Source: a bacterium (GTDB lineage: Bacteria; Desulfobacterota; Binatia; Binatales; Binataceae). Taken from it: DNA of 64,000 nt. The notes beneath the pieces are model-generated. The model searched no databases. It was given only the letters and a program-made list of their open reading frames with translations, and was not told the DNA's origin. Positions 1 through 64,000 of this stretch are shown here, piece by piece; the stretch's first letter is position 1; each line of letters starts with the position of its first letter. The position numbers and the translations under genes were made by a program. Where the stretch lies: NCBI GenBank assembly GCA_014896235.1, contig JADBKU010000004.1:1-64000 (forward strand). The letters are read 5' to 3'.

Positions 1-130
1 CGAAGCGCGCTGTGCCGCGGCAACCGAGCGGGAATTTGCGCCACGGCGAAATCGTCGCGCACTCGCGGCAACCGTCGACGTCACGCCAAAAACGCAGCAG
101 GCGGTTGTCAAGCGAAGCGGGTTGGATCAT
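1..130 (-). CDS. Uracil-DNA glycosylase family protein, N-terminal fragment
   Basis: Reading the minus strand from the ATG at 130 gives 43 codons that run off the window edge. The fragment has the pattern GCREC...ISPWRKFPLGCRG. In family-4-like uracil-DNA glycosylases a C-x2-C pair (iron-sulfur ligands) is followed by a similar P-x-R-x-F-x-x-G-x-x-G stretch just before the uracil-binding motif. An AAGGGG ribosome-binding site lies six bases before the ATG, which supports the start. The catalytic motifs are outside the window, so the family call rests on this short stretch only. Confidence 0.6.
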   Translation of the reverse strand, partial: MIQPASLDNRLLRFWRDVDGCRECATISPWRKFPLGCRGTARF

Positions 131-297
131 GCGAGGCCCCTTGAAAGAGCAGGCAACCCGCCTGACGGCCTGATCGATATGCTAAAACTGTCGATAACGT
201 TGACGCCTCCGGGCCGACGATTGTAGCCAGCGCGACGTCCTAACGTCATGATTGAGCATAGCCTGAACGCCAGCGCCGCTCACGACCCTTTCGCGAT

Positions 298-1089
298 ATG
301 GCAAAGAAAGCGAAATCGAAGCCCGCGCGCGAAGAGCGCCGGCCCGACCCGGCGAAGCCGGTTTTCGTCTCGCCGTTCAAAGACCTGGGCAAGCTTATCG
401 CTTCGCGCGCGGCCGCGCGGACGGAGCCGTCGCCGCGCGCACCAGCTCTGGCTAAACCTGCGGCGCGTCCAGCATCGACGCCATCAACGCCCGCTGCCGC
501 GCCTCCCCAAGACGACGAGCGGCTTCTGCGCGAGGCGTTCGCGGACGTCAAGCCGTTGGGCGCCGGTCGCGCCGCACGGATGACGCCGACGCCCGCGTTC
601 AAGCGGGAAATTGTCAGCGAAGACGCTGAAGTCTTGGCCGAATTATCAGATTTGGTTTCCGGCCAGGGCGCGTTTTCGCTCACCGAGACCGACGAATACG
701 TTGAGGGCGCTCGCGTCGGGTTGGATCCCCGTTTGGTTTCGCAACTGCGGCGCGGCGAATTCTCGATTCAAGCGCATCTGGATTTGCATGGGATGACCCA
801 GCCGGACGCGCGTGAAGCGCTCACCGCCTTTATCGTTGAATCAGTGCGCAAAGGGCGGCGCGCGGTGCTGGTTGTGCATGGCCGCGGCTTGCGCTCGCCG
901 GGCAGGCAGGCCGTGCTTAAGCATGCGGCCGCGCAATGGCTGTCGCACGGGGTCGCGGGCGGCTATGTGCTGGCGTTCGTGACGGCGCGTCCGAGCGACG
1001 GCGGAGCGGGAGCGGTTTATGTCTTGCTCAGACGGGAGCGGCGGCGAGCGGCGTTCGACGTGCTCGAAGGCGCCAGACGGCGCTCTTGA
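298..1089 (+). CDS. Smr (MutS2 C-terminal type) domain protein
   Basis: The last third (about residues 155-263) is an Smr domain: the LDLHGM motif is near residue 161 and VHGRG near residue 192, in the usual order, ending in a strand that reads VYVLLRR. Smr domains act as DNA or RNA nicking nucleases in MutS2 and as small stand-alone proteins. The first 150 residues are rich in Ala, Pro, Lys and Arg with no recognisable fold and are probably a disordered nucleic-acid-binding tail. There is no MutS-like ATPase, so this is the stand-alone type. A terminator follows directly. The substrate cannot be told from sequence. Confidence 0.85.
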   Translation: MAKKAKSKPAREERRPDPAKPVFVSPFKDLGKLIASRAAARTEPSPRAPALAKPAARPASTPSTPAAAPPQDDERLLREAFADVKPLGAGRAARMTPTPAFKREIVSEDAEVLAELSDLVSGQGAFSLTETDEYVEGARVGLDPRLVSQLRRGEFSIQAHLDLHGMTQPDAREALTAFIVESVRKGRRAVLVVHGRGLRSPGRQAVLKHAAAQWLSHGVAGGYVLAFVTARPSDGGAGAVYVLLRRERRRAAFDVLEGARRRS

Positions 1090-1118
1090 GCGGCGCGAGC
1101 GGAATCGCGCCAAAAACC

Positions 1119-1146
1119 AAACGGGGCCCCTCGCGGAGCCCCGTTT
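1119..1146. terminator. Bidirectional intrinsic terminator between Smr gene and atpE
   Basis: A nine-base-pair stem, AAACGGGGC / GCCCCGTTT, with an internal CCCTCGCGGA loop lies 30 bases after the Smr stop and 23 bases after the atpE stop on the other strand. The stem ends in T-runs on both strands (A-rich on the left, TTTT on the right), so it can end transcription from both sides. It marks the end of the F0 gene cluster after atpE. Confidence 0.8.
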
Positions 1147-1168
1147 TACTTCTCTTGATTGGCTTCTC

Positions 1169-1501
1169 TTACATCTTGCCGAGCAAGAAGAACGACATGA
1201 CCAGCGAATACAGGGTCAGCGATTCGACGAACGCCAGACCGATAATCATCGGCACGAAAAGCTGGTTCGTGCTGTTCGGGTTGCGCCCGATTGATTCCAT
1301 CGCCGAGGCCGCCAGCTTGCCCTGGCCAAGTCCGCATCCGAATGCGGCCAGACCGAGGCCCACTCCGATGCCAAGGCCAATCAAACCCACGCCCGCGGCA
1401 TGACCGCCGCCGGCGGCGCTCTCTTGCGCCATCGCGCAGATCGGAGACGCCAGCAGCATCCCGACCGCAACCATCAGAAACATCCAACTCCTGCGAAGCA
1501 T
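1169..1501 (-). CDS. atpE: ATP synthase F0 subunit c, with N-terminal signal-like extension
   Basis: Subunit c forms the rotating ring that carries ions through the membrane part of ATP synthase. The two helices are visible: helix 1 with its glycine ladder (GLGIGVGLGLAAFGCGLGQG), the polar loop RNPNS, and helix 2 with the ion-binding glutamate in FVESLTLYS. The protein is 110 residues, longer than the usual 70-90, because about 25 residues resembling a signal peptide (hydrophobic core ending in AMAQ) precede helix 1. Such leaders are known in some c subunits. Gln in helix 1 plus Glu-Ser and Tyr in helix 2 match most of the known sodium-binding pattern, though the next Thr is Leu here. A strong AAGGAGGAG site precedes the ATG. 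Confidence 0.95.
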   Translation of the reverse strand: MLRRSWMFLMVAVGMLLASPICAMAQESAAGGGHAAGVGLIGLGIGVGLGLAAFGCGLGQGKLAASAMESIGRNPNSTNQLFVPMIIGLAFVESLTLYSLVMSFFLLGKM

Positions 1502-1677
1502 TTTCGCTCCTCCTTGATTACCGCGGCTTCTTTCCGGCCCTAAGCTATTTAACTCCGCCTTCTATCATCTACCACCGCTTCGGCCGAACCGGATTCAGCG
1601 CGCGGAATAAACTCTGATTCAGGCAACCTACCGGGCTGACGTCGTCGAATCGCGCCTTGGCCCGGAGGAATAAACCA

Positions 1678-2370
1678 TCAGTGCGCCGCGCTCGCCATTC
1701 TCACGTAGCTGACGGCAAGAATCGTGAAGACCAGCGCTTGCACAATACAGACGATCGTACCCAACGCATAAAACGCCAGCGGAAAAACCAGATAGGTCAG
1801 ACCGGTGAACAGGCCGAGCACCTGATGGTCCGCGAACATATTGGCGAACAGACGAACGCCGAGCGAGAAGGGCCGGAAAAGGTTGTCGGCCACTTCGATC
1901 GGCAACATCAGCGGCGTCAGCACCAGCATCGGGCCGAGGAAGCTCTTGAGGTAGTGCGCGCCCTGCGACTTGAAGCCTTGGTAAAGATAATAAATGAAAC
2001 AGATTGTGCCGAGAGCGAAAGTAAGGTTGGTGTCGTTGGTCGGCGGTTCCATACCTGGAATCAGGCCGAGAAAATTCGCCGTCAGGATAAAGATGAAAAG
2101 CGCGCCGAAAAAAGGCACGAAACGCCGCGAGCCATGCAGTTCCGAAACATTGGCGACGAAACCGTCGAGCCACTCCGTGATTACTTCGCCGACCGCGCGC
2201 AACGACATGCCTTCATCGGGCATCGCGGGATCGTCCGCGGCGTTGAGCGCCCGGCGCGCGAGCAGCGCGAAAACGATCAGTATCGCCATCACGAGCCAGG
2301 TGCCGACCAGCACGGGCGGCAAGCCGCCAAGATGGTCGCCAATCATTTCGATGAAGTTAACTGGTTTCAA
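1678..2370 (-). CDS. atpB: ATP synthase F0 subunit a
   Basis: Subunit a is the stator channel that hands ions to the c-ring. The essential arginine lies in RPFSLGVRLFANMFADHQV, which aligns with the conserved R of SLGLRLFGNM in other bacteria. Five to six hydrophobic segments are seen. The start chosen is a TTG at 2370 that overlaps the atpI stop as TTGA, with GGAGG ten bases upstream. An ATG at 2346 is a possible alternative. A 176-base gap separates it from atpE, which has its own strong ribosome-binding site. Order atpZ-atpI-atpB-atpE indicates one operon. Confidence 0.93.
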   Translation of the reverse strand: MKPVNFIEMIGDHLGGLPPVLVGTWLVMAILIVFALLARRALNAADDPAMPDEGMSLRAVGEVITEWLDGFVANVSELHGSRRFVPFFGALFIFILTANFLGLIPGMEPPTNDTNLTFALGTICFIYYLYQGFKSQGAHYLKSFLGPMLVLTPLMLPIEVADNLFRPFSLGVRLFANMFADHQVLGLFTGLTYLVFPLAFYALGTIVCIVQALVFTILAVSYVRMASAAH

Positions 2371-2768
2371 GCCTGCTGATCCTCCAGACGCACGGATGCG
2401 CCGCGCGCGGAAGCGCGCCAAGTTTCAATAAATATCGCAACGAACTGAGTCAAGGCGCCGACCATGAATCCGGCCGGATCCAGATGCGCCGTTGTCACCA
2501 AGACATAAACCAGCGCGACAAAGACGAACATCTTGAGCGGCGCCAGCAACACCCCGATTTGGCCCGCGCCGCCGCCTTGCGCGAGTGCGACAATCGCGCG
2601 ACCGACAATCGTAAGCACGAACAGATTGCCGATCATCAGCGCGCCGCCCACAAGGCATCCGAAAGCCGCCGCGCGCGAATCCGCGATCAGCATCAGGACG
2701 GCGCACGCGACCGTCAGCAAAGCGGTAGTGCGCTGGATTGCGCCGATCGACGGCGCCCGCCAATTCAT
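2367..2768 (-). CDS. atpI: ATP synthase subunit I (assembly factor AtpI)
   Basis: A 133-residue membrane protein with four hydrophobic segments, placed just before atpB as AtpI usually is. AtpI helps assemble the c-ring but is not part of the finished enzyme. Family members are poorly conserved, so the call leans on size, topology and gene order. It starts immediately after the atpZ stop (no spacing) and its own stop overlaps the TTG start of atpB, which implies translational coupling. Confidence 0.8.
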   Translation of the reverse strand: MNWRAPSIGAIQRTTALLTVACAVLMLIADSRAAAFGCLVGGALMIGNLFVLTIVGRAIVALAQGGGAGQIGVLLAPLKMFVFVALVYVLVTTAHLDPAGFMVGALTQFVAIFIETWRASARGASVRLEDQQA

Positions 2769-3011
2769 TCAGTCACCGCGTTGAAAGTTTTTGAGTTCGA
2801 CCACCAGCCGGTACATCCCGAGGAACGCGCCCAAAAGCACGCCTGAGACCGCCAATGCCGGCGCGGTGTGAAAATAGTCGTCGAGATAATAGCCCAGGAT
2901 CGCGCCGCCTATAATGGGCGAGAAAAATTCCGCCGCGATCGCCGCGAAGCGCCACATCCGGGCAGACGGATTTCCGTTCGCGGCCATGCTCGTCATTGTG
3001 CGGCGTGTCAC
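2769..3011 (-). CDS. atpZ: AtpZ/AtpI-family small F0 accessory protein
   Basis: Eighty residues with two hydrophobic helices around FFSPIIGGAILGYYLDDYF and LLGAFLGMYRLVVEL. This is the pattern of AtpZ proteins, which sit at the head of many F0 operons and have been linked to magnesium or calcium movement and to c-ring assembly. The GTG at 3011 overlaps the hemL stop as GTGA; an ATG about five codons later is also possible. The overlap ties the F0 genes to hemL in one transcript. Confidence 0.75.
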   Translation of the reverse strand: MTRRTMTSMAANGNPSARMWRFAAIAAEFFSPIIGGAILGYYLDDYFHTAPALAVSGVLLGAFLGMYRLVVELKNFQRGD

Positions 3012-4297
3012 CCGACCGCCAATGCGGCGCGAGCCGCATCGATAGTCGCATCGAGGTCGGCATCGCTATGTGCCAACGAGACGAACATCGCCTCGAATTG
3101 CGAAGGCGGCAAATTGACGCCCCGTTCGAACATCCCATGAAAAAATCGGGCGAAGGCCGCCGCGTCCGCGCGGCGCGCGCTCTCGCCGTCAAAGACTCTA
3201 TCAGTTCCAAGAAACATCGTTAACAGCGAGCCGGCGCGGTTGATGCATCCGGCGCGGCCGGCCGCCGCCAGCGCCGTCCGCAGACCGGACTCGAGCCGCG
3301 CACCGGCCTGTTCTAGCCGTTCGTACACGCCGGGACGGTCGAGCACCTTGAGCGTTTCGATTCCGGCGCGCACCGACAACGGATTACCCGACAACGTGCC
3401 AGCTTGATATACCGGGCCAGCCGGCGCCAGCAAATCCATCAGTTCGGCGCGGCCCGCGACCGCGCCCATCGGCATGCCCCCGCCGATAATCTTGCCGAGC
3501 ATGATCAGGTCCGGCTGAACGTCGAAAAGCTCGTATGCAGCGCCGTAGCGCAGGCGAAAGCCGCTGATCACCTCGTCGCAGATCAGCAGCGCGCCATGCC
3601 GATGAACCAGCTCGCCGAGCTGTTTGAGAAACCCGGCGGCGGGCGGCACGACGCCCATGTTCGCGGCGAGCGGCTCGACAATCACCGCGGCGACGCCTTT
3701 GGGATCGGCCGTGAAATAACGCTCGACCGCCTCAAGTGAATTGTACGGAGCGACCCGCGTCAGCGCGGCCAAAGCTTCCGGCACGCCGGCGCAATCCGGC
3801 ACGCCGAGCGTCATCGCGCCCGAGCCGGCGCGCACCAGCAGGGCGTCGCTATGCCCATGATAGCAGCCGTCGAACTTGATTATGCCCGAACGGCCGGTGG
3901 CAGCGCGCGCAATCCTGAGCGCAGTCATCCCCGCTTCGGTGCCGGAACTCACCAGTCGCACTTTTTCGGCCGCCGGAATCGCGCCGGCGATCCGCTCCAC
4001 CAGCTCGACTTCCAGTTCGGTCGGCGCGCCGAATGAAAATCCGCACGCCGCCTGTTCCGCCACCGCCGCGACGACCTCGGGATGCGCATGGCCGAGAATC
4101 GCCGGGCCGTACGATCCGACATAATCGATCAGGCGATTGCCGTCGGCGTCAAAGAGATAGGCCCCTGCGCCTTTCGCGATGAAGACGGGCGCGCCGCCGA
4201 CCGCGCGCCATGCGCGCACAGGCGAATTCACCGCGCCTGGAATCCGGCTAAGGGCGCGATCGAACAGGGCCTTTGAGTTTTTTTTGGATAACGTCAT
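3008..4297 (-). CDS. hemL: Glutamate-1-semialdehyde 2,1-aminomutase
   Basis: The enzyme converts glutamate-1-semialdehyde to 5-aminolevulinate, the first committed precursor of haem and corrinoids in the C5 pathway. It is a class III PLP aminotransferase fold of the normal length (429 residues). The substrate/PLP motif SSGTEAGMTALRIAR is near residues 117-131, CDEVISGFR near 240-248, and the PLP lysine is Lys269 in MLGKIIGGG. It heads the hemL-atpZ-atpI-atpB-atpE string and overlaps atpZ by four bases. Its upstream region is shared, divergently, with dnaA. Confidence 0.95.
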   Translation of the reverse strand: MTLSKKNSKALFDRALSRIPGAVNSPVRAWRAVGGAPVFIAKGAGAYLFDADGNRLIDYVGSYGPAILGHAHPEVVAAVAEQAACGFSFGAPTELEVELVERIAGAIPAAEKVRLVSSGTEAGMTALRIARAATGRSGIIKFDGCYHGHSDALLVRAGSGAMTLGVPDCAGVPEALAALTRVAPYNSLEAVERYFTADPKGVAAVIVEPLAANMGVVPPAAGFLKQLGELVHRHGALLICDEVISGFRLRYGAAYELFDVQPDLIMLGKIIGGGMPMGAVAGRAELMDLLAPAGPVYQAGTLSGNPLSVRAGIETLKVLDRPGVYERLEQAGARLESGLRTALAAAGRAGCINRAGSLLTMFLGTDRVFDGESARRADAAAFARFFHGMFERGVNLPPSQFEAMFVSLAHSDADLDATIDAARAALAVG

Positions 4298-4884
4298 CTG
4301 GTGTCGCCTTCGCGGATCGAAAATCGGCGCTCGCTATCGTAATGGAGACGATTTATCAAAGCGCGGGGACGATCAAGCGGCCGGTCGGCGGCGGCGGCGT
4401 GAATCGGGAAGTTGGCTCCTGGAGCCAGGATGCGTTCAGAAAGGAATTCCACTGGAACGCAATATGTTTTCAATTTTTTTTTCGCCCGAGAATTTTTCGT
4501 GAAAATTCGAAGGTTTTGCGCATCGGCGTGACGCTCGCTTGAATGACCAGCGAAAAGAATTTACACACTTGTCTTCGCCGTCAAACTGGTAAAGGCGCCA
4601 TGAGGCGTTTTCTGGACCGAAGTTGGCGGCGATCGTAATCGTGGCCATCAGGCGCGAACTATTTTTTCCAGTCGTTTTTGTTCAGAAGAATGCGGGGAAA
4701 GGCGCGGCGGTTCAACCGGCGCGTTGATAGCCATGGAAACGTTTTCCGCCAACGACTTGAAGAAATAGGAGAATCTCTCGTTATCAACAGGTGTGGATAA
4801 AACTGTGAGTAATTCTCGAGCGAAACTTGGCGAAAAATCCGGCGTCGCGGGGAACGGCGCAAAATCTCCCGGAGGGGGCGAAGC
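4298..4884. other. hemL-dnaA intergenic region, candidate oriC / dnaA control region
   Basis: No convincing gene is seen in these 587 bases between divergent hemL and dnaA. The stretch holds a clear AT-rich block around 4,460-4,510, including a dyad GAATTTT-TCGTG-AAAATTC (4490-4508) and an eleven-base T-rich run, unlike the GC-rich surroundings. A tight palindrome TGGCTCC-T-GGAGCCA lies at 4413-4427. Two opposed DnaA boxes lie at 4781-4800. A replication origin next to dnaA is common, but the other side of dnaA is also a candidate and I cannot decide between them. Confidence 0.5.
4781..4800. promoter_or_regulatory. Two opposed DnaA boxes upstream of dnaA
   Basis: TTATCAACA at 4781-4789 (one change from TTATCCACA) and TGTGGATAA at 4792-4800, the exact reverse complement of the TTATCCACA consensus, face each other across two bases. 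They lie 85 bases before the dnaA ATG, so they could serve dnaA autoregulation, origin recognition or both. Confidence 0.75.
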
Positions 4885-6243
4885 ATGAACGAGGTCTGGC
4901 AAAAAGCCGCGGACAGAATTCGCGAAACGTTGGGTCAGGTCAGCTACGAAACCTGGATCCAGCCGCTCAATTTCGTCGCGATGCGCGAACGCACCGTCAC
5001 GATCGAAGCGCCCAACCGGTTCTTTTGCGAATGGGTGAGCGATCGCTATCACGATGTTTTGCGCGAATCGCTTTCCGCCGAAGCCGGCGAGCCGGTCACG
5101 GTCAAGCTGACGTTTGACGCGGAAGCGCAACCGGTGCGTCCGCGTCCGGCCGCTCCGCTAAAGTCGGCGCCGGCGCGCGCCGCCGAACCAGCGCATGCGG
5201 AACTCCATCCCGGCCTGTCCACGCGCTACACTTTCAACGAATTCGTGGTCGGATCGAGCAATCAGTTCGCGCATGCGGCGGCGCTGGCGGTGGCGCATCA
5301 GCCAGGCGAAAAATATAATCCCCTCTTCATCTATGGCGGAGTCGGTCTCGGCAAGACCCATCTGGCGACCGCCATCGGCCATCACATCTGGGCGGCGAGC
5401 AACAACCGATGCAAAGTCCTGTTCATGCCGGCGGAAGTTTTCATGAACGAGCTGATCAACTCCATCCGGCGCGATCGCATGGGCGACTTCAAAGAGAAAT
5501 TCCGCCGGGTTGACGCGCTGATTCTCGACGATGTGCAATTCCTTGCCGGCCGCGAACGAACGCAGGAGGAATTCTTTCACACCTTCAATTCGCTTCATTC
5601 CGAAAGGCATCAGATTGTCCTGACTTCGGACAAGACGCCAAAGGAGATCAACGGCCTTGAGGATCGGCTGCGCAACCGCTTCGAGTCGGGCCTGATTGCG
5701 GATATCGCGCCGCCCGACCTCGAGACGCGCGTGGCCATCATCCAGAAAAAAGCGGCGCTGGAGCATCTGCCGTTGCCGCCCGAAGTGGCGCTTTATATCG
5801 CGCAGAACGTTTCCGCCAACGTGCGCGAGCTGGAAGGGTGTCTTACGCGGATCGCGGCGCTCGCCTCGATCGACAAATCTCCGATCACGACCGAATTCGC
5901 CCGCCAGGCGCTGCGCGACCTGATTCGCACCCGCGAACCCAAGCCCGATATCGAGGCGATTCAAAAGGTGGTGGCGGATTTTTTTCATATCCGCCTGCTC
6001 GACCTGAAATCGAAGAAGCGGACGCAACATATCGCCTTTTGCCGGCAGGTCGCGATGTATCTCTGCCGAAAATTGACGGATGCGTCGTTTCCGGCGATCG
6101 GCGAATCATTCGGGCGCGACCATTCGACGGTGATTCACGCCTATAATCTGATCGCGCGGCGAATCGCGAACGATTCAGCGTTTCGGTTTTCCATCGAAAA
6201 GATCGAGCGCGAACTGAAAACGACTCAGGCGAACGCCGCCTGA
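4885..6243 (+). CDS. dnaA: Chromosomal replication initiator DnaA
   Basis: DnaA binds origin boxes and opens the duplex to start replication. All four domains are visible in 452 residues: domain I (about 1-75, VSYETWIQPL), a Pro/Ala-rich linker (about 80-110), the AAA+ core with Walker A GVGLGKTH and Walker B LILDDVQFLAG, and the C-terminal DNA-binding domain with the signature GRDHSTVIHAYN, close to the canonical GRDHTTVLHA. GGAGG lies nine to ten bases before the ATG. It is followed, as in many bacteria, by dnaN. Confidence 0.98.
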   Translation: MNEVWQKAADRIRETLGQVSYETWIQPLNFVAMRERTVTIEAPNRFFCEWVSDRYHDVLRESLSAEAGEPVTVKLTFDAEAQPVRPRPAAPLKSAPARAAEPAHAELHPGLSTRYTFNEFVVGSSNQFAHAAALAVAHQPGEKYNPLFIYGGVGLGKTHLATAIGHHIWAASNNRCKVLFMPAEVFMNELINSIRRDRMGDFKEKFRRVDALILDDVQFLAGRERTQEEFFHTFNSLHSERHQIVLTSDKTPKEINGLEDRLRNRFESGLIADIAPPDLETRVAIIQKKAALEHLPLPPEVALYIAQNVSANVRELEGCLTRIAALASIDKSPITTEFARQALRDLIRTREPKPDIEAIQKVVADFFHIRLLDLKSKKRTQHIAFCRQVAMYLCRKLTDASFPAIGESFGRDHSTVIHAYNLIARRIANDSAFRFSIEKIERELKTTQANAA

Positions 6244-6497
6244 ACGGCGCAAGAGCCGGGAAAACCTGTTGAGAACGGTTGAACAAGTTTGGCGCTATGC
6301 ACAAGGCGGACCTGAAGACCGCTCCGACAGGTTTTCCGGCGGGTTTTCATCAACAGATTATGCTCAGGAAAAAGTCTTTTATTTGCTGATGTTTTCTTGT
6401 GTTATGCACAAATCAACAGGCGCTACTGGCCTTACTGATCTTTTCTTCAAGAAAAATAAGATCAGGATCAGAAGTTGAGTCAGAGCGCGGGTGATAA
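6244..6497. other. dnaA-dnaN intergenic region with DnaA-box-like sites, alternative oriC candidate
   Basis: A 254-base, relatively AT-rich gap with TTATGCACA at 6402-6410 (fits the relaxed TTATNCACA consensus), CTATGCACA at 6295-6303 (one change) and TCATCAACA at 6347-6355. The short word ATCAACAG occurs at 6349 and 6412. The AT-rich stretch 6361-6400 sits directly next to the best box. It must also contain the dnaN promoter. A large dyad at 6435-6465 is listed separately. Confidence 0.5.
6435..6465. repeat. Large AT-rich dyad just upstream of dnaN
   Basis: The outer arms CTGATCTT (6435-6442) and AAGATCAG (6458-6465) are perfect complements, and the inside contains a second perfect dyad TTTTCTT-C-AAGAAAA (6441-6455). 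The right arm ends 32 bases before the dnaN ATG. As DNA it could be an operator or part of the origin; as RNA it would form a hairpin in the dnaN leader or after dnaA. Confidence 0.6.
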
Positions 6498-7637
6498 ATG
6501 GAACTGGTCATTGATCGCGTTTCGCTTTTGAACGGGCTTGGCATGGTTCAGGGCATCGTCGAACGCCGCAACACCGTACCAATCCTCGGACACGTCCTGC
6601 TTGAGCCTGAGGAAAACCGGCTGCGGCTTTCCGCGACCGACCTGGAAGTCGGTATCCGCACCGAAATCGCTTGTTCGCGCGCCGACAAGGCCGGACTCAC
6701 GCTCAACGCGCGCAAGCTTTTCGAGGTCGTGCGCGAGGCCGAGGGCGAAGAAGTGACGCTCAAGTCGCTTGAGGGCGATTGGTTCGAGCTGCGATGTGGC
6801 CGGGCGCGGTTCAAAATGATGGGCCTCGATCCGCGGAGTTTTCCGGCGATGCCGGCGCAGGCGTCGAAACAGGAACCGCTGGGCGGACGCAAAGCGGTCA
6901 AGGGCGAACTGACGATCGCTTGCGATGCGCTGGCCGCGATGATCGACCGGACGATCTTCGCCGTCAGTCCGGACGAAGCGCGCTACAACCTGAGCGGCGT
7001 TTATATCGAGGCGGCCGACGGAAACGGCGTGCGGATGGTCGCGACTGACGGCCATCGATTGGCGATGGTCGATCGGGACGCGGCCGGATTCAACATGCAG
7101 GGCGGCGCGATCATTCCGCGCAAGGGCCTTGCGGAATTACGCAAGCTGCTCGACCAGGCTGGCGAAGGCGAGGTCAAACTCAGCATCGACGGGCAGCTCG
7201 CATGGCTTAAGCGTGGCGCGTCGGAAGTCTCGATGCGGCTGGTCGAGGGCGAATTTCCCGATTATCGAGGCGTGATTCCCAAGGAGTCGCGCTACCAGAT
7301 TTCGGTCGGGCGCGAAGCGCTGCTGCGCGCGATAAAGCGCGCGATGATCTTTTCCAACGAGCGCTATCACGGCGTCAAACTGGCGTTCTCAGCCGGCAGC
7401 CTCACGGTTTCGTCGGCGAGTCCCGAAGTTGGCGAGGCCAGCGAGACGCTCGATATCGAATTTGGCGGCGCGGATTTTTCGATCGGCTTCAACGCTTCCT
7501 ACCTTCAGCAGGCGCTGAACGTGATTCCCGCCGACGCCGAAGCGATTCTGGGCTTAAGCGACGAGGTAAGCCCCGGCGTAATCACAACGTCGGCGGATTC
7601 GCAATTTACCTATGTCGTGATGCCGATGCGGTTGTGA
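6498..7637 (+). CDS. dnaN: DNA polymerase III beta sliding clamp
   Basis: The ring-shaped clamp that tethers the replicative polymerase to DNA. Length is 379 residues, close to the usual 365-380, with three repeated clamp domains. Landmarks include NTVPILGHVLLE near residue 26, the ATDGHRLAM motif at the middle domain, and the C-terminal FTYVVMPMRL, the typical clamp ending. The ATG follows the dnaA gene after 254 bases. recF does not follow; instead an ABC transporter gene faces it with only 16 bases between the stops. Confidence 0.98.
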   Translation: MELVIDRVSLLNGLGMVQGIVERRNTVPILGHVLLEPEENRLRLSATDLEVGIRTEIACSRADKAGLTLNARKLFEVVREAEGEEVTLKSLEGDWFELRCGRARFKMMGLDPRSFPAMPAQASKQEPLGGRKAVKGELTIACDALAAMIDRTIFAVSPDEARYNLSGVYIEAADGNGVRMVATDGHRLAMVDRDAAGFNMQGGAIIPRKGLAELRKLLDQAGEGEVKLSIDGQLAWLKRGASEVSMRLVEGEFPDYRGVIPKESRYQISVGREALLRAIKRAMIFSNERYHGVKLAFSAGSLTVSSASPEVGEASETLDIEFGGADFSIGFNASYLQQALNVIPADAEAILGLSDEVSPGVITTSADSQFTYVVMPMRL

Positions 7638-7653
7638 GCGTCGAATCGGACGG

Positions 7654-8352
7654 TCACCAGGTTTCGAGTAGGCGTGCAACGTCGGGAGTCGCAGGCAAAG
7701 TGGCGAGTGAGTTCCAATCGCCTTGCTGAATTATTTTTCCGCGTTCGATCACCGCTACCTGCGGGCAAAGCCGATTGAGAATTTCGGCGCTATGGTCCAC
7801 GGCGATAAGGATGAAGTTCAGCCGGCGCTGCCATTGATCAAGTGCGGCGATCAGGTCGCGAATCAAGGGGCGATCGAGCGCGACAAATGGCTCGTCGAGC
7901 AGGACCAGCGGCGGCCGCCGCGCCAGCATCCGCGCCAACGCGACGCGCCGGGATTCGCCGCCTGAGATTTTCGCGGCGCGATTGTTCCAAATCGCTTCAA
8001 GGCCAAGCCGCTCGCGCAACTCGGCGATCCATTTGGAATTTTCCGCAACCGCGCCATTGGCCAACCCGAACACGACGTTATCGGCGACGCTCAAATGCGG
8101 AAACAGCAGATTTTTTTGCGTCAGGTAGGCGAGTGGCCGGCGATGGAGCGGCAGCGGCGGCGGGAACAGCTTCGTTTCGTTCAGCCGGATTTCGCCGGCG
8201 TCGGGATTTTCGATGCCTGCGATGCATCCGAGGATAGTGCTTTTGCCCGCGCCCGAGGCGCCGAAGATCGCGAGACGATCGCCAGCGCTGACCTGGATAT
8301 GCACGTCAACAGTAAAGCCGCCGCGTTTTTTGACGATTTGCGCGTCAAGCAT
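7654..8352 (-). CDS. Molybdate/tungstate-type ABC transporter ATP-binding protein
   Basis: The 232-residue ATPase has Walker A GASGAGKST, a Q-loop at YLTQKNLLFP, the signature ISGGESRR, Walker B LVLLDEPF and the switch histidine in VDH. It lacks the C-terminal TOBE domain of classical ModC, so it is a short version. It overlaps the permease gene by eight bases, making it the last gene of a binding protein - permease - ATPase operon. Oxyanion uptake is inferred from the neighbouring binding protein and permease, and from the divergent molybdate-type regulator half. Confidence 0.82.
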   Translation of the reverse strand: MLDAQIVKKRGGFTVDVHIQVSAGDRLAIFGASGAGKSTILGCIAGIENPDAGEIRLNETKLFPPPLPLHRRPLAYLTQKNLLFPHLSVADNVVFGLANGAVAENSKWIAELRERLGLEAIWNNRAAKISGGESRRVALARMLARRPPLVLLDEPFVALDRPLIRDLIAALDQWQRRLNFILIAVDHSAEILNRLCPQVAVIERGKIIQQGDWNSLATLPATPDVARLLETW

Positions 8353-9109
8353 CGCGAGATTGCGCCAGCAGATGAATCAGCCATGGCAGCGGGAGCGCGG
8401 TGAGCAGAAAGATGATCAGCAGCGGCATCACGGCAGGCATCCCGGCGGTCTGCAAATTGACCCAGATTTGCACCGGCATTCCGGCTGGATAATAGGCGGT
8501 GACGATTACCGCGCCGAATTCGCCGAGCGCGCGCACCCACGCGATGCTGATGGCGGCGGCAAGTCCGAGCCGCGCGAGCGGAAACGTGACGCGGCGAAAA
8601 ACCGCGATTGGCGCCACCCCCAATAAAGCCGCTGTTTGCTCGAGTTCATGCGGTACCGACGCGATCGCGGCGCGCGCCGCGACGATATAATATCCGATGC
8701 TGGCGTAAACCTGCGTGGCGACAAACGCGGTCGCGCTATTGCTGGTCGGTACACCGATCCGCAGCAGGAATCCGCCTAGGCTGCTGGCGGGACCGTAGGC
8801 GAGCGAGAGCAGCAAGCCGAGCGCCAGCGGCGGCATCAGCACCGAAATTAACACCGCCGCATCCCAGATAATGCGGTCGCGTCCGGCGCTCCGCGCGAGA
8901 TACCAGGCGACCGGCGTGCCGGCGACGATTACGATCGCCATCGCGATCGCGGTCAGAACAATCGACACCCGTACGGCGCCAGCGGTCGAACCGGGAACGC
9001 CGCCGTCCCAACTCCAACGCCCGACGTGGGCGCCGAGACCGACCAGGGGATAGAGCAGCGCGATCGTGAACGCCGCCATCCCGAGCATTTTGAACCATCT
9101 TGCGTTCAT
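8345..9109 (-). CDS. Molybdate/tungstate-type ABC transporter permease
   Basis: A 254-residue membrane protein with about six hydrophobic segments and the permease coupling motif in the region ELEQTAALLGVAPIAVFRRV, which contacts the ATPase. The resemblance is to ModB/WtpB permeases. It begins 12 bases after the binding-protein gene stop and overlaps the ATPase gene by eight bases. Start ATG at 9109 gives a short cytoplasmic head before the first helix. Confidence 0.85.
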   Translation of the reverse strand: MNARWFKMLGMAAFTIALLYPLVGLGAHVGRWSWDGGVPGSTAGAVRVSIVLTAIAMAIVIVAGTPVAWYLARSAGRDRIIWDAAVLISVLMPPLALGLLLSLAYGPASSLGGFLLRIGVPTSNSATAFVATQVYASIGYYIVAARAAIASVPHELEQTAALLGVAPIAVFRRVTFPLARLGLAAAISIAWVRALGEFGAVIVTAYYPAGMPVQIWVNLQTAGMPAVMPLLIIFLLTALPLPWLIHLLAQSRDA

Positions 9110-9121
9110 CTGATGATGACG

Positions 9122-10063
9122 TCAGGGCGTAAGCGGTTTCGCGTCGCCCGGGCCGTCGTAATGATAGCGCGCGAAGAGCGCGCGCGCCTCGTCGCCGCTA
9201 AGCCATCGCACGAAGCGCGCCGCCAGCTTGGGATGAGGCGCGCCGGCAAGCGCGGCGGCATAAAAAATCAGCGGCGACGGATGATGAACCTTGCCGTCGA
9301 GCGTGACCGCAGCCCGGCGATAACGGTCGGCCATCGCGGCGTCGCCGAGATTGATTTCGGGAGGCAGATTGATAAACGGCAAGCCGTAAGCCTCGGGTTG
9401 CGTGCGATATGCAGAGCTCGCATCAAGCTGGCCAGCTTGAAGACGCGCCATCACTTCGGGTTCCTGGAAAATCTGGCTCGGATTGATCGTGGCGCCAAGG
9501 ATGCGTTCCGGCAGATCGGGCTGATGATAAAATTCGGCCGCCAATTGCATCGCGAAGATAATGTTAAGACCCTGAGGATCAGTGCGCGGATCGGTGCGGC
9601 CAAAGCGAAATCCGGGAGTTTCGAGCACTCGCCACCATGGCGTACCATTCGCCGCGGTCGCATGAGCCAATTGGTCGGCGAAGCGGCTGTGCGGACTGTA
9701 TGCGATTACGACCGACGTGCCGGCGATCGGAATCGCTTCGGCGGCCTTGTGCGCGGCGAGGATCGTTCGCATCGGCCCGGGCGTGACGGCGATAAAAACG
9801 TCAGGCCGGATACTGCCCGCGACGATCAGATTGGCAAGCCCGGTCGAGCCCTGTGCGCGGCCGTGAAATTCGGCGCCGAGCGCGCGTGCGACTGCGGGCC
9901 GGACGCCGTGTTCCATCAGGGCGCCCATCGAGCCGGCATAGGCGACTTCGAGCGGCGTGAGCGCGCCGGCGAACGCCCGCCCGGCGAGCAAAATCACGAC
10001 AAGGAACGCGCCGAATCCGGCTTGAAACCGGGCGCGCGAGACGGCGCTTTGGGACTTTTTCAT
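9122..10063 (-). CDS. Periplasmic substrate-binding protein, molybdate/tungstate type
   Basis: The 313-residue protein starts with a signal peptide (about residues 1-32, hydrophobic core FGAFLVVILLAG, cleavage near AFAG). The mature part opens with LEVAYAGSMGALME and contains AQGSTGLANLIVAG followed by RPDVFIAV, the layout of ModA/WtpA-type oxyanion-binding proteins. It is the first gene of the three-gene transporter. Whether the ligand is molybdate, tungstate or another anion cannot be decided from sequence. Its start lies only 31 bases from the divergent regulator-like ORF. Confidence 0.83.
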   Translation of the reverse strand: MKKSQSAVSRARFQAGFGAFLVVILLAGRAFAGALTPLEVAYAGSMGALMEHGVRPAVARALGAEFHGRAQGSTGLANLIVAGSIRPDVFIAVTPGPMRTILAAHKAAEAIPIAGTSVVIAYSPHSRFADQLAHATAANGTPWWRVLETPGFRFGRTDPRTDPQGLNIIFAMQLAAEFYHQPDLPERILGATINPSQIFQEPEVMARLQAGQLDASSAYRTQPEAYGLPFINLPPEINLGDAAMADRYRRAAVTLDGKVHHPSPLIFYAAALAGAPHPKLAARFVRWLSGDEARALFARYHYDGPGDAKPLTP

Positions 10064-10081
10064 AGGACGCGATTTATGCCA

Positions 10082-10098
10082 TCATACATGACATATGA
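10082..10098. promoter_or_regulatory. Candidate operator dyad between transporter and regulator-like ORF
   Basis: TCATA-CATGACA-TATGA is a 17-base dyad with perfect five-base arms in the very short gap between divergent starts at 10063 and 10095. Local regulators often bind such sites to control both directions. It overlaps the annotated ATG of the regulator-like ORF, so it is only a candidate. Confidence 0.35.
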
Positions 10099-11930
10099 CA
10101 AGTAATAGGGCGAAAAGCGGCGAAGCCGTTAAGCGCACCCGCGAAGCGCGCGGAATGACGCAACTCGAACTGGCGCGGCGCACCGGCATTTCGCGGCAGG
10201 CGCTCGGCGCGATCGAATCCGGCGCCTATCAGCCGGGAGTGACGGCGGCGATCGCAATCGCGCGCGCGCTGGGCGAAACGGTCGAGAATCTCTTTGGACT
10301 GGAAGCAGGCGATCCGAGCCGGAGAGTGCGGGCGGAATTGCTCGGCGCGGACAAGGCGGCGCCGGCGCATCGGGTCGCGCTGGCGCGCGTGGGTGGACGG
10401 GTTGTCGCGATCGCCCAGCCGGCGGTGCGTGTGGCGCTGACGCCGGCGGCGGGCGTTGTGGAGCTTGCGGGAAAGGGGCGCACGGAAGTCGAAACAACGC
10501 GCACCGATGAGGAGATCGACGCGACCCTGCTGATCGCGGGATGCGATCCAGCGGCTGCTATCTTGAGCGAATGGCTGGCGCGGCATCGCGCGCCCTTTGC
10601 TGCGGTCGTCCTGCCATGTTCGAGCACGCGCGCGCTGGGCGCTGTGCTCGAAGGCCGCGCGCACGCGGCGGGTCTGCATCTGCGCGATCCGCGCAGCGGC
10701 GAATACAACCTTGCGGCGATGCGCCGGGCGCTGGGCGCGCGGCGCGCCGCGGTGGTTACTTTCGCGCGATGGGAGTTGGGTCTCGCAATCGCGCCGGAAC
10801 GCGCCCGCTCGATCCGCGGCGTCGCCGACCTGGCGCGGCCGGGAGTGCGAATCGTGAACCGCGAGCAGGGAGCCGGCGCGCGCGCCGCGCTTGACGAAGC
10901 GCTTGCTTTCATCCACAAGCAGATTCTTAACGAAAACCTCTACCGGCTGATCGGCCATCGCGGCGTCAACGTCGGCCACGCGCACCCCTTTTATTACGAA
11001 GATCTCGCCCTGCTGGCTGGTTTCATGCCCTGGACGCCGCTGGCTCTGCTGGCGGGATTGCAGGCTCTGAGCCGCCCGCGCCCGCTCGATTCGCGCCTCG
11101 GCTACCTCATCGTATGGACTTTGGCCGTGCTGATTTTTTACAACCTGCCGCAAAGCAAGCGCGGCGTTTACCTGCTCGCGATCTATCCGGCGCTCGCGGC
11201 GCTCGTCGCGATCTTTCTTATCGACGCGATCGCAAATCCGCCGGAGCTGGTCCGCCGCGGCGCCCGGATGCTCGCGGTCGCGACGGGCGGTTTTTTCGTC
11301 GTCGCCGCCGCCGCGTCAGCGTTCGGTGTCGTTCTGCTCTTTGTTGCGCCCGCCGGATTGCTCTGGATTCTCGGCCGCTTCGATATCCTGCTCGCGCAGT
11401 TGCCGGCGAATCTGCGCCTGGAATTCGTCAAATGGCTGCCGCTCGGAATCGCGATTCCGCTTTTCGTCGCGGGCCTCGGATGGCGGCTCTGCCGGACGCG
11501 CGCGACCGTCGCCAAAGTCTTTTTCGCCACCGCGCTTGGCTTCGCGGCGATGGCGGTCGCGGTCAACTGCGTCGTCGAACCCGCCGTGGCCGACACGCTG
11601 ACGCTGCGCGGATTCGCGCGGCAGGCGCTCGCGACGGCCGGCGCGAACCCAATCGGATACATCGGCAGCCTCGATTACGATTTCGCTTTCTACAGCGGCC
11701 GCAACATTCGCTTCGTCACGACGCTGGACGCGCCCTACGAATACGTCATCTGCTCGGAAGACGATTTTCGCCTGCTTGGACCGCGGATGCGGGCGGAATA
11801 CGAACGGGTCGCGATCAGCAATCCGACCGCGTTCGACGGAACCAGCCGGATGCTCTTGTTGCGGCGAGTTTCCGGCCCGGAATCGCCGCCAGCGGCTCAC
11901 GCGGGCGCGGCGCCGAAAAGCGGCGTCTAG
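10095..11930 (+). CDS. Chimeric ORF: XRE-HTH molybdate-type regulator half fused to C-terminal half of a GT39 membrane glycosyltransferase
   Basis: Residues 12-70 form an XRE helix-turn-helix. Residues about 120-271 look like the first half of a periplasmic-binding-like sensor domain seen in molybdate-responsive regulators, reaching NREQGAGARAALDEAL. At about residue 272 (near base 10,905) the sequence changes abruptly to FIHKQILNENLYR, GHAHPFYYEDLALLAGFMPW and NLPQSKRGVYLLAIYPALA. These are hallmarks of the middle of ArnT/GT39 undecaprenyl-sugar-dependent glycosyltransferases, followed by about six membrane helices and a periplasmic tail. The sensor domain lacks its second half and the transferase lacks its N-terminal catalytic acidic loop. 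The frame stays open across the join. A deletion fusion or an assembly chimera is more likely than a working two-part enzyme. The stop shares a CTAG with the stop of the facing sirtuin gene. Confidence 0.75.
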   Translation: MTSNRAKSGEAVKRTREARGMTQLELARRTGISRQALGAIESGAYQPGVTAAIAIARALGETVENLFGLEAGDPSRRVRAELLGADKAAPAHRVALARVGGRVVAIAQPAVRVALTPAAGVVELAGKGRTEVETTRTDEEIDATLLIAGCDPAAAILSEWLARHRAPFAAVVLPCSSTRALGAVLEGRAHAAGLHLRDPRSGEYNLAAMRRALGARRAAVVTFARWELGLAIAPERARSIRGVADLARPGVRIVNREQGAGARAALDEALAFIHKQILNENLYRLIGHRGVNVGHAHPFYYEDLALLAGFMPWTPLALLAGLQALSRPRPLDSRLGYLIVWTLAVLIFYNLPQSKRGVYLLAIYPALAALVAIFLIDAIANPPELVRRGARMLAVATGGFFVVAAAASAFGVVLLFVAPAGLLWILGRFDILLAQLPANLRLEFVKWLPLGIAIPLFVAGLGWRLCRTRATVAKVFFATALGFAAMAVAVNCVVEPAVADTLTLRGFARQALATAGANPIGYIGSLDYDFAFYSGRNIRFVTTLDAPYEYVICSEDDFRLLGPRMRAEYERVAISNPTAFDGTSRMLLLRRVSGPESPPAAHAGAAPKSGV

Positions 11931-12724
11931 GAATAGCGCGCGCGGCGAATATCGCTCACCGCCGCGACCAGTCTCGGCAGAATCTCGCCGGTCGGTCCGC
12001 GCAGGCTGAAATCGCAAATCGCCGTGATTTCCGACTCGTACAAATTCGCCTCGACCAACACGCCGCCGCGCTGTTTCACTTCCAGTGCAAATCCCGCCGC
12101 TGGATAAACGGTGGCCGACGTCCCAGCGACGATCACGAGATCGGCCAGCGCCGCGTGTTCCATGCATTGTCCGAGCACGTCGCGGGGAATCGGCTCGCCG
12201 AACGCGACCGTGTCGCTCTTGATCAGCCCGTCGCATTTCGGGCATGGCGGCGGCAACGTATCGAGCCGGATGTCCTCGGCGCGGAATCGCGCGCCGCAAT
12301 CGATACATCGCACCAGCTTCCAGTTGCCGTGGATTTCCGCCAGGCCGGTCTGACCCGACTGTCGATGCAGATCGTCAACGTTCTGCGTGATCAAAAATTT
12401 GAGCACGCCCATCGCTTCAAGATCGGCCAGCGCGCGATGGCCGGGGTTCGGTTTGGCGACCTTGAGCGGCCCCCAGAGTTCGTCGTTCTGACGGCGGATC
12501 CGATCTTCCCAGGCTTTTTTCGGATTCTCGAGGAAAATCTGATAGCCGTTCATCGGCGGCTCGCCGTATTTGGTCCACAGCCCGCCGGGACCGCGAAACG
12601 GCGGAATGCCGCTTTCGACCGACAATCCAGCGCCGGTCAATGAGATTACATATTCAGCCCCGGCAATCGCGCGCGCGGCGGCGATTATCTGGGCGTCAGT
12701 CGCGCGCTCAGCTTGATTTTCCAT
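11927..12724 (-). CDS. SIR2-family NAD-dependent protein deacylase
   Basis: Sirtuins remove acyl groups from lysines using NAD. Seen here are the NAD-binding TGAGLSVESGIPPFRG, the catalytic TQNVDDLHRQSG with its histidine, and a zinc ribbon of two C-x2-C pairs (CIDC and CPKC). The start chosen is the ATG at 12724 (MENQAER); a longer reading has a poor leader. The first 17 bases overlap the end of the thioredoxin-like gene, so the two are probably cotranscribed. Sirtuin class is not clear, since the usual class III Tyr/Arg spacing is not obvious. Confidence 0.9.
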   Translation of the reverse strand: MENQAERATDAQIIAAARAIAGAEYVISLTGAGLSVESGIPPFRGPGGLWTKYGEPPMNGYQIFLENPKKAWEDRIRRQNDELWGPLKVAKPNPGHRALADLEAMGVLKFLITQNVDDLHRQSGQTGLAEIHGNWKLVRCIDCGARFRAEDIRLDTLPPPCPKCDGLIKSDTVAFGEPIPRDVLGQCMEHAALADLVIVAGTSATVYPAAGFALEVKQRGGVLVEANLYESEITAICDFSLRGPTGEILPRLVAAVSDIRRARYS

Positions 12725-13715
12725 CAACACCCTCCTCGGCGACCACGCACGAGATGAAGGTAAAGGCATAAGCGGTCACGCCCGCATCCAGCATGCGCAG
12801 CGTCAAACCGCCCGCCGCGACGGAATCATTGGTTGCGAGCGCGTACATCCGCGCGCGATCGACGTTGATCGCCATCCGGCCATCTTCAAGTTTCACATCG
12901 GCGCCAGGCTGATGAGTTCCGCTCAACTCCATCGCGACGCGCGCGGCGCCGCCTCCCGGCGGCTCCATCACCAGATTCACGTCCCTGGCGGTAAAACGCA
13001 ACGATATCGCGGCGCCCGAAACCCCGGCGCGTGCGCCCTCGCGGCCAACCGTCCACCGCCCGGAGAGATAGATCGCGCCCTCGGCGTGGCGGCCGGGATC
13101 GGCATATTCCGTCTCGCGCTCTTGCACCACGCCCGCCGGATTTCCGAACTGGCCGCGTTCGTAGCCAAGATAAAGCTCCGGCGTCACCCGATAGCATAGG
13201 GCGCCCGGATGGTCGCTCGGCCGCACCGGCTCCATCGGCGGCGGAAACACTGCAGCGGGATTCAGCTCTGCCAGCAAGGCTTGGATTCGCATCTCGGTCT
13301 CGGCGTACATCCCTTCGCCGAAATGGTAGTACCGCAGGCGTCCCTCGGCGTCGATCAGATATTTAGCCGGCCAGTACCGATTCGAGTAGGCGCGCCAGAT
13401 TCGATAATCGCGGTCCAGCACCACTGGGTATTCAAGCTTCAAGTCGCTGATCGCCGCCGCCACGCGCCCGCGATCGCGGGCGAAACTGAATTCCGGCGCA
13501 TGGACGCCCGCAATAATCAGGCCCGCGTTAGCATAGCGGCGATGCCATTCCGCGACGTATGGAAGCGTCCGCAGGCAATTCACGCAGGTGTAGTCCCAGA
13601 AATCGACCATCACGACCGCTTTGCCGCGCAGCCGTTGCAGATCGACGGGTCCGTGCTGCAGCCATTCTCCGCCTTCAAGCGGCGGCGCGAAGATCGTCTC
13701 TTTGATTTGGGGCAT
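12708..13715 (-). CDS. Thioredoxin-like protein with DipZ-type C-terminal domain
   Basis: Residues about 1-145 are a redoxin/TlpA-like thioredoxin fold with a CVNC active site in DFWDYTCVNCLRTLPY and a cis-proline region at YWPAKYLID. The remaining 190 residues resemble the C-terminal beta-rich domain that follows thioredoxin in DipZ proteins. No signal peptide or membrane helices are seen, so unlike full DipZ it lacks the electron-transferring CcdA part and may act in the cytoplasm. It overlaps the sirtuin gene by 17 bases. Confidence 0.85.
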   Translation of the reverse strand: MPQIKETIFAPPLEGGEWLQHGPVDLQRLRGKAVVMVDFWDYTCVNCLRTLPYVAEWHRRYANAGLIIAGVHAPEFSFARDRGRVAAAISDLKLEYPVVLDRDYRIWRAYSNRYWPAKYLIDAEGRLRYYHFGEGMYAETEMRIQALLAELNPAAVFPPPMEPVRPSDHPGALCYRVTPELYLGYERGQFGNPAGVVQERETEYADPGRHAEGAIYLSGRWTVGREGARAGVSGAAISLRFTARDVNLVMEPPGGGAARVAMELSGTHQPGADVKLEDGRMAINVDRARMYALATNDSVAAGGLTLRMLDAGVTAYAFTFISCVVAEEGVDGKSS

Positions 13716-13842
13716 CGCGACCCGCCATTACCGTGTTAGCCAACTGCGCCAGGAATCAAGCAAGCGCCAGCTTGTTCGCAACCTAGCATAGCGCCCGCCG
13801 AGTCGTCACCAAATTGAAACCCTCCGTCCGCATGCGAACAGC

Positions 13843-14670
13843 TCATCCAAGCCGCTCGATGAACCCGGCGACGGCGGCGGCGAGCAGATCCGGCCGTTCG
13901 AGCGGCAGGTGATGATGCGTCGCCGGAATCTCGACCAGCTCGATCAGCGGGTTCGATGCGGCGGCGCGCGCGGCCGCGTCCGCGGTCATGATGCGGCTCA
14001 TTTCGGCGCGCACCAACAACGTTGGAATCCGTATCGACGCGAGCGCCGCGGGTACGTCAAGCCCGTCGCTGCCGAAGAAGCTCTCCCGATCGAACTTCAT
14101 CGTATAGCGGCCGTCGGCGAGCCGCATGAGGCTGCGCTCGGCGATTTCCGCAATCACTGCAGGCGGAATTCCGCCTTCGTCAGGCATCAGGCGAAATCGC
14201 GCCCGCGCCATCGCAAGGTCGGGATAGACGACGGTCGGAAGAGCCTTCAGCCGCGCCAGATAGCGATTGCGCCGCGGCGATGAAGTCACTGCGATATCGA
14301 CCGCGACAGCCGCGCGCGCCGCCTGTGGATAACGCGTGGCGAACGCCACCGTCGCGATTCCGCCCATGCTGTGGCCGACCATCACCGGCCGTCGCACTTG
14401 CAGCGCCTCCAGGGCGCGCAATGCGTCGGCGGCGTAATCTTCGGGCGCATAGGCGGCCGGCCGGACCCATCCGCTATCGCCGTGACCGCGCAAATCGAGC
14501 GCGATCGCGCGGTAGCGCCGCGGATCGAGCCGCTCGGCGAAGCCACGCCACCACCATGCGTTGGCCGAATTGCCATGCAGCAGCACGATTGCGGCAGGCG
14601 CCGCGGGATTCCATTGGAGATAATGGAGCCGCGGTTCGCCTTCGATAACGCCGCTGACCGGCTCGCTCAT
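13843..14670 (-). CDS. Alpha/beta hydrolase (downstream member of tandem pair)
   Basis: A 275-residue alpha/beta hydrolase: oxyanion-hole HGNSANAWWW, nucleophile elbow GHSMGG near residue 100, and a C-terminal histidine in ATHHHLPLE. The substrate cannot be predicted. The ATG overlaps the stop of the upstream hydrolase gene (ATGA), so the two are translated together. The pair share the closing pattern H-H-(H/V)-P-L-(E/D), suggesting an old tandem duplication. Confidence 0.88.
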   Translation of the reverse strand: MSEPVSGVIEGEPRLHYLQWNPAAPAAIVLLHGNSANAWWWRGFAERLDPRRYRAIALDLRGHGDSGWVRPAAYAPEDYAADALRALEALQVRRPVMVGHSMGGIATVAFATRYPQAARAAVAVDIAVTSSPRRNRYLARLKALPTVVYPDLAMARARFRLMPDEGGIPPAVIAEIAERSLMRLADGRYTMKFDRESFFGSDGLDVPAALASIRIPTLLVRAEMSRIMTADAAARAAASNPLIELVEIPATHHHLPLERPDLLAAAVAGFIERLG

Positions 14671-15485
14671 GCGAATACGTCGTCCAGGAACGGACGCAGC
14701 GCGGCGGCGAGGCCGCGCGGATTATCCAGCGGCACGTGATGATGCGACGCGGGCACGGTCACGATCCGGCCGTGCGGCATCTGCTTCACCATCTTTTCCG
14801 CCACGCCCGGCGGCAGCACGCTCTTTTCGGGTTTCACGAACAGGGCGGGACAGCGGATCTCTTTGAGTCCGTCCCACGCGCGAATCGGATCGCGAATCAT
14901 CGTGCGCCGATCGGATTTATAGTCCCATTTGCCGTCATCGCCCTGGCGGAACGAGAGCGCGGCCACGTGCGCGAGGATTTCCGGCGTCGCGATCGTATCG
15001 GCCGGAATTGTGCGGAAACCGGCGATCGCCTCGTCAAGCGAATCGAACCGGCGGCTCGGTTTGGCCGCCAGCTCGCGCAGCGCCGCGACCGCGTCCTCGG
15101 GATAATTGGGCGGACTGTCGATCACCGCGATCGCGCGCAGGCTCGCGCTGTGGCGAATCGCATGGCACATCACGTTATGGCCGCCCATGGAATGGCCGAC
15201 CAGCGCCGGCGCGCCCAAATCCAACTGTTCGATCACGGCCTGGAGATCGGCGACATAGTGGCGCGTGCCGTAACTCCATTCCGCGCTCCATTCGCTGTCG
15301 CCGTGGCCGCGCTGATCGAGCGCGAGCACGTGATAGCGATCGATCAAATCGGCGGCGACGAAGTCCCACCATCGCGCGTGCGCCGCGCCGCCGTGAATCA
15401 GCAGCACCGGCGGATTGCCGCTTCCGCCAAAATCGACGCAATTCAATTTGATTCCGCCATCAACCTTGAATTCGCGGGTTTTCAT
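14667..15485 (-). CDS. Alpha/beta hydrolase (upstream member of tandem pair)
   Basis: A 272-residue alpha/beta hydrolase with HGGAAHARWWD (oxyanion hole), GHSMGGHNVM (nucleophile Ser), and SHHHVPLDN with the catalytic histidine. Length and motif spacing match simple esterase/lactonase-type family members. It overlaps the next gene by four bases and faces the TPR gene divergently. Its function is unknown; related hydrolases elsewhere in the window (32245-33066, 36322-37158) are separate. Confidence 0.88.
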   Translation of the reverse strand: MKTREFKVDGGIKLNCVDFGGSGNPPVLLIHGGAAHARWWDFVAADLIDRYHVLALDQRGHGDSEWSAEWSYGTRHYVADLQAVIEQLDLGAPALVGHSMGGHNVMCHAIRHSASLRAIAVIDSPPNYPEDAVAALRELAAKPSRRFDSLDEAIAGFRTIPADTIATPEILAHVAALSFRQGDDGKWDYKSDRRTMIRDPIRAWDGLKEIRCPALFVKPEKSVLPPGVAEKMVKQMPHGRIVTVPASHHHVPLDNPRGLAAALRPFLDDVFA

Positions 15486-15595
15486 CGGCGGCCCTTACCA
15501 GCGGCCGCCGCGAACGCGGCGGCTAGCTCGTGGATGCTTTGCAACCGGCCTTAATCGTGCAACCATTTTGCTCAGGACTTCTCCATCCGAAACTT

Positions 15596-16273
15596 ATGTT
15601 CGAGCGCCCATCGTACGCCTGGATTCTGGCCGGGCTGCTGTTAATCGTTCCGCTCGCGCCACGCGCCGCGGACGCCGGCAATTCGCCCACGGGAATCGCC
15701 GAATCGGCCGGCGGTTCGCCGCCGCCAGCGCCGCTTCCCGGCGCTCCCGGAGGGCCATCCCCGGCGACCGCGCCGCCGCCCGACACGGCCGACAACGAAT
15801 CGAACGCGGCCAAGGCGCGTGCGCTGGTCGCGGCGGCGATCAACATGACCGACAGCGCGCAGGCGGTTAAACTGTTGTGGCAGGCGACCGACCTGGATCC
15901 AACCTACGACGACGCCTACATCTACCTCGCGTTGTTTTACAATTCGCGCTCAAACTTCAGCAAGGTGATCGAAGTCTATCAGAAACTGCTCAAATATCAG
16001 CCGCACGAGGCGAGCGCCTATCTCAATATGGGCGAAGCCTACATGTCATTCACGCCGCCGCGAATGAACGAGGCGCTGCCGAATTACCAAAAGGCCCTGC
16101 AAATCGATCCGACTTCTTCGTTTGCGGAACTGCGAATCGGACAGATCTACGCGGCGCAGGGAAATCGCGACGCGGCGCTGCGCTATCTCAAGCTGGCGAG
16201 CGGCGACCGCGCCAAAAATCCGGATATCGCGAATCAGGCGGATCGGCTGATTCGCGATATCATGGGCTCTTGA
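15596..16273 (+). CDS. Exported tetratricopeptide-repeat protein
   Basis: From the ATG at 15596 the protein is 225 residues: a signal peptide (hydrophobic ILAGLLLIVPLAPRAADA), a Pro/Gly-rich linker to about residue 55, then helical pairs typical of TPRs (AYIYLALFYNSRSNFSKVIE, ASAYLNMGEAY, AELRIGQIYAAQGN). TPRs are protein-protein scaffolds. An upstream start exists but would bury the signal peptide. The partner is unknown; the neighbouring envelope-stress cassette is on the other strand and ends 24 bases away. Confidence 0.75.
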   Translation: MFERPSYAWILAGLLLIVPLAPRAADAGNSPTGIAESAGGSPPPAPLPGAPGGPSPATAPPPDTADNESNAAKARALVAAAINMTDSAQAVKLLWQATDLDPTYDDAYIYLALFYNSRSNFSKVIEVYQKLLKYQPHEASAYLNMGEAYMSFTPPRMNEALPNYQKALQIDPTSSFAELRIGQIYAAQGNRDAALRYLKLASGDRAKNPDIANQADRLIRDIMGS

Positions 16274-16296
16274 CGGATTGCGGCGAATTTCCGAGG

Positions 16297-16797
16297 TCAG
16301 GGCGCCTGCGCCGCAATCGGCATCCCGACCGTTTTCGACGGCGCGATACGCACGGACGAATCGGGAGCCTTCCCGGCGGCGGGCGGCGCCGGCTGATTGG
16401 CTGACGCCGCGGGCGCGTCGAAACTGCGGCCCATCTTGAGCGCCTCATCGCGAAAGCGCGGCGGCACGAATTCGCGATCGAAACGCGCGCGCTGGTCGGG
16501 AGAGAGAACCGCCGAGATTTTCAGGTATGCATCGAGCAGCAGGCGGCGGCGCTGATGCCGAAATTCAGCGCGCATCCGCGTGACCTGATCGTGCGTGCCG
16601 CGCATCACTTCGCCGACTTGCTCGCGCTGCGACGGCGTAAGCGCCAAATCTTCGCTCATGCGATCGATCAGATTTTGTCCGGGCGCTTCGAGCCAGTGCA
16701 TCCGATACGCGAGCGAAGTGCTGGCGAATCCGATCGCTGAACCGGCCAGCAGCGCGGCGGCCAATACGAGAAGACCGTACTTACCCTGTAAGGCCAT
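16297..16797 (-). CDS. Periplasmic Spy/CpxP-like (heavy-metal sensor type) protein
   Basis: A 166-residue protein anchored by one N-terminal hydrophobic segment, followed by a helix-rich domain with LTPSQREQVGEVM and LSPDQRARFD. These are two LTxxQ-like motifs, the mark of Spy/CpxP/ZraP/CnrX periplasmic stress proteins. A Pro/Ala-rich tail ends the protein. Its start overlaps the anti-sigma stop (TAATG), making it the third gene of an ECF cassette. By analogy to CnrYXH it may sense metals or misfolded proteins; the signal itself is not known. Confidence 0.75.
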   Translation of the reverse strand: MALQGKYGLLVLAAALLAGSAIGFASTSLAYRMHWLEAPGQNLIDRMSEDLALTPSQREQVGEVMRGTHDQVTRMRAEFRHQRRRLLLDAYLKISAVLSPDQRARFDREFVPPRFRDEALKMGRSFDAPAASANQPAPPAAGKAPDSSVRIAPSKTVGMPIAAQAP

Positions 16798-17285
16798 TAT
16801 CCTTCATTGGGTTGGCCAAGGTCTGGAGCGATGGATTCGAACAGCGCGGGCTCTTCCGCCGGATTCTCGATCGCCGCGCCGTCGGGGAAATACGCGGTGG
16901 GCGCGGCGCGCAGATCGTCAGCCGCGAAAGTGTCCGGAAAATTGCGCGACGGAATCCGCTGCACCGACCAGACCGAGGCGCCGCCAACCATCAGCAGCGC
17001 CACCGCCGCCGCCATCGCGCGCCATGGCGCAGGTGCGGCGGGAACGCGCCGCATCGGCCGGCGCGCAACCGCGATACGCGGCCTTGGCGGCGTGGAATAC
17101 GATCGCGGCGCAACTTCGGGTTCGCGATCCGAATGAAACACCGGAGCGCTCAGCGCGAAGAGCCTGAACGATCGGTCGCAGCGGTCGCAATGCTCCAGAT
17201 GCTGGGAGAAATCGGCCCGCCGCGCCGGATTTAGCGTCCGCCGCCAGAACGAAACGAATTCCTTGCGCGCTTCAAAACAGTTCAT
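16797..17285 (-). CDS. Anti-sigma factor with zinc-finger motif, single-pass membrane protein
   Basis: The ATG at 17285 overlaps the sigma stop (ATGA), so I use MNCFEARKEF as the start (162 residues). A ZAS-type zinc motif HLEHCDRCDR lies near residues 32-41, preceded by a Cys at position 3. One membrane helix (WRAMAAAVALLMVGGASVW) lies near residues 90-110, followed by a periplasmic tail. This is the standard layout of membrane anti-sigma factors that hold an ECF sigma until an envelope signal arrives. The next gene, Spy-like, is coupled through TAATG. Confidence 0.85.
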   Translation of the reverse strand: MNCFEARKEFVSFWRRTLNPARRADFSQHLEHCDRCDRSFRLFALSAPVFHSDREPEVAPRSYSTPPRPRIAVARRPMRRVPAAPAPWRAMAAAVALLMVGGASVWSVQRIPSRNFPDTFAADDLRAAPTAYFPDGAAIENPAEEPALFESIAPDLGQPNEG

Positions 17286-17923
17286 CGCGCTGCCCGCCCT
17301 CGCTTCACGGTTAACATCCGTTCGGCCTGTTTGCGCAACATCTGCCGGGCCCGAAACGCACGAATTTTTACCTTGGCCTCGCTCCATCCCATGATCCGCG
17401 CAATTTCGCCTACGCTGAGGTCTTCCGACTCCTTGAGCACCATCACCATCCGATCTTCGGGACGCAGGGAATCGAGCAGTTGATGGGCGAGGTCGTGCGC
17501 CTCGCGCCGTTGCTCGGCGGCATCGACGATTTCCTCGGGCGTCACCTCATTGACCAACTGGACCCACAAGTGCTCGGCGACGGTGAAATCCGCGACCAGA
17601 TCCTCGGGCCGGCGCTGTCGGCGACGCAGCTCGTCATAGCAGACGTTGGCGACAATCGCCCGCAGCCATCCAAGAAACGGCATGTCCGCCCGATAGCCCG
17701 ACAAGCCGGCAAAAGAGCGGATGATGCTTTCCTGCGCAAGATCGCGGACCAACTCGCGATCGGAAAAGAATCGCGCGCACAAGCGCTCGACCTTTTCGCG
17801 GTAGCGCGAAGCCAGTTCCGCGAACGACGCCGTCTGCCCGGCCAGGACTTCGGCGATCAGTTCCTCATCGGTTCTGACGGCAGGCACCCTCCGAAAACGA
17901 TCGATTGCAGGCACGGCAGACAT
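17282..17923 (-). CDS. ECF-family RNA polymerase sigma factor
   Basis: The 213-residue protein has region 2 (LCARFFSDRELVRDLAQESIIRSF and MPFLGWLRAIVANVCYDELRRR) and region 4 (SLRPEDRMVMVLKESEDLSVGEIARIMGWSEAKVK with a helix-turn-helix). These are the two regions ECF sigmas keep. Region 3 and region 1.1 are absent, as expected. The gene heads a coupled operon with an anti-sigma factor and a Spy-like protein, and has a good ECF-type promoter directly upstream that it may recognise itself. Confidence 0.92.
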   Translation of the reverse strand: MSAVPAIDRFRRVPAVRTDEELIAEVLAGQTASFAELASRYREKVERLCARFFSDRELVRDLAQESIIRSFAGLSGYRADMPFLGWLRAIVANVCYDELRRRQRRPEDLVADFTVAEHLWVQLVNEVTPEEIVDAAEQRREAHDLAHQLLDSLRPEDRMVMVLKESEDLSVGEIARIMGWSEAKVKIRAFRARQMLRKQAERMLTVKRGRAAR

Positions 17924-17931
17924 CTCTGCCG

Positions 17932-17963
17932 TTAATTACGCCGAAGACCCTGTTTCGGTTACA
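17932..17963 (-). promoter_or_regulatory. Candidate ECF-type promoter upstream of the sigma factor gene
   Basis: On the minus strand TGTAACC (17963-17957) is followed after exactly 16 bases by CGTAATTAA (17940-17932). A -35 of the TGTAAC kind with a CGT -10 at this spacing is the common form of ECF promoters. It lies so close to the annotated ATG (17923) that the leader would be only a few bases, so a downstream start such as the GTG three codons in is possible. Autoregulation is inferred. Confidence 0.55.
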
Positions 17964-18031
17964 GTTTATGCTCATGGCCATCGTGATTAACCATCCTAAT
18001 CATCCCTAGTCGCGCAGTGAATCCCAATAGA

Positions 18032-18637
18032 TCACGAATACGGCTTTAGACCCGCTCGGAACAAATCATCCGGCGTATCGAGATCAAGCACCACGCCCGC
18101 GTCGTCAACGTCAAGATATGCGACCCGCGCGGGATCAGCATTGACAACCACGCGTGCGCCCCGATCCTCCGGCGCGTTCAGCAACTCATCGAAGACCTCG
18201 GCGCCAAAGAGCGCCGGATGGCCTCTGCGACCACAATAGCGTGCGATAACTATCGGCTGCGACAAATGATCATGCGCGTCAACCAATGCGCGGAACGTCT
18301 CTGCGGCGACCCTCGGATGGTCCGCGAGATGCACCACCACCGCGCGCGCATGTTCCGCGATTGCGAAACGTAATCCAACCTTCAGCGAAGAAAGCTGGCC
18401 GCGGGCGTAGGCGGGATTGTCGAGGACCACGATCCGGCTGTCGCGGGGTATCGCCGGCCGCACGCGATCGGCATGCGCGCCCAAAACAATTACCAGCCTT
18501 GGGATGACTTGGAGAATCTCAGCCGCTATATGCGCGATAAAGGTTTCGTCGCCGATCTTGAGCAGCGGCTTCGGATATCCCATCCGGCGCGACTCGCCCG
18601 CAGCCAGCAGGATCGCTCCAATGCCCGCGCCATTCAT
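18032..18637 (-). CDS. MocA-like molybdenum cofactor nucleotidyltransferase
   Basis: A 201-residue NTP-transferase: the nucleotide-binding LLAAGESRRMGYPKPLL at the N-terminus, VHLADHPRV near residue 98, and YCGRRGHPALFG near residue 136. This resembles MocA, which adds CMP to molybdopterin for xanthine-oxidase-family enzymes, and related CobY/IspD-like proteins. It lies 17 bases after an XdhC-family gene, the usual partner, which favours the MocA reading. No target molybdenum hydroxylase is in the window. Confidence 0.82.
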   Translation of the reverse strand: MNGAGIGAILLAAGESRRMGYPKPLLKIGDETFIAHIAAEILQVIPRLVIVLGAHADRVRPAIPRDSRIVVLDNPAYARGQLSSLKVGLRFAIAEHARAVVVHLADHPRVAAETFRALVDAHDHLSQPIVIARYCGRRGHPALFGAEVFDELLNAPEDRGARVVVNADPARVAYLDVDDAGVVLDLDTPDDLFRAGLKPYS

Positions 18638-18654
18638 GAACTGGTAAAACGAAA

Positions 18655-19815
18655 CTAGCGATTGAGTGGGCGGCGGCTGAGACGGCCGCTTTTGACGCCC
18701 AGGTTGAATTCGTCGCGAACGCCAAGGCGCCGCTCGCGGATAATCTCCGCGATGATCGCAATCGCGATCTCTTCTGGCGTTTCCGCGCCGATATCCAATC
18801 CTAGCGGCACGTGAACTTCTTTCAGGCGATTCGGATCGTAACCGTCGGCCGCGAGGCGATCGAGCGTGGCGCGGGCCCTTCTGCGCGAGCCAATCATGCC
18901 GACAAAACCTTCCGGATACTTGAGCGCCGCGCGCAACACTTCTTCATCATAGGCATGGCCGCGGGTGACGGAAACAAGATAGCAGTGCCGATCAAGCCCA
19001 AGCGCATCGATGGCGGCGGCGAATGGTTTAACGATAATCGCGTCCGCCGTGGGAAACCGTTCGCGATTGGCGAACGACGCGCGATCGTCGATCACGGTCA
19101 CATGAAAACCCAGCATCGAACCGAGCGCGCAAAGCGGCTGCGCGATATGGCCGGCGCCCGCGATTATCAGGCGTTGGGCGCCGATTACAGGATCCAGATA
19201 CAGGCGCGGCGCGCCCGTGCTTTCGATCCTGGCCACCGGACGCAATCCGCCATCGCCGGCGACTTCGAGCAGGCCGGGACGCGCGTCGGCGGCGCGCTCG
19301 GCGAGTTGATTAACCGCGCCGTCGCCCAGTTCGACGACAACGCCTTCGCCGCCGCATCCCGAAGGATCGATCACGGCTTTCGCGCCCACTGGCAGCTCGC
19401 GGCCCGATCCCGCGTCGACGACGGTAAGCAGCGCGGCGGGCCGGTTATGTTCGGCGGACTCGGCAAGTTTGCGCGCCACTGGCAGATCGCGCGGCGACCA
19501 AAGGTCGATAAAAACATCCATGATTCCGCCGCAAACGCCGACGTCCTCCTGATCGAAATCGCCGGTGAGGTCCACTTCGGCAAGCTTGGACTGCGCGCCG
19601 CCCTCGTCGAGCATCAGGCGCGCTTTGCGGAACACTTCGGCCTCGCCGCATCCGCCGCCGATCGTGCCGAATTGTCCGTCGGCGCGAATCAGCATCTTCG
19701 CTCCGACTTCGCGCGGCGTCGATCCGCGCACGTTGACGACCGTGGCGAGCGCGAACGGGCGATCGCGTTCCAGTGTGCGAACCGCTTCGGACCAGATTTG
19801 ATCGACTCCCGGCAT
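18655..19815 (-). CDS. XdhC/CoxI-family molybdenum hydroxylase maturation protein
   Basis: The 386-residue protein shows the two XdhC domains. The N-terminal part has ALATVVNVRGSTPREVGAKML and GTIGGGCGEAEV (about residues 20-60). The C-terminal part has a Rossmann-like nucleotide-binding fold with IAGAGHIAQPLCALGSMLGFHVTVID (about 220-245) and VSVTRGHAYDEEVL. XdhC proteins bind and sulfurate the molybdenum cofactor and insert it into xanthine-dehydrogenase-like enzymes. It is the first gene of a pair with the MocA-like gene. The target enzyme must be encoded elsewhere. Confidence 0.88.
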   Translation of the reverse strand: MPGVDQIWSEAVRTLERDRPFALATVVNVRGSTPREVGAKMLIRADGQFGTIGGGCGEAEVFRKARLMLDEGGAQSKLAEVDLTGDFDQEDVGVCGGIMDVFIDLWSPRDLPVARKLAESAEHNRPAALLTVVDAGSGRELPVGAKAVIDPSGCGGEGVVVELGDGAVNQLAERAADARPGLLEVAGDGGLRPVARIESTGAPRLYLDPVIGAQRLIIAGAGHIAQPLCALGSMLGFHVTVIDDRASFANRERFPTADAIIVKPFAAAIDALGLDRHCYLVSVTRGHAYDEEVLRAALKYPEGFVGMIGSRRRARATLDRLAADGYDPNRLKEVHVPLGLDIGAETPEEIAIAIIAEIIRERRLGVRDEFNLGVKSGRLSRRPLNR

Positions 19816-19998
19816 TGATCGAAGCTCCTGCGGCGCGTGGCCCGCCGCTCGGAATTAACCGGCCACGAGCCGCCGCGAGAACGTCCGAACTGGGCATCCG
19901 GAAACTTCGCGGCCGCGTACAATCATTCTGGCGTAAATTGGCTTGTCAATTCCAGCGTCCCCGGGCGGAACTCTGCTGTGCAGAATCCGCAAGCTGGG

Positions 19999-21282
19999 TT
20001 ATCCGGCGCCCCGGCGCGACGCCGGATTCGCAAGCCGCGACGCGGTCTGGCGGCCCAGAGTCTCTTCCGCCAGTCCGTAGCGGCTCAGCATCCGGTAGAG
20101 CGTCGATCGCGAAACGCCGAGCAAGTCCGCGGCGCGGCGGCGATTGCCGTCGGTCCGCTCCAATGAGCGCACCAAGGTCCGCTTGATTATTTCGTCAAGC
20201 AACAACGGCGACTCGTCCGTCGAGCGCTCCGGCGCGAATGGTTCTTTCGCGACCGTGGCAATACGCGGCTCATCGACGAGGTCCTCCCGAATTTCAGACA
20301 GAGCGCCGTCGTCCTCCGCGCCGGCGCGCAGGATGTGTTCCGGCAGAACCGAAATATCGATGCGGTCGTTGTCGGAAAGCATGGCGGCGGACTGCATGGC
20401 GTGGGCGAATTCGCGGACGTTGCCGGGCCAGTCGTAGGCGGCGAGCGCGGCCAGGGCGCGGCGCGAAATGTAGCGCAGCCGTTTGCCGAAAAGCCGGTTG
20501 TAGTGGCCCAGGAAATGCGCCGCCAGCGCCTCCAGCGCGTCGCGCCGCTCGCGCAGCGGCGGGATCCGCACCGCGCTCGCGCTCAGCCGGTAGTAGAGAT
20601 CGTCGCGAAACTCCCCCGCCTTGACCATCGCCCGCAAATCCCGGTTGGTCGCCGCGATCAGCCGGATGTCCACCTTGTGGCTCTGCGTCCCCCCCACCGG
20701 CTGCACCTCGTGGCTCTCCACCGCGCGCAGCAGCTTCGGCTGCAGCCGCAACGGCAACTCCCCGATCTCGTCCAGAAACAGCGTCCCCCCGTTGGCCGCG
20801 CGAAAATAGCCCAGCGCCTCCTCGCGCGCGTCGGTGAACGCTCCGCGCACGTGCCCGAACAACTGCGACTCCGCCAGCGACTCCACCAGATTCGAGCAGT
20901 TGAAGGTCACGAACGGCCCCTTCGGCGCAGGCCCCAGCTGATGCAGCGCCCGCGCCACCAGCTCCTTGCCCGTTCCCGACTCCCCGTAAACCAGCACCGT
21001 CGCCTTGTACGGCGCCAGCCGCCGGATCGTCTGCACCACCCGCCGCATCGCCCCGGACCGCACCACCATCCCACCCAACTGCGAATCGGTCAGCGCGAAT
21101 CCGCCAATTTCCGCGGAACTTGGCGCCAGATGTTCGATATCGAGAAATTCGCCCGATTCTTCCGCCCCAATAACCTCCGATGAGTCGTCGTTACCTGTGC
21201 GATCCCAATCCAATGCGCAATCCTCCGTATGGCGCCGCCGCGTCGGTGCGGATTGGCCATACTTCGAGAATTCCCAACGCAA
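19999..21282 (-). CDS. Sigma-54-dependent transcriptional activator, Fis family, without a recognisable sensor domain
   Basis: The AAA+ domain (about residues 75-310) has Walker A GESGTGKE, the sigma-54 contact loop GAFTDA (canonical GAFTGA), Walker B GTLFLDEIGE and the arginine-finger region. The C-terminal Fis-type helix-turn-helix is RRAADLLGVSRSTLYRML. The first 70 residues are short and acidic and match no receiver, GAF or PAS domain, so activity may be constitutive or set by a partner. The start is a TTG and is uncertain. It is downstream of the Tad/TPR/peroxiredoxin string and may control it, but no sigma-54 promoter was identified. Confidence 0.88.
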   Translation of the reverse strand: MRWEFSKYGQSAPTRRRHTEDCALDWDRTGNDDSSEVIGAEESGEFLDIEHLAPSSAEIGGFALTDSQLGGMVVRSGAMRRVVQTIRRLAPYKATVLVYGESGTGKELVARALHQLGPAPKGPFVTFNCSNLVESLAESQLFGHVRGAFTDAREEALGYFRAANGGTLFLDEIGELPLRLQPKLLRAVESHEVQPVGGTQSHKVDIRLIAATNRDLRAMVKAGEFRDDLYYRLSASAVRIPPLRERRDALEALAAHFLGHYNRLFGKRLRYISRRALAALAAYDWPGNVREFAHAMQSAAMLSDNDRIDISVLPEHILRAGAEDDGALSEIREDLVDEPRIATVAKEPFAPERSTDESPLLLDEIIKRTLVRSLERTDGNRRRAADLLGVSRSTLYRMLSRYGLAEETLGRQTASRLANPASRRGAG

Positions 21283-21435
21283 GGTTCAGGCCATTAGTTT
21301 TTTCGTTTATTTTCAGCCTTTTTTCGCCGATTAAACCCACGAAAACAGGCGCGATGACAGGTTATTGCCGCTCCGCCATCGAAATGCCTGACTAGCTTGT
21401 CGCGGATGAGCGAAGTTGACCGCCGATGAGCCGTG

Positions 21436-21891
21436 TTAAAGCCCCAGAGCGTCAATTAGCACCCGCGCGGCATGATCGCGCGGATCGACTTGAGAATAGA
21501 TTCGTTCGATCAATCCGGAAGGGCCAATCAAAAAACTCATTCGAGCCGCATGTGTCGCCTTTTCGTTGTCACAAGCGCCATAAGCAAGCGCCACCGCGCG
21601 ATCGCGATCGCAAAGCAGCAAAAACGGAAAATTCTCGCGCGCCGCGAACTCCGCGATTCGATCGAGCGGATCGCAACTGACGCCGGCCACAACGATATTG
21701 TTTTCGTTAAAGTATTCGATTTGGTCGCGGAAGCCGCGTCCCTCGAGCGTGCATCCGGGCGTCCCCGCTTCGGGATAAAACCAAAGCAGCAAGCGGCGTC
21801 CGCGAAAATCGGCAAGCGAAACAGGAGCGCCGTGATGCGCCGTCAGGGTGAAATCGGGCGCGGGGTCGCCAGCCTTGAGCTTTGTTGTCAT
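21436..21891 (-). CDS. Peroxiredoxin, BCP/PrxQ-like
   Basis: A 151-residue peroxiredoxin that reduces hydroperoxides through the peroxidatic cysteine in FYPEAGTPGCTLEGRGF. The typical PrxQ resolving cysteine five residues later is absent (Gly here); other cysteines in VSCDP, LLLCD and YGACD could serve, or it may be a 1-Cys type. It follows the TPR gene after 34 bases on the same strand and could be the last gene of the Tad transcript. Confidence 0.85.
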   Translation of the reverse strand: MTTKLKAGDPAPDFTLTAHHGAPVSLADFRGRRLLLWFYPEAGTPGCTLEGRGFRDQIEYFNENNIVVAGVSCDPLDRIAEFAARENFPFLLLCDRDRAVALAYGACDNEKATHAARMSFLIGPSGLIERIYSQVDPRDHAARVLIDALGL

Positions 21892-21925
21892 GTGTCTGCG
21901 GCCCGCTTAGCGGCGGCGGGCCGTG

Positions 21926-22447
21926 TCAGTTAAGCGCCACGCGCAACCGCTCGATCATTTCAAGACAAGCCGGATCGCCCGGCTGAAGACGCAACGCGCC
22001 TTCCAATTCCGCGATCGCTTTCATCACAAGGCCTTTGTCCGCATAAAGCCGCGCCAGATTCATGTAAGGAAAGTGACGCGGTTCGTAGCGCGCGGCGCGC
22101 TTGGCTTTTTCAAACCATTCGACCGCCGCGTCCGCCTCGCCGCGCGCCATCAGGTATGCGCCGATATCGTTGTACGGATTTCCGAACGACGGATCGATCT
22201 CGATCGCGCGCATGCACTCGGCGATCGCGTCGTCGATCCGCCCGAGGTATCGATACGCCCAGCCGCGATAGGTATGCGCCTCCGCGGTCGGACACAATTC
22301 TATCGACTGATTGTAAAGCGTGATGGCGCTTTGGAAATCGCCCTGCAGATGGAACGCGGCGCCCTGGTTCCACAGCTCCAGCGCGCGCGCCCGCCGCACC
22401 TCGTCGTCCATGATCTGACGGATATTGCGCGACGGCGCTGCGGTCAA
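21926..22447 (-). CDS. Tetratricopeptide-repeat protein at the end of the Tad cluster (TadD-like position)
   Basis: About 173 residues, almost entirely TPR helices: FHLQGDFQSAITLYNQSIEL, AEAHTYRGWAYRYLGRIDDAI, and FGNPYNDIGAYLMARGEADA. No signal peptide or lipobox is visible, unlike the lipoprotein TadD. It starts 16 bases after the tadC stop, which is a position where tad loci often carry TadD. Whether it is a true TadD or an unrelated scaffold is undecided. Confidence 0.7.
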   Translation of the reverse strand: MTAAPSRNIRQIMDDEVRRARALELWNQGAAFHLQGDFQSAITLYNQSIELCPTAEAHTYRGWAYRYLGRIDDAIAECMRAIEIDPSFGNPYNDIGAYLMARGEADAAVEWFEKAKRAARYEPRHFPYMNLARLYADKGLVMKAIAELEGALRLQPGDPACLEMIERLRVALN

Positions 22448-22463
22448 GCGATATGAGCGCCGT

Positions 22464-23402
22464 TCAAGGGACCGTCAAGGTGCGCATCGCCTGGATCATC
22501 GCCGGCGCAAGAATCGCGAGCAGCATCGCCGGCAGCACGAACAGGACCAGCGGGAACAGAATCTTGATTGTGCTTTTTTGGGCGGCTTCTTCCGCGCGCA
22601 GCCGGCGCTTGACGCGCAGCGAATCCGAACTCGCGCGCAAGGCCGGACCGATTTGCGCGCCGAGCTGCTCGCTCTGAATCAGCGTCGCGGCGAGCGGCCG
22701 GACGTCCTCGACCGCCGTGCGCTCGGCGAGGTTGCGCAGCGCCTGTCCGAGCGAATTGCCCGCCGCGACTTCGCCGGCGACAAGGGTCAGCTCCTTGCCG
22801 ATGGCCTGTTCCTGGCGATCGGTTTCGTCGCCGACGATTTTTATCGCCTCGAACAGTCCGAGTCCGGCTTCGACGCATACCACGAGGAGATCAAGCACGT
22901 CGGAGAGTTGCCGCGCGATTTCGGTTTGGCGGCGCGCGGCGCGCTTTTGCAGGTAATAAAGCGGTCCCACCCATCCAGCGACGCCGCCCATCAGCGCGAA
23001 CGCGATCGCTTTCGCCGCGTGGCCAAACCATAGATAAGCGGCGGCGAACCCCAGCAACGCGCCGATCGCCAGCGTGAAGATTCGCGCAAGCTGAAAAACG
23101 CGCACCGCGCTTGAGCGGATAAAGCCCGCGCAAGTCAGCATTTGCGCGATTTTCTTCGCCCCGGGATTTTCCTTCGGCTCGGGCATCCGGGCGAGCGCCC
23201 ACTGCAAAAACATGCGGCCCACACTCTCCGCTTCGGCTTGGGCGGCGAAAGGATTCGCGGCATGCGCGAATCGGTCGCGCGCCGCGATTTCGGCGAAGCG
23301 CTCCTGAAACGTGCGATGGCTGCCGAAAAACGCCGCGTAAATCGCCATCGCGGCGACGCCGGCCAGACAGAAAATCGCCGTGCTGACCAAAAATGAATTC
23401 AT
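22464..23402 (-). CDS. tadC: Tad pilus inner-membrane platform protein TadC
   Basis: A 312-residue type II secretion F-domain protein: an N-terminal membrane helix, a pair around residues 110-155, a cytoplasmic F-domain with ARQLSDVLDLLVVCVEAGLGLFEAI and ELTLVAGEVAAGNSLGQALRNLAERT, and a C-terminal helix (ILFPLVLFVLPAMLLAILAPAMI). TadB and TadC together form the platform that receives pilin subunits. It follows tadB by 16 bases in the usual order. Confidence 0.9.
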   Translation of the reverse strand: MNSFLVSTAIFCLAGVAAMAIYAAFFGSHRTFQERFAEIAARDRFAHAANPFAAQAEAESVGRMFLQWALARMPEPKENPGAKKIAQMLTCAGFIRSSAVRVFQLARIFTLAIGALLGFAAAYLWFGHAAKAIAFALMGGVAGWVGPLYYLQKRAARRQTEIARQLSDVLDLLVVCVEAGLGLFEAIKIVGDETDRQEQAIGKELTLVAGEVAAGNSLGQALRNLAERTAVEDVRPLAATLIQSEQLGAQIGPALRASSDSLRVKRRLRAEEAAQKSTIKILFPLVLFVLPAMLLAILAPAMIQAMRTLTVP

Positions 23403-23418
23403 TTCAATAATCCAGCCG

Positions 23419-24381
23419 TCAGTAATCCACCCGCAGGATGCGGCGAATGGTGAAAAGCGCCATCACGTCAAGCGTGACCGCGATCTTCAGCGCAGCCTTG
23501 CCGCTGGGATCCGTGAACAGCACCTTGGCGTAGCCGGGCTGCACCATGCTGAACGCCCCAAGCACCAGAATCGGCAGCAGTCCGACCACCATGCCGCTCA
23601 TCCGCGATTGCGCCGTCATCGCGCGGATTTGCTGCTGCAAGCGCTGGCGCGTGCGCACGATTTCGGACAAGCGGCCGACGATCTGCGCAAGGCTGCTGCC
23701 GACTTCGCTCTGCACCTTGATGGCGATGACGAGCAGCCGCAAATCCTCTTCGGGCACGCGTTGCAGCATTTCATCGAACGCGCGCGGCAGCGGCATCCCA
23801 AGCCGGGTCTGTTCGAGCACGGTGCGGAATTCGCCGCCGATCGGATCGGCGAATTCCTGCACCAGGACCTGCAGGCCGCGCAGCAGCGAATGCCCGGCTT
23901 CAAGCGACGATTTGATCAGGTCCAGGGCGAACGGCAATTGCATCGCAAACGCGCGCATCCGCCGATTGCGCCGGTAGCGGATATATAGAATCGGCAGCGA
24001 CCCGGCGGCGGCCCCGGTCCCGAGAATCAAAAGCGATCCCGGCCAGAGCATCTGGCCAACAGCCAATCCGGCCCCGAACATCAGTACGATGATCAGCAGC
24101 ATCTCGGAGACGCGCATGTAAACGCCCGCCTGCCACATGGCCCGTTCGAGCCGCCGCAACGGACGCAGCCGGTAAATCATGTCAAGCAGCATCCCGGAGC
24201 TGGCCTGGGGAAGGCGCCGGCGCCGGTCGGTCCTGAACAGGTCGTCCGCCCCCTCTTGCGCCTCGGCCTGCTTGAGCCGTTCCAGCCGCTCCGCCGCCTG
24301 ATCGCGGCCTCCGCCCGTCCAAAGCATCAGCGCCAGCGCCAGCACCAGCGCGAAGACCGCGGACGAAATCAGAAAATCCAT
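23419..24381 (-). CDS. tadB: Tad pilus inner-membrane platform protein TadB
   Basis: A 320-residue F-domain protein similar in plan to tadC: a helix at residues 1-20, a pair near 90-130, the F-domain with LPFALDLIKSSLEAGHSLLRGLQ and QSEVGSSLAQIVGRLSEIVR, and C-terminal helices around MSGMVVGLLPILVLGAFSM. It lies between cpaF and tadC, 24 and 16 bases from each, in the standard tadA-tadB-tadC order. Confidence 0.92.
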   Translation of the reverse strand: MDFLISSAVFALVLALALMLWTGGGRDQAAERLERLKQAEAQEGADDLFRTDRRRRLPQASSGMLLDMIYRLRPLRRLERAMWQAGVYMRVSEMLLIIVLMFGAGLAVGQMLWPGSLLILGTGAAAGSLPILYIRYRRNRRMRAFAMQLPFALDLIKSSLEAGHSLLRGLQVLVQEFADPIGGEFRTVLEQTRLGMPLPRAFDEMLQRVPEEDLRLLVIAIKVQSEVGSSLAQIVGRLSEIVRTRQRLQQQIRAMTAQSRMSGMVVGLLPILVLGAFSMVQPGYAKVLFTDPSGKAALKIAVTLDVMALFTIRRILRVDY

Positions 24382-24405
24382 GGCGACCGCTCCTCGTCGT
24401 TCATT

Positions 24406-25809
24406 TCAACGGCCGCCCGCACGCATCGCGCGCGGCGTCGGATCGAGCTTGAAGCCGGCGATCTCGATTTGCTGCGCGTAGCTTGAACGGATTCCGGTGG
24501 AGCGGAACTCGCCGAGGATGCGGCCGTCGGGCCCGGTTCCGGTGCGCACGAACTCGAACAGGTCCTGCATCATGATGGTTTCGCCTTCCATCCCGCTGAC
24601 CTCGGAAATCTTCAGCAACTTGCGCGTACCGTCCGAAAGGCGGCTCACGTGCACGACGATATTGACGGCCGAGGCGATCTGCTGGCGCATCGCGCGCTGC
24701 GGGATCGAAAACCCGCCCAACAGCATCATCATCTCCAGCCGGCCGATCGATTCGCGCGGACTGTTGGCGTGAATCGTCGCGATCGAGCCGTCGTGGCCGG
24801 TGGACATCGCCTGCAGCATGTCGTAAACCTCGGCCCCGCGAACCTCGCCGACGATAATCCGGTCAGGCCGCATCCGCAGGCAGTTCTTCACCAAATCGCG
24901 CTGCGTGACTTCGCCTTTGCCCTCGAGATTCTGCGGACGGGTTTCGAGCCGGACCACGTGCGGCTGCTGCAACGACAGTTCGGCGGAATCCTCGATCGTC
25001 ACGATCCGCTCGTCCTCTGGAACGAACGCCGACAGGCAATTGAGCATCGTGGTTTTGCCCGAGCCGGTGCCGCCGCAAACGATGATGTTGAGGCGGGCGC
25101 GCACCAAGGCCCTGAGGAAATCGACGATTTCAGCCGTCAGGCTGCCCTTTTCGACCAGCGCCGCGATATCGTAGCGCCGCTTGCCGAAGCGCCGGATAGA
25201 CAGGGCCGGACCGTCGAGCGCGAGCGGCGGAATAATCGCGTTGATGCGCGAGCCGTCGCGCAAGCGCGCATCGACCATCGGCGAGGCTTCGTCCACGCGC
25301 CGGCCGACCTGCGAAACGATGCGGTCGATGATCAGCATCAGATGCTGATCGTCCTGAAAAGTGACATCAGTCGCGTGCAGCTTGCCGAACTTTTCGACGT
25401 AAACCTGATTGTGCCCGTTGACCAGGATGTCGGTGATGTCGTCGTCGTGAAGCAACGGTTCGAGCGGGCCGAGTCCGAGCAGCTCGTTTTTGATTTCGCT
25501 GACGAAGCGCGCGCGGTCCAGATCGGTGAACAGGCGCCCGTCCTGGTCGAGGGTTTCGTTGATCGCCGCCGTGACTTTCGCCGAAACCATCGCCGGTTCG
25601 AGCGCGTCAAGCTTCGACACGTCGAGCGTTTCCATCAGGCGGTTGTGCACGCGCAGCTTGAGCCGGCGCAGTCCCTCGGCCACCTCGTCGCGCTTGCGCT
25701 GCGGCGCGCCGCCGATCAGCGAACCGGCGGGCGTCTCCGGAAGCGCCGCGCCCGGAGCGTTTTTGGACAGACGATCGACCAGTCTCATACGGATTTCCTT
25801 TGCGCGCAT
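24406..25809 (-). CDS. cpaF: Tad pilus assembly ATPase CpaF/TadA
   Basis: A 467-residue secretion ATPase of the GspE superfamily. The N-domain (about residues 1-170) is followed by Walker [17 protein letters not shown], the Asp box, Walker B near [16 protein letters not shown] and the His box [16 protein letters not shown]. It powers polymerisation of Flp pilin. Placed between tadZ and tadB with gaps of 27 and 24 bases, it is clearly part of one operon. Confidence 0.95.
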
Positions 25810-25836
25810 GGGCCGCGCGCGTCACGCTTCAACCGT

Positions 25837-27048
25837 TCAGGCCTGCGCGGGGGCCGCCCCAAACCACCGCGACCACAACCCCCTGGCGACAGGCTCGGGC
25901 TCGCCGCGCGTCGCGAGCCGCCGCGCCAGATCGGCGCTCGCCCGCGCCAGCGGACCATTCGGCGCGACCTGCCAAATGTCCTGGGCCCGCAATTGCGCCC
26001 GCTGGAGCGTGCGCTCGTCGCGCGGAATCCGCGCATAAAACGGCGCGTCCAACGCCGCGGCGACGGCGGCTTCGCCGATTTGATGCTGGGCGTCGGCGCG
26101 ATTCAACACGAAATGCGGAGCCGTGAAGCGCAATCGCAAGCGCTCGAAAAAGTCGCGAAAGCGGCGCGCCTTGGCGACCGAAACGAGCGACTGCTCCATC
26201 ACGTACAAAACCGCTTCCGAGCGCTCCCACGCCGCGATCGAATTTTCATCGACGCGCTTGCCGCAATCGACGACGACGTAATCGAACAACTCCGCCATCA
26301 GGTCGAGCACCGCGCCGACGGCCAGATCGGAGACCCGCTCGCCGTCCTCGAAACGGCGCGGCGCCGCAAGCAGGTACGCGCCGGACGGATGCTTGCAGAG
26401 CGCGGATTCGAGCCGAATCGAATCGAGCATCCGCACATGCTCGACCAGCGATGCGATCGTCTGCGCCGGCTCAAGATTCAAAAAGATATTTTGACTGCCC
26501 TTCTGGAAATCCAGATCGACGACTGCGGCGACCTTGTCGAGCGAATACACGAGCGCCAGCGCAAGACCGCCTGCCACCGTCGTCACGCCGGCGCCGCCGC
26601 TCAGGCTCGCGACCGAAATAACCGCGCCGCGCCGCCGGTTGCGCCGGTAGCGCTCCTCGCTGATCTTCATCAAAACGCGAGTCACGGCGTCCGTTTCGAG
26701 CGGCGCGAACAAAATCTCTTCGGCGCCCGCATGCAGCGCGAGCCGCATCAGCGCCGCCGACCGCTCGCTCAGAATCGCCACCAGCCGCGGTCCGGGCTTA
26801 CGTTCAGCCTGGGCCTGCAAAAACGCGAGCGGTTCCGCTTCGTTGCCGCTGAAAAGCGTCATCACCACGTCAGGCGCGACGGCGCCGTCGCCATACTGAT
26901 GAAAATCGCGTTCGCTCAGCTCCAGCAGCGGCTCCTGGATTTCAGCGAGCGCCGCGGCCGCGAGCGCCCGGCGCTCCAAATCGTCGCCAACCAGCACGAC
27001 ACTTAATTTGTCGCGCCGTTCCAAACCCTTTGCGCTTTTTGCCGTCAC
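25837..27048 (-). CDS. cpaE: Tad pilus localisation protein TadZ/CpaE
   Basis: The 403-residue protein pairs an N-terminal receiver-like domain (about 1-125, LSVVLVGDDLERRALAAAAL) with a MinD/ParA-like domain. The P-loop reads SLSGGAGVTTVAGG: the position of the catalytic lysine in KGGxGKT is Val, as in the TadZ group of atypical ParA proteins that bind ATP and mark the assembly site at the pole. AVVDLDFQKGSQ and VVDCGKRV correspond to later switch motifs. The start is a GTG. Confidence 0.88.
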   Translation of the reverse strand: MTAKSAKGLERRDKLSVVLVGDDLERRALAAAALAEIQEPLLELSERDFHQYGDGAVAPDVVMTLFSGNEAEPLAFLQAQAERKPGPRLVAILSERSAALMRLALHAGAEEILFAPLETDAVTRVLMKISEERYRRNRRRGAVISVASLSGGAGVTTVAGGLALALVYSLDKVAAVVDLDFQKGSQNIFLNLEPAQTIASLVEHVRMLDSIRLESALCKHPSGAYLLAAPRRFEDGERVSDLAVGAVLDLMAELFDYVVVDCGKRVDENSIAAWERSEAVLYVMEQSLVSVAKARRFRDFFERLRLRFTAPHFVLNRADAQHQIGEAAVAAALDAPFYARIPRDERTLQRAQLRAQDIWQVAPNGPLARASADLARRLATRGEPEPVARGLWSRWFGAAPAQA

Positions 27049-27121
27049 GTCGATCCGCCCTCCCTCGCACGCGGACCGGCGACCCGTCGCCGCCGATCCG
27101 CTCCCCGGCCGCGCCAGCGCA

Positions 27122-27301
27122 TCAGGTAGCGGTCAAATAAGAATCGACGGAACTGACCAGCGACTTGATGTCGTTGCCCATGGTCTCATACGCGATGAAC
27201 ACCACTATCGCGATCGCCGCAAGAATCAGCGCATACTCAGTCATCGTCTGACCTTTAGCGAGCTTGCGCACCCGTTCGTACATCTTAATGATTCTGTTCA
27301 C
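27122..27301 (-). CDS. flp: Flp-type pilin
   Basis: Starting at the GTG at 27301, which has an AAGGAG site seven bases away, the product is 59 residues. It carries the type IVb prepilin signature KGQTMTEYALILAAIAIVVF: cleavage after the Gly leaves Glu at +5 and Tyr at +6, as in Flp pilins. The hydrophobic stretch forms the filament core. An internal ATG at 27283 is an alternative start. It is the first gene of the Tad operon, 73 bases before tadZ. No prepilin peptidase gene is present in the window. Confidence 0.92.
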   Translation of the reverse strand: MNRIIKMYERVRKLAKGQTMTEYALILAAIAIVVFIAYETMGNDIKSLVSSVDSYLTAT

Positions 27302-27423
27302 CTTCTCTCTCCTTTTCTCCCTGCATTCCGCGCCGCGCCGTGAGCGGCGCCTCGCCGCCGCTTCTGAACGCTTCATCCGCCATCCGGCGCCAGCGAACTA
27401 GTATTCGAATTGGCATTCCGCCA

Positions 27424-27445
27424 GGCCGTCAAATTTTTGACGGCC
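27424..27445. repeat. Perfect inverted repeat upstream of flp
   Basis: GGCCGTCAAA-TT-TTTGACGGCC: ten-base arms that are exact complements around two bases, followed by another GTCAAAA half-copy. The two-base loop favours a protein-binding operator over an RNA hairpin. It lies about 120 bases before the flp start and so could control pilus expression. Confidence 0.65.
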
Positions 27446-27735
27446 GTCAAAATATCTTCAGCCGACAAAACTACTGACTAAAGTGAAATCATGTTAATTT
27501 CGGCCACGCCGCATTGTTGAGAATGGTTAATGCAGCGTCCATGCCAGTCGCTCACGTTTCCGGTTTAATGCGCTGTATTGTGGTTTAACGGCTGAATAAA
27601 ACTGGATCGCGCGACCTCGCTCCAAAGATGCCTCAAAATGACACGGCATAGAGTCCGTACCAGACACGACTGAACAGTCATTCGCGGCGATGCGGATAAA
27701 AGCGGGCTACGCTCGTCTTACAGCGCGGATGTGAG

Positions 27736-27764
27736 TTGATTTACGCAAAGCTTTGCTATTTTAA
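27736..27764 (+). promoter_or_regulatory. Candidate promoter with palindrome in its spacer, upstream of the putative lipoprotein gene
   Basis: TTGATT (27736-27741) resembles a -35 box, and TATTTTAA (27757-27764) a weak -10. Between them lies the perfect 12-base palindrome GCAAAGCTTTGC (27745-27756), in a place where a bound repressor would block polymerase. Box quality is modest. Confidence 0.35.
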
Positions 27765-27836
27765 GCTCCGACCTCGCGCGCAAATCCGCCGTCTGTCAAT
27801 TTCAACTCAAAGGGAGGGCGCGACGCGCCAATCAAG

Positions 27837-28754
27837 ATGAACCGTTTTCATAGCGCGGCCAGGCCGCGTTTGCTCCGTCGCGGCGGGTTTAGATATTTCG
27901 CTTTGGCAATCGGCGTAATCTTCGCATCGGCCTGTTGCGCCGGATGCGCCAACAGCGCGCTCGCGGCCGCGCGCGCGCAACTCCAGGCGGGAGATTTGGT
28001 TGAAGCTCATCGCAATCTGGAGGCGGCCCGCCGCTCCTCCAACCTGTCGCAACAGGAATTACGTGAAATCGATGACGATCTTTGCTTTACCGAATATCGA
28101 ATCGGGCCGCCCGAATATTCGATCGCGCGCGAACGCGCGACCTGCGGCGAGGCCACGAAGTTGAGCGGCAGCCGTAGCGGCCCAGTCGTCACGAAGCTGG
28201 ACCAGCAGGAACATGATGCCGCGGCGGCCGAGTTCGCCAGTGCGCTCAAGGCGGGAGATTTGACCCGCGCCGATCAGGCGATAATTGATTACCAACATTA
28301 TCCCGGCGCGGATACGGCGGCGGTGGCCGAATGGTCTAGCCAACTGCGCCGCGCCTCCGTCCGACAATTCGCTTTGTCCTCGCGGCGCCGGCGCAAGGAG
28401 CTAGCGCCCGCGATCGCCGCGATGGAGCGCCGCTATCCCGAGATGAGAAAAATGAACGACGCGGCGTTCGCGCGCTGGGTGATGCGCAATGCGACGGTGG
28501 ACGGCGAACCGATGGTCAGCGCGGTCAGCGTCGGCCATAACGCGATACGCCTCGATGTGGCGGAGCGCAGCCTTTCCGCCGTTCGCTTCAACCTGAATCG
28601 GTTCGCCAGGATCAATGACGCGATGATCGCGCGCTGCCGATGCGACGGCCATACGGCGATTGATGTCGAAGGTTCTGGATTGCCCGCCTATCTTTTGCGC
28701 CTCGATCCGCAGACGCGCCAGTCGGAGGTGGTGGTTATGCCGCAACCGCGCTAG
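27837..28754 (+). CDS. Uncharacterised exported protein, probable lipoprotein
   Basis: I do not recognise the family. The 305 residues open with basic residues and a hydrophobic segment (FALAIGVIFASACCAGC) whose end, CAGC, resembles a lipobox, followed by repeated Ala/Gln-rich helices. A TPR-like feel is seen in ARAQLQAGDLVEAHRNLEAARR and again in FASALKAGDLTRADQAIID. The last 90 residues look beta-rich and contain CRC. GGAGGG lies about 18 bases before the ATG, too far unless a short GCGC-GAC-GCGC hairpin between them brings it close. It runs toward the sialidase-like gene. Confidence 0.65.
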   Translation: MNRFHSAARPRLLRRGGFRYFALAIGVIFASACCAGCANSALAAARAQLQAGDLVEAHRNLEAARRSSNLSQQELREIDDDLCFTEYRIGPPEYSIARERATCGEATKLSGSRSGPVVTKLDQQEHDAAAAEFASALKAGDLTRADQAIIDYQHYPGADTAAVAEWSSQLRRASVRQFALSSRRRRKELAPAIAAMERRYPEMRKMNDAAFARWVMRNATVDGEPMVSAVSVGHNAIRLDVAERSLSAVRFNLNRFARINDAMIARCRCDGHTAIDVEGSGLPAYLLRLDPQTRQSEVVVMPQPR

Positions 28755-28782
28755 CGCGATGGTCCCAATCGCCACGCCGCTA

Positions 28783-30555
28783 CTAAAAACGATTAGCCAT
28801 CACATTCGGATTGCCGAACGTGTTGCTCGCGTAACTGTCGATCAAACCGGCCGCGACGCCGGTCCCGTCGACGCTCACCGTATCGTACGCGCCCATATAA
28901 TTCGGAGCGACCATGATGTCCTGGCCGACCAGAGACGGGAAATTTACCGGAGTCACTTTGAAATTTCTGAAAGTCGCGCCGCCATTTACTGACATAGCGC
29001 AAAATCGGTCGATCAAAAAATTGTTGTTGTCACGGCGGCGATCGTAAAAACAGATGCCGATTTTTCCGGTTTTGTCGGTGTTCATCGCCGGCTCGAATTG
29101 ATCGGTGTACGGAAACCGGCCGCCCTCCGGATTATTGTTGACGCGCATCGGCGACGACCAATCGACGCCGCCGTTCGACGACTGCGCGAACATCACGTCC
29201 GCCATTCCATAAAGCCCGGTCGTCGTGAGCGCATCCTTGACGCTGTAGGTAGCATTCGCCCACGCCAGATAAACGACGCCACCGTTCTTTTTGCCTTGTC
29301 CAATCGCCAACGAGGGCGCCTCATTGGACGCGATGAAACCCTGGATTTCCGCACCGTCGCCGATCGCCACCACGTTTGCGACTGTGACCGGCACGCTGAA
29401 AGTGGCGCCCGAATCGGTCGAGCGCGCGATTTTGATCGCGCGCGCCGTCGGATCCAATCCATTGACGCCCATCGCCTCCCACGCCACGTAAACCACGCCG
29501 CCCGGACCCACGGCCACCTGCGGCCAAACGTCGGATGCATAGGGGTTGTTTTGATCCGCGCAAACCTGATCGACGACCACCGGCTGGTTGCTCCAGGCGC
29601 CGCCGCCGTCATTGGACGCGACCAATTCGATCGCATAGCGAGGAATCGGTTGCCCGTACTGATCCCTGCCGCACACCGAGCCGGAATAATCTATATCGGC
29701 GAAAACCAGATACAGGTTTCCCGAATTGGCGCGATCGACCGCGAGTTTATCCTGGCCAATGATATCGGTCAGCGAACTCTTGAGGACCGCCGGCGCCGGG
29801 GCCGTGAATGTGGCGCCGCCGTCGCTCGATTGAGCGACAGCCACGCCGATCTGGTTATTCAGGCTGTCATACCAGATTGCCGAATAATAAAAGTCATTCA
29901 AATTGGCGCAAACGATCGACGGATTGCCCATCACCGCCTGCCACGAATTCGACGGCGGCGTTGGCGTCTGCTGGTAACTGAACGTGATTCCATGATTCGA
30001 CGATCGCGAATAGCCAATAGCGCTCGTGCCTGCACCGCCGAGCATCGTGCGAATCTCGCTGCCGGTGTCGTTGAACGCCACCACCGCGTTCGCGCCGCAC
30101 CATGCGTTCGCCGTTTCGTTCTGAGTAAAGCCGGTGAAGCGGGTCGCGCCGAGTGTGATATCGGATATTTGCCGCGGAGCGAATGCCAACGGGCCGAAGG
30201 CGCCCGCAATCAAACCGTTGAATGAAAGACTCGAGGCAATTTCCTCGCGGCTGCGCGCCGCGTCAAGATTTCTCAGGAGCGGCCGGATTGTACTCCATCG
30301 GCGCGACAGCGCGAGCAGATTGCCGACCGCGCCATCCAGGCCGCGATTTTTGGAATTGGGATTGGCGGCAAAAGCATGAAGATTGGACGCGAGCGAATCG
30401 AAAACCGCGAGCCGCGATGTTCCGGCGCCTTGCGCGCCAGCGACGCCGCTTAATCCGAAAGCTGCAATCGCAATCGCGAGCAGCGACCCGACCGCAAAGC
30501 CGCGCGGTTTTCCGCTTAGCTTCGGTTCGTTCCCGCGATTCGATCTCGCGCGCAC
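28783..30555 (-). CDS. Secreted sialidase-like (BNR-repeat) beta-propeller protein
   Basis: The 590-residue protein has a signal peptide (core VGSLLAIAIAAFGLSGVAGA, cleavage near residue 42). It then has several Asp-box/BNR motifs of the S-x-D-x-G-x-x-(F/W) type: SSDGGATF, STDSGATF, SSNGGVDW and SVNGGATF. These fold as blades of a sialidase-type propeller. Catalytic residues of true sialidases (Arg triad, Tyr-Glu pair) were not recognised, so enzymatic activity is unproven; binding of surface glycans is equally possible. The gene is monocistronic, facing the putative lipoprotein gene with 28 bases between stops. Confidence 0.78.
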   Translation of the reverse strand: MRARSNRGNEPKLSGKPRGFAVGSLLAIAIAAFGLSGVAGAQGAGTSRLAVFDSLASNLHAFAANPNSKNRGLDGAVGNLLALSRRWSTIRPLLRNLDAARSREEIASSLSFNGLIAGAFGPLAFAPRQISDITLGATRFTGFTQNETANAWCGANAVVAFNDTGSEIRTMLGGAGTSAIGYSRSSNHGITFSYQQTPTPPSNSWQAVMGNPSIVCANLNDFYYSAIWYDSLNNQIGVAVAQSSDGGATFTAPAPAVLKSSLTDIIGQDKLAVDRANSGNLYLVFADIDYSGSVCGRDQYGQPIPRYAIELVASNDGGGAWSNQPVVVDQVCADQNNPYASDVWPQVAVGPGGVVYVAWEAMGVNGLDPTARAIKIARSTDSGATFSVPVTVANVVAIGDGAEIQGFIASNEAPSLAIGQGKKNGGVVYLAWANATYSVKDALTTTGLYGMADVMFAQSSNGGVDWSSPMRVNNNPEGGRFPYTDQFEPAMNTDKTGKIGICFYDRRRDNNNFLIDRFCAMSVNGGATFRNFKVTPVNFPSLVGQDIMVAPNYMGAYDTVSVDGTGVAAGLIDSYASNTFGNPNVMANRF

Positions 30556-30860
30556 GGAGAGGAAGCATTTTCAAGACCGATGCCATAGGGCTAATGCATG
30601 GCTTGCAAACCCTATTCGGCGGAAATTTTCCCGCAACGGCAGGCAAGATAATGAAGGCCGGCCGCCGGAAGTTCGCGTTCGACTCGCACGGCGAGCCGAA
30701 AAATTAGATCAAATGGCAAATTATGGCCGCCGCAATTTTGTCGGCGGCATCGCGAGGCGCGAGAATTTCGCGGAATCGATCAAAATTCCGTGTTCGCTAA
30801 TAACGAAAGAAATGCGCGCCATGCGCGCGTTTCCTTGATTTGTAAGCCGCGACTCCGGCG

Positions 30861-30881
30861 CTATTCATAACCGATGAATAG
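30861..30881 (-). terminator. Hairpin directly after the candidate small gene
   Basis: CTATTCAT-AACCG-ATGAATAG: perfect eight-base arms around five bases, flanked by GC-rich partial pairing. On the minus strand it begins eight bases after the stop of the 30889-31089 ORF. No strong T-run follows, so it may act as a terminator or a 3' stabilising hairpin. Confidence 0.45.
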
Positions 30882-30888
30882 CCGGCGT

Positions 30889-31089
30889 TTACTCGTAAGT
30901 CGGGCTGTTTTCCTGAAAGTTGCGATCGACCGATCTTCGCGGCCGGCCGATTCGCTGAGGAGCAATCGAGGCGGGGGTTCGCCGCCACGACGCGAACACC
31001 CGGCGAATCAAGCCGGATGCGGCGCCGGAGCCCTCGCGCACAACCGCCAGCTCATGCTCGTTGATGCTCGAACCTTTGGATGTTTCCAT
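30889..31089 (-). CDS. Candidate small gene of 66 residues, unknown
   Basis: The ORF from the ATG at 31089 (METSKGSSINEHELAVV...) has a GGGGAGGG ribosome-binding site seven bases upstream. It is preceded by a hairpin in its leader and followed by another just after the stop. The product is rich in Arg and Ser, with a segment SGLIRRVFASWRRTPAS that would be an amphipathic basic helix; no signal peptide or known motif is seen. The signals around it are better than the protein itself, so it could also be part of a small RNA. I do not assign a function. Confidence 0.35.
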   Translation of the reverse strand: METSKGSSINEHELAVVREGSGAASGLIRRVFASWRRTPASIAPQRIGRPRRSVDRNFQENSPTYE

Positions 31090-31107
31090 CGGTTCGCCCT
31101 CCCCTTG

Positions 31108-31132
31108 CGCCACCGTACATTTGGCGGTGGCG
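31108..31132 (-). promoter_or_regulatory. Leader hairpin upstream of the candidate small gene
   Basis: CGCCACCG and CGGTGGCG are perfect eight-base arms around nine bases. On the minus strand this strong stem ends a few bases before the GGGGAGGG ribosome-binding site of the 66-residue ORF, a place where RNA structure can control translation. Confidence 0.4.
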
Positions 31133-31363
31133 GCGCGGGAGAAAAATGAGCATTCGCCATGCCAGACAGCTTTGTCCAGCTATCGCATCCACATATCGTC
31201 CTTTTTCGATTATCCTATTCAGTTTCTCTAAATGATGTTGCAGCTGTGGAACAGGCCGCGCACGTTCCTTCTATTTCAGAATGCTACAAATTGACGGATT
31301 GGCGCATGTCAGACGATTAGAGCATGGAATCGGACAAATCTTGGGCCATTTCGTCGCCGATGA

Positions 31364-32185
31364 TTACTTGCGCGCGGCAAAGGGGCGATCGCGCTCGCTG
31401 AGCGCTTCCTTAAGCCCGCGCTCCCGGCTCGCTTTCATCCATTGCTTAACGGTGTCGGTCTGATGCGCGAGGCAGTCGAGATCCGCCGCCGACTGTTCGA
31501 GCGCGCGAATTCCCTGCACGTCGAGCCATCGATTTACGGCAGCCTTATGCAGCGCGAGCAGCTCCACCGGCACCAACGCGACCCGGCGCGCATACGCGAG
31601 AGTCTCGTCATCGAGCCGATCTTTCGGAACCACCCGATTCACCAGATGGCATTCGAGCGCCTCTTTAGCGCTCATCAGGTCGCCGGTGAAAAAATATTCC
31701 TTGGTCTTGCGCGGCCCAATCAACACCGGCCACATCGAAAGCGTGGGCAGAATTCCGAGTGCGCGGCCCGCGGGATGGCCGAACTGGGCGTCTTCGCTGG
31801 CGAAAACGATGTCGCAATGACCGGCAAGCTCCGTCGCTCCAGCAAGGCAATAGCCATGCACCTGCGCGATTGTCGGCTTGCCCAGCGACCACAGCCGCTG
31901 CCATCGTTCGACCAATTTGTGCAGATTGATCCGGTCGCTGCTGACGGTGAACCCTGAGCCGGGTTGTTGCGTGCCCTGCAAATCATAACCCGCGCAGAAC
32001 GCCCGGCCGGCGCCGCGGATGATGAGCACGCTGAGGTCGCGCGCCGCCTCGAATTCGTCAAGCGCCTGGTCGAATTCGCTCAGCAGTTTCGGCGAGAGCG
32101 CGTTCAGCTTCTCGGGCCGGTTCAGCGTAAGCCGGCAGATCTTATCTTCGACTTTTTCAACCAGTAGCGTTTCAAATTCAGCCAT
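31364..32185 (-). CDS. Enoyl-CoA hydratase/isomerase (crotonase) family protein
   Basis: A 273-residue crotonase fold with the oxyanion-hole segments RGAGRAFCAGYDLQG (near residue 60) and VHGYCLAGATELAGHCDIVFAS (near 110). In classical hydratases a catalytic Glu follows in GxPE; here the stretch reads FGHPAGRALGILP, so that Glu is missing. The protein may therefore be an isomerase, a thioesterase-like member or another crotonase. It follows the alpha/beta hydrolase gene after 59 bases. Confidence 0.85.
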   Translation of the reverse strand: MAEFETLLVEKVEDKICRLTLNRPEKLNALSPKLLSEFDQALDEFEAARDLSVLIIRGAGRAFCAGYDLQGTQQPGSGFTVSSDRINLHKLVERWQRLWSLGKPTIAQVHGYCLAGATELAGHCDIVFASEDAQFGHPAGRALGILPTLSMWPVLIGPRKTKEYFFTGDLMSAKEALECHLVNRVVPKDRLDDETLAYARRVALVPVELLALHKAAVNRWLDVQGIRALEQSAADLDCLAHQTDTVKQWMKASRERGLKEALSERDRPFAARK

Positions 32186-32244
32186 CGCGGTCTCTCCTCA
32201 CCCAATCTCAAAATGGTTGCTATGCGGTTTCGCCTTTAGCCGCT

Positions 32245-33066
32245 TCAGTGTCGAGCGAGAAAATCGCCGGGCGCCTCGGCGCTTTCCTCCGGCGCTTCCC
32301 AGAAAAACAGGTGCCCCGCGCCTTCGATTGAATGGATTTTCGAGCCGGGAATCCCGCGATGGAGCAGATCCGAGTTGGCGGCAGGCACGATCGGATCGGC
32401 GCTGCCCGTGATCACCATCGTGGGCGCTTTAATTCGTCCCAGACGGGCAAAGCTGTCAAACGCCGCGATCGCTTCCCACTGGCGGCGGTAGGAATGAAGC
32501 GGCGTCGCCGGATACGCCGACATCTCCTTGATCCGCTCGTCGATAATCCTTTGTCCCATCGGCGACGCGACGAAGGCCGGACTGCAACACGCCTCAAGCA
32601 TCCGCCGCGCCTGCTGGGCAAGCGGTTCGTCCGGATTCGGCGCGAGCGCGGCGGTCGCTTCGGGCGGCGCGAGAACGGAGTTGGCGAAACCGCAGTTGGT
32701 GCATCCGAGGATTAACCCGCGCAGGCGCTCAGGATGGTGAAGCGCGAACTCCTGCGCGATCATTCCGCCCATCGAAATTCCATAGACATGCGCCCTGGCG
32801 ACTCCAGCGTCATCAAGCACAGCGACGACATCGTCCGCCATATCCGGCAGCGTCCATGGACGGTCGGGATGGTCGCTTTCGCCAGTTCCCCGGTTGTCAA
32901 TCAGGATGGTGCTGAAGCGCCTGGAAATCGCGGAGATGAAAGGCTCGCCCCAGGTCCGCGACGAGCCACTGTAGCCCATTATCAGAGCCAGAGGATCGCC
33001 TTGGCCGCGAACCTCGTAACGGATTTTTGTGCCGTCGCGGCCTTTGCAAAATCGAGCATTCGCCAT
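32245..33066 (-). CDS. Alpha/beta hydrolase
   Basis: A 273-residue hydrolase with MGYSGSSRTWG (oxyanion hole), the nucleophile elbow YGISMGGMIAQEFALHHP near residue 97, the acid in GSADPIVP and the histidine in IEGAGHLFFWEAPEE. The layout resembles 3-oxoadipate enol-lactonase-like enzymes, but the substrate is not defined. It precedes the crotonase gene and is probably cotranscribed with it. The PHA operon terminator lies upstream. Confidence 0.88.
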   Translation of the reverse strand: MANARFCKGRDGTKIRYEVRGQGDPLALIMGYSGSSRTWGEPFISAISRRFSTILIDNRGTGESDHPDRPWTLPDMADDVVAVLDDAGVARAHVYGISMGGMIAQEFALHHPERLRGLILGCTNCGFANSVLAPPEATAALAPNPDEPLAQQARRMLEACCSPAFVASPMGQRIIDERIKEMSAYPATPLHSYRRQWEAIAAFDSFARLGRIKAPTMVITGSADPIVPAANSDLLHRGIPGSKIHSIEGAGHLFFWEAPEESAEAPGDFLARH

Positions 33067-33222
33067 TTTTTCACCTCTCGCGTGAAGGGTTTGCGCCCTG
33101 TTCCGGACAGGTCAAGAAATGGCGCCTTCGGCCGCCGTACGGCAAGCGCGATATGCGACAGATGGTCGCCAACCATCGATCCACGGCGCGGCGCAAGCTG
33201 CCGGTCGCGGTTGAAACAAAAA

Positions 33223-33249
33223 GGCGCGAGCCGAAAACCGGCCCGCGCC
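33223..33249 (-). terminator. Intrinsic terminator of the PHA operon
   Basis: On the minus strand the stem GGCGCGGGCCGG / CGGCTCGCGCC with a TTTT loop is followed by TTTTTG. It lies 27 bases after the phasin-like gene stop and is a textbook rho-independent terminator ending phaE-phaC-phasin. Confidence 0.85.
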
Positions 33250-33276
33250 AATCGCCACAATCGGAAGCGGAGGGGG

Positions 33277-33714
33277 TTAGTTGTTCGCCGGAACTTGCCA
33301 GAGGTTGCGGGCCGCAGTGGCCGAACGTTCGATCAACTTGCGCGCCAGATTGTGCTGCGCCTCGAACAGCGGAGCGAGCGGGGTTTCCTTGGCCCATCCG
33401 GTCGCTTTCTCCTGCAGTTCGAGCGCCTGGTGTGCGAACCGCTCGCTGGTCTCGATGTACCACGCGGCCGCTTTCTTGGCGCCTTCGAGCGAGAAGACCG
33501 ATTCACCCAACTTGCTGAACGCTTCAAACATGCCTTCGCGATTTTCCTTTTCCACTACGCCTAATCCTCCAATCCCTTTGCGGGAAGTCTTTTTTTGCGC
33601 GTCTTTGACGCTTTTTGCGGGCTTCTTCAATTTAACCACTCTCGGACCGGGAGCTTCGGCTGATTTGTCACTTGCGCGACAAAACAGGTCGAAGTTTGCG
33701 CGTATTCGCTTCAC
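33277..33714 (-). CDS. Phasin-like PHA granule protein
   Basis: A 145-residue helical protein. After a basic, lysine-rich head (about residues 25-50) comes an amphipathic region with GMFEAFSKLGESVFSLEGAKKAAAWYIETSERFAHQALELQE, typical of phasins that coat polyhydroxyalkanoate granules. Its GTG overlaps the phaC stop (GTGA), so it belongs to the PHA operon; an internal start would remove the basic head. A strong terminator follows. Phasins diverge quickly, so context carries much of this call. Confidence 0.75.
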   Translation of the reverse strand: MKRIRANFDLFCRASDKSAEAPGPRVVKLKKPAKSVKDAQKKTSRKGIGGLGVVEKENREGMFEAFSKLGESVFSLEGAKKAAAWYIETSERFAHQALELQEKATGWAKETPLAPLFEAQHNLARKLIERSATAARNLWQVPANN

Positions 33715-34787
33715 ATCGGCGGGTTATCGCGATCGGCAAGCCATCCCGCGATTTCCGGCCACATTTTCTTCAGCGCTCCGCCGCTGACCACCGCGCCGAT
33801 ATGTCCGGTCGGAAAAGTAAGATTCCGCTTGTCCGTCCCGCCGATCTTATCGAGCAGCGAGAGGCTGGAGTTCGGATGCACGACGTCGTCGTATTCGGCC
33901 ACCACGTTCAGCACCGGCATCTTGATTTGGCTCAAATCGACGCGGCGCCCGCCAACTTCAAACTCGCCTTTCGCGAGCTTGTTCGCCTTGAAGATTTCCG
34001 AGGTTAGCTCGCGAAAAATCCGGCCAGCCAGCGGCACGTCGCTCTGCATCCAACGCTCGAACAACTCGAACATCTCCGCATAGCCGTCGCGCTCGGCGTT
34101 GCGATACAGGCCCACGTACTTGTCGAGCGCGTGATGCATCGGCGCCATCGCGGTGAACATCGAATTCACCATCCACGCCGGACAGTTACCGTAAATTTTG
34201 GTAATCAGCTCGAAGCCGCGATCGTCGATCCGATCCATCAAATTGTAGATCGCCAAATCGCGCGAACCCATGTCGTACGGAGTGGTCAGCGTGACCAGAT
34301 TTTTGACCTTCTCCGGATGAAGCGCCGTGTAGAGCAGGCTCAGCAGCGCGCCGAAGCAATAGCCAATGATGTTGACTTGATCGATGTCTTCGGCGATTTG
34401 CACCGCGCGGACGGCATTGTCCAGATCCTGGTTGACATAGGCGTCGAAGCCGCGCCATGCGTCGGCGCGAGTCGGCGGCTGCCAGTCGATCAGATAAACG
34501 TCGAAGCCGCGCTTGAGCAGGATTTCGATCACGCTCTTGCCGGGCTGCAGATCGAGCACAAAGGGCCGCTTGATCAGCGCATAGACCAGCACGATGGGCG
34601 TCACGTGAATGCGGTTGGGCGCGCGATAGTGCCGCAGGCTGACCTTGCCGCCTTCGTAGATGACCTTGTAGGGCGTGACCGGCGGCGGATCCAGCGCCAC
34701 CTGCGAGCCGAAGCCCCGGCCAATCGAATCCAGCGTACGGACCGCGCCGTCGAGCCAATAACCAGCGATATCGTTAAAGAGCGACAC
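33711..34787 (-). CDS. phaC: Class III poly(R)-hydroxyalkanoate synthase subunit PhaC
   Basis: PhaC polymerises (R)-hydroxyacyl-CoA into storage polyester. Its 358 residues match the short class III/IV type. The nucleophile is Cys in the lipase-like box GYCFGAL near residue 148; the catalytic Asp is likely in EYDDVVHP and the His in PTGHIGAVVSG. Class III enzymes need a PhaE partner, found here immediately upstream with a 14-base overlap. The start is GTG. Confidence 0.95.
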   Translation of the reverse strand: MSLFNDIAGYWLDGAVRTLDSIGRGFGSQVALDPPPVTPYKVIYEGGKVSLRHYRAPNRIHVTPIVLVYALIKRPFVLDLQPGKSVIEILLKRGFDVYLIDWQPPTRADAWRGFDAYVNQDLDNAVRAVQIAEDIDQVNIIGYCFGALLSLLYTALHPEKVKNLVTLTTPYDMGSRDLAIYNLMDRIDDRGFELITKIYGNCPAWMVNSMFTAMAPMHHALDKYVGLYRNAERDGYAEMFELFERWMQSDVPLAGRIFRELTSEIFKANKLAKGEFEVGGRRVDLSQIKMPVLNVVAEYDDVVHPNSSLSLLDKIGGTDKRNLTFPTGHIGAVVSGGALKKMWPEIAGWLADRDNPPM

Positions 34788-35382
34788 TCTTCTTGCCCCC
34801 CTTGCGGCTGCCGCGGACGCGCGGCTGTTCCGGACGGTATCCGTTCCAAATCATCGCGGCGGCGGCGTTCTGGGCCTCCGCGCTGCGCGCCGCGGCATAG
34901 TCGTCGGCGGCGGCCAGTTCGTCTTCCGCATCGCCGTTCCTAAGCTCTTCGCCGAGCGCGCGGACTTCGCTCCGCAGCGCTTTCACTTCGTCGCGAAGCG
35001 CCGTGACCGCGCTCTCGGTCGGCAGGCCAATCGCGGGCCAGAGGTTGCCGAAAACCGCCGAGGCGGCCGCATCGACCACCCGCTGCACGCGCAGCGCCGC
35101 GCCGATACTCCGGCCGACCACTTCGCCAAAGACGCGATTGCTATACAGACCGTTCGCGGTTTCGTTAGCCAGGCTTATCCAGGCGTCGTAGGCCTTCCAT
35201 CCGGTCTGACGCAGCGCCTCGCGGTCGCCGTTGCCGAGCAAGCTCTTCGCCGCGGCGGTCGGCAATTCGACCGAGAGAACCCCAACCAGTTTTGTTATTT
35301 CGTCGAGCATCGGATTGTTTTTCTCGCCCATCGCCTTGACCTCGCTGCTTACGGAGGACTTCTTTACAGCTTTTTCCTTCAT
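34774..35382 (-). CDS. phaE: Class III PHA synthase subunit PhaE
   Basis: A 202-residue, mostly helical protein with KAYDAWISLANETANGLYSNRVFGEVVGR and a coiled-coil stretch (ALRDEVKALRSEVRALGEELR, about residues 125-150), ending in a basic tail. PhaE is the poorly conserved partner subunit of class III synthases. It is shorter than typical PhaE (about 300-360 residues). The gene overlaps phaC by 14 bases and is divergent from a Crp-family gene. An ATG at 35331 with a better ribosome-binding site is an alternative start. Confidence 0.8.
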   Translation of the reverse strand: MKEKAVKKSSVSSEVKAMGEKNNPMLDEITKLVGVLSVELPTAAAKSLLGNGDREALRQTGWKAYDAWISLANETANGLYSNRVFGEVVGRSIGAALRVQRVVDAAASAVFGNLWPAIGLPTESAVTALRDEVKALRSEVRALGEELRNGDAEDELAAADDYAAARSAEAQNAAAAMIWNGYRPEQPRVRGSRKGGKKSVAL

Positions 35383-35443
35383 CTTGATGATGAGAAGTTT
35401 AATTGATGTCTCGACTCTATCAACAATTAGTTAACCTTAACTC

Positions 35444-35459
35444 TGTCGCGGGCGCGACC
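35444..35459. promoter_or_regulatory. Crp/Fnr-family-type dyad, upstream copy
   Basis: TGTCG-N6-CGACC matches the second dyad in this region at nine of ten arm positions. The five-base arms separated by six bases is the spacing Crp/Fnr-family dimers use. It lies about 70 bases before phaE on the minus strand, next to a small palindrome GTTAA-CC-TTAAC (35430-35441). Confidence 0.6.
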
Positions 35460-35494
35460 AAATCCGCCGATCGCCCGGGCAATACCTGCTGAAT

Positions 35495-35510
35495 TGTCGC
35501 CTTGGCGACA
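35495..35510. promoter_or_regulatory. Crp/Fnr-family-type dyad, downstream copy (perfect)
   Basis: TGTCG-CCTTGG-CGACA is a perfect dyad, extended by T and A to eight-base arms (35494-35511). It lies centred 36 bases before the GTG of the Crp-family gene. The arm sequence is very close to the site known for CooA (TGTCA/G-N6-CGACA). Autoregulation and control of the PHA operon are inferred. Confidence 0.7.
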
Positions 35511-35538
35511 ACCCGCCCGGCTGTGCTAGGAAGCATCT

Positions 35539-36291
35539 GTGTCGCCAAAACCAGGAATCGACGGGAAAGCGTTGGGCCGGCTGCGCAATTTGGCGTGGTT
35601 AAGCCCGGATCAGCTGCAAGGACTTGCGCAAAGCCTTGTTCCGCAAAAAATCAAACGTCACGATACGATATTCTTCGAGGGCGAAAGCGCTAATCGCGTC
35701 TTCGTGTTGCTCTCGGGCGTGGCGAAACTTTCGTTTCTCCATCGCGAGGAACGAGTACTGGTGGGACTGGTGGGGCCGGGCGAAGTGTTCGGCGTATCCT
35801 CGCTGTTACCGCGCGTGACGAGGCCTTTTCGCTGCGACGCGTTCAGCGACTGCACAATCGGCGTGGTGCGGCCCGAGACTTTCGTCGGACTGGTGCTGGG
35901 CGTGCCGCTGGAGCGCTTCAGCCGCACGCTTGAAATCACGGTCGGGCGATGGTGGATGATGCTGCAGCGCTACACCAACTTTGTTGGGCTTAGCGTACGC
36001 GAGCGCCTGGCCGGAGCGCTGCTGGAATTGACCGCGAAATTCGGCGTCGAAGACGCGCGCGGGACTTTGCTCACACTCAAACTGACCCACGCGGACTTGG
36101 CCGAATTGGTCGGCGCATCGCGCCAGCGCACGACCGAACAGCTCAATGAATTCGAGGACGAAGGCATAATCATCCGCGACGGACGGCGCTTGATCATCGT
36201 GCCGGAACAATTGCGCGCATTGATCGAGGCGCCCACCAACGAACCGGCCCGGCCGCCTGACGACGGCGCCGGACAGAACCGCCGGAACTGA
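35539..36291 (+). CDS. Crp/Fnr-family transcriptional regulator
   Basis: A 250-residue regulator: cyclic-nucleotide-binding-like barrel (about residues 20-130, FVLLSGVAKLSFLHREERVLVGLVGPGEVFGVSSLL), long dimer helix, and a C-terminal winged helix with LTHADLAELVGASRQRTTEQLNEFEDEG. The SRQ at the start of the recognition helix is shared with CooA. The CooA haem ligands (Cys and His in the equivalent of VFGVSSLL) and Fnr cluster cysteines are absent, so the signal is unknown. The GTG start has AGGA nine bases upstream. Two dyads of matching type precede it. Confidence 0.9.
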   Translation: MSPKPGIDGKALGRLRNLAWLSPDQLQGLAQSLVPQKIKRHDTIFFEGESANRVFVLLSGVAKLSFLHREERVLVGLVGPGEVFGVSSLLPRVTRPFRCDAFSDCTIGVVRPETFVGLVLGVPLERFSRTLEITVGRWWMMLQRYTNFVGLSVRERLAGALLELTAKFGVEDARGTLLTLKLTHADLAELVGASRQRTTEQLNEFEDEGIIIRDGRRLIIVPEQLRALIEAPTNEPARPPDDGAGQNRRN

Positions 36292-36321
36292 ACGGCACGA
36301 ACCAATCGGAGCGATCAAACG

Positions 36322-37158
36322 TTGCCAGGACAAAACGTCTTTTACCAAGCCAACGGCCTCAAACTGCACTACCTGGATTTCGGAAACACGGGCGCGCCAA
36401 CGCTGGTGTGCATCCACGGATTGAGCGGCAATGCGCACAATTTCGACGCGCTCGCGCCGCATCTGACGGACCGCTACCACGTGATTTCCGTGGACGTGCG
36501 CGGACGCGGCGACAGCGCATGGGGACCGCCGAGCGAATATGCGCCACCGTTTTATGTCAAGGACTTGGACGCGCTGCTGAACACGCTCGGCGTATCGCGG
36601 GTTACGCTGGTCGGCACCTCGATGGGCGGCATCATCTCCATGATCTTCGCCGGCGGCTATCCGGAGCGGGTCGAGAAATTGGTCTTGAACGATATCGGTC
36701 CCGAAATCGATCCGGTCGGACTCAAGCGGATCACCGACTATTTCACGACGGCGCAGAACGAATTCAACGATCTGGACGAAGTCGCCGCCTACTATCGCAA
36801 GAACTATCCGTTCCTCGCCAAGACGCCGCAGCCGGAGTTGATCGAGTTCGTGCGATGGGCGGTCAAGCCGAACGGACGGGGTAAGCTGGTCTGGAAGATC
36901 GATCCCGCGGTCCGGAATATCCCGCGTTCCGGCAGCGAAGCGCGCCCGATGGACCTGTGGGTGCCGTTCGCGCGCATCGCCGCGCAGATGCTGGTCGTAC
37001 GCGGCGCGGAAAGCGACATCCTTTCCGCCGAGACCGCGGCCCGGATGGGCCGTGTCCTGCGCGGCACGCGCATCGCCGAGGTTCCGGGCGTGGGACACGC
37101 GCCAACGCTGACCGAGCCGGAGGCGCTCGCCGCAATCCGCGATTTCCTGCTGAACTGA
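36322..37158 (+). CDS. Alpha/beta hydrolase
   Basis: A 278-residue hydrolase: HGLSGNAHNFDALAPHL (oxyanion hole), DVRGRGDSAWGP, nucleophile elbow GTSMGGIISMIF near residue 100, acid in RGAESDILS and histidine in GVGHAPTLTEPE. The start appears to be TTG at 36322 and lies 30 bases after the Crp-family gene stop on the same strand, so the two may be cotranscribed. A PHA-related depolymerase or thioesterase role is conceivable but unsupported by a specific motif. Confidence 0.87.
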   Translation: MPGQNVFYQANGLKLHYLDFGNTGAPTLVCIHGLSGNAHNFDALAPHLTDRYHVISVDVRGRGDSAWGPPSEYAPPFYVKDLDALLNTLGVSRVTLVGTSMGGIISMIFAGGYPERVEKLVLNDIGPEIDPVGLKRITDYFTTAQNEFNDLDEVAAYYRKNYPFLAKTPQPELIEFVRWAVKPNGRGKLVWKIDPAVRNIPRSGSEARPMDLWVPFARIAAQMLVVRGAESDILSAETAARMGRVLRGTRIAEVPGVGHAPTLTEPEALAAIRDFLLN

Positions 37159-37180
37159 ACGGCCGATCCGATACGCGCGC

Positions 37181-37219
37181 GGCGCGATAGGCGCGACAAG
37201 TGACCGCGCCTATCGCGCC
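37181..37219. terminator. Long GC-rich hairpin between convergent genes
   Basis: GGCGCGATAGGCGCG (37181-37195) and its exact complement (37205-37219) form a perfect 15-base-pair stem with a nine-base loop. It lies 22 bases after the hydrolase stop and 28 bases past the facing alcohol dehydrogenase stop. There is no T-run, so it is a hairpin barrier or a rho-dependent stop more than a classical terminator. Confidence 0.6.
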
Positions 37220-37247
37220 GGGCCGGCTTCGCGCAACGCACCTGCGA

Positions 37248-38260
37248 TCAGTGCGGAAATTCAACGATCACTTTGGCGCGTCCGCCCGGTTTTCGCAGCG
37301 CTTCGAACATCTCCGGCACTTGATCGACGCTGATGACGTCGGTGACCATCGGTTGCGGCTTGATTCGGCCGCTTGAAAGCGCCGCGATCGTCTCGTCGAA
37401 ATCCGGCGGATCGTAGCCCAGCACGAAATTGACGCTGACTTCCTTGAAGATGCATTTAAGCGGCGTGATCTGATCCGGCTCCATGCATACGCCGACCACA
37501 ACCACCTGGCCGCGGGGGCGCACCATTTCGATCGCGTTATCCAGCGTACCTTTCACTCCGATGCACTCGAAGACCGTCGCCGGGCTCTCGCCGGTCATCT
37601 CACGCACATGGACGGCGGGATCCTTTTCTTTCGGATTCACTACCACATCGGCGCCCAGTTTCCGCGCCAGTTCCGCACGGCCCTCGGCGAGTTCCGAAAC
37701 CACGACGGTCGCGCCTTTGCCTTTCGCCCATGAGCCGGCCAGGCCGATCGGCCGGCGCCCATCACGACTGCTACATCGCCGGCACGGATTCCGGAGCGCT
37801 TGACCGCATGCAATCCGACCGACAACGGTTCGACCATCGCGCCGTCGCGCGACGAGACATTGTCGGGCAGCTTGAACAGGCTCTGCGCGCCGCACGCGAC
37901 GAATTCGGCATAGGCGCCCGGCAATTGGCCAAGGCCGAGACCCTGCAGCTTGTGGCAATGAATCTCCATCCCCCGCTTGCAGCGATCGCATTCGCCGCAT
38001 GAGTTGAAGGGCAGCGCCGAAACGCGATCGCCCAGCTTGAATCCGCTCACCCCCGCTCCGATCTCGTGCACCTCGCCGCAAAATTCGTGGCCCATGATCG
38101 TGTCGGGCGGCATGCCGAAGCCGTATTGCACGGCGTGAAGATCGGAACCGCAGATGCCGCAGGCGTGGACTTTCAGCACGACCTCGCCCGGCTTCGCCTG
38201 AGGCTTGGGCGCGTCGATCACGGCCATTTCGTTGGGCCGCTTGTAAACCGCGACTTTCAT
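37248..38260 (-). pseudogene. Zinc-dependent alcohol dehydrogenase, broken by a one-base frameshift
   Basis: Two overlapping frames together make one medium-chain dehydrogenase. The first (38260 to about 37,750) has the catalytic zinc ligands in CGICGSDLH and GHEFCGEV, and the structural zinc set CGECDRCKRGMEIHC. It loses frame at VVMGAG, where the expected continuation is PIGLAG. The second frame resumes with IGLAGSWAKGKGATVVVSE and continues to the normal C-terminus. Adding one C after GGC near 37,751 restores the canonical GAGPIGLAG NAD loop. This is either a sequencing/assembly error in GGCC(C) or a recent null mutation; the remaining codons look intact. Confidence 0.85.
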
Positions 38261-38288
38261 CGTGAATCCCTTTGTGTCGGCCGCGGCT

Positions 38289-38690
38289 CTACGCCGCAGC
38301 GGATTTGCCCTGTTGAATCAGTTCGATTTTGTAGCCATTCGGATCTTCAATAAAGGCTATTTCAGGGCCGCCGAACTTCATCGGACCCGGTTCGCGCACG
38401 ACCTTGACGCCACGCCGCTTCAGCGTGTCGCAGGTCGCATAAATATCATCGACGCCGACCGCGAGATGCCCGAACGCCGTGCCGATATCGTAGCTGGACG
38501 TGTCCCAGTTGTGAGTCAACTCGATGACCGTCTGATTGCGTTCGTCGCCGTATCCGACAAAGGCCAGCGTGAAGCGGCCGTTCGGATAATCATGCTTGCG
38601 CAGCAACGTCATGCCCATCGCGTCGCAATAGAATTTCAGCGATTCGTCCAGATTGTTGACGCGAATCATCGTATGCAGCAGGCGCATCAT
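38289..38690 (-). CDS. gloA: Lactoylglutathione lyase (glyoxalase I)
   Basis: GloA isomerises the methylglyoxal-glutathione adduct. The 133-residue protein shows both half-domains: LLHTMIRVNNLDESLKFYCD at the start with the first metal His, then TVIELTHNWD (Glu), FGHLAVGVDD (His) and NGYKIELIQ (Glu), which together form the metal site. The length is normal. The gene begins four bases after a UPF0175-like gene. Confidence 0.93.
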   Translation of the reverse strand: MMRLLHTMIRVNNLDESLKFYCDAMGMTLLRKHDYPNGRFTLAFVGYGDERNQTVIELTHNWDTSSYDIGTAFGHLAVGVDDIYATCDTLKRRGVKVVREPGPMKFGGPEIAFIEDPNGYKIELIQQGKSAAA

Positions 38691-38693
38691 GGT

Positions 38694-38978
38694 TCAGTTC
38701 TCCCCGCGGCTGGTCTGCGCTCCGCGCGCGGCGACAAGCCGGCCCAGCTCGCCTTTGATTTGGTCGAATTGCTTTTCGGTCGGAACGATTCCCGCCCGCT
38801 CCATCATCGCGACCAGTTCCCAGCGCTCGACGCCGAGCATCCGGACGGCTTCGTGCTCGTGCAGGCGGCGCGCGCGCAATAATTCGAGCGCCGCGAACTC
38901 GCGCACGCGCGCCGCGAAATCTTCCGCGCGGAACTCGTCGTCGAAGACGCCGGGCGGTATGTCGAGATCGATTCGCAT
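38694..38978 (-). CDS. UPF0175-like small protein
   Basis: A 94-residue protein with LELLRARRLHEHEAVRMLGVERWELVAMMERAGIVP, which matches the UPF0175 pattern of a helix, a short helix-turn-helix-like unit and a tryptophan. UPF0175 proteins are often antitoxin-like partners of PIN-type toxins. No toxin gene lies next to it here; gloA follows after three bases. The role is therefore open, and it may regulate gloA or be an orphan. Confidence 0.6.
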   Translation of the reverse strand: MRIDLDIPPGVFDDEFRAEDFAARVREFAALELLRARRLHEHEAVRMLGVERWELVAMMERAGIVPTEKQFDQIKGELGRLVAARGAQTSRGEN

Positions 38979-39172
38979 AAGGAGTGCACGGATTTTCGCA
39001 TACCTTGGCGCGCGGTCAAGCCCGATTCAACGCGCGCGCCGGCATCAGATTGTTCGTGGCGCTTTGGTTTCATCATGCTACAATTCGCGAAAACAGGCGG
39101 CGCCGGATTGGGGCGACGGGCGTAGCAACGCGCGCGCGGCGCGGGCCGGCAGCCGGAAATCGGGAGTCATCG

Positions 39173-40372
39173 ATGGATTTCAAATACAGCGCGGAAGCGG
39201 AGGCCTTCCGGCGCGAATTCCGCACTTGGCTTGAAGCGAACATGCCAAAGCGCCGCTCGGAGAACGACGAAGAACCGGGCAGCGATTTCGTTCGCACTAA
39301 TGAGGACGATTGGCAATTCAGCCTAGCCTGGCATCGCAAGATGCACGCGGGCGGCTGGGTGGGCGTCAACTGGCCGAAAGAGTACGGCGGCCGCGGCGCG
39401 ACACTGGAGCAGATGGTCGTTTACAACGAAGAGCTGGTGCGCGCGCACGCTCCGGGAATCGTCAACGGCCTCGGCATCATGCTGGTCGGCCCGACGTTGA
39501 TTCATTGGGGCACCGAGGAGCAGAAGAAGCGCTTCGTGCCGAAAATTCTGTCGGCGGACGAAATCTGGTGCCAGGGCTATTCCGAACCCGGCGCCGGATC
39601 GGACGTGGCGTCGCTGAAAACCCGCGCGATCGAAGAAGGCGATTATTTCATCGTCAACGGGCAGAAGGTGTGGACGTCCGGCGCGGACCGCGCCGACTGG
39701 TGCATCCTGCTGGTTCGCACCGATCCGGACGCGCCCAAACATAAGGGCATCAGCTACTTGCTCGTCGATATGCACAGTCCAGGCGTGACGGTGCGCCCGC
39801 TGGTCCAGATGACGGGCGAAAAGGGCTTCAATGAGGTTTTCTTCGAGGACGTGCGCGTGCCGAAGAAAAACCTCGTCGGCGAAAAAAATCAGGGATGGCA
39901 GGTGGCCGTGACCACCCTGATGTTCGAACGAACGTCGATCGCGGCGATGCGCGACATGATGAGCCCGGTGCGGCAGTTGACGCGCCTCGCCCAATCGATT
40001 CGCCGCAACGGCGGCTCCGCGTGGGATGACAGCGGCGTGCGCCAGCGTATCGCGGGATTCGCCTGTGAAGCGCAGGCGCTCCGCTACAGCAATCTGCGCC
40101 AGTTGACGCGCCGGCTCAAAGGCCTGCCGCCGGGTCCGGAGGGATCGGCAGGCAAGCTGGTCGTAAGCGATTTGAATTTGCGCATGGCGAAATTCGCGAT
40201 GGAACTGCTCGGGCCATACAGCCAGTTCGAGCACGGCGCGGCGATGGCGATGGACGGCGGGCGCTGGTCGTACCGGATGCTCTCGGCGCGCGCGCTCACG
40301 ATCGCCGGCGGGACCAGCGAAATCCAGCACAACATTATCGGCGAGCGCGTGCTCGGCCTGCCCAAAGGCTGA
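39173..40372 (+). CDS. Acyl-CoA dehydrogenase family protein (copy 1)
   Basis: From the ATG at 39173 (GGGAG eight bases upstream) the protein is 399 residues. It has the FAD/substrate region WCQGYSEPGAGSDVASLKT, the strand-rich middle domain NGQKVWTSGADRADW, and the C-terminal helical domain ending in GGTSEIQHNIIGERVLGLPKG. It oxidises an acyl-CoA at alpha-beta; chain length is not predictable. A closely similar paralogue lies at 42029-43213 on the same strand. A strong hairpin follows. Confidence 0.92.
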   Translation: MDFKYSAEAEAFRREFRTWLEANMPKRRSENDEEPGSDFVRTNEDDWQFSLAWHRKMHAGGWVGVNWPKEYGGRGATLEQMVVYNEELVRAHAPGIVNGLGIMLVGPTLIHWGTEEQKKRFVPKILSADEIWCQGYSEPGAGSDVASLKTRAIEEGDYFIVNGQKVWTSGADRADWCILLVRTDPDAPKHKGISYLLVDMHSPGVTVRPLVQMTGEKGFNEVFFEDVRVPKKNLVGEKNQGWQVAVTTLMFERTSIAAMRDMMSPVRQLTRLAQSIRRNGGSAWDDSGVRQRIAGFACEAQALRYSNLRQLTRRLKGLPPGPEGSAGKLVVSDLNLRMAKFAMELLGPYSQFEHGAAMAMDGGRWSYRMLSARALTIAGGTSEIQHNIIGERVLGLPKG

Positions 40373-40396
40373 GCTGACGGGAGTGGCGAAGATGCG

Positions 40397-40421
40397 CGGG
40401 TCGGCCAAGCTGGCCGACCCG
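40397..40421. terminator. Strong hairpin between convergent acyl-CoA dehydrogenase and molybdoenzyme genes
   Basis: CGGGTCGGCCA and its exact complement form an 11-base-pair stem with an AGC loop. It starts 25 bases after the dehydrogenase stop and is followed by a short T/C-rich stretch (TTCTTCC). It probably ends transcription from both sides. Confidence 0.7.
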
Positions 40422-40462
40422 TTCTTCCGGCCGTTAGCGACGCTTCGGACCGGCCCGCCGCG

Positions 40463-41155
40463 TCATACGCCGGCGAACCAGTCGTAACCCTGATTTTCCC
40501 AATAACCCCCGCTATTATCCGACAGGAAATTCACTTCGGCGAGATATTTGCACATCTTGTAGCCCAGCTTGACGGCGGAATAGACGCGCAGCGGCGCGCC
40601 GTGGCCGGAGGTCAGCGGATGGCCGTTCATGCCCCATGCGAGCAACGTCTGCGGATGCATCGCGCTGGCGAGGTCCCAACATGACCAGTAGCCGGAATCG
40701 AAGGAACGAAACTCGACGTAGCGCACGTCCGGCTTGATTCCCACCACTTTCGCCAAATCGCTTACGCGAATCCCTTGCCACGACGCAACCGCGGACCATC
40801 CTTCGACGCAATGATGCCGCACGCGCATCGAAGTCCGCGTCATCGCCTGAAGCTCGGCGAGCGTGAACCGCCCGGGCCGCTCGACAAGGCCGCCGACCGT
40901 CAGAAACCAGTTCGGCGGTACGTCGGGCGCTTCGTCCGAAATATAATATTCGGGAAAATCATCCTCAGGCGTCGTCGCGGATTCAGGCAGCTCCGGCGCC
41001 AGCCGGGATGACGAGAAAATTGCCGCCTCGAAGCCGGCGTTCCAGTCCTTCATCGCGCGCAGGAACGAAGTCACCGGACGGCTGTCGCATCCGGCAAGAA
41101 TCGACGCCGCGGCGGCGCCCGCCACGAAGCGGCGGCGTGAAATCCGGCTATTCAC
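40463..41155 (-). CDS. Sulfite-oxidase-fold molybdopterin oxidoreductase, Tat-exported
   Basis: Starting at the GTG at 41155 (GGAGG six bases upstream) the product is about 230 residues. The N-terminus SRRRFVAGAAAASILAGC combines a twin-arginine-like motif with a lipobox-like LAGC, so it may be a Tat-exported lipoprotein. The molybdenum-binding cysteine is in RHHCVEGWS near residue 118, followed by LLAWGMNGHPLTSGHGAPLRV, typical of the sulfite oxidase/MsrP fold. The start overlaps the cytochrome b stop. Substrate is unknown; MsrP-like methionine sulfoxide reduction or sulfite oxidation are options. Confidence 0.85.
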   Translation of the reverse strand: MNSRISRRRFVAGAAAASILAGCDSRPVTSFLRAMKDWNAGFEAAIFSSSRLAPELPESATTPEDDFPEYYISDEAPDVPPNWFLTVGGLVERPGRFTLAELQAMTRTSMRVRHHCVEGWSAVASWQGIRVSDLAKVVGIKPDVRYVEFRSFDSGYWSCWDLASAMHPQTLLAWGMNGHPLTSGHGAPLRVYSAVKLGYKMCKYLAEVNFLSDNSGGYWENQGYDWFAGV

Positions 41156-41816
41156 GTTTTCCTCCGGTGACCATCGCGACGATTTCCTTCGGATGGAGCG
41201 CGACCAGAACGAGATGCGCAGCGACGAAAAGCGCAATCAGGGCAAGTCCGGCGAGATGAACCACGCGCGCGCCGTCATACCCGCCAAACAATCGCGTGAG
41301 CGCGTGAAACTGCACCGGCTTGTAAATCGCGAGGCCGGACAGGACCATCGCGGCGCCGACAATTACAATCGAAGTGTACGCCAGCCGCTGCAGGCCGTTA
41401 TAGAAATCATGCGGCGGCGGTTGCCTGCGAAGCCGCGCGTAATAAAGAAACTGCGCGACGGCGGCGCGCCCGTCGCGCTTCGGATTGAAAATGCGCCGGC
41501 GCCATTCGCCGCTTCCCGCAAGATAGGCGAGATAGATCAGGCCGTTGATCACGAAAAACCAGGCGATCGCAAAATGCCAGTGGCGTCCGCCCGCGAGCCA
41601 TCCGCCGACCGTCAGCCACTGCGGCGGCGCGACCCCCTGCAACGGATACCATCCGTAGAGCGCGCCGCGCGGGCCGAGATATGGATAGGCGATGAGAATC
41701 TGCAGGCCGCTGCCGGCCATCAGCACGATGAACACGGCGTTGCACCAATGGACAACCCGGATCGGAAGCGGTTGCTGGCGTCTGGGATGCGGCAAGCTTT
41801 CGGCGGACGCGGCCAT
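41148..41816 (-). CDS. Cytochrome b561-type membrane subunit paired with the molybdoenzyme
   Basis: A 222-residue protein with four membrane helices and histidines placed as haem b ligands: RVVHWCNAVF (helix 1), HWHFAIAWFFV (helix 2), ARVVHLAGLAL and VAAHLVLVAL (helices 3 and 4). It is the likely quinol-linked electron carrier for the molybdoenzyme encoded immediately downstream, which overlaps it by eight bases. The arrangement resembles MsrQ-MsrP and thiosulfate-reductase-like cytochrome b/molybdoenzyme pairs. Confidence 0.87.
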   Translation of the reverse strand: MAASAESLPHPRRQQPLPIRVVHWCNAVFIVLMAGSGLQILIAYPYLGPRGALYGWYPLQGVAPPQWLTVGGWLAGGRHWHFAIAWFFVINGLIYLAYLAGSGEWRRRIFNPKRDGRAAVAQFLYYARLRRQPPPHDFYNGLQRLAYTSIVIVGAAMVLSGLAIYKPVQFHALTRLFGGYDGARVVHLAGLALIALFVAAHLVLVALHPKEIVAMVTGGKRE

Positions 41817-42028
41817 CGCTAAAGCTTTCTCCTTCGCGAATATTAATCTTCATCCAAGCGCAAACGAGCCAGCCTCGCCAGCGCGATTCAGCGCGTGCGA
41901 CGGGTTTGCGCCGCGCTTTGCGATTTTGCAACGGCGTGTGCGAGTATCCGCGAAGACGAACTTTCGCCGATGTTCCACGCCCGAACTCGGCGTCGTAGCG
42001 GCCGCTTTCAGGCGGAAAGGATGTGCGC

Positions 42029-43213
42029 ATGGACTTCCGATTCAGCGCTGAAGACGAAGCTTTTCGTGATGAGTTGCGCGGATGGCTCGCGAAAAATCTG
42101 CCGCCGGACCATCGCAAACCCGACTTCACGGTTGAATTCTTCGCCGACGAAGAAGGCGAGGAATGGGAGCGTCGCGTCGCCTGGCATCGGCGCATGCATT
42201 CCGGCGGATGGGTCGCGATTCATTGGCCAAAAGAGCATGGCGGGCGCGCGGCGAGCCTGACGCAGCAGGTGATCTACCATGAAGAGCTGGCGCGGGCCGG
42301 AGCGCCGCAGATGGTGAACGCGCAGGGAATCGCGCTGGTCGGCCCCACCCTGATGCATTGGGGAAGCGAGGAACAACGTCGGCGCTATTTGCCGAAGATG
42401 CTCGCGGCGGAGGAAATCTGGTGCCAGGGATATTCCGAGCCCGGCTCAGGATCCGATCTGGCGTCGCTTAAAACCACCGCGGTTGAGGACGGCGACGACT
42501 TTATCGTCAACGGGCAGAAGGTTTGGACCTCGGACGCCCATCACGCGGACATGTGCTTTTTGCTGGTGCGCAGCGATCCTGACGCGCCCAAACATAAAGG
42601 CATCACCTACCTGCTCGTCGATATGCACAGTCCCGGAATATCGGTGCGGCCATTGGTGCAACTGACCGGCGATCGCGGCTTCAATGAAGTATTCTTCGAG
42701 GACGTGCGCGTGCCGAAGGCGAATATCGTCGGCGGCAAGAACAACGGCTGGCTGGTGGCGCTGACCTCGCTGATGTATGAACGGCGCGCGCGCGACATGA
42801 CGCCGCTGGTCGAAGATCTCGCCCGTGTCGCAAAATCGCTTAACCGGGGCGGCAAATCGGCGTGGGACGACGCGCGCGTCCGGCAGCGGCTGGCTGAGTT
42901 TCGCGCCGAGGCCGAAGCTGTGCGGTTGATCGAATTGCGTCAGTTGACCGCGCGATTGAAAGGACGTCCGCCAGGCCCGGAAAGCTCGATACCGAAGCTC
43001 ACGTATAGCGAGCTGAACGTGCGAATCAACAAGTTCGCGATGGAATTGCTGGGTCCGTATGCGCAAATCGAATACCGCGCGGACCATGCTCTTGACGGCG
43101 GCCGATGGCTGTACCGGATGCTCGCCGCGCGCGGACTGACGATCGCCGCCGGAACCAGCGAAATCCAGAAGAATATCATCGGCGAACGGATGCTCGGACT
43201 GCCGAAGGGATAA
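42029..43213 (+). CDS. Acyl-CoA dehydrogenase family protein (copy 2)
   Basis: From the ATG at 42029 (AAAGGA eight bases upstream; a GTG two codons earlier is possible) the protein is 394 residues. It matches copy 1 along its whole length: WCQGYSEPGSGSDLASLKT, NGQKVWTSDAHHADM, and the ending GTSEIQKNIIGERMLGLPKG. The two copies clearly descend from a duplication. It precedes an amidohydrolase gene by 171 bases. Confidence 0.92.
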   Translation: MDFRFSAEDEAFRDELRGWLAKNLPPDHRKPDFTVEFFADEEGEEWERRVAWHRRMHSGGWVAIHWPKEHGGRAASLTQQVIYHEELARAGAPQMVNAQGIALVGPTLMHWGSEEQRRRYLPKMLAAEEIWCQGYSEPGSGSDLASLKTTAVEDGDDFIVNGQKVWTSDAHHADMCFLLVRSDPDAPKHKGITYLLVDMHSPGISVRPLVQLTGDRGFNEVFFEDVRVPKANIVGGKNNGWLVALTSLMYERRARDMTPLVEDLARVAKSLNRGGKSAWDDARVRQRLAEFRAEAEAVRLIELRQLTARLKGRPPGPESSIPKLTYSELNVRINKFAMELLGPYAQIEYRADHALDGGRWLYRMLAARGLTIAAGTSEIQKNIIGERMLGLPKG

Positions 43214-43384
43214 TCGGCGGATTGCGGCTTCCGCGCGCCTCGTGCAGTGCGCGCCGATGGGCGCCGCGCCGGCGCGGCAATGAATCCCTGATTACACGCT
43301 CCGCGCGCTTGACGAACGATTCAGTGTCGAACTACTTCAGATTCAGCCGGGTTACGAAATCCAAGGTCGAATCGAGGCTAAGTC

Positions 43385-44557
43385 ATGCGCGAAACCAACG
43401 AGCATATCCACAAACTCAAATACGCCGGCGCGGTTGACGCCGACGGCCACATCCTTGAGGACAAACGGCTGTGGGAGCGGTACTGCGAGGCTCGTTACAA
43501 AGCGACCGCGCTGCGGATCAAAGAGGACGATGACGGCCTCGAATACCTTGAGATCGAAGGCCGCCCGTCGCGGGTCTCGCGCAAAGGCACGTTCAGCAAT
43601 ATCGCGGCGATGGGCGAGGTGACGCGCGAAAAGGGCTCATTCGATCCGCGCCGCAAGTACGGCGAAAACGTGCCGCTCGGCGCGGTTGACGCCAAAGAGC
43701 GCGTCGCGCGGCTCGATCGGGAAAATCTTCGCGCCGCCATCATTTATCCAAGTCTCGCGCTGACCTGGGAAACGGAGTGCGATAACGCCGACTATGCGCA
43801 GGCGATGACGCGCGCGTACAATCGCTGGATCGTCGATTGGTGCAGCGAGAATCCGTCGCGGCTGATTCCCGTCGCCCATCTCTCGCTGGGCGATCCCGCC
43901 GCCGCGGCGGCGGAACTGGAGCGCGCCGTCAAAGCGGGATGCAAGGGCGGCTGGGTCGTTCAATTCACAATGACTCGCAAGCCGCACGCTCATCCGGATC
44001 ACGACGTGCTGTTCGCCAAGGCGCAGGAACTCGATGTGCCGATCGGCATCCATGTGTCGCTTGAGCCGCAATGGGCGCTGCCCGGCCGCTACGCGCTCGA
44101 ATACGTGCGCAAACAGCATTTTTTCCTCAACGTGACCGCGTCGGACGCGAGCCGGCATGCCCTCGCCAGCTTCTTTCAATACGGAACGTTCGATCGCTTT
44201 CCGAAGCTCAAGATCGTAATTCTTGAGGTCGGCGCGGGCTGGACGAGCTACTGGTTTGACCGCATGGACGCGGTTTACGACAGCGTAATCGGCCGCGGCG
44301 TGCCGCTTAAGGAACGCCCGAGCGCGTATTTCAGAAGAAACGTCTGGGTTTCAGCCGACCCTGATGAACATGCGCTGCCCTCGATGATGGAACTGTGCGG
44401 CGAAGATCGCTTTTTCTGGGCTTCCGATTTTCCGCATCCCGACCACACCGGCAATTACCTTGAGGAACTCGAAGAGGCCGCCGAAAAACTTCCGCCGGCG
44501 CCGCGTGCGAAATTGCTCGGCGCAAATGTGATCCGCGCCTACAACCTGAAATTCTGA
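43385..44557 (+). CDS. Amidohydrolase-family (ACMSD/amidohydrolase 2 type) protein
   Basis: A 390-residue TIM-barrel hydrolase. A D-x-H metal pair is seen in VDADGHILE near residue 20, a histidine in VPIGIHVSLEP near residue 220, and the catalytic Asp in FFWASDFPHPDHTG near residue 345. The family includes decarboxylases and hydratases of ring-cleavage products. Position after an acyl-CoA dehydrogenase fits a degradation pathway, but the substrate is unknown. A strong terminator follows. Confidence 0.87.
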   Translation: MRETNEHIHKLKYAGAVDADGHILEDKRLWERYCEARYKATALRIKEDDDGLEYLEIEGRPSRVSRKGTFSNIAAMGEVTREKGSFDPRRKYGENVPLGAVDAKERVARLDRENLRAAIIYPSLALTWETECDNADYAQAMTRAYNRWIVDWCSENPSRLIPVAHLSLGDPAAAAAELERAVKAGCKGGWVVQFTMTRKPHAHPDHDVLFAKAQELDVPIGIHVSLEPQWALPGRYALEYVRKQHFFLNVTASDASRHALASFFQYGTFDRFPKLKIVILEVGAGWTSYWFDRMDAVYDSVIGRGVPLKERPSAYFRRNVWVSADPDEHALPSMMELCGEDRFFWASDFPHPDHTGNYLEELEEAAEKLPPAPRAKLLGANVIRAYNLKF

Positions 44558-44597
44558 CTCTGAATTCCTTCTGCGCAGCTTCCCTTTGGACCGAAAA

Positions 44598-44630
44598 AAA
44601 GCCCCACGGCCAGCGCGACCGTGGGGCTTT
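44598..44630. terminator. Bidirectional intrinsic terminator between amidohydrolase gene and korB
   Basis: AAAGCCCCACGG (44598-44609) and CCGTGGGGCTTT (44619-44630) are perfect complements around a nine-base loop. A-run on the left and T-run on the right let it work for both convergent genes. Confidence 0.9.
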
Positions 44631-44656
44631 TATGCCTGTTACGGACTATACGGAGA

Positions 44657-45655
44657 TTAACTGACGGTCCAAGTATCGCCGCGTTTCAGCAGATCGGCAA
44701 GATTGCCCTCGCCCTGCTTCGCGCGCGCTTCGGCCAACTGTGCATTCATCGCGGCGTCGTAAGTAGGCCTGCTGGTCGCATAGAAAACGCCGATCGGCGT
44801 CGGCAGCGGCGCTTGGAAGTTTCCGAGCATGAACGCAAGCGCGAGATTGGTCTCGTCGTGAACGATCAGCTCAGCCTCGGTCACGCCGTTGCCCAGCGTC
44901 ACAACCTCGGGCCGATTGCCGTTCATCCTGACGCCCTTGTCGCGATTCTTGCCGAAAATCAGCGGCTTGCCATGTTCAAGCACCAACTGATGGTCGGCTT
45001 TGATCGCCTTGTCCGTAACGTCGTTGAATGCGCCGTCATTGAAGATATTGCAGTTCTGCAGTATTTCGACGAACGACGCGCCACGATGGCTGTGCGCGCG
45101 CTTCAGCGTCTCGCCCAGATGCTTCTGCTCAACATCGATCGAGCGGGCGACGAAGGTCGCATTCGCCCCTAACGCAATCGTAATCGGGTTGAACGGAAAA
45201 TCGACCGACCCCATCGGCGACGATTTCGTCACCTTGCCAACCTCGGAAGTCGGCGAGTACTGCCCCTTGGTCAATCCATAAATTTGATTGTTGAAGAGCA
45301 GGATGTTGAGGTCGATATTGCGCCTAAGGGCGTGAATCAGATGATTGCCGCCGATCGAGAGGCCATCGCCGTCGCCGGTCACCACCCAGACGTCCAAGTC
45401 GGGGCGCGTAATCTTGAGGCCGGTCGCGATCGCCGGCGCGCGGCCATGGATGGTATGGAATCCGTACGTGTTCATGTAGTACGGAAACCGGCTTGAGCAT
45501 CCAATGCCGGAGATGAACACCACGTTTTCGCGCGGAATTCCAAACTCCGGCATGACCTTCTGCACCTGCGCCAGAATCGCGTAGTCGCCGCATCCCGGAC
45601 ACCAGCGCACTTCCTGGTCGGAAACGAAATCTTTTCGCGTAAGCGCCGTAGCCAT
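44657..45655 (-). CDS. korB: 2-oxoacid:ferredoxin oxidoreductase beta subunit
   Basis: The TPP-binding subunit of a 2-oxoglutarate/2-oxoacid:ferredoxin oxidoreductase, which makes acyl-CoA, CO2 and reduced ferredoxin. The cluster/TPP region is visible as WCPGCGDYAILAQ, GIGCSSRFPYYM, the TPP motif GDGDGLSIGGNH and NCNIFND. I use the ATG at 45655; a TTG two codons upstream is possible. It follows korA after six bases. The 2-oxoglutarate preference is a guess from overall similarity to KorB. Confidence 0.9.
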   Translation of the reverse strand: MATALTRKDFVSDQEVRWCPGCGDYAILAQVQKVMPEFGIPRENVVFISGIGCSSRFPYYMNTYGFHTIHGRAPAIATGLKITRPDLDVWVVTGDGDGLSIGGNHLIHALRRNIDLNILLFNNQIYGLTKGQYSPTSEVGKVTKSSPMGSVDFPFNPITIALGANATFVARSIDVEQKHLGETLKRAHSHRGASFVEILQNCNIFNDGAFNDVTDKAIKADHQLVLEHGKPLIFGKNRDKGVRMNGNRPEVVTLGNGVTEAELIVHDETNLALAFMLGNFQAPLPTPIGVFYATSRPTYDAAMNAQLAEARAKQGEGNLADLLKRGDTWTVS

Positions 45656-45661
45656 CGCCAA

Positions 45662-47560
45662 TCAGCCCTCCAACGATCGCGAGATCCGGTTGATCAGCTC
45701 GTTGACCTTGAACGGGCGTCCCTGGATCTTGTTGCAGCCGATCGCGTCAATCAAATAATCGGCGCGCACCAGCTTGAGCAGTTGTCCCATGTTCATCTCG
45801 GCGACCATCACCTTCTTGAATTTGCGCAATTGCTCGCCAAGGTCCGAAGGCAGCGGATTGAGGTAACGCAGATGAATATGCGAAACGCTCTTGCCCTTGT
45901 CCCGCATTTGCTTGACCGCTTCGCGCACGGCGCCGTACGTCGAGCCCCATCCGAGCACCACCAGATCGCCGCCGTTCACGTCGCCAAAGATTGTGGTGGC
46001 TGGAATTTCGCGTGCAATGCCGGCGATCTTGCGCGCCCGCGTCCGCACCATCAGCTCGTTATTGGCGGGCGAATAGCTGACGTTGCCGGTCTGATCTTCG
46101 CTCGAAAGTCCGCCTATCCGATGCTCCAAACCGGGCGTGCCGGGCACCGCCCATGGACGCGAAAGCGTTTCAGGATCGCGTTTGTAGGGAAGGAACCCGT
46201 CCGGATTCGACGCGAATTCGACTTTAATCGGCGGCAGTTTGCTCACGTCGGGCAGCAACCATGGTTCCGCCCCGTTCGCCAGTTGTCCATCCGTAAGCAG
46301 AATCACCGGCGTCATGTATTTGACCGCGAGCCGGACCGCTTCATAGGCGCACTCGAAGCAATCGGCCGGCGTTGAAGCCGCGATAATCGGAATCGGCGAC
46401 TCGCCGTGCCGGCCGTACATCGCCATCAGCAGGTCCGCCTGTTCCGGCTTGGTCGGCATACCCGTGGACGGACCCGCGCGTTGAATGTCCGTGATCACCA
46501 TCGGCAATTCGGTTTTCACCGCAAGACCGATCGCTTCGGCCTTGAGGTTCATCCCGGGCCCCGAAGTGGTGGTGAGCGCGATCGCGCCGCCGAACGCCGC
46601 GCCGATCGCCGAACTCACCCCGGCAATCTCGTCTTCGGCCTGGAATGTATAAACGCCGAAGTTCTTTAACGCCGCAAGCTCATGCAACACGTCGCTCGCC
46701 GGCGTGATCGGGTATGAGCCAAGGAAAAGCGGACGGCCGGACTTTACGGAGGCCGCGACGAAGCCGAGCGCGGTCGCAGCGTTGCCGGTGATGTTGCGAT
46801 AGAGGCCGGGAACGATCTTCGCCGGCTGCACCTCGTAAGAACTGGCGAACATCTCGGTCGTTTCGCCGTAATTAAATCCTGCTTTCAGCGCCATCAGGTT
46901 GGCGTTCAGCAATTCCGGCGTCTTCTTGAAGCGCCCCTCGAGCCAGCGCTCGGTGCTTTCGATCGGGCGCTGGAACAGCCACGACAGCATCCCGAGCACG
47001 AACATATTGCGGCAGCGGAAGACCGCGCGATTGTTCAGTCCCGTGCTGTGCAAGGCCGCCGTCGTCAGCTTCGTAACGTCAACCTGAAATACCTGGAATT
47101 TGTCTAGCGAATGGTCGGTCAGCGGGTTGGAGGAATAGCCTGCCCGCTTGATATTCGCCTCGGTGAACGCTTCGCGATCGACGATGATGACGCCGTTCGG
47201 GGGCAGATCATCCAGATTGGCCTTGAGCGCCGCCGGGTTCATCGCGACCAGCACGTTCGGTTCGTCGCCGGCGGTAAAGACTTCGCGGCTCGAAAAATTG
47301 AGCTGAAAGCCGCTCACGCCGGCGATCGTGCCGGCAGGAGCGCGGATTTCAGCCGGAAAGTCGGGCAGCGTAGCTATATCGTTTCCCGCCAGCGCGGATT
47401 CGGCGGTGAACTGCATTCCCGCCAACTGCATTCCGTCACCCGAGTCGCCCGCAAAACGGATTACGACGCTGTCGCGCCGCGCATGCGGCTTCGCGGCGGC
47501 GCCGCCTCCGAGACCTGAGGACTCGGCGGCGTGTCCGGCCGCCTCAGGTGGTAGAGCCAT
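45662..47560 (-). CDS. korA: 2-oxoacid:acceptor oxidoreductase alpha subunit, gamma-alpha fusion
   Basis: About 632 residues from the ATG at 47560. The first 190 or so residues form the gamma domain (VVIRFAGDSGDGMQLAGMQF, ATLPDFPAEIRAPAGT). The rest is the pyrimidine-binding alpha domain with GSYPITPASDVLHELA, EDEIAGVSSAIGAAFGGA and SGPGMNLKAEAIGLA. This fusion is the usual aerobe-type KorA. Paired with korB it could run an oxidative or reductive TCA step, and would need ferredoxin, which is not in the window. Confidence 0.92.
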   Translation of the reverse strand: MALPPEAAGHAAESSGLGGGAAAKPHARRDSVVIRFAGDSGDGMQLAGMQFTAESALAGNDIATLPDFPAEIRAPAGTIAGVSGFQLNFSSREVFTAGDEPNVLVAMNPAALKANLDDLPPNGVIIVDREAFTEANIKRAGYSSNPLTDHSLDKFQVFQVDVTKLTTAALHSTGLNNRAVFRCRNMFVLGMLSWLFQRPIESTERWLEGRFKKTPELLNANLMALKAGFNYGETTEMFASSYEVQPAKIVPGLYRNITGNAATALGFVAASVKSGRPLFLGSYPITPASDVLHELAALKNFGVYTFQAEDEIAGVSSAIGAAFGGAIALTTTSGPGMNLKAEAIGLAVKTELPMVITDIQRAGPSTGMPTKPEQADLLMAMYGRHGESPIPIIAASTPADCFECAYEAVRLAVKYMTPVILLTDGQLANGAEPWLLPDVSKLPPIKVEFASNPDGFLPYKRDPETLSRPWAVPGTPGLEHRIGGLSSEDQTGNVSYSPANNELMVRTRARKIAGIAREIPATTIFGDVNGGDLVVLGWGSTYGAVREAVKQMRDKGKSVSHIHLRYLNPLPSDLGEQLRKFKKVMVAEMNMGQLLKLVRADYLIDAIGCNKIQGRPFKVNELINRISRSLEG

Positions 47561-47708
47561 TTCCCTCGATACTCCTCTTTGGCTGACAGCCCGCACGCAT
47601 CGCGGAATCGCGGTGCGTTAGCTGGACCGATAGTTCAAATGTCGATCTAAAACTATAGCTAATGACGCGCGTAAGTAAAAGGGATAACGCCAGCTCCCGA
47701 CAAACCCG

Positions 47709-50038
<2,330 letters not shown>

Positions 50039-50082
50039 TCAGCCGGCGCGCGCAATCAATCCATCTTCGGCGCCGCGAATCC

Positions 50083-50769
50083 TCACCGGCTGTAGCCCAT
50101 CGCGTCGAGAAAATCTTCCAGCGTCGGAAAACGCATATACATATTGTGCCGCTTTTGATTTCCGATCGTCGTGTACGGCTCCGACGAGTAAGCGTGTCCC
50201 GGAAAGACGACCGTCGAATCGTCGAGATTGCGCAGCGTATGGTTCAGGCTGTAGTACATCGCTTCGGGATCCGAACCGGGCAAATCGACGCGGCCGCAGG
50301 AGTTCACGAACAGCGTGTCTCCCGAAATCAGGTTGCCTTCGACCAGAAAACATTGCGACCCGGGGGTATGGCCGGGGGTATGCAGGAATTTCACATCCAG
50401 CCCGCCAACCTTGAACGTATCGCCCGCTTCGACCTTGACCAGATCAGACTCGCTCAGTCCCGAAACCTTTCGTACGCCTTCGGCTTCTTCCTTGTTGACG
50501 TAAACCTTCACGCCGATTTTACCGACCAGCTCGGCGGCGCCCTGTATATTGTGGCCCATCAAGGAGCCGCCCAAATGGTCGGGATGATAATGCGTGATTA
50601 GTATTTTATCGATCTCGTAGCCGTCATTACGCGCCAACTCGATAATCGCTGGCACGTCCCACGCCGGATCGACCACGGCGGCTTTGCGCGTCTCGGGATC
50701 GCCAATCAGGTAAACGAAATTCGCCATCGGCCCGATCTGCGCCTGCCGCAGATGTATTTTTTGCGCCAT
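50083..50769 (-). CDS. Metallo-beta-lactamase-fold hydrolase, glyoxalase II / persulfide dioxygenase-like
   Basis: From the ATG at 50769 the product is 228 residues. The metal motif THYHPDHLGG (HxHxDH) is near residue 61, with further ligands in HTPGHTPGS, SGDTLF and FPGHAY. The fold covers glyoxalase II and persulfide dioxygenase. A rhodanese gene two genes upstream on the same strand makes persulfide metabolism a fair alternative. A longer reading to 51036 overlaps the adenosyltransferase gene and is rejected. Confidence 0.85.
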   Translation of the reverse strand: MAQKIHLRQAQIGPMANFVYLIGDPETRKAAVVDPAWDVPAIIELARNDGYEIDKILITHYHPDHLGGSLMGHNIQGAAELVGKIGVKVYVNKEEAEGVRKVSGLSESDLVKVEAGDTFKVGGLDVKFLHTPGHTPGSQCFLVEGNLISGDTLFVNSCGRVDLPGSDPEAMYYSLNHTLRNLDDSTVVFPGHAYSSEPYTTIGNQKRHNMYMRFPTLEDFLDAMGYSR

Positions 50770-50813
50770 CGACTGAAACGCTCCTGATTCTTTCCGGAAT
50801 CTCCGTCCGCGCC

Positions 50814-51461
50814 TTAATCGCGACGTTCGGCGTTTTTGCGCCGCGCCGCGCGCGCTTCCCGCGGATCCAAGCGCAGTCCGCGATCCCAAAGAAACTCCGG
50901 TTCGCCAAGCCGCTTCGCGACCCATCGCGATTGCACGAACAGATGATCGCTCAGCCGGTTGATGTATTTCAGCAGATTTTCGTTGATCGGCGTGTCGCGA
51001 CTGAGCCGCCATGCGACCCGCTCCGCCCGCCGGCATACGGTTCGCGCCTGATGCAAAAAGGCGTTCAGCACTCCGCCGCCCGGCAGCGTAAAGGATTTCA
51101 GCGGCTCGAGCGCTTCCTGCATCCGGTCCATCTCATGTTCGAGCGCTTCGACCTCGCCCTCGCCCATCCGATGCATCCCCGGATATTCAGCGCCGGCCGG
51201 CGTCGCCAGCTCGCTGCCGACGTCGAACAATTCGTTTTGGATCCGCCGCAACATTTCGGCATACCAGTCGAAATCGCCGCCCAGCCGTTCTCGATATTCG
51301 GGAAGATAAGTCCGCACGATGCCGACGATGGAGTTCAGTTCATCGATCGTGCCGTAGGCTTCCAGCCGTTCGCTCTCTTTCGGCACGCGCTCCCCGCCGA
51401 CCAGGCCGGTCAGCCCTTTGTCGCCCGAGCGCGTATAAATCCTGGTCAGCCGTATCGCCAT
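50814..51461 (-). CDS. ATP:cob(I)alamin adenosyltransferase, PduO type
   Basis: The enzyme attaches the adenosyl group to cobalt to make coenzyme B12. The 215-residue protein has the PduO N-terminal signature RIYTRSGDKGLTGLVGGERVPK, then EAYGTIDELNSIVG, and the conserved tail RAERVAWRLSR ... YINRLSDHLFVQSRWVA. The ATG overlaps the rhodanese stop by one base (TGATG). It implies that a B12-dependent mutase or similar enzyme exists elsewhere in the genome. Confidence 0.93.
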   Translation of the reverse strand: MAIRLTRIYTRSGDKGLTGLVGGERVPKESERLEAYGTIDELNSIVGIVRTYLPEYRERLGGDFDWYAEMLRRIQNELFDVGSELATPAGAEYPGMHRMGEGEVEALEHEMDRMQEALEPLKSFTLPGGGVLNAFLHQARTVCRRAERVAWRLSRDTPINENLLKYINRLSDHLFVQSRWVAKRLGEPEFLWDRGLRLDPREARAARRKNAERRD

Positions 51462-51919
51462 CAGCGGTTCGCCTTGCTCCGCAACGCCGCATAACTCCTA
51501 TCGCCCGTCTCCTGGCTTACCGGCAGCCCCGCGTCGCGCCATCCCACGACCACGACCGCGCCGCTCGCGCCCCGCGCCCCGCCATAGCCGCCGCGTACGT
51601 TAGTCAAGTCGGCGTAGCCGCATTCTTCCAGAATCTCGCAGGCGCGTTGCGAGCGCCCGCCCGCCATGCATCCGACGACCAACTTCGCCGTTTTCGGCAA
51701 AACTTTCTCGACCACCGCGGCGAAATCGGGATTCGGCTCCATCTGTCCCGGGCCCTTGATAAACACCACCGGCACGTTGAGCGCGCCCTCCGGATGGCCC
51801 GCGGCGAATTCCTCTTCCGTCCTCACGTCCAGATAGATCGCGCCCGGATTCGCGCGCAAAATCTCATAAGCCTGAGCGGGCTCGGCTTGCTTGATAGGCA
51901 TTTTCAACTCCCTCGCCAT
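51461..51919 (-). CDS. Rhodanese-like sulfurtransferase
   Basis: A 152-residue single rhodanese domain: YLDVRTEEEFAAGHPEGALNVP (near residue 30) and the active-site loop VGCMAGGRSQRACEIL with catalytic Cys. Such enzymes move sulfane sulfur. The domain is coupled by a one-base overlap to the adenosyltransferase gene and near a metallo-beta-lactamase gene, a pair often seen with persulfide dioxygenases. ATG at 51919 or 51901 could start. Confidence 0.9.
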   Translation of the reverse strand: MARELKMPIKQAEPAQAYEILRANPGAIYLDVRTEEEFAAGHPEGALNVPVVFIKGPGQMEPNPDFAAVVEKVLPKTAKLVVGCMAGGRSQRACEILEECGYADLTNVRGGYGGARGASGAVVVVGWRDAGLPVSQETGDRSYAALRSKANR

Positions 51920-51988
51920 CGTGATTGTAGCACACGCGCGAGATTCAGCGCGCGCCGTGCAGGCGGACGATTTCCGCCGGGCGACGGT

Positions 51989-52270
51989 TCAACTTTTACG
52001 GTAAACGGAGAATTCCTCTTCCAGCCGGGCAGCGCGATCCTGCGCCGACGCGATTCGCTGGGTGCGCAGGAAAAAACGCACCAGTTCCTCGTGGCCGGCC
52101 TCGCCCGCCGGACTTGCGACCTCGACCAATTCCTCGATCAGGCTCGGAAATTTTTCGCCCGGAATATAGTAATTAGCCCAGCCGAAATTGCAGTAACGGT
52201 GAAGGATTTTGGCGATCGTTTTTTCCAGCGATTCGCGCCGGGTTTCGCTCCGTTCCTCTTGCTGTGCCAA
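51989..52270 (-). CDS. Conserved-looking small protein, unknown
   Basis: A 93-residue, mostly helical acidic protein: SLEKTIAKILHRYCNFGWANYYIP then PSLIEELVEVASPAGEAGHEELVRFFLRTQR. I do not recognise the family. Start ATG at 52270 and the flanking gene spacing (about 70-80 bases) are consistent with a real gene in the same direction as its neighbours. No signal peptide or membrane segment is seen. Confidence 0.55.
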   Translation of the reverse strand: MAQQEERSETRRESLEKTIAKILHRYCNFGWANYYIPGEKFPSLIEELVEVASPAGEAGHEELVRFFLRTQRIASAQDRAARLEEEFSVYRKS

Positions 52271-52349
52271 CTTCCGCTCCTTGGTCCGCGCCGCTCCGGC
52301 CGCATCGGCTTGACGTTAGCTCAAACCGCGCGTCGCTCCAAACCGTTCA

Positions 52350-53249
52350 TCAGGCGCTCTTTTCCCGCCGTTCGGACTCAACGTCAGCCGCCGGCTCCTC
52401 GATCCAGAGCAGCTTGTGGTAGTCGAATCGCGAACCTTCGATCACGTTGAATTTTACGATTGCAAAATACGGAGACAAATCGAAATCGCGCGGCGTGATC
52501 AGCGTCGAGGCCACGCGCCGCAATGCGCCCCGCGGCGCCGCTTCCGTTCCTCTTCGCCACACGAGTCCCAGCGCCAGACGCCGCCGCGGCGGCATGAACT
52601 CAGGCGGCAGCGGCTCAAAACGCGGCACGATCGGAAACCGCACCCGCGCGAAACACTCCGCTATCAGGCTCGAACAGATCAGCCGGGTCGGATCCGTGCT
52701 GCCGAACTCGAGCGCCTGGCGCCGCAGCCGCGCCGGCACGATACTTACGGGTAGAAAATAACGCGCGAGGTCGAAAAGGTTGCGCAGATCGTATTGCTTG
52801 CCCACGTTCTCCAAGGCGTAGTTCACGACCGCCTGCTGGTCGGCCGGCGTCAAGCCCCAGGGACGGCATAGGCGAATATTGAATTCCCGGTAACTCGCCA
52901 ACGGCGTCAGCACGACCCCTTCTTTGACCAGCGCTTCGACCAGCAGATGGTCGGCGTCGGCGCCGAATTTCCCGCGCAACGCAGGATCGCGTTTGACCGC
53001 TTCATCGCCGACGTAGAGCGCCGAATGCGACCACGAACTCTGGGTAAGGTACTTGATTACTTCGCTGATCCGTTCGTTGCCTTCGACCAGCAACACGTCG
53101 CCCTTGCGGATGATTTTGAGCAGCTGCGCGAGATCGTTGGGGATGGAAAGCGTATAACTCGCCACCGGCTTGGACAGCAGATTTGCGGCGAACTTCACCA
53201 GCCGGTTGAGAACGTAACCGATCGGATGACGCCAGGCGCTTTCCGGCAC
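52350..53249 (-). CDS. Permuted papain-like (YiiX/NlpC-P60 type) amidase, putative
   Basis: In this 299-residue protein IIRKGDVLLVEGNERISEVIKYLTQSSWSHSALYVGD (near residues 46-83) contains the histidine and the GD(V/I)LL motif, and DPTRLICSSLIAECF (near residue 195) contains the cysteine. This His-before-Cys order is the permuted form of NlpC/P60 enzymes, seen in YiiX. Substrates in the family include amide-linked lipids and peptidoglycan. There is no clear signal peptide, so action inside the cell is possible. Confidence 0.72.
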   Translation of the reverse strand: MPESAWRHPIGYVLNRLVKFAANLLSKPVASYTLSIPNDLAQLLKIIRKGDVLLVEGNERISEVIKYLTQSSWSHSALYVGDEAVKRDPALRGKFGADADHLLVEALVKEGVVLTPLASYREFNIRLCRPWGLTPADQQAVVNYALENVGKQYDLRNLFDLARYFLPVSIVPARLRRQALEFGSTDPTRLICSSLIAECFARVRFPIVPRFEPLPPEFMPPRRRLALGLVWRRGTEAAPRGALRRVASTLITPRDFDLSPYFAIVKFNVIEGSRFDYHKLLWIEEPAADVESERREKSA

Positions 53250-53374
53250 TGATCCTCAGGAATCGCCCGCAGACGCCGCTTGCGCCGAAGCGGTGCGACC
53301 CTCCTCGATTAAAAAGATATCAAGCGCGCGGCTGAACGAAAATGCGGGACGCCGCCCCCGAAAGGTTCGCGGAC

Positions 53375-54484
53375 TCAGCCCTTGAACGAGCCAATGATTC
53401 CATAAAACGGCAAATTGATGGTTGGCTGATTCGGATCGTCGGTCTTAATCACAAGCATCCCGCGCAGCGCGCCGTCCGGACTGTTTGGCTGAAGCTGAAG
53501 CGTAATTTTATATTCCTTGCCCGGCGTGATCGGCTGAACCGTCGCCGCGACATTCCGATTTGTGCTCGCGACCGAAATCACTTTGATCGGCCGCGGTCCT
53601 GTGTTTACCAGCCGAGCGTATTGTTGCGCGGGCTGGCGACGCTCCACCACGCCAAACGACACCTGCACCGGTTTCAGCGCCAGATCGCCCTGCACTTCGC
53701 CGAAAACCGAAACGTTGATCGGCTCCCGGCTGGTCGTCACCTTGACCATGTCGGCGAAGCCGCCTGCTGGCATCGTTTTCAACAGCGTGACCGTGAGAAT
53801 CGCGCCTTGCTCGCCCTGCGGACGCGGAGCGAGCGCCACTTTTATATCGCGATTCTCGTTGCTCGCCGACTCGACCTTGAAATCCGGATCGTGAACAAGC
53901 GGAATAATCGTCACTTGGCGCACGGCTTCCGTTCCATGCTTGACCACGCCGAACGCCACTTCGGCGGGTTCGGCATCGACCGGTTGCCGAATGTCGCCTT
54001 TCAGCGTCAGCACGATCGACTGCGCCTTCGGATCGTTAGTCGCGACCGTGATTGTTCGGGTGGTCGGCCCGTGTTCCGAGGTCGTGTCGAGGCTGGTCGC
54101 GATTTCCGAAGTTTCACCCGGTCCGATGGTCGATTTGGTCGGTTTCGCCGCCGTGCATCCGCACGACGTAATCACCGCGCCGATCACCAGCGGCGCGCTT
54201 CCGTCGTTGCGGATTTTGAACACATGCGTGACCGGCTTGCCGCCGATTACTGTCCCAAAATCAAAAACGCGCTCGTCCGCAATTGCATGTGGCGCGCCCA
54301 TGCTTGACGGCTCGCCCGGCATTCCAAGATTGATTGTCGCGGCGCCCGCGCCAGACGACGCCCCGCCCTGCGTAAGGCCGCCGCCTTGCAGTTCTCCGGA
54401 TTGCGCCGCTGCGACGCCGCCGATACCGACGGCGATCGCCGCGACCATCGTCGCGCACGCCGCGAATAAACGAAGCCCTTTCAT
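53375..54484 (-). CDS. Secreted DUF1573-domain protein
   Basis: The 369-residue protein has a signal peptide (core ACATMVAAIAVGIGGVAAA), then a DUF1573 immunoglobulin-like domain with HVFKIRNDGSAPLVIGAVITSCGCTAA. The TSCGCT motif is the family mark. At least two further similar beta-domains follow (PVDAEPAEVAFGVVKHG, KPVQVSFGVVERRQPA). DUF1573 proteins are found with surface and S-layer systems, but their role is not known. It is in the same direction as accC downstream. Confidence 0.85.
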   Translation of the reverse strand: MKGLRLFAACATMVAAIAVGIGGVAAAQSGELQGGGLTQGGASSGAGAATINLGMPGEPSSMGAPHAIADERVFDFGTVIGGKPVTHVFKIRNDGSAPLVIGAVITSCGCTAAKPTKSTIGPGETSEIATSLDTTSEHGPTTRTITVATNDPKAQSIVLTLKGDIRQPVDAEPAEVAFGVVKHGTEAVRQVTIIPLVHDPDFKVESASNENRDIKVALAPRPQGEQGAILTVTLLKTMPAGGFADMVKVTTSREPINVSVFGEVQGDLALKPVQVSFGVVERRQPAQQYARLVNTGPRPIKVISVASTNRNVAATVQPITPGKEYKITLQLQPNSPDGALRGMLVIKTDDPNQPTINLPFYGIIGSFKG

Positions 54485-54514
54485 GAACTGCAGGGGTAAT
54501 GATTCGCCGATCTG

Positions 54515-55900
54515 TCAGCCGTTGGCGACACCGCGCATTGGCGCCGCAGGCGCCGCCGCCGCGCCCTCATAACGCTTCAGAAAATCGGTCGCGAAATCGC
54601 CCCGCACAAAGTCCGCGTCGTCCATGATCCGCAGATGCAGCGGGATGTTCGTTTTGATTCCGTCAATCAGGTACTCGCGCAGCGCCGCTTTCGCCCGCAC
54701 AATCGCCAATCCGCGATCGTCGGCGTGAACGATAAGCTTTGCGATTAGCGGATCGTAATGCACCGGCACACGATAGCCGTCGTACAATGCGGTTTCGACC
54801 CGCACCCCGAGTCCGCCGGGTGAATGATGATTGGCCACGACGCCGGGCGACGGCAGATGCGTGTCCGGGTCTTCCGCATAAACGCGCATCTCGATCGCCG
54901 CACCTGCAATTTCGACCTGCTTCTGCTTGATTCCCAGCGGCTCGCCCGCCGCGATTCGGATGCTTTCGCGCACCAGGTCCGTCCCCGTTACCATCTCGGT
55001 CACGCCGTGCTCGACCTGAATCCGCGTGTTCATCTCGATGAAATAGAACTGTCCGTCCGGTGCGAGCAGAAATTCGACCGTCCCGACGTTCGAGTAGCCG
55101 ACCACCTGCGCCGCCCGCACCGCCGCTTTGCCCATCCGCTCGCGCAACCGCTTGGTCATCACCGGGCATGGCGCCTCTTCGAGCACTTTCTGATGGCGCC
55201 GCTGGATCGAACAATCGCGCTCGCCCAGATGAATCGCGTTGCGGTTATTGTCCGCCAGAATCTGGAATTCTACGTGTCGCGCTCGCTCCAGATATTTTTC
55301 CAGGTACATAGTGCGCGATCCAAACGCCGCTTCGCTTTCCGCCTGCGCGAGCGGAAAGAGCCGCGCCAGTTCGCGCTCGTCGCGCACCACTCGCATGCCC
55401 TTGCCGCCGCCGCCCGCCGCCGCTTTGATCAGCACCGGAAAGCCAAGGCGCTTGGCGTCTTCCTGGGCGCTTTTCAGCTCGGTGATGCCGATGCCTTCGC
55501 TGCCCGGCAGCACCGGCACTCCGGCCCGCTTCATAATCCGGCGCGCCCGCGGCTTGTCGCCCATCAGGCGGATATGGCGCGCGCGCGGTCCGACAAAAGT
55601 CACGCCCGAGCGCTTGCAAGCCTCCGCAAAATCTCCGTTCTCGGAAAGAAAGCCGTAACCCGGATGCACCGCGTCGGCGCCATAGGTCAACACCGTGCTG
55701 ACGATTGCGGGAATGTTGAGATAGCTGTCTTCGGCCGCCGGCGGGCCGATACATACCGCTTCGTCGGCCATCCGCACGTGCAGCGCGTCCTTATCCGCGG
55801 TTGAATATATCGCGATCGTGCGGATTCCCAACTCGCGGCACGCCCGAATAATCCGGATCGCGATCGTGCCGCGGTTCGCCACCAATAGCTTTTTGAACAT
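54515..55900 (-). CDS. accC: Acetyl-CoA carboxylase biotin carboxylase subunit
   Basis: AccC carboxylates biotin using ATP and bicarbonate, the first half of the acetyl-CoA carboxylase step of fatty acid synthesis. The 461-residue protein has the ATP-grasp fold with the glycine-rich loop AAGGGGKGMRVV, then NIHLGERDCSIQRRHQKVLEEAP and FIEMNTRIQVEH with the catalytic Arg/Glu. It begins 37 bases after accB in the standard aroQ-accB-accC order. Confidence 0.96.
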   Translation of the reverse strand: MFKKLLVANRGTIAIRIIRACRELGIRTIAIYSTADKDALHVRMADEAVCIGPPAAEDSYLNIPAIVSTVLTYGADAVHPGYGFLSENGDFAEACKRSGVTFVGPRARHIRLMGDKPRARRIMKRAGVPVLPGSEGIGITELKSAQEDAKRLGFPVLIKAAAGGGGKGMRVVRDERELARLFPLAQAESEAAFGSRTMYLEKYLERARHVEFQILADNNRNAIHLGERDCSIQRRHQKVLEEAPCPVMTKRLRERMGKAAVRAAQVVGYSNVGTVEFLLAPDGQFYFIEMNTRIQVEHGVTEMVTGTDLVRESIRIAAGEPLGIKQKQVEIAGAAIEMRVYAEDPDTHLPSPGVVANHHSPGGLGVRVETALYDGYRVPVHYDPLIAKLIVHADDRGLAIVRAKAALREYLIDGIKTNIPLHLRIMDDADFVRGDFATDFLKRYEGAAAAPAAPMRGVANG

Positions 55901-55937
55901 CGCCTGAGTCTCCCGGCTTCGCCGATACGCCGTCCGG

Positions 55938-56435
55938 TTATCCGACTTCGAGCACCATCAGCGGTTGGCCGTACTCCACCGGCTGGCCGTTCTCGCACAA
56001 AATCTTCACGATTCGGCCGCCGGCTTCGGCTTCGATCTCGTTCATCATCTTCATCGCTTCGATGATGCAAAGGGTCTGGCCTTTGCGCACCGAGTCATTC
56101 TCCTCCACGAAAGGCGTCGCGTCCGGGGACGCCGCACGATAGAACGTCCCCACCATCGGACTCGCCACGATGCGCTGATTTTCAGCCAAAGCCGGCGGCG
56201 CCTGCGCGGCGCCCGCATTGTTTTCCGCGGCGCGCTTGAGCGCGATTTTCGCCGGCGCCGCGCCCGGCGCTTCGGCCCGCACCGCCGGCGCCAACTGCAC
56301 TTCGGCGGCGCCGGACGCGGCGGGCGCGCCGCCGCGCACCAGCCGCACCTTGCCCTTTTTGTCTTCGATTTCCAGTTCCACCAACCCGTAATCGCGCATC
56401 AGGGTCAGCAGCGCCTTAAGTTCTCTTGCTTCCAT
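55938..56435 (-). CDS. accB: Biotin carboxyl carrier protein of acetyl-CoA carboxylase
   Basis: The ATG at 56435 ([13 protein letters not shown]) gives 165 residues, the normal size; a longer reading adds an implausible Arg/Gly-rich head. The biotinylated lysine is in [12 protein letters not shown], about 35 residues before the C-terminus, preceded by [21 protein letters not shown], the standard BCCP pattern. A Pro/Ala-rich linker joins the N-terminal part ([16 protein letters not shown]). It is upstream of accC. Confidence 0.96.
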
Positions 56436-56567
56436 CGCTTTCCGTGAGTCGCCTGCCGGGCGCGCCGCGCGCGCTGTTCCGGTTGGCCTCAATGTCCGAA
56501 TTGTCCCGCTGCGATCGTTGCCCGATCCCATTTTGGTCTCCGTCCGCCCGCGCTGCGGATAATTCGC

Positions 56568-57059
56568 CTACGCCCGGGTCGCGCCGCTTGTGATGCGCGC
56601 CGCCGCGCGCAGGGCCAGCGTGTAACTCTCGGCGCCAAATCCCATGATTCTGCCCACGACTATATCGGCGATCGTGGAGTGATGCCGCATCGGCTCCCGT
56701 TTATAGACGTTTGAGAGGTGCACTTCGATACACGGCGCGCCAATCGCGAGAATGACGTCGCGGATGGCGACGCTCGTATGAGTATAAGCGGCGGGATTGA
56801 TAATCAGCGCATGGATTTTGCCGCGCGCCGCCTGAATCCGATCGACGATCGCGCCTTCGCTGTTCGATTGGAACGTCTCCACCGCCAGCCCGAGTTCGAG
56901 GCCAAGCGCGATCAGATGCTCGTCGATGTCCTTCAGCGTGGTTCGCCCATACACCTCAGGCTCGCGTTCGCCCAACAGATTCAGGTTCGGGCCGTGAACC
57001 ACCAGCACCGATGGCAGATTCGCGCCCGGATCGCCCGGCCTATCTTCCCTCGCCATCAA
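56568..57059 (-). CDS. aroQ: Type II 3-dehydroquinate dehydratase
   Basis: AroQ removes water from 3-dehydroquinate in the shikimate pathway. The signature [19 protein letters not shown] lies near residue 18, with the active-site Tyr; [14 protein letters not shown] and [17 protein letters not shown], holding the catalytic histidine region, follow. The length (163) is slightly above the usual 145-150 because of an N-terminal extension. It heads the aroQ-accB-accC cluster, which is a common arrangement. Confidence 0.96.
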
Positions 57060-57085
57060 ACCTGCTCATTAGCGAATTGAATCCT

Positions 57086-57114
57086 ACCGGTCCGGCCGTT
57101 TCAAGCCGACCGGT
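57086..57114. repeat. Inverted repeat upstream of aroQ
   Basis: ACCGGTCCGGC and GCCGACCGGT pair over ten bases with one bulge around an eight-base loop, 27 bases before the aroQ start on the minus strand. It is either a leader hairpin or an operator; nothing more is known. Confidence 0.4.
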
Positions 57115-57306
57115 CCGTTCCGCCGCCGCCGTTTTGGCGTTCATCCACAACCTCTCCGCCTGCCGACCCTCGCTGGACTCATTAGCAACGCTTCATGTCG
57201 CGATGGTCATGCGCTTTTCTTTTCGTTGGCAATTTATGCGACAAAGTTGCAGAATCAGGGCGAATCAGTTCGAGCAAACAAAGGCTTGATGGAGGAATGC
57301 AAGCAT

Positions 57307-58434
57307 ATGAAGTTCGGCCTGCTCTATGAGATGGAAACGCCGCGGCCGTGGAACGCGCTGAGCGAGTATAACGTCTATTGGGAAGCTCTCGCGCAGATCG
57401 AACTCGCCGACCGCATCGGCTTCGACTACGTCTGGGAAGTCGAGCATCATTTTCTCGAAGAATATTCGCACAGCTCCGCGCCCGAGGTCTTTTACGGCGC
57501 GGTCAGCCAGCGCACCAAGAATATCCGCATCGCGCACGGCGTCCGCCTCCTGCCTTTCAATTTCAACAACCCGATCAAAGTCGCCGAGCAGGCCGCCGTC
57601 CTCGACATCCTCAGCAACGGCCGGATGGAGCTTGGCACTGGCCGCTCGACCACCTCGCAGGAACTCGACGGCTTCAGCGTCGATTACGACCGCACCCGCC
57701 AGGAGGTCCGCGAGGCCCTCGATATCATCGTCAAGGCATGGACCGACGAGATCCTCGAATACAACGGCAAGCTGATTAAGGTCCCGCCCCGGCGCGTCGT
57801 GCCCAAACCGATCCAGAAGCCGCATCCGCCGATGTGGATGGCGTGCGTGGCGCCGGACAGCTATCAGATGGCGGGCGATCGCGGGATGGGCGTGCTCAGC
57901 TTCAGCCTCAACTGGGAGCAGGTGCAAAAGTCGATGGGCGCCTACAAGGCGTCGTTCGCCAAACGCACCGACCAGGTCGGCAAGGTTCCCAACGAGCAGT
58001 TCGCCGGACTCGTCATCTGTCACGTCGCCGAGAACAAGGAAGACGAAGCGATCGGCCTCGAAGGCGCGCGCTGGTTCATGCACAACGTCGCCAAGCTGTT
58101 CGAGCCCCTGATGGCCAAGAACAAGCTCTACTCCTACGAGTACCTGCGCAACCTGATGGCGATGGATCTCGATCCGAAGGACACCCCCGATTCGCAACTG
58201 AAGCAGCATCAGATGGTCGTCGTCGGCAATCCCGACGAGGTCAATCGCAAACTCGAGGAGTTCCAGCGCAACGGCCTCGATCAGGTGATCTGCTTCAAGC
58301 AGGCCGGCCGCATCCCGCATCAGAACATCATGAAGTCGCTGCGCCTGATGGCGAAGCATGTGCTGCCGCACTTCAACCCGCATCGCACGATCGCGACCGA
58401 GGAGATGGCGCTGGCGGCGGCCGGCGGCCGATAG
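57307..58434 (+). CDS. LLM-class flavin-dependent oxidoreductase
   Basis: A 375-residue luciferase-like monooxygenase fold from the ATG at 57307, with GGAGG 11 bases upstream. Landmarks are MKFGLLYEME, EVEHHFLEEYSHSSAPEVF, the FMN/F420-site region RIAHGVRLLPFNFNNPIKVAEQAAVLD and LELGTGRS-like MELGTGRSTTSQE. These enzymes use FMN or F420; which is used here is undetermined. It is followed on the same strand by an epoxide hydrolase gene, possibly one degradative unit. Confidence 0.88.
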   Translation: MKFGLLYEMETPRPWNALSEYNVYWEALAQIELADRIGFDYVWEVEHHFLEEYSHSSAPEVFYGAVSQRTKNIRIAHGVRLLPFNFNNPIKVAEQAAVLDILSNGRMELGTGRSTTSQELDGFSVDYDRTRQEVREALDIIVKAWTDEILEYNGKLIKVPPRRVVPKPIQKPHPPMWMACVAPDSYQMAGDRGMGVLSFSLNWEQVQKSMGAYKASFAKRTDQVGKVPNEQFAGLVICHVAENKEDEAIGLEGARWFMHNVAKLFEPLMAKNKLYSYEYLRNLMAMDLDPKDTPDSQLKQHQMVVVGNPDEVNRKLEEFQRNGLDQVICFKQAGRIPHQNIMKSLRLMAKHVLPHFNPHRTIATEEMALAAAGGR

Positions 58435-58573
58435 AATTCACGCGCGCGGCGCGGTTAATCGCCGCGCCGCGCGCGATCACTCCGCCCTCCCAACTCGACG
58501 ACACCAGCATCTCGGCGGCGAATCAATCCATGAATCGCGTCCCGAGCGTTCGTTCGCAATCACGGCAACCAGA

Positions 58574-59743
58574 ATGACGAAAGAAAAATTCACCGTCGCA
58601 ATTCCCGACAACGTGCTCGACGATCTGCGCGAGCGGCTCGCCCGCACCCGGTTCGCGCCCGATTTCGCCAACGCCGACTGGACCTTCGGCACTGAAGCCA
58701 ACTATCTGAAAGAGCTGGTCGCCTATTGGCGCGACCGTTTCGATTGGCGCGCCGTCGAACGCGAAATGAACGGCTACGCCCATTACCGAACGACCATCGA
58801 CGGGATGCCCATCCATTTCATCCACGAACCCGGAAAGGGGCCGAAGCCGATTCCGATTATTATGAGCCACGGATGGCCGTGGACGTTCTGGGATCTGCAC
58901 AAAGTTATCCGTCCGCTCGCCGACCCGGCCGCGCATGGCGGCGACGCCCGCGACGCTTTCGACGTAATTGTTCCGTCCCTCCCCGGCTACGGCTTTTCGA
59001 CGCCGCTCACGACCACTGGAATCAACTACTGGAACACCGCGGATCTGTGGGTCAAATTGATGCGCGACGTGCTCGGCTACGACAAATTCGCCGCGCAGGG
59101 CGGCGATTGGGGCGCGCTCATCACCGCGCAGCTCGGCCATAAATACGCGCAGCATTTGATTGGCGTCCATGTTCATCTGCTCGCCTCGCTCGGTTTCTTC
59201 GGCGGCCAGGGCGGTCCGAAGCCGGAGGATTTTGCTCCGGAAGAAAAAGGCTGGCTGGATCACAACCGCCGCTTCATCACGCAGGGCAGCGGTTACATGG
59301 CGATCCAGTCCACGCGCCCGCAAACGCTGGCGCAGGCGCTCAACGATTCGCCCGCCGGTCTCTGCTCATGGATTCTCGAAAAGCGCCGCGCCTGGAGCGA
59401 TTGCGGCGGCGACGTCGAGCGGCGCTTCACCAAGGACGACCTCTGCACCACGATGACGCTCTACTGGGCGACGCAGAGCTTCAACACCTCCGCCCGCTAT
59501 TACTACGAAGCCGCGCATAACCCATGGCGGCCGTCGCATGATCGGACGCCGGTGGTCGAAGCGCCGACCGGCGCCGCCGTCTTTCTGAAGGAAGTGATGC
59601 TGATGCCGCGGCGATGGGCCGAACGTTACTACAATTTGAAACGCTGGACGGTGATGCCGAGCGGCGGGCATTTCGCGCCGATGGAGGAACCGCAGGCGCT
59701 GATCGACGATATCCGCGCGTTCTTCCGTCCGCTGCGTGGCTGA
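58574..59743 (+). CDS. Epoxide hydrolase, EHN-domain type
   Basis: From the ATG at 58574 the enzyme is 389 residues. An N-terminal EHN domain (about residues 1-95, FTVAIPDNVLDDLRERLART and NYLKELVAYWRDRFDWRAVE) precedes an alpha/beta hydrolase with oxyanion HGWPWTFWD, the nucleophile Asp in QGGDWGALI near residue 178, and a histidine in MPSGGHFAPMEEP. Epoxide hydrolases open epoxides to diols. Its position after an LLM oxygenase gene fits oxidation followed by hydrolysis, which is an inference. Confidence 0.92.
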   Translation: MTKEKFTVAIPDNVLDDLRERLARTRFAPDFANADWTFGTEANYLKELVAYWRDRFDWRAVEREMNGYAHYRTTIDGMPIHFIHEPGKGPKPIPIIMSHGWPWTFWDLHKVIRPLADPAAHGGDARDAFDVIVPSLPGYGFSTPLTTTGINYWNTADLWVKLMRDVLGYDKFAAQGGDWGALITAQLGHKYAQHLIGVHVHLLASLGFFGGQGGPKPEDFAPEEKGWLDHNRRFITQGSGYMAIQSTRPQTLAQALNDSPAGLCSWILEKRRAWSDCGGDVERRFTKDDLCTTMTLYWATQSFNTSARYYYEAAHNPWRPSHDRTPVVEAPTGAAVFLKEVMLMPRRWAERYYNLKRWTVMPSGGHFAPMEEPQALIDDIRAFFRPLRG

Positions 59744-59746
59744 CGA

Positions 59747-60394
59747 TTATCGCTCCAGCAGAAAATCGGCGAGTTCGACCGGCGTGGAGCAGATTCGTTG
59801 CGCGCCGGCCGCTTCCAGTTCGGCCTGCGATCCGTAACCCCACGCCACGCCGATCGTGAACAGGCCGTTGCCGCGCCCCGCAGCGACATCATGGGCGCGG
59901 TCGCCGACGATCGCCGCCGCGTTCGGCTCAATCCGCTCGCGTTCGATTAAGTCGCGCACCATCGCGCTTTTGTCCGACAGGCGGCCGTTGCCGATCACGC
60001 CCGCGAAATAGCGCCGCAGCGCGCACATCCCGAGAATCCTTTCCGCCGTCGCCGTATTCTTCGAGGTGACGACGTAAAGCCGCGCGCTGTCGCGCAACTC
60101 CTTCAACATCGGCTCCACTCCGCGATACGGCGCGCTCTCGGCCGCGCCGTGCGCCGCGTATGCCGCCAGATAAATCGCCGCTGCCTGCTCCGCGAGATCG
60201 GCCTTGCGATGGGGTTCGAGCAGCCGCACGAAAATCTCGCGCAGTGGCGGCCCGACCGCCCATCGCAGGTCGTCGCGCGCCGGCGGCGCGACGCCCAGTT
60301 CATCCAGCGCACGCCGTATCGTCCTGACGATTCCGGCCCCCGGATCGGTCAGGGTGCCGTCAAGATCGAACAGGATGTCCTTGAACTTCGCCAT
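59747..60394 (-). CDS. HAD-family phosphatase, phosphoglycolate phosphatase-like
   Basis: From the ATG at 60394 the product is 215 residues: motif I DLDGTLTDPGAG, a helical cap, motif II VVTSKNT, and motif IV VGDRAHDVAAG with WGYGSQAELEAAGA near the end. This is the Gph/PpaX type. The reading to 61330 would overlap the MFS gene antisense and is not used. It ends three bases after the epoxide hydrolase stop on the other strand. Confidence 0.9.
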   Translation of the reverse strand: MAKFKDILFDLDGTLTDPGAGIVRTIRRALDELGVAPPARDDLRWAVGPPLREIFVRLLEPHRKADLAEQAAAIYLAAYAAHGAAESAPYRGVEPMLKELRDSARLYVVTSKNTATAERILGMCALRRYFAGVIGNGRLSDKSAMVRDLIERERIEPNAAAIVGDRAHDVAAGRGNGLFTIGVAWGYGSQAELEAAGAQRICSTPVELADFLLER

Positions 60395-60589
60395 CGCGGA
60401 TTTTGAAGCGCGCCCGCGCGCCTCAAGCTTAAGTTTACCACGTAAGCCAACGCCATCAGTCAACGGGCGAAGAATTTCACCCTTACGCATCGGCCGCATC
60501 AGTGCGACGCTTCCGCCGTTCGCGCCGATCGCGAATGCGCCGCAGAGCGCACTGGCGAGCGGCGCGCGATTTGAGCAGCATATGAGCCG

Positions 60590-61867
60590 ATGCCCGCACC
60601 GCAAACGACGAATCCGCGGAAAGCGCGCAGCTTGCGTGCGCTCGATATCGTGAACCTCCTTCAAGCCGATATCGGCGCCGGAGTTGGCCCTTTCCTCGCG
60701 GTCTACCTGATGGCGGCGCGGCGATGGCGGCCGGAGATGATCGGTCTGGCGCTCTCGGCGCAGGGGCTCGCCGCGGTGCTCGCGCAAACTCCCGGCGGCG
60801 CGCTGGTCGATTATCTCTGGCGCAAACGCTTGTTGATCGCCGCCGGCGCGATCGGCGTAGGCGCCGGCAGCCTCGCGACCGTCCACGCGCACAGCCATCG
60901 CGCGGTCCTTGCGGCGCAAGCGTTCACCGGCGCCGTGGGCGTGCTGATAGGACCCGCGATCGCGGCGGTGACCCTCGGCCTCGTGGGCCGCGCGGCATTC
61001 TCCCAGCGCATCGGCCGCAACGAATCGTTCAATCACGCGGGCAATGTGATTGCGGCGGCTGTCGCGGGATTGATCGGAAAGATATTCGGGTCGGCGGCGA
61101 TTTTTGAATTTGCCGCGCTCGCCAGCCTCGCCACCGCCGGCGCGGCGCTCGCGATCGACGAGCGCCAAATCGACCACGCTCTCGCCCGCGAAGCGCCGCC
61201 GAATGGCGTGGCCGCCGCGCGCTTCGCCGGCATGCGCGATCTGCTCGCCGATCGGCGCATCGCGATTTTCTTCGGATGCGCGGTGCTGTTCCATTTCGCC
61301 AACGCCGCGATGCTGCCGCTGGTCGGACAACGGCTCGCCGCCGAAAGCCGCGCCAACGCGACGCTTTATATGTCGGCGTGCATCCTGGTCGCTCAGGCCG
61401 TGATGGCGATCGTCGCGCCGCTCGCCGGACGCGCAGCCCGGTTAGGGCGCAAGCGCGTGTTGTTGGCCGGGTTCGCGGCGCTGCCGCTTCGGGGCGTTCT
61501 GTACACCTTCGGCTCCGCGCCCTGGTACCTGATTTCCGTGCAGGCGCTCGACGGAATCGGTGCCGGCGTCTTCGGCGTGGTCGCGGTGATCATAATCGCG
61601 GACTTGGCGCGCGGCACCGGGCGCTTCAACCTGATGCAAGGGGCGCTGGCGACAGCCGTCGGCGTCGGCGCATCAGCCAGCAATTTCCTGACCGGAGTCG
61701 TCGTGCAGCACGCCGGCTATAACGCCGGGTTCCTCGCCCTGTCGGCGATCGCTGCGTCTGCGTTGGCGGCGTTGGCGGTCGCTATGCCCGAGACGCTGCC
61801 CGCCGACGAAGCCGCGCTGGTGCTTGCAATAGGCGCTCACGATTCCGGCCGCGTGCATCGCCAATAG
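60590..61867 (+). CDS. Major facilitator superfamily transporter
   Basis: A 425-residue permease with about 12 hydrophobic segments, such as IGVGAGSLATVHAHSHRAVLAAQ and the second-half YLISVQALDGIGAGVFGVVAVIII. A basic loop after helix 2 (LVDYLWRKRLL) corresponds to the MFS loop 2-3 motif. Substrate is unknown; several similar carriers export drugs. It is divergent from the HAD gene and convergent with rsmI (15 bases between stops). Confidence 0.85.
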   Translation: MPAPQTTNPRKARSLRALDIVNLLQADIGAGVGPFLAVYLMAARRWRPEMIGLALSAQGLAAVLAQTPGGALVDYLWRKRLLIAAGAIGVGAGSLATVHAHSHRAVLAAQAFTGAVGVLIGPAIAAVTLGLVGRAAFSQRIGRNESFNHAGNVIAAAVAGLIGKIFGSAAIFEFAALASLATAGAALAIDERQIDHALAREAPPNGVAAARFAGMRDLLADRRIAIFFGCAVLFHFANAAMLPLVGQRLAAESRANATLYMSACILVAQAVMAIVAPLAGRAARLGRKRVLLAGFAALPLRGVLYTFGSAPWYLISVQALDGIGAGVFGVVAVIIIADLARGTGRFNLMQGALATAVGVGASASNFLTGVVVQHAGYNAGFLALSAIAASALAALAVAMPETLPADEAALVLAIGAHDSGRVHRQ

Positions 61868-61882
61868 CCATTTGTGCGCGGC

Positions 61883-62761
61883 CTATTCGCCGTCTTCGCC
61901 GCGGTCGCGGCGGGCAAGCTCGCGCTGATAGAGTTCGCGGCGGCTCTGACCGGTCAGCTTCGCGATCACGGCGCTCGCCTGTTTGAGGCTGAGGCCGGCG
62001 TCGATCAATTCTCCGACCGTCAACGCGCCGCCCGCGCTCTCATTGAGAGTGCCGCTTTCCGCTTCCGGCGCGCCGCCGACGATAATCGTAATTTCGCCGC
62101 GCGCCTCTTCCCTCGCAAAGCGATCACACAGTTCGCCGAGCGTTCCACGAATGGTTTCCTCGAAGGTCTTGGTGATTTCGCGCGCGAGCGCGGCTGGCCG
62201 ATCGGCGCCGAACACGGCCGCCATCTCCGCCAGTGTCGCCGCGAGCCGGCGCGGCGACTCGTAAAAGATTATCGTTCGCGTTTCGCGCGCCAGCGCCTTG
62301 AGTGCGTCACGCCGCGCGCTCTCGCGCGCCGGCGGAAAACCTTCAAAGACGAAGCGGTCGGTCGGCAGGCCGGAGACCGACAGCGCCGCGATCGCCGCCG
62401 ACGGCCCGGGCACGGCGGCGACGCGAATTCCAGCGTCGAGCGCCGCGCGCACCAGCCGAAACCCGGGATCGGAAATCGCGGGCGTGCCGGCGTCGCTGAT
62501 CAACGCGACCGATTCTCCCGCGCGCATCCGGTCAATCAGTTCGGCAGTGCGCCGGCGCTCGTTGTGCTCGAAATAACTGACCCTTGGCGTGCGTATCTGC
62601 AACCCTGCGAGCATCCGCGCCGCGCGCCGCGTGTCCTCGCAGGCGATCAAATCGGCCTCGGCAAGAATACGGCGCGCGCGCGGACTGAGATCCTCGCGGT
62701 TGCCGATCGGCGTGGCGACGACATATAGCGCGCCCGCGGAGCGATCGTCCGCCGCCGCCAT
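61883..62761 (-). CDS. rsmI: 16S rRNA 2'-O-ribose methyltransferase RsmI
   Basis: RsmI methylates C1402 of 16S rRNA. The 292-residue protein has the strong family motif LYVVATPIGNREDLSPRARRIL with IACEDTRRAARML, then the SAM-site region ALISDAGTPAISDPGFRLV and AVPGPSAAIAALSVSGLP. It is a tetrapyrrole-methylase fold. The gene starts 12 bases after the NTF2-like gene, so the two may share a transcript. Confidence 0.96.
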   Translation of the reverse strand: MAAADDRSAGALYVVATPIGNREDLSPRARRILAEADLIACEDTRRAARMLAGLQIRTPRVSYFEHNERRRTAELIDRMRAGESVALISDAGTPAISDPGFRLVRAALDAGIRVAAVPGPSAAIAALSVSGLPTDRFVFEGFPPARESARRDALKALARETRTIIFYESPRRLAATLAEMAAVFGADRPAALAREITKTFEETIRGTLGELCDRFAREEARGEITIIVGGAPEAESGTLNESAGGALTVGELIDAGLSLKQASAVIAKLTGQSRRELYQRELARRDRGEDGE

Positions 62762-62773
62762 CGGAGTTCCTGC

Positions 62774-63220
62774 TCAGCCTTTTTGCGGCTGGCGCGGCTC
62801 CAGGCGCAACGCCTTGAAGCGGCGCGACTGGAATTTCCATTGGTCGCCCTGCTTCACATACTCGTCGTTGTAATAGCCGGTGCCGATCCACGCCATGTCG
62901 TTGCTCGCGTCGCGCAACTCGACATAGCATCGCCCCGACGCCTTGCCGCCGCCTTTAAGCTCGATCACGTGGTTGTGGATGTAGGGACGCGGCGTCAGGT
63001 TCGCGAGGCCGTCCTTGTACATCTTCAGGAGATTAGCGCGGCCGGTGCTGTTGCTCTCGGAATTGTGGCCAAGGATCGTGAAGGAACCGTCTTCCGTGAA
63101 CAGATTGACGATTCCCTCGACGTCGCCCTGCCACACGCAATCGCAGTAACGCTGCGGCAATTCGCGAATACTCTCGCGATCGGCGAGTTCAGCCACAATT
63201 TGCTCGATGCTCTTGGCCAT
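62774..63220 (-). CDS. NTF2/SnoaL-like protein
   Basis: A 148-residue cone-shaped alpha+beta barrel: ESIRELPQRYCDCVWQGDVEGIVNLFTEDGSF near the start, then LTPRPYIHNHVIELKGGGKASGRCYVELRD and WKFQSRRFKALRLEPR. The fold is used by many small enzymes (dehydratases, isomerases) and binding proteins; no function can be assigned. It sits between the short-chain dehydrogenase and rsmI genes on one strand. Confidence 0.75.
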   Translation of the reverse strand: MAKSIEQIVAELADRESIRELPQRYCDCVWQGDVEGIVNLFTEDGSFTILGHNSESNSTGRANLLKMYKDGLANLTPRPYIHNHVIELKGGGKASGRCYVELRDASNDMAWIGTGYYNDEYVKQGDQWKFQSRRFKALRLEPRQPQKG

Positions 63221-63335
63221 CGTGATTCTCCTTCGATGCTCAATAATCCCGTTGACGCGCTTTTGCCACCGCCGCGAAACCGCGGCCGGTCCATCCGTTC
63301 GACGATCAGCGCTGGACCGTATTCATCGGCGCCCG

Positions 63336-64000
63336 TCAGTGCTGGCCGCCCATCCGATGACCGGCGGTCCATCCGCCGTCCACGACCACCGCCTGTCCCG
63401 TAATGAACGAGGCGTCGTCCGAGCACAGGAACAACGCCGTGCGCGCGATCTCCTCGGGCTGGCCGGTGCGCTGCAACAGATGCATCGACGCGGCGCCCTT
63501 GCGTGCGCGCTCGCGCTTTTCGGGAGTCAGTTTGTCGTAGCCGGTTTCCGAAAGCGGCGTGGTGATTACGCCGGGGCAGATGCAATTCACGCGGATTCCC
63601 TGTTCCGAATAATCCATCGCCATCGATTTCGTCAGCAGGATCACGCCGGCCTTGGCCGCGCAGTAATGCCCCATCCGCCGGATCCCTTCGATTCCTGCGA
63701 CCGAGGCGGTGCTCAGGATCACGCCGCGGGTCTTGAGCAGTTCGGGAATCGCATATTTGCAGCCGAGAAAAACGCCCTTCAGATCGACATCGACCACGCG
63801 GTCCCATTCTTCCTCGGACATCTGATGCAGCGGACGGGCGAAGCCGATGCCGGCGTTGTTGTAAATGATGTCGAGACGGCCGAAATGCTTGACGGTATCG
63901 GCGACCATCCGCTCGGCGTCGGCGGCCTTGGAAACGTCGGCTTTAAGCGCGATCGCCTTGCCTCCCGCCTGCGTGATTTCGCCCGCGACTTTCCGCGCGT
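63336..64000 (-). CDS. Short-chain dehydrogenase/reductase, N-terminus cut by window edge
   Basis: Reading continues in frame to the window edge. Visible are DVSK, the NNAGIG motif, the catalytic Ser in LSTASVAG, the YCAAK motif with catalytic Tyr and Lys, and the closing CSDDASFITGQAVVVDGGW. This is a classical SDR. The N-terminal TGxxxGxG nucleotide loop lies outside the window. An internal ATG at 63908 is not the start. Substrate is unknown. Confidence 0.93.
   Translation of the reverse strand, partial: ARKVAGEITQAGGKAIALKADVSKAADAERMVADTVKHFGRLDIIYNNAGIGFARPLHQMSEEEWDRVVDVDLKGVFLGCKYAIPELLKTRGVILSTASVAGIEGIRRMGHYCAAKAGVILLTKSMAMDYSEQGIRVNCICPGVITTPLSETGYDKLTPEKRERARKGAASMHLLQRTGQPEEIARTALFLCSDDASFITGQAVVVDGGWTAGHRMGGQH

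Follow-up and report, generated by a model that had tools for sequence, protein, structure and literature searches.

A probable chimeric join fusing a regulator gene and a glycosyltransferase gene in frame in a Binataceae draft genome

The reading frame and its neighbours

The analyzed DNA (below, the window) is a stretch of 64,000 nucleotides from a bacterium of the family Binataceae (assembly GCA_014896235.1, here G000; contig JADBKU010000004.1, positions 1 to 64,000). The plus strand contains an open reading frame with an ATG at 10,095 and a stop codon ending at 11,930 (611 codons, no internal stops), flanked by genes of a divergent ABC transporter and by a Sir2-family gene. The features of the locus are as follows.

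7654–8352, minus strand: ABC ATPase of the molybdate/tungstate type (profile match)
8345–9109, minus strand: ABC permease of the molybdate/tungstate type (profile match)
9122–10063, minus strand: substrate-binding protein of the tungstate/molybdate type (WtpA-like, under the cut-off); the true neighbour of the regulator, with the adjacency kept in L003, L005, L006, and L009
10095–10904, plus strand: 5' portion of a gene for an XRE-HTH + PBP_like regulator, covering residues 1–270 of about 378 (Pfam HTH_3 and truncated PBP_like; 95% identity to the full-length L003 gene)
10905–10906, no strand: join between unrelated genome segments, where the alignments of all relatives end or start
10905–11930, plus strand: 3' portion of a gene for a GT39/ArnT-like membrane glycosyltransferase, beginning near residue 280 of 633, without PMT_2 (88% identity to the C-terminal part of the L001 protein)
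11927–12769, minus strand: Sir2-family gene (Pfam SIR2), the true neighbour of the GT39 gene, with the adjacency kept in relatives

The initial annotation described a 611-codon frame changing its character at about 10,905. DNA alignments to relatives confirm this and place the switch at 10,905/10,906: the alignments of four left-hand relatives end exactly at 10,906, and those of seven right-hand relatives begin at 10,905 or 10,908. The two sides of the join have about 2 bp in common and share no repeat. The whole window is free of Ns, and a scaffold gap was rejected accordingly. Of the three frames downstream of the join, one stays open for 340 codons, and the other two hit stops within 7 and 14 codons; hence, an in-frame fusion would arise by accident in about one of three cases, and selection is not required to explain it.

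The left half shows a Cro/C1-type N-terminal HTH (Pfam HTH_3, residues 13–63, E = 7e-14) and an incomplete PBP_like domain (PF12727, residues 161–271, profile positions 4–114 of 193); NCBIfam adds a weak partial match to PRK14498 at residues 128–274. In the closest relative, G003, the regulator (locus L003) has 378 amino acids and a complete PBP_like domain (profile positions 4–192). Residues 1–270 of the window frame are the front of a one-component XRE-HTH + PBP_like regulator, of the kind encoded next to molybdate/tungstate-type ABC transporters, and adjoin a divergent transporter, as does the full-length counterpart in the closest relative; unlike the full regulators, the frame lacks the last 108 or so residues (profile positions 115–193). 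The original description of this half, an XRE HTH and the first part of a binding-protein-like sensor whose family extends well past the motif at its end, agrees with these matches.

The transporter genes were typed by WtpA-like, ModB-like, and ModC-like matches, all of them below the curated cut-offs. The genomic neighbourhood suggests that the regulator family may bind molybdate or tungstate and control the adjacent transporter. A PDB search with the full regulator yielded matches to HTH domains only, a literature search for COG1910 combined with HTH found nothing, and the sole relevant paper found for PF12727 concerns a MoeA that carries this domain at its C-terminus (PMC10102598).

The right half corresponds to the C-terminal 56% of a GT39/ArnT-like protein of about 633 amino acids. 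Pfam gives no match beyond residue 271 of the window frame. The assignment to GT39 rests on the full-length relative (L001, also from G003, about 633 amino acids), where the PMT_2/PMT match covers residues 110–272 (PMT_2, 110–263), upstream of the point corresponding to the join (residue 280). NCBIfam shows a weak partial match to the ArnT family at residues 291–406 of the window frame. As the C-terminal part of an integral membrane glycosyltransferase, window residues 271–611 are close to the known GT39/PMT_2/ArnT-like enzymes, and the earlier assignment of this half stands; unlike the full enzymes, the frame has lost the N-terminal 280 or so residues that bear the PMT_2/PMT region with the catalytic loop. 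A hydropathy scan shows that this half keeps roughly five of some twelve hydrophobic segments, and the strong transmembrane segments in this half number five, not six as had been stated.

Arrangement in related genomes

Relatives from the same genus carry each gene complete and in a place of its own, in the conserved contexts transporter/regulator/pgi and uppP/GT39/Sir2; the initial annotation had proposed such a comparison with related genomes. In L003, L005, and L006, the regulator has the transporter binding protein on one side and pgi on the other, and likewise in L009, with about 1.7 kb extra before pgi. The uppP gene precedes the GT39 gene in L001, L002, L004, L007, L008, and L011, and the Sir2 gene follows it in most relatives. 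Among 56 related genomes, members of the same genus or family nearly always have one strong match per half, at separate places.

The regulator and the GT39 gene lie on different contigs in most relatives; in G003, where the contigs also differ, their contig positions put them at least 28 kb apart, and on one contig of G018 they are 137 kb apart. A simple deletion between adjacent genes was therefore rejected. The initial annotation had offered a choice between an in-frame deletion and a collapse of the assembly; its two truncated genes in one frame are retained here, the simple deletion is not, and an assembly error is the better supported of the two.

None of the matches listed from the 56 related genomes joins the HTH to anything past residue 296. 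The same junction, for which a database search had been proposed, is thus absent from these listed matches, and an old fusion kept in the lineage was rejected on the same grounds. A few weak distant matches do cross residue 271 (e.g., 206–537 in G051 and 177–607 in G047), but none includes the HTH; we take them for GT39 alignments stretched beyond their start.

Sequence missing from the assembly

Sequence that belongs on both sides of the join is either missing from the window's own assembly or found at contig ends. The missing parts are the 3' end of the regulator, the 5' half of pgi, uppP, and the front of the GT39 gene; no intact copies of them were found elsewhere in the assembly. On the regulator side, the regulator–pgi segment of L003 beyond the join matches the assembly only at 64,856–65,437 of contig C15. 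This contig is 65,437 bp long and breaks off within pgi, and the roughly 1.6 kb that would lead from the join to its end is missing. On the glycosyltransferase side, 5.15 kb (L001:850–6,001, including uppP and the 5' part of the GT39 gene) is missing. The uppP family (undecaprenyl-diphosphatase, PF02673) has no match in the whole genome G000, while it is present in all six other members of the genus; its lack is probably an assembly gap. Collapse of a repeat was considered and rejected, given that roughly 2 bp are shared at the join and that neither half occurs a second time, apart from a distant paralogue of the GT39 half.

Past the missing 5.15 kb, the sequence resumes on contig C41 at base 12,006, inside glyA. 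This glyA is the only one in the genome and begins at model position 15, its start being lost. The approximately 350 bp upstream of it (L045, positions 11655–12006 of C41) match neither relative as DNA; when reversed, this stretch encodes part of another glyA with an in-frame stop and about 40% protein identity to the glyA of the relative. The region beyond the glyA fragment of C41 is found on a different contig in each relative, C72 in G003 and C62 in G006. It is not plausible for a living cell to have, as its only glyA, a startless copy fused to a foreign-looking glyA fragment in inverted orientation. As this chimera occurs on the contig that should adjoin the right-hand side of the join, it is the strongest, albeit indirect, argument for an error at the window's join as well.

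Selection on the two halves

In comparisons with relatives, dN/dS is 0.11 for the regulator half and 0.17–0.18 for the GT39 half; among the intact relatives themselves, the values are 0.11 and 0.19. Neighbouring genes have dN/dS of 0.05–0.16, and both halves fall within or close to that range. These comparisons show no decay or shift of selection in either half. The equality with the intact relatives means that both genes stayed intact practically to the present, as expected for an artefact or for an event that has only just happened, and not for an established new protein.

The unchanged selection also bears on the functional reading of the frame, a strain-specific fusion in which a membrane-tethered HTH with an oxyanion sensor would still bind DNA and would alter the control of the adjacent molybdate/tungstate-type transporter. 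The frame is indeed open, and its second half provides about five strong transmembrane segments; however, the sensor stops at profile position 114 of 193, the GT39 half is devoid of the PMT_2 region, and no listed match in the 56 genomes spans the HTH and anything past residue 296. We consider such a fusion highly improbable. A real, working fusion of this kind would amount to a membrane-tethered one-component oxyanion regulator, for which these data give no support; the new architecture suggested by the initial annotation is accordingly not upheld, as both domains are cut and the listed matches contain no such join.

Origin of the join

The 611-amino acid frame is best explained as an artefact of a chimeric join in a draft assembly, made either by the assembler or from a chimeric template or read (probability about 0.84). 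The dnaN–transporter–regulator end of one chromosomal stretch would have been joined at 10,905/10,906 to the GT39–Sir2 end of another. In the organism itself, the regulator would be expected to be full-length and to have pgi after it, and the GT39 gene to be full-length and to have uppP before it; we infer that no cell carries the 10,905/10,906 join. Hence, the earlier statement that the autoregulator of the transporter is decapitated holds for the assembled sequence, but probably not for the organism.

The main alternative, which we regard as unlikely, is a real and very recent rearrangement, in which illegitimate recombination between sites sharing about 2 bp would have truncated both genes in this strain and left a non-functional fusion frame. 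There is no shared repeat to mislead an assembler and no N at the join, and the parts of the window checked between 18,000 and 57,800 follow the gene order of at least one relative. The sharing of about 2 bp disfavours a plain k-mer overlap and indicates either a chimeric template or read, or a real illegitimate join; the misjoin explanation must therefore assume a chimeric template or read. The reported relative rarity of misassemblies in MAGs (PMC8201837) also counts against it. On the other hand, a rearrangement would require the loss of uppP, the 3' end of the regulator, and the 5' half of pgi in one lineage; C15 merely ends in pgi, with no continuation into another partner; the neighbouring piece carries the independent and biologically implausible glyA chimera; and neither half has decayed.

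Chimeric contigs are a known error of draft genomes and MAGs (PMC8201837, PMC8172020), and the window genome is presumably a MAG, judging from its close relatives, since all the titled ones among them are MAGs. As in chimeric contigs of draft genomes and MAGs, segments from separate places are found here in one contig, and the sequence native to these places is lost; unlike chimeras flagged by lineage, both segments come from the same species, and lineage-based chimerism checks are not expected to flag them. A genome rated as 95% complete and 0.4% contaminated can still hold misjoins that mimic an in-frame "new architecture", and such misjoins can remove genes, e.g., uppP and the start of glyA.

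Other observations on the assembly

Compared with L003, about 995 bp is missing at positions 7280–7282 of L042 (about 62,280 of contig C15 of G000), where a nitronate-monooxygenase-like gene is reduced to its two ends; this loss may be either a real deletion or another collapse. At positions 29033–29041 of the window, the matches in G003 on either side are on two contigs (C14 and C19), while G006 runs straight through, supporting the order seen in the window.
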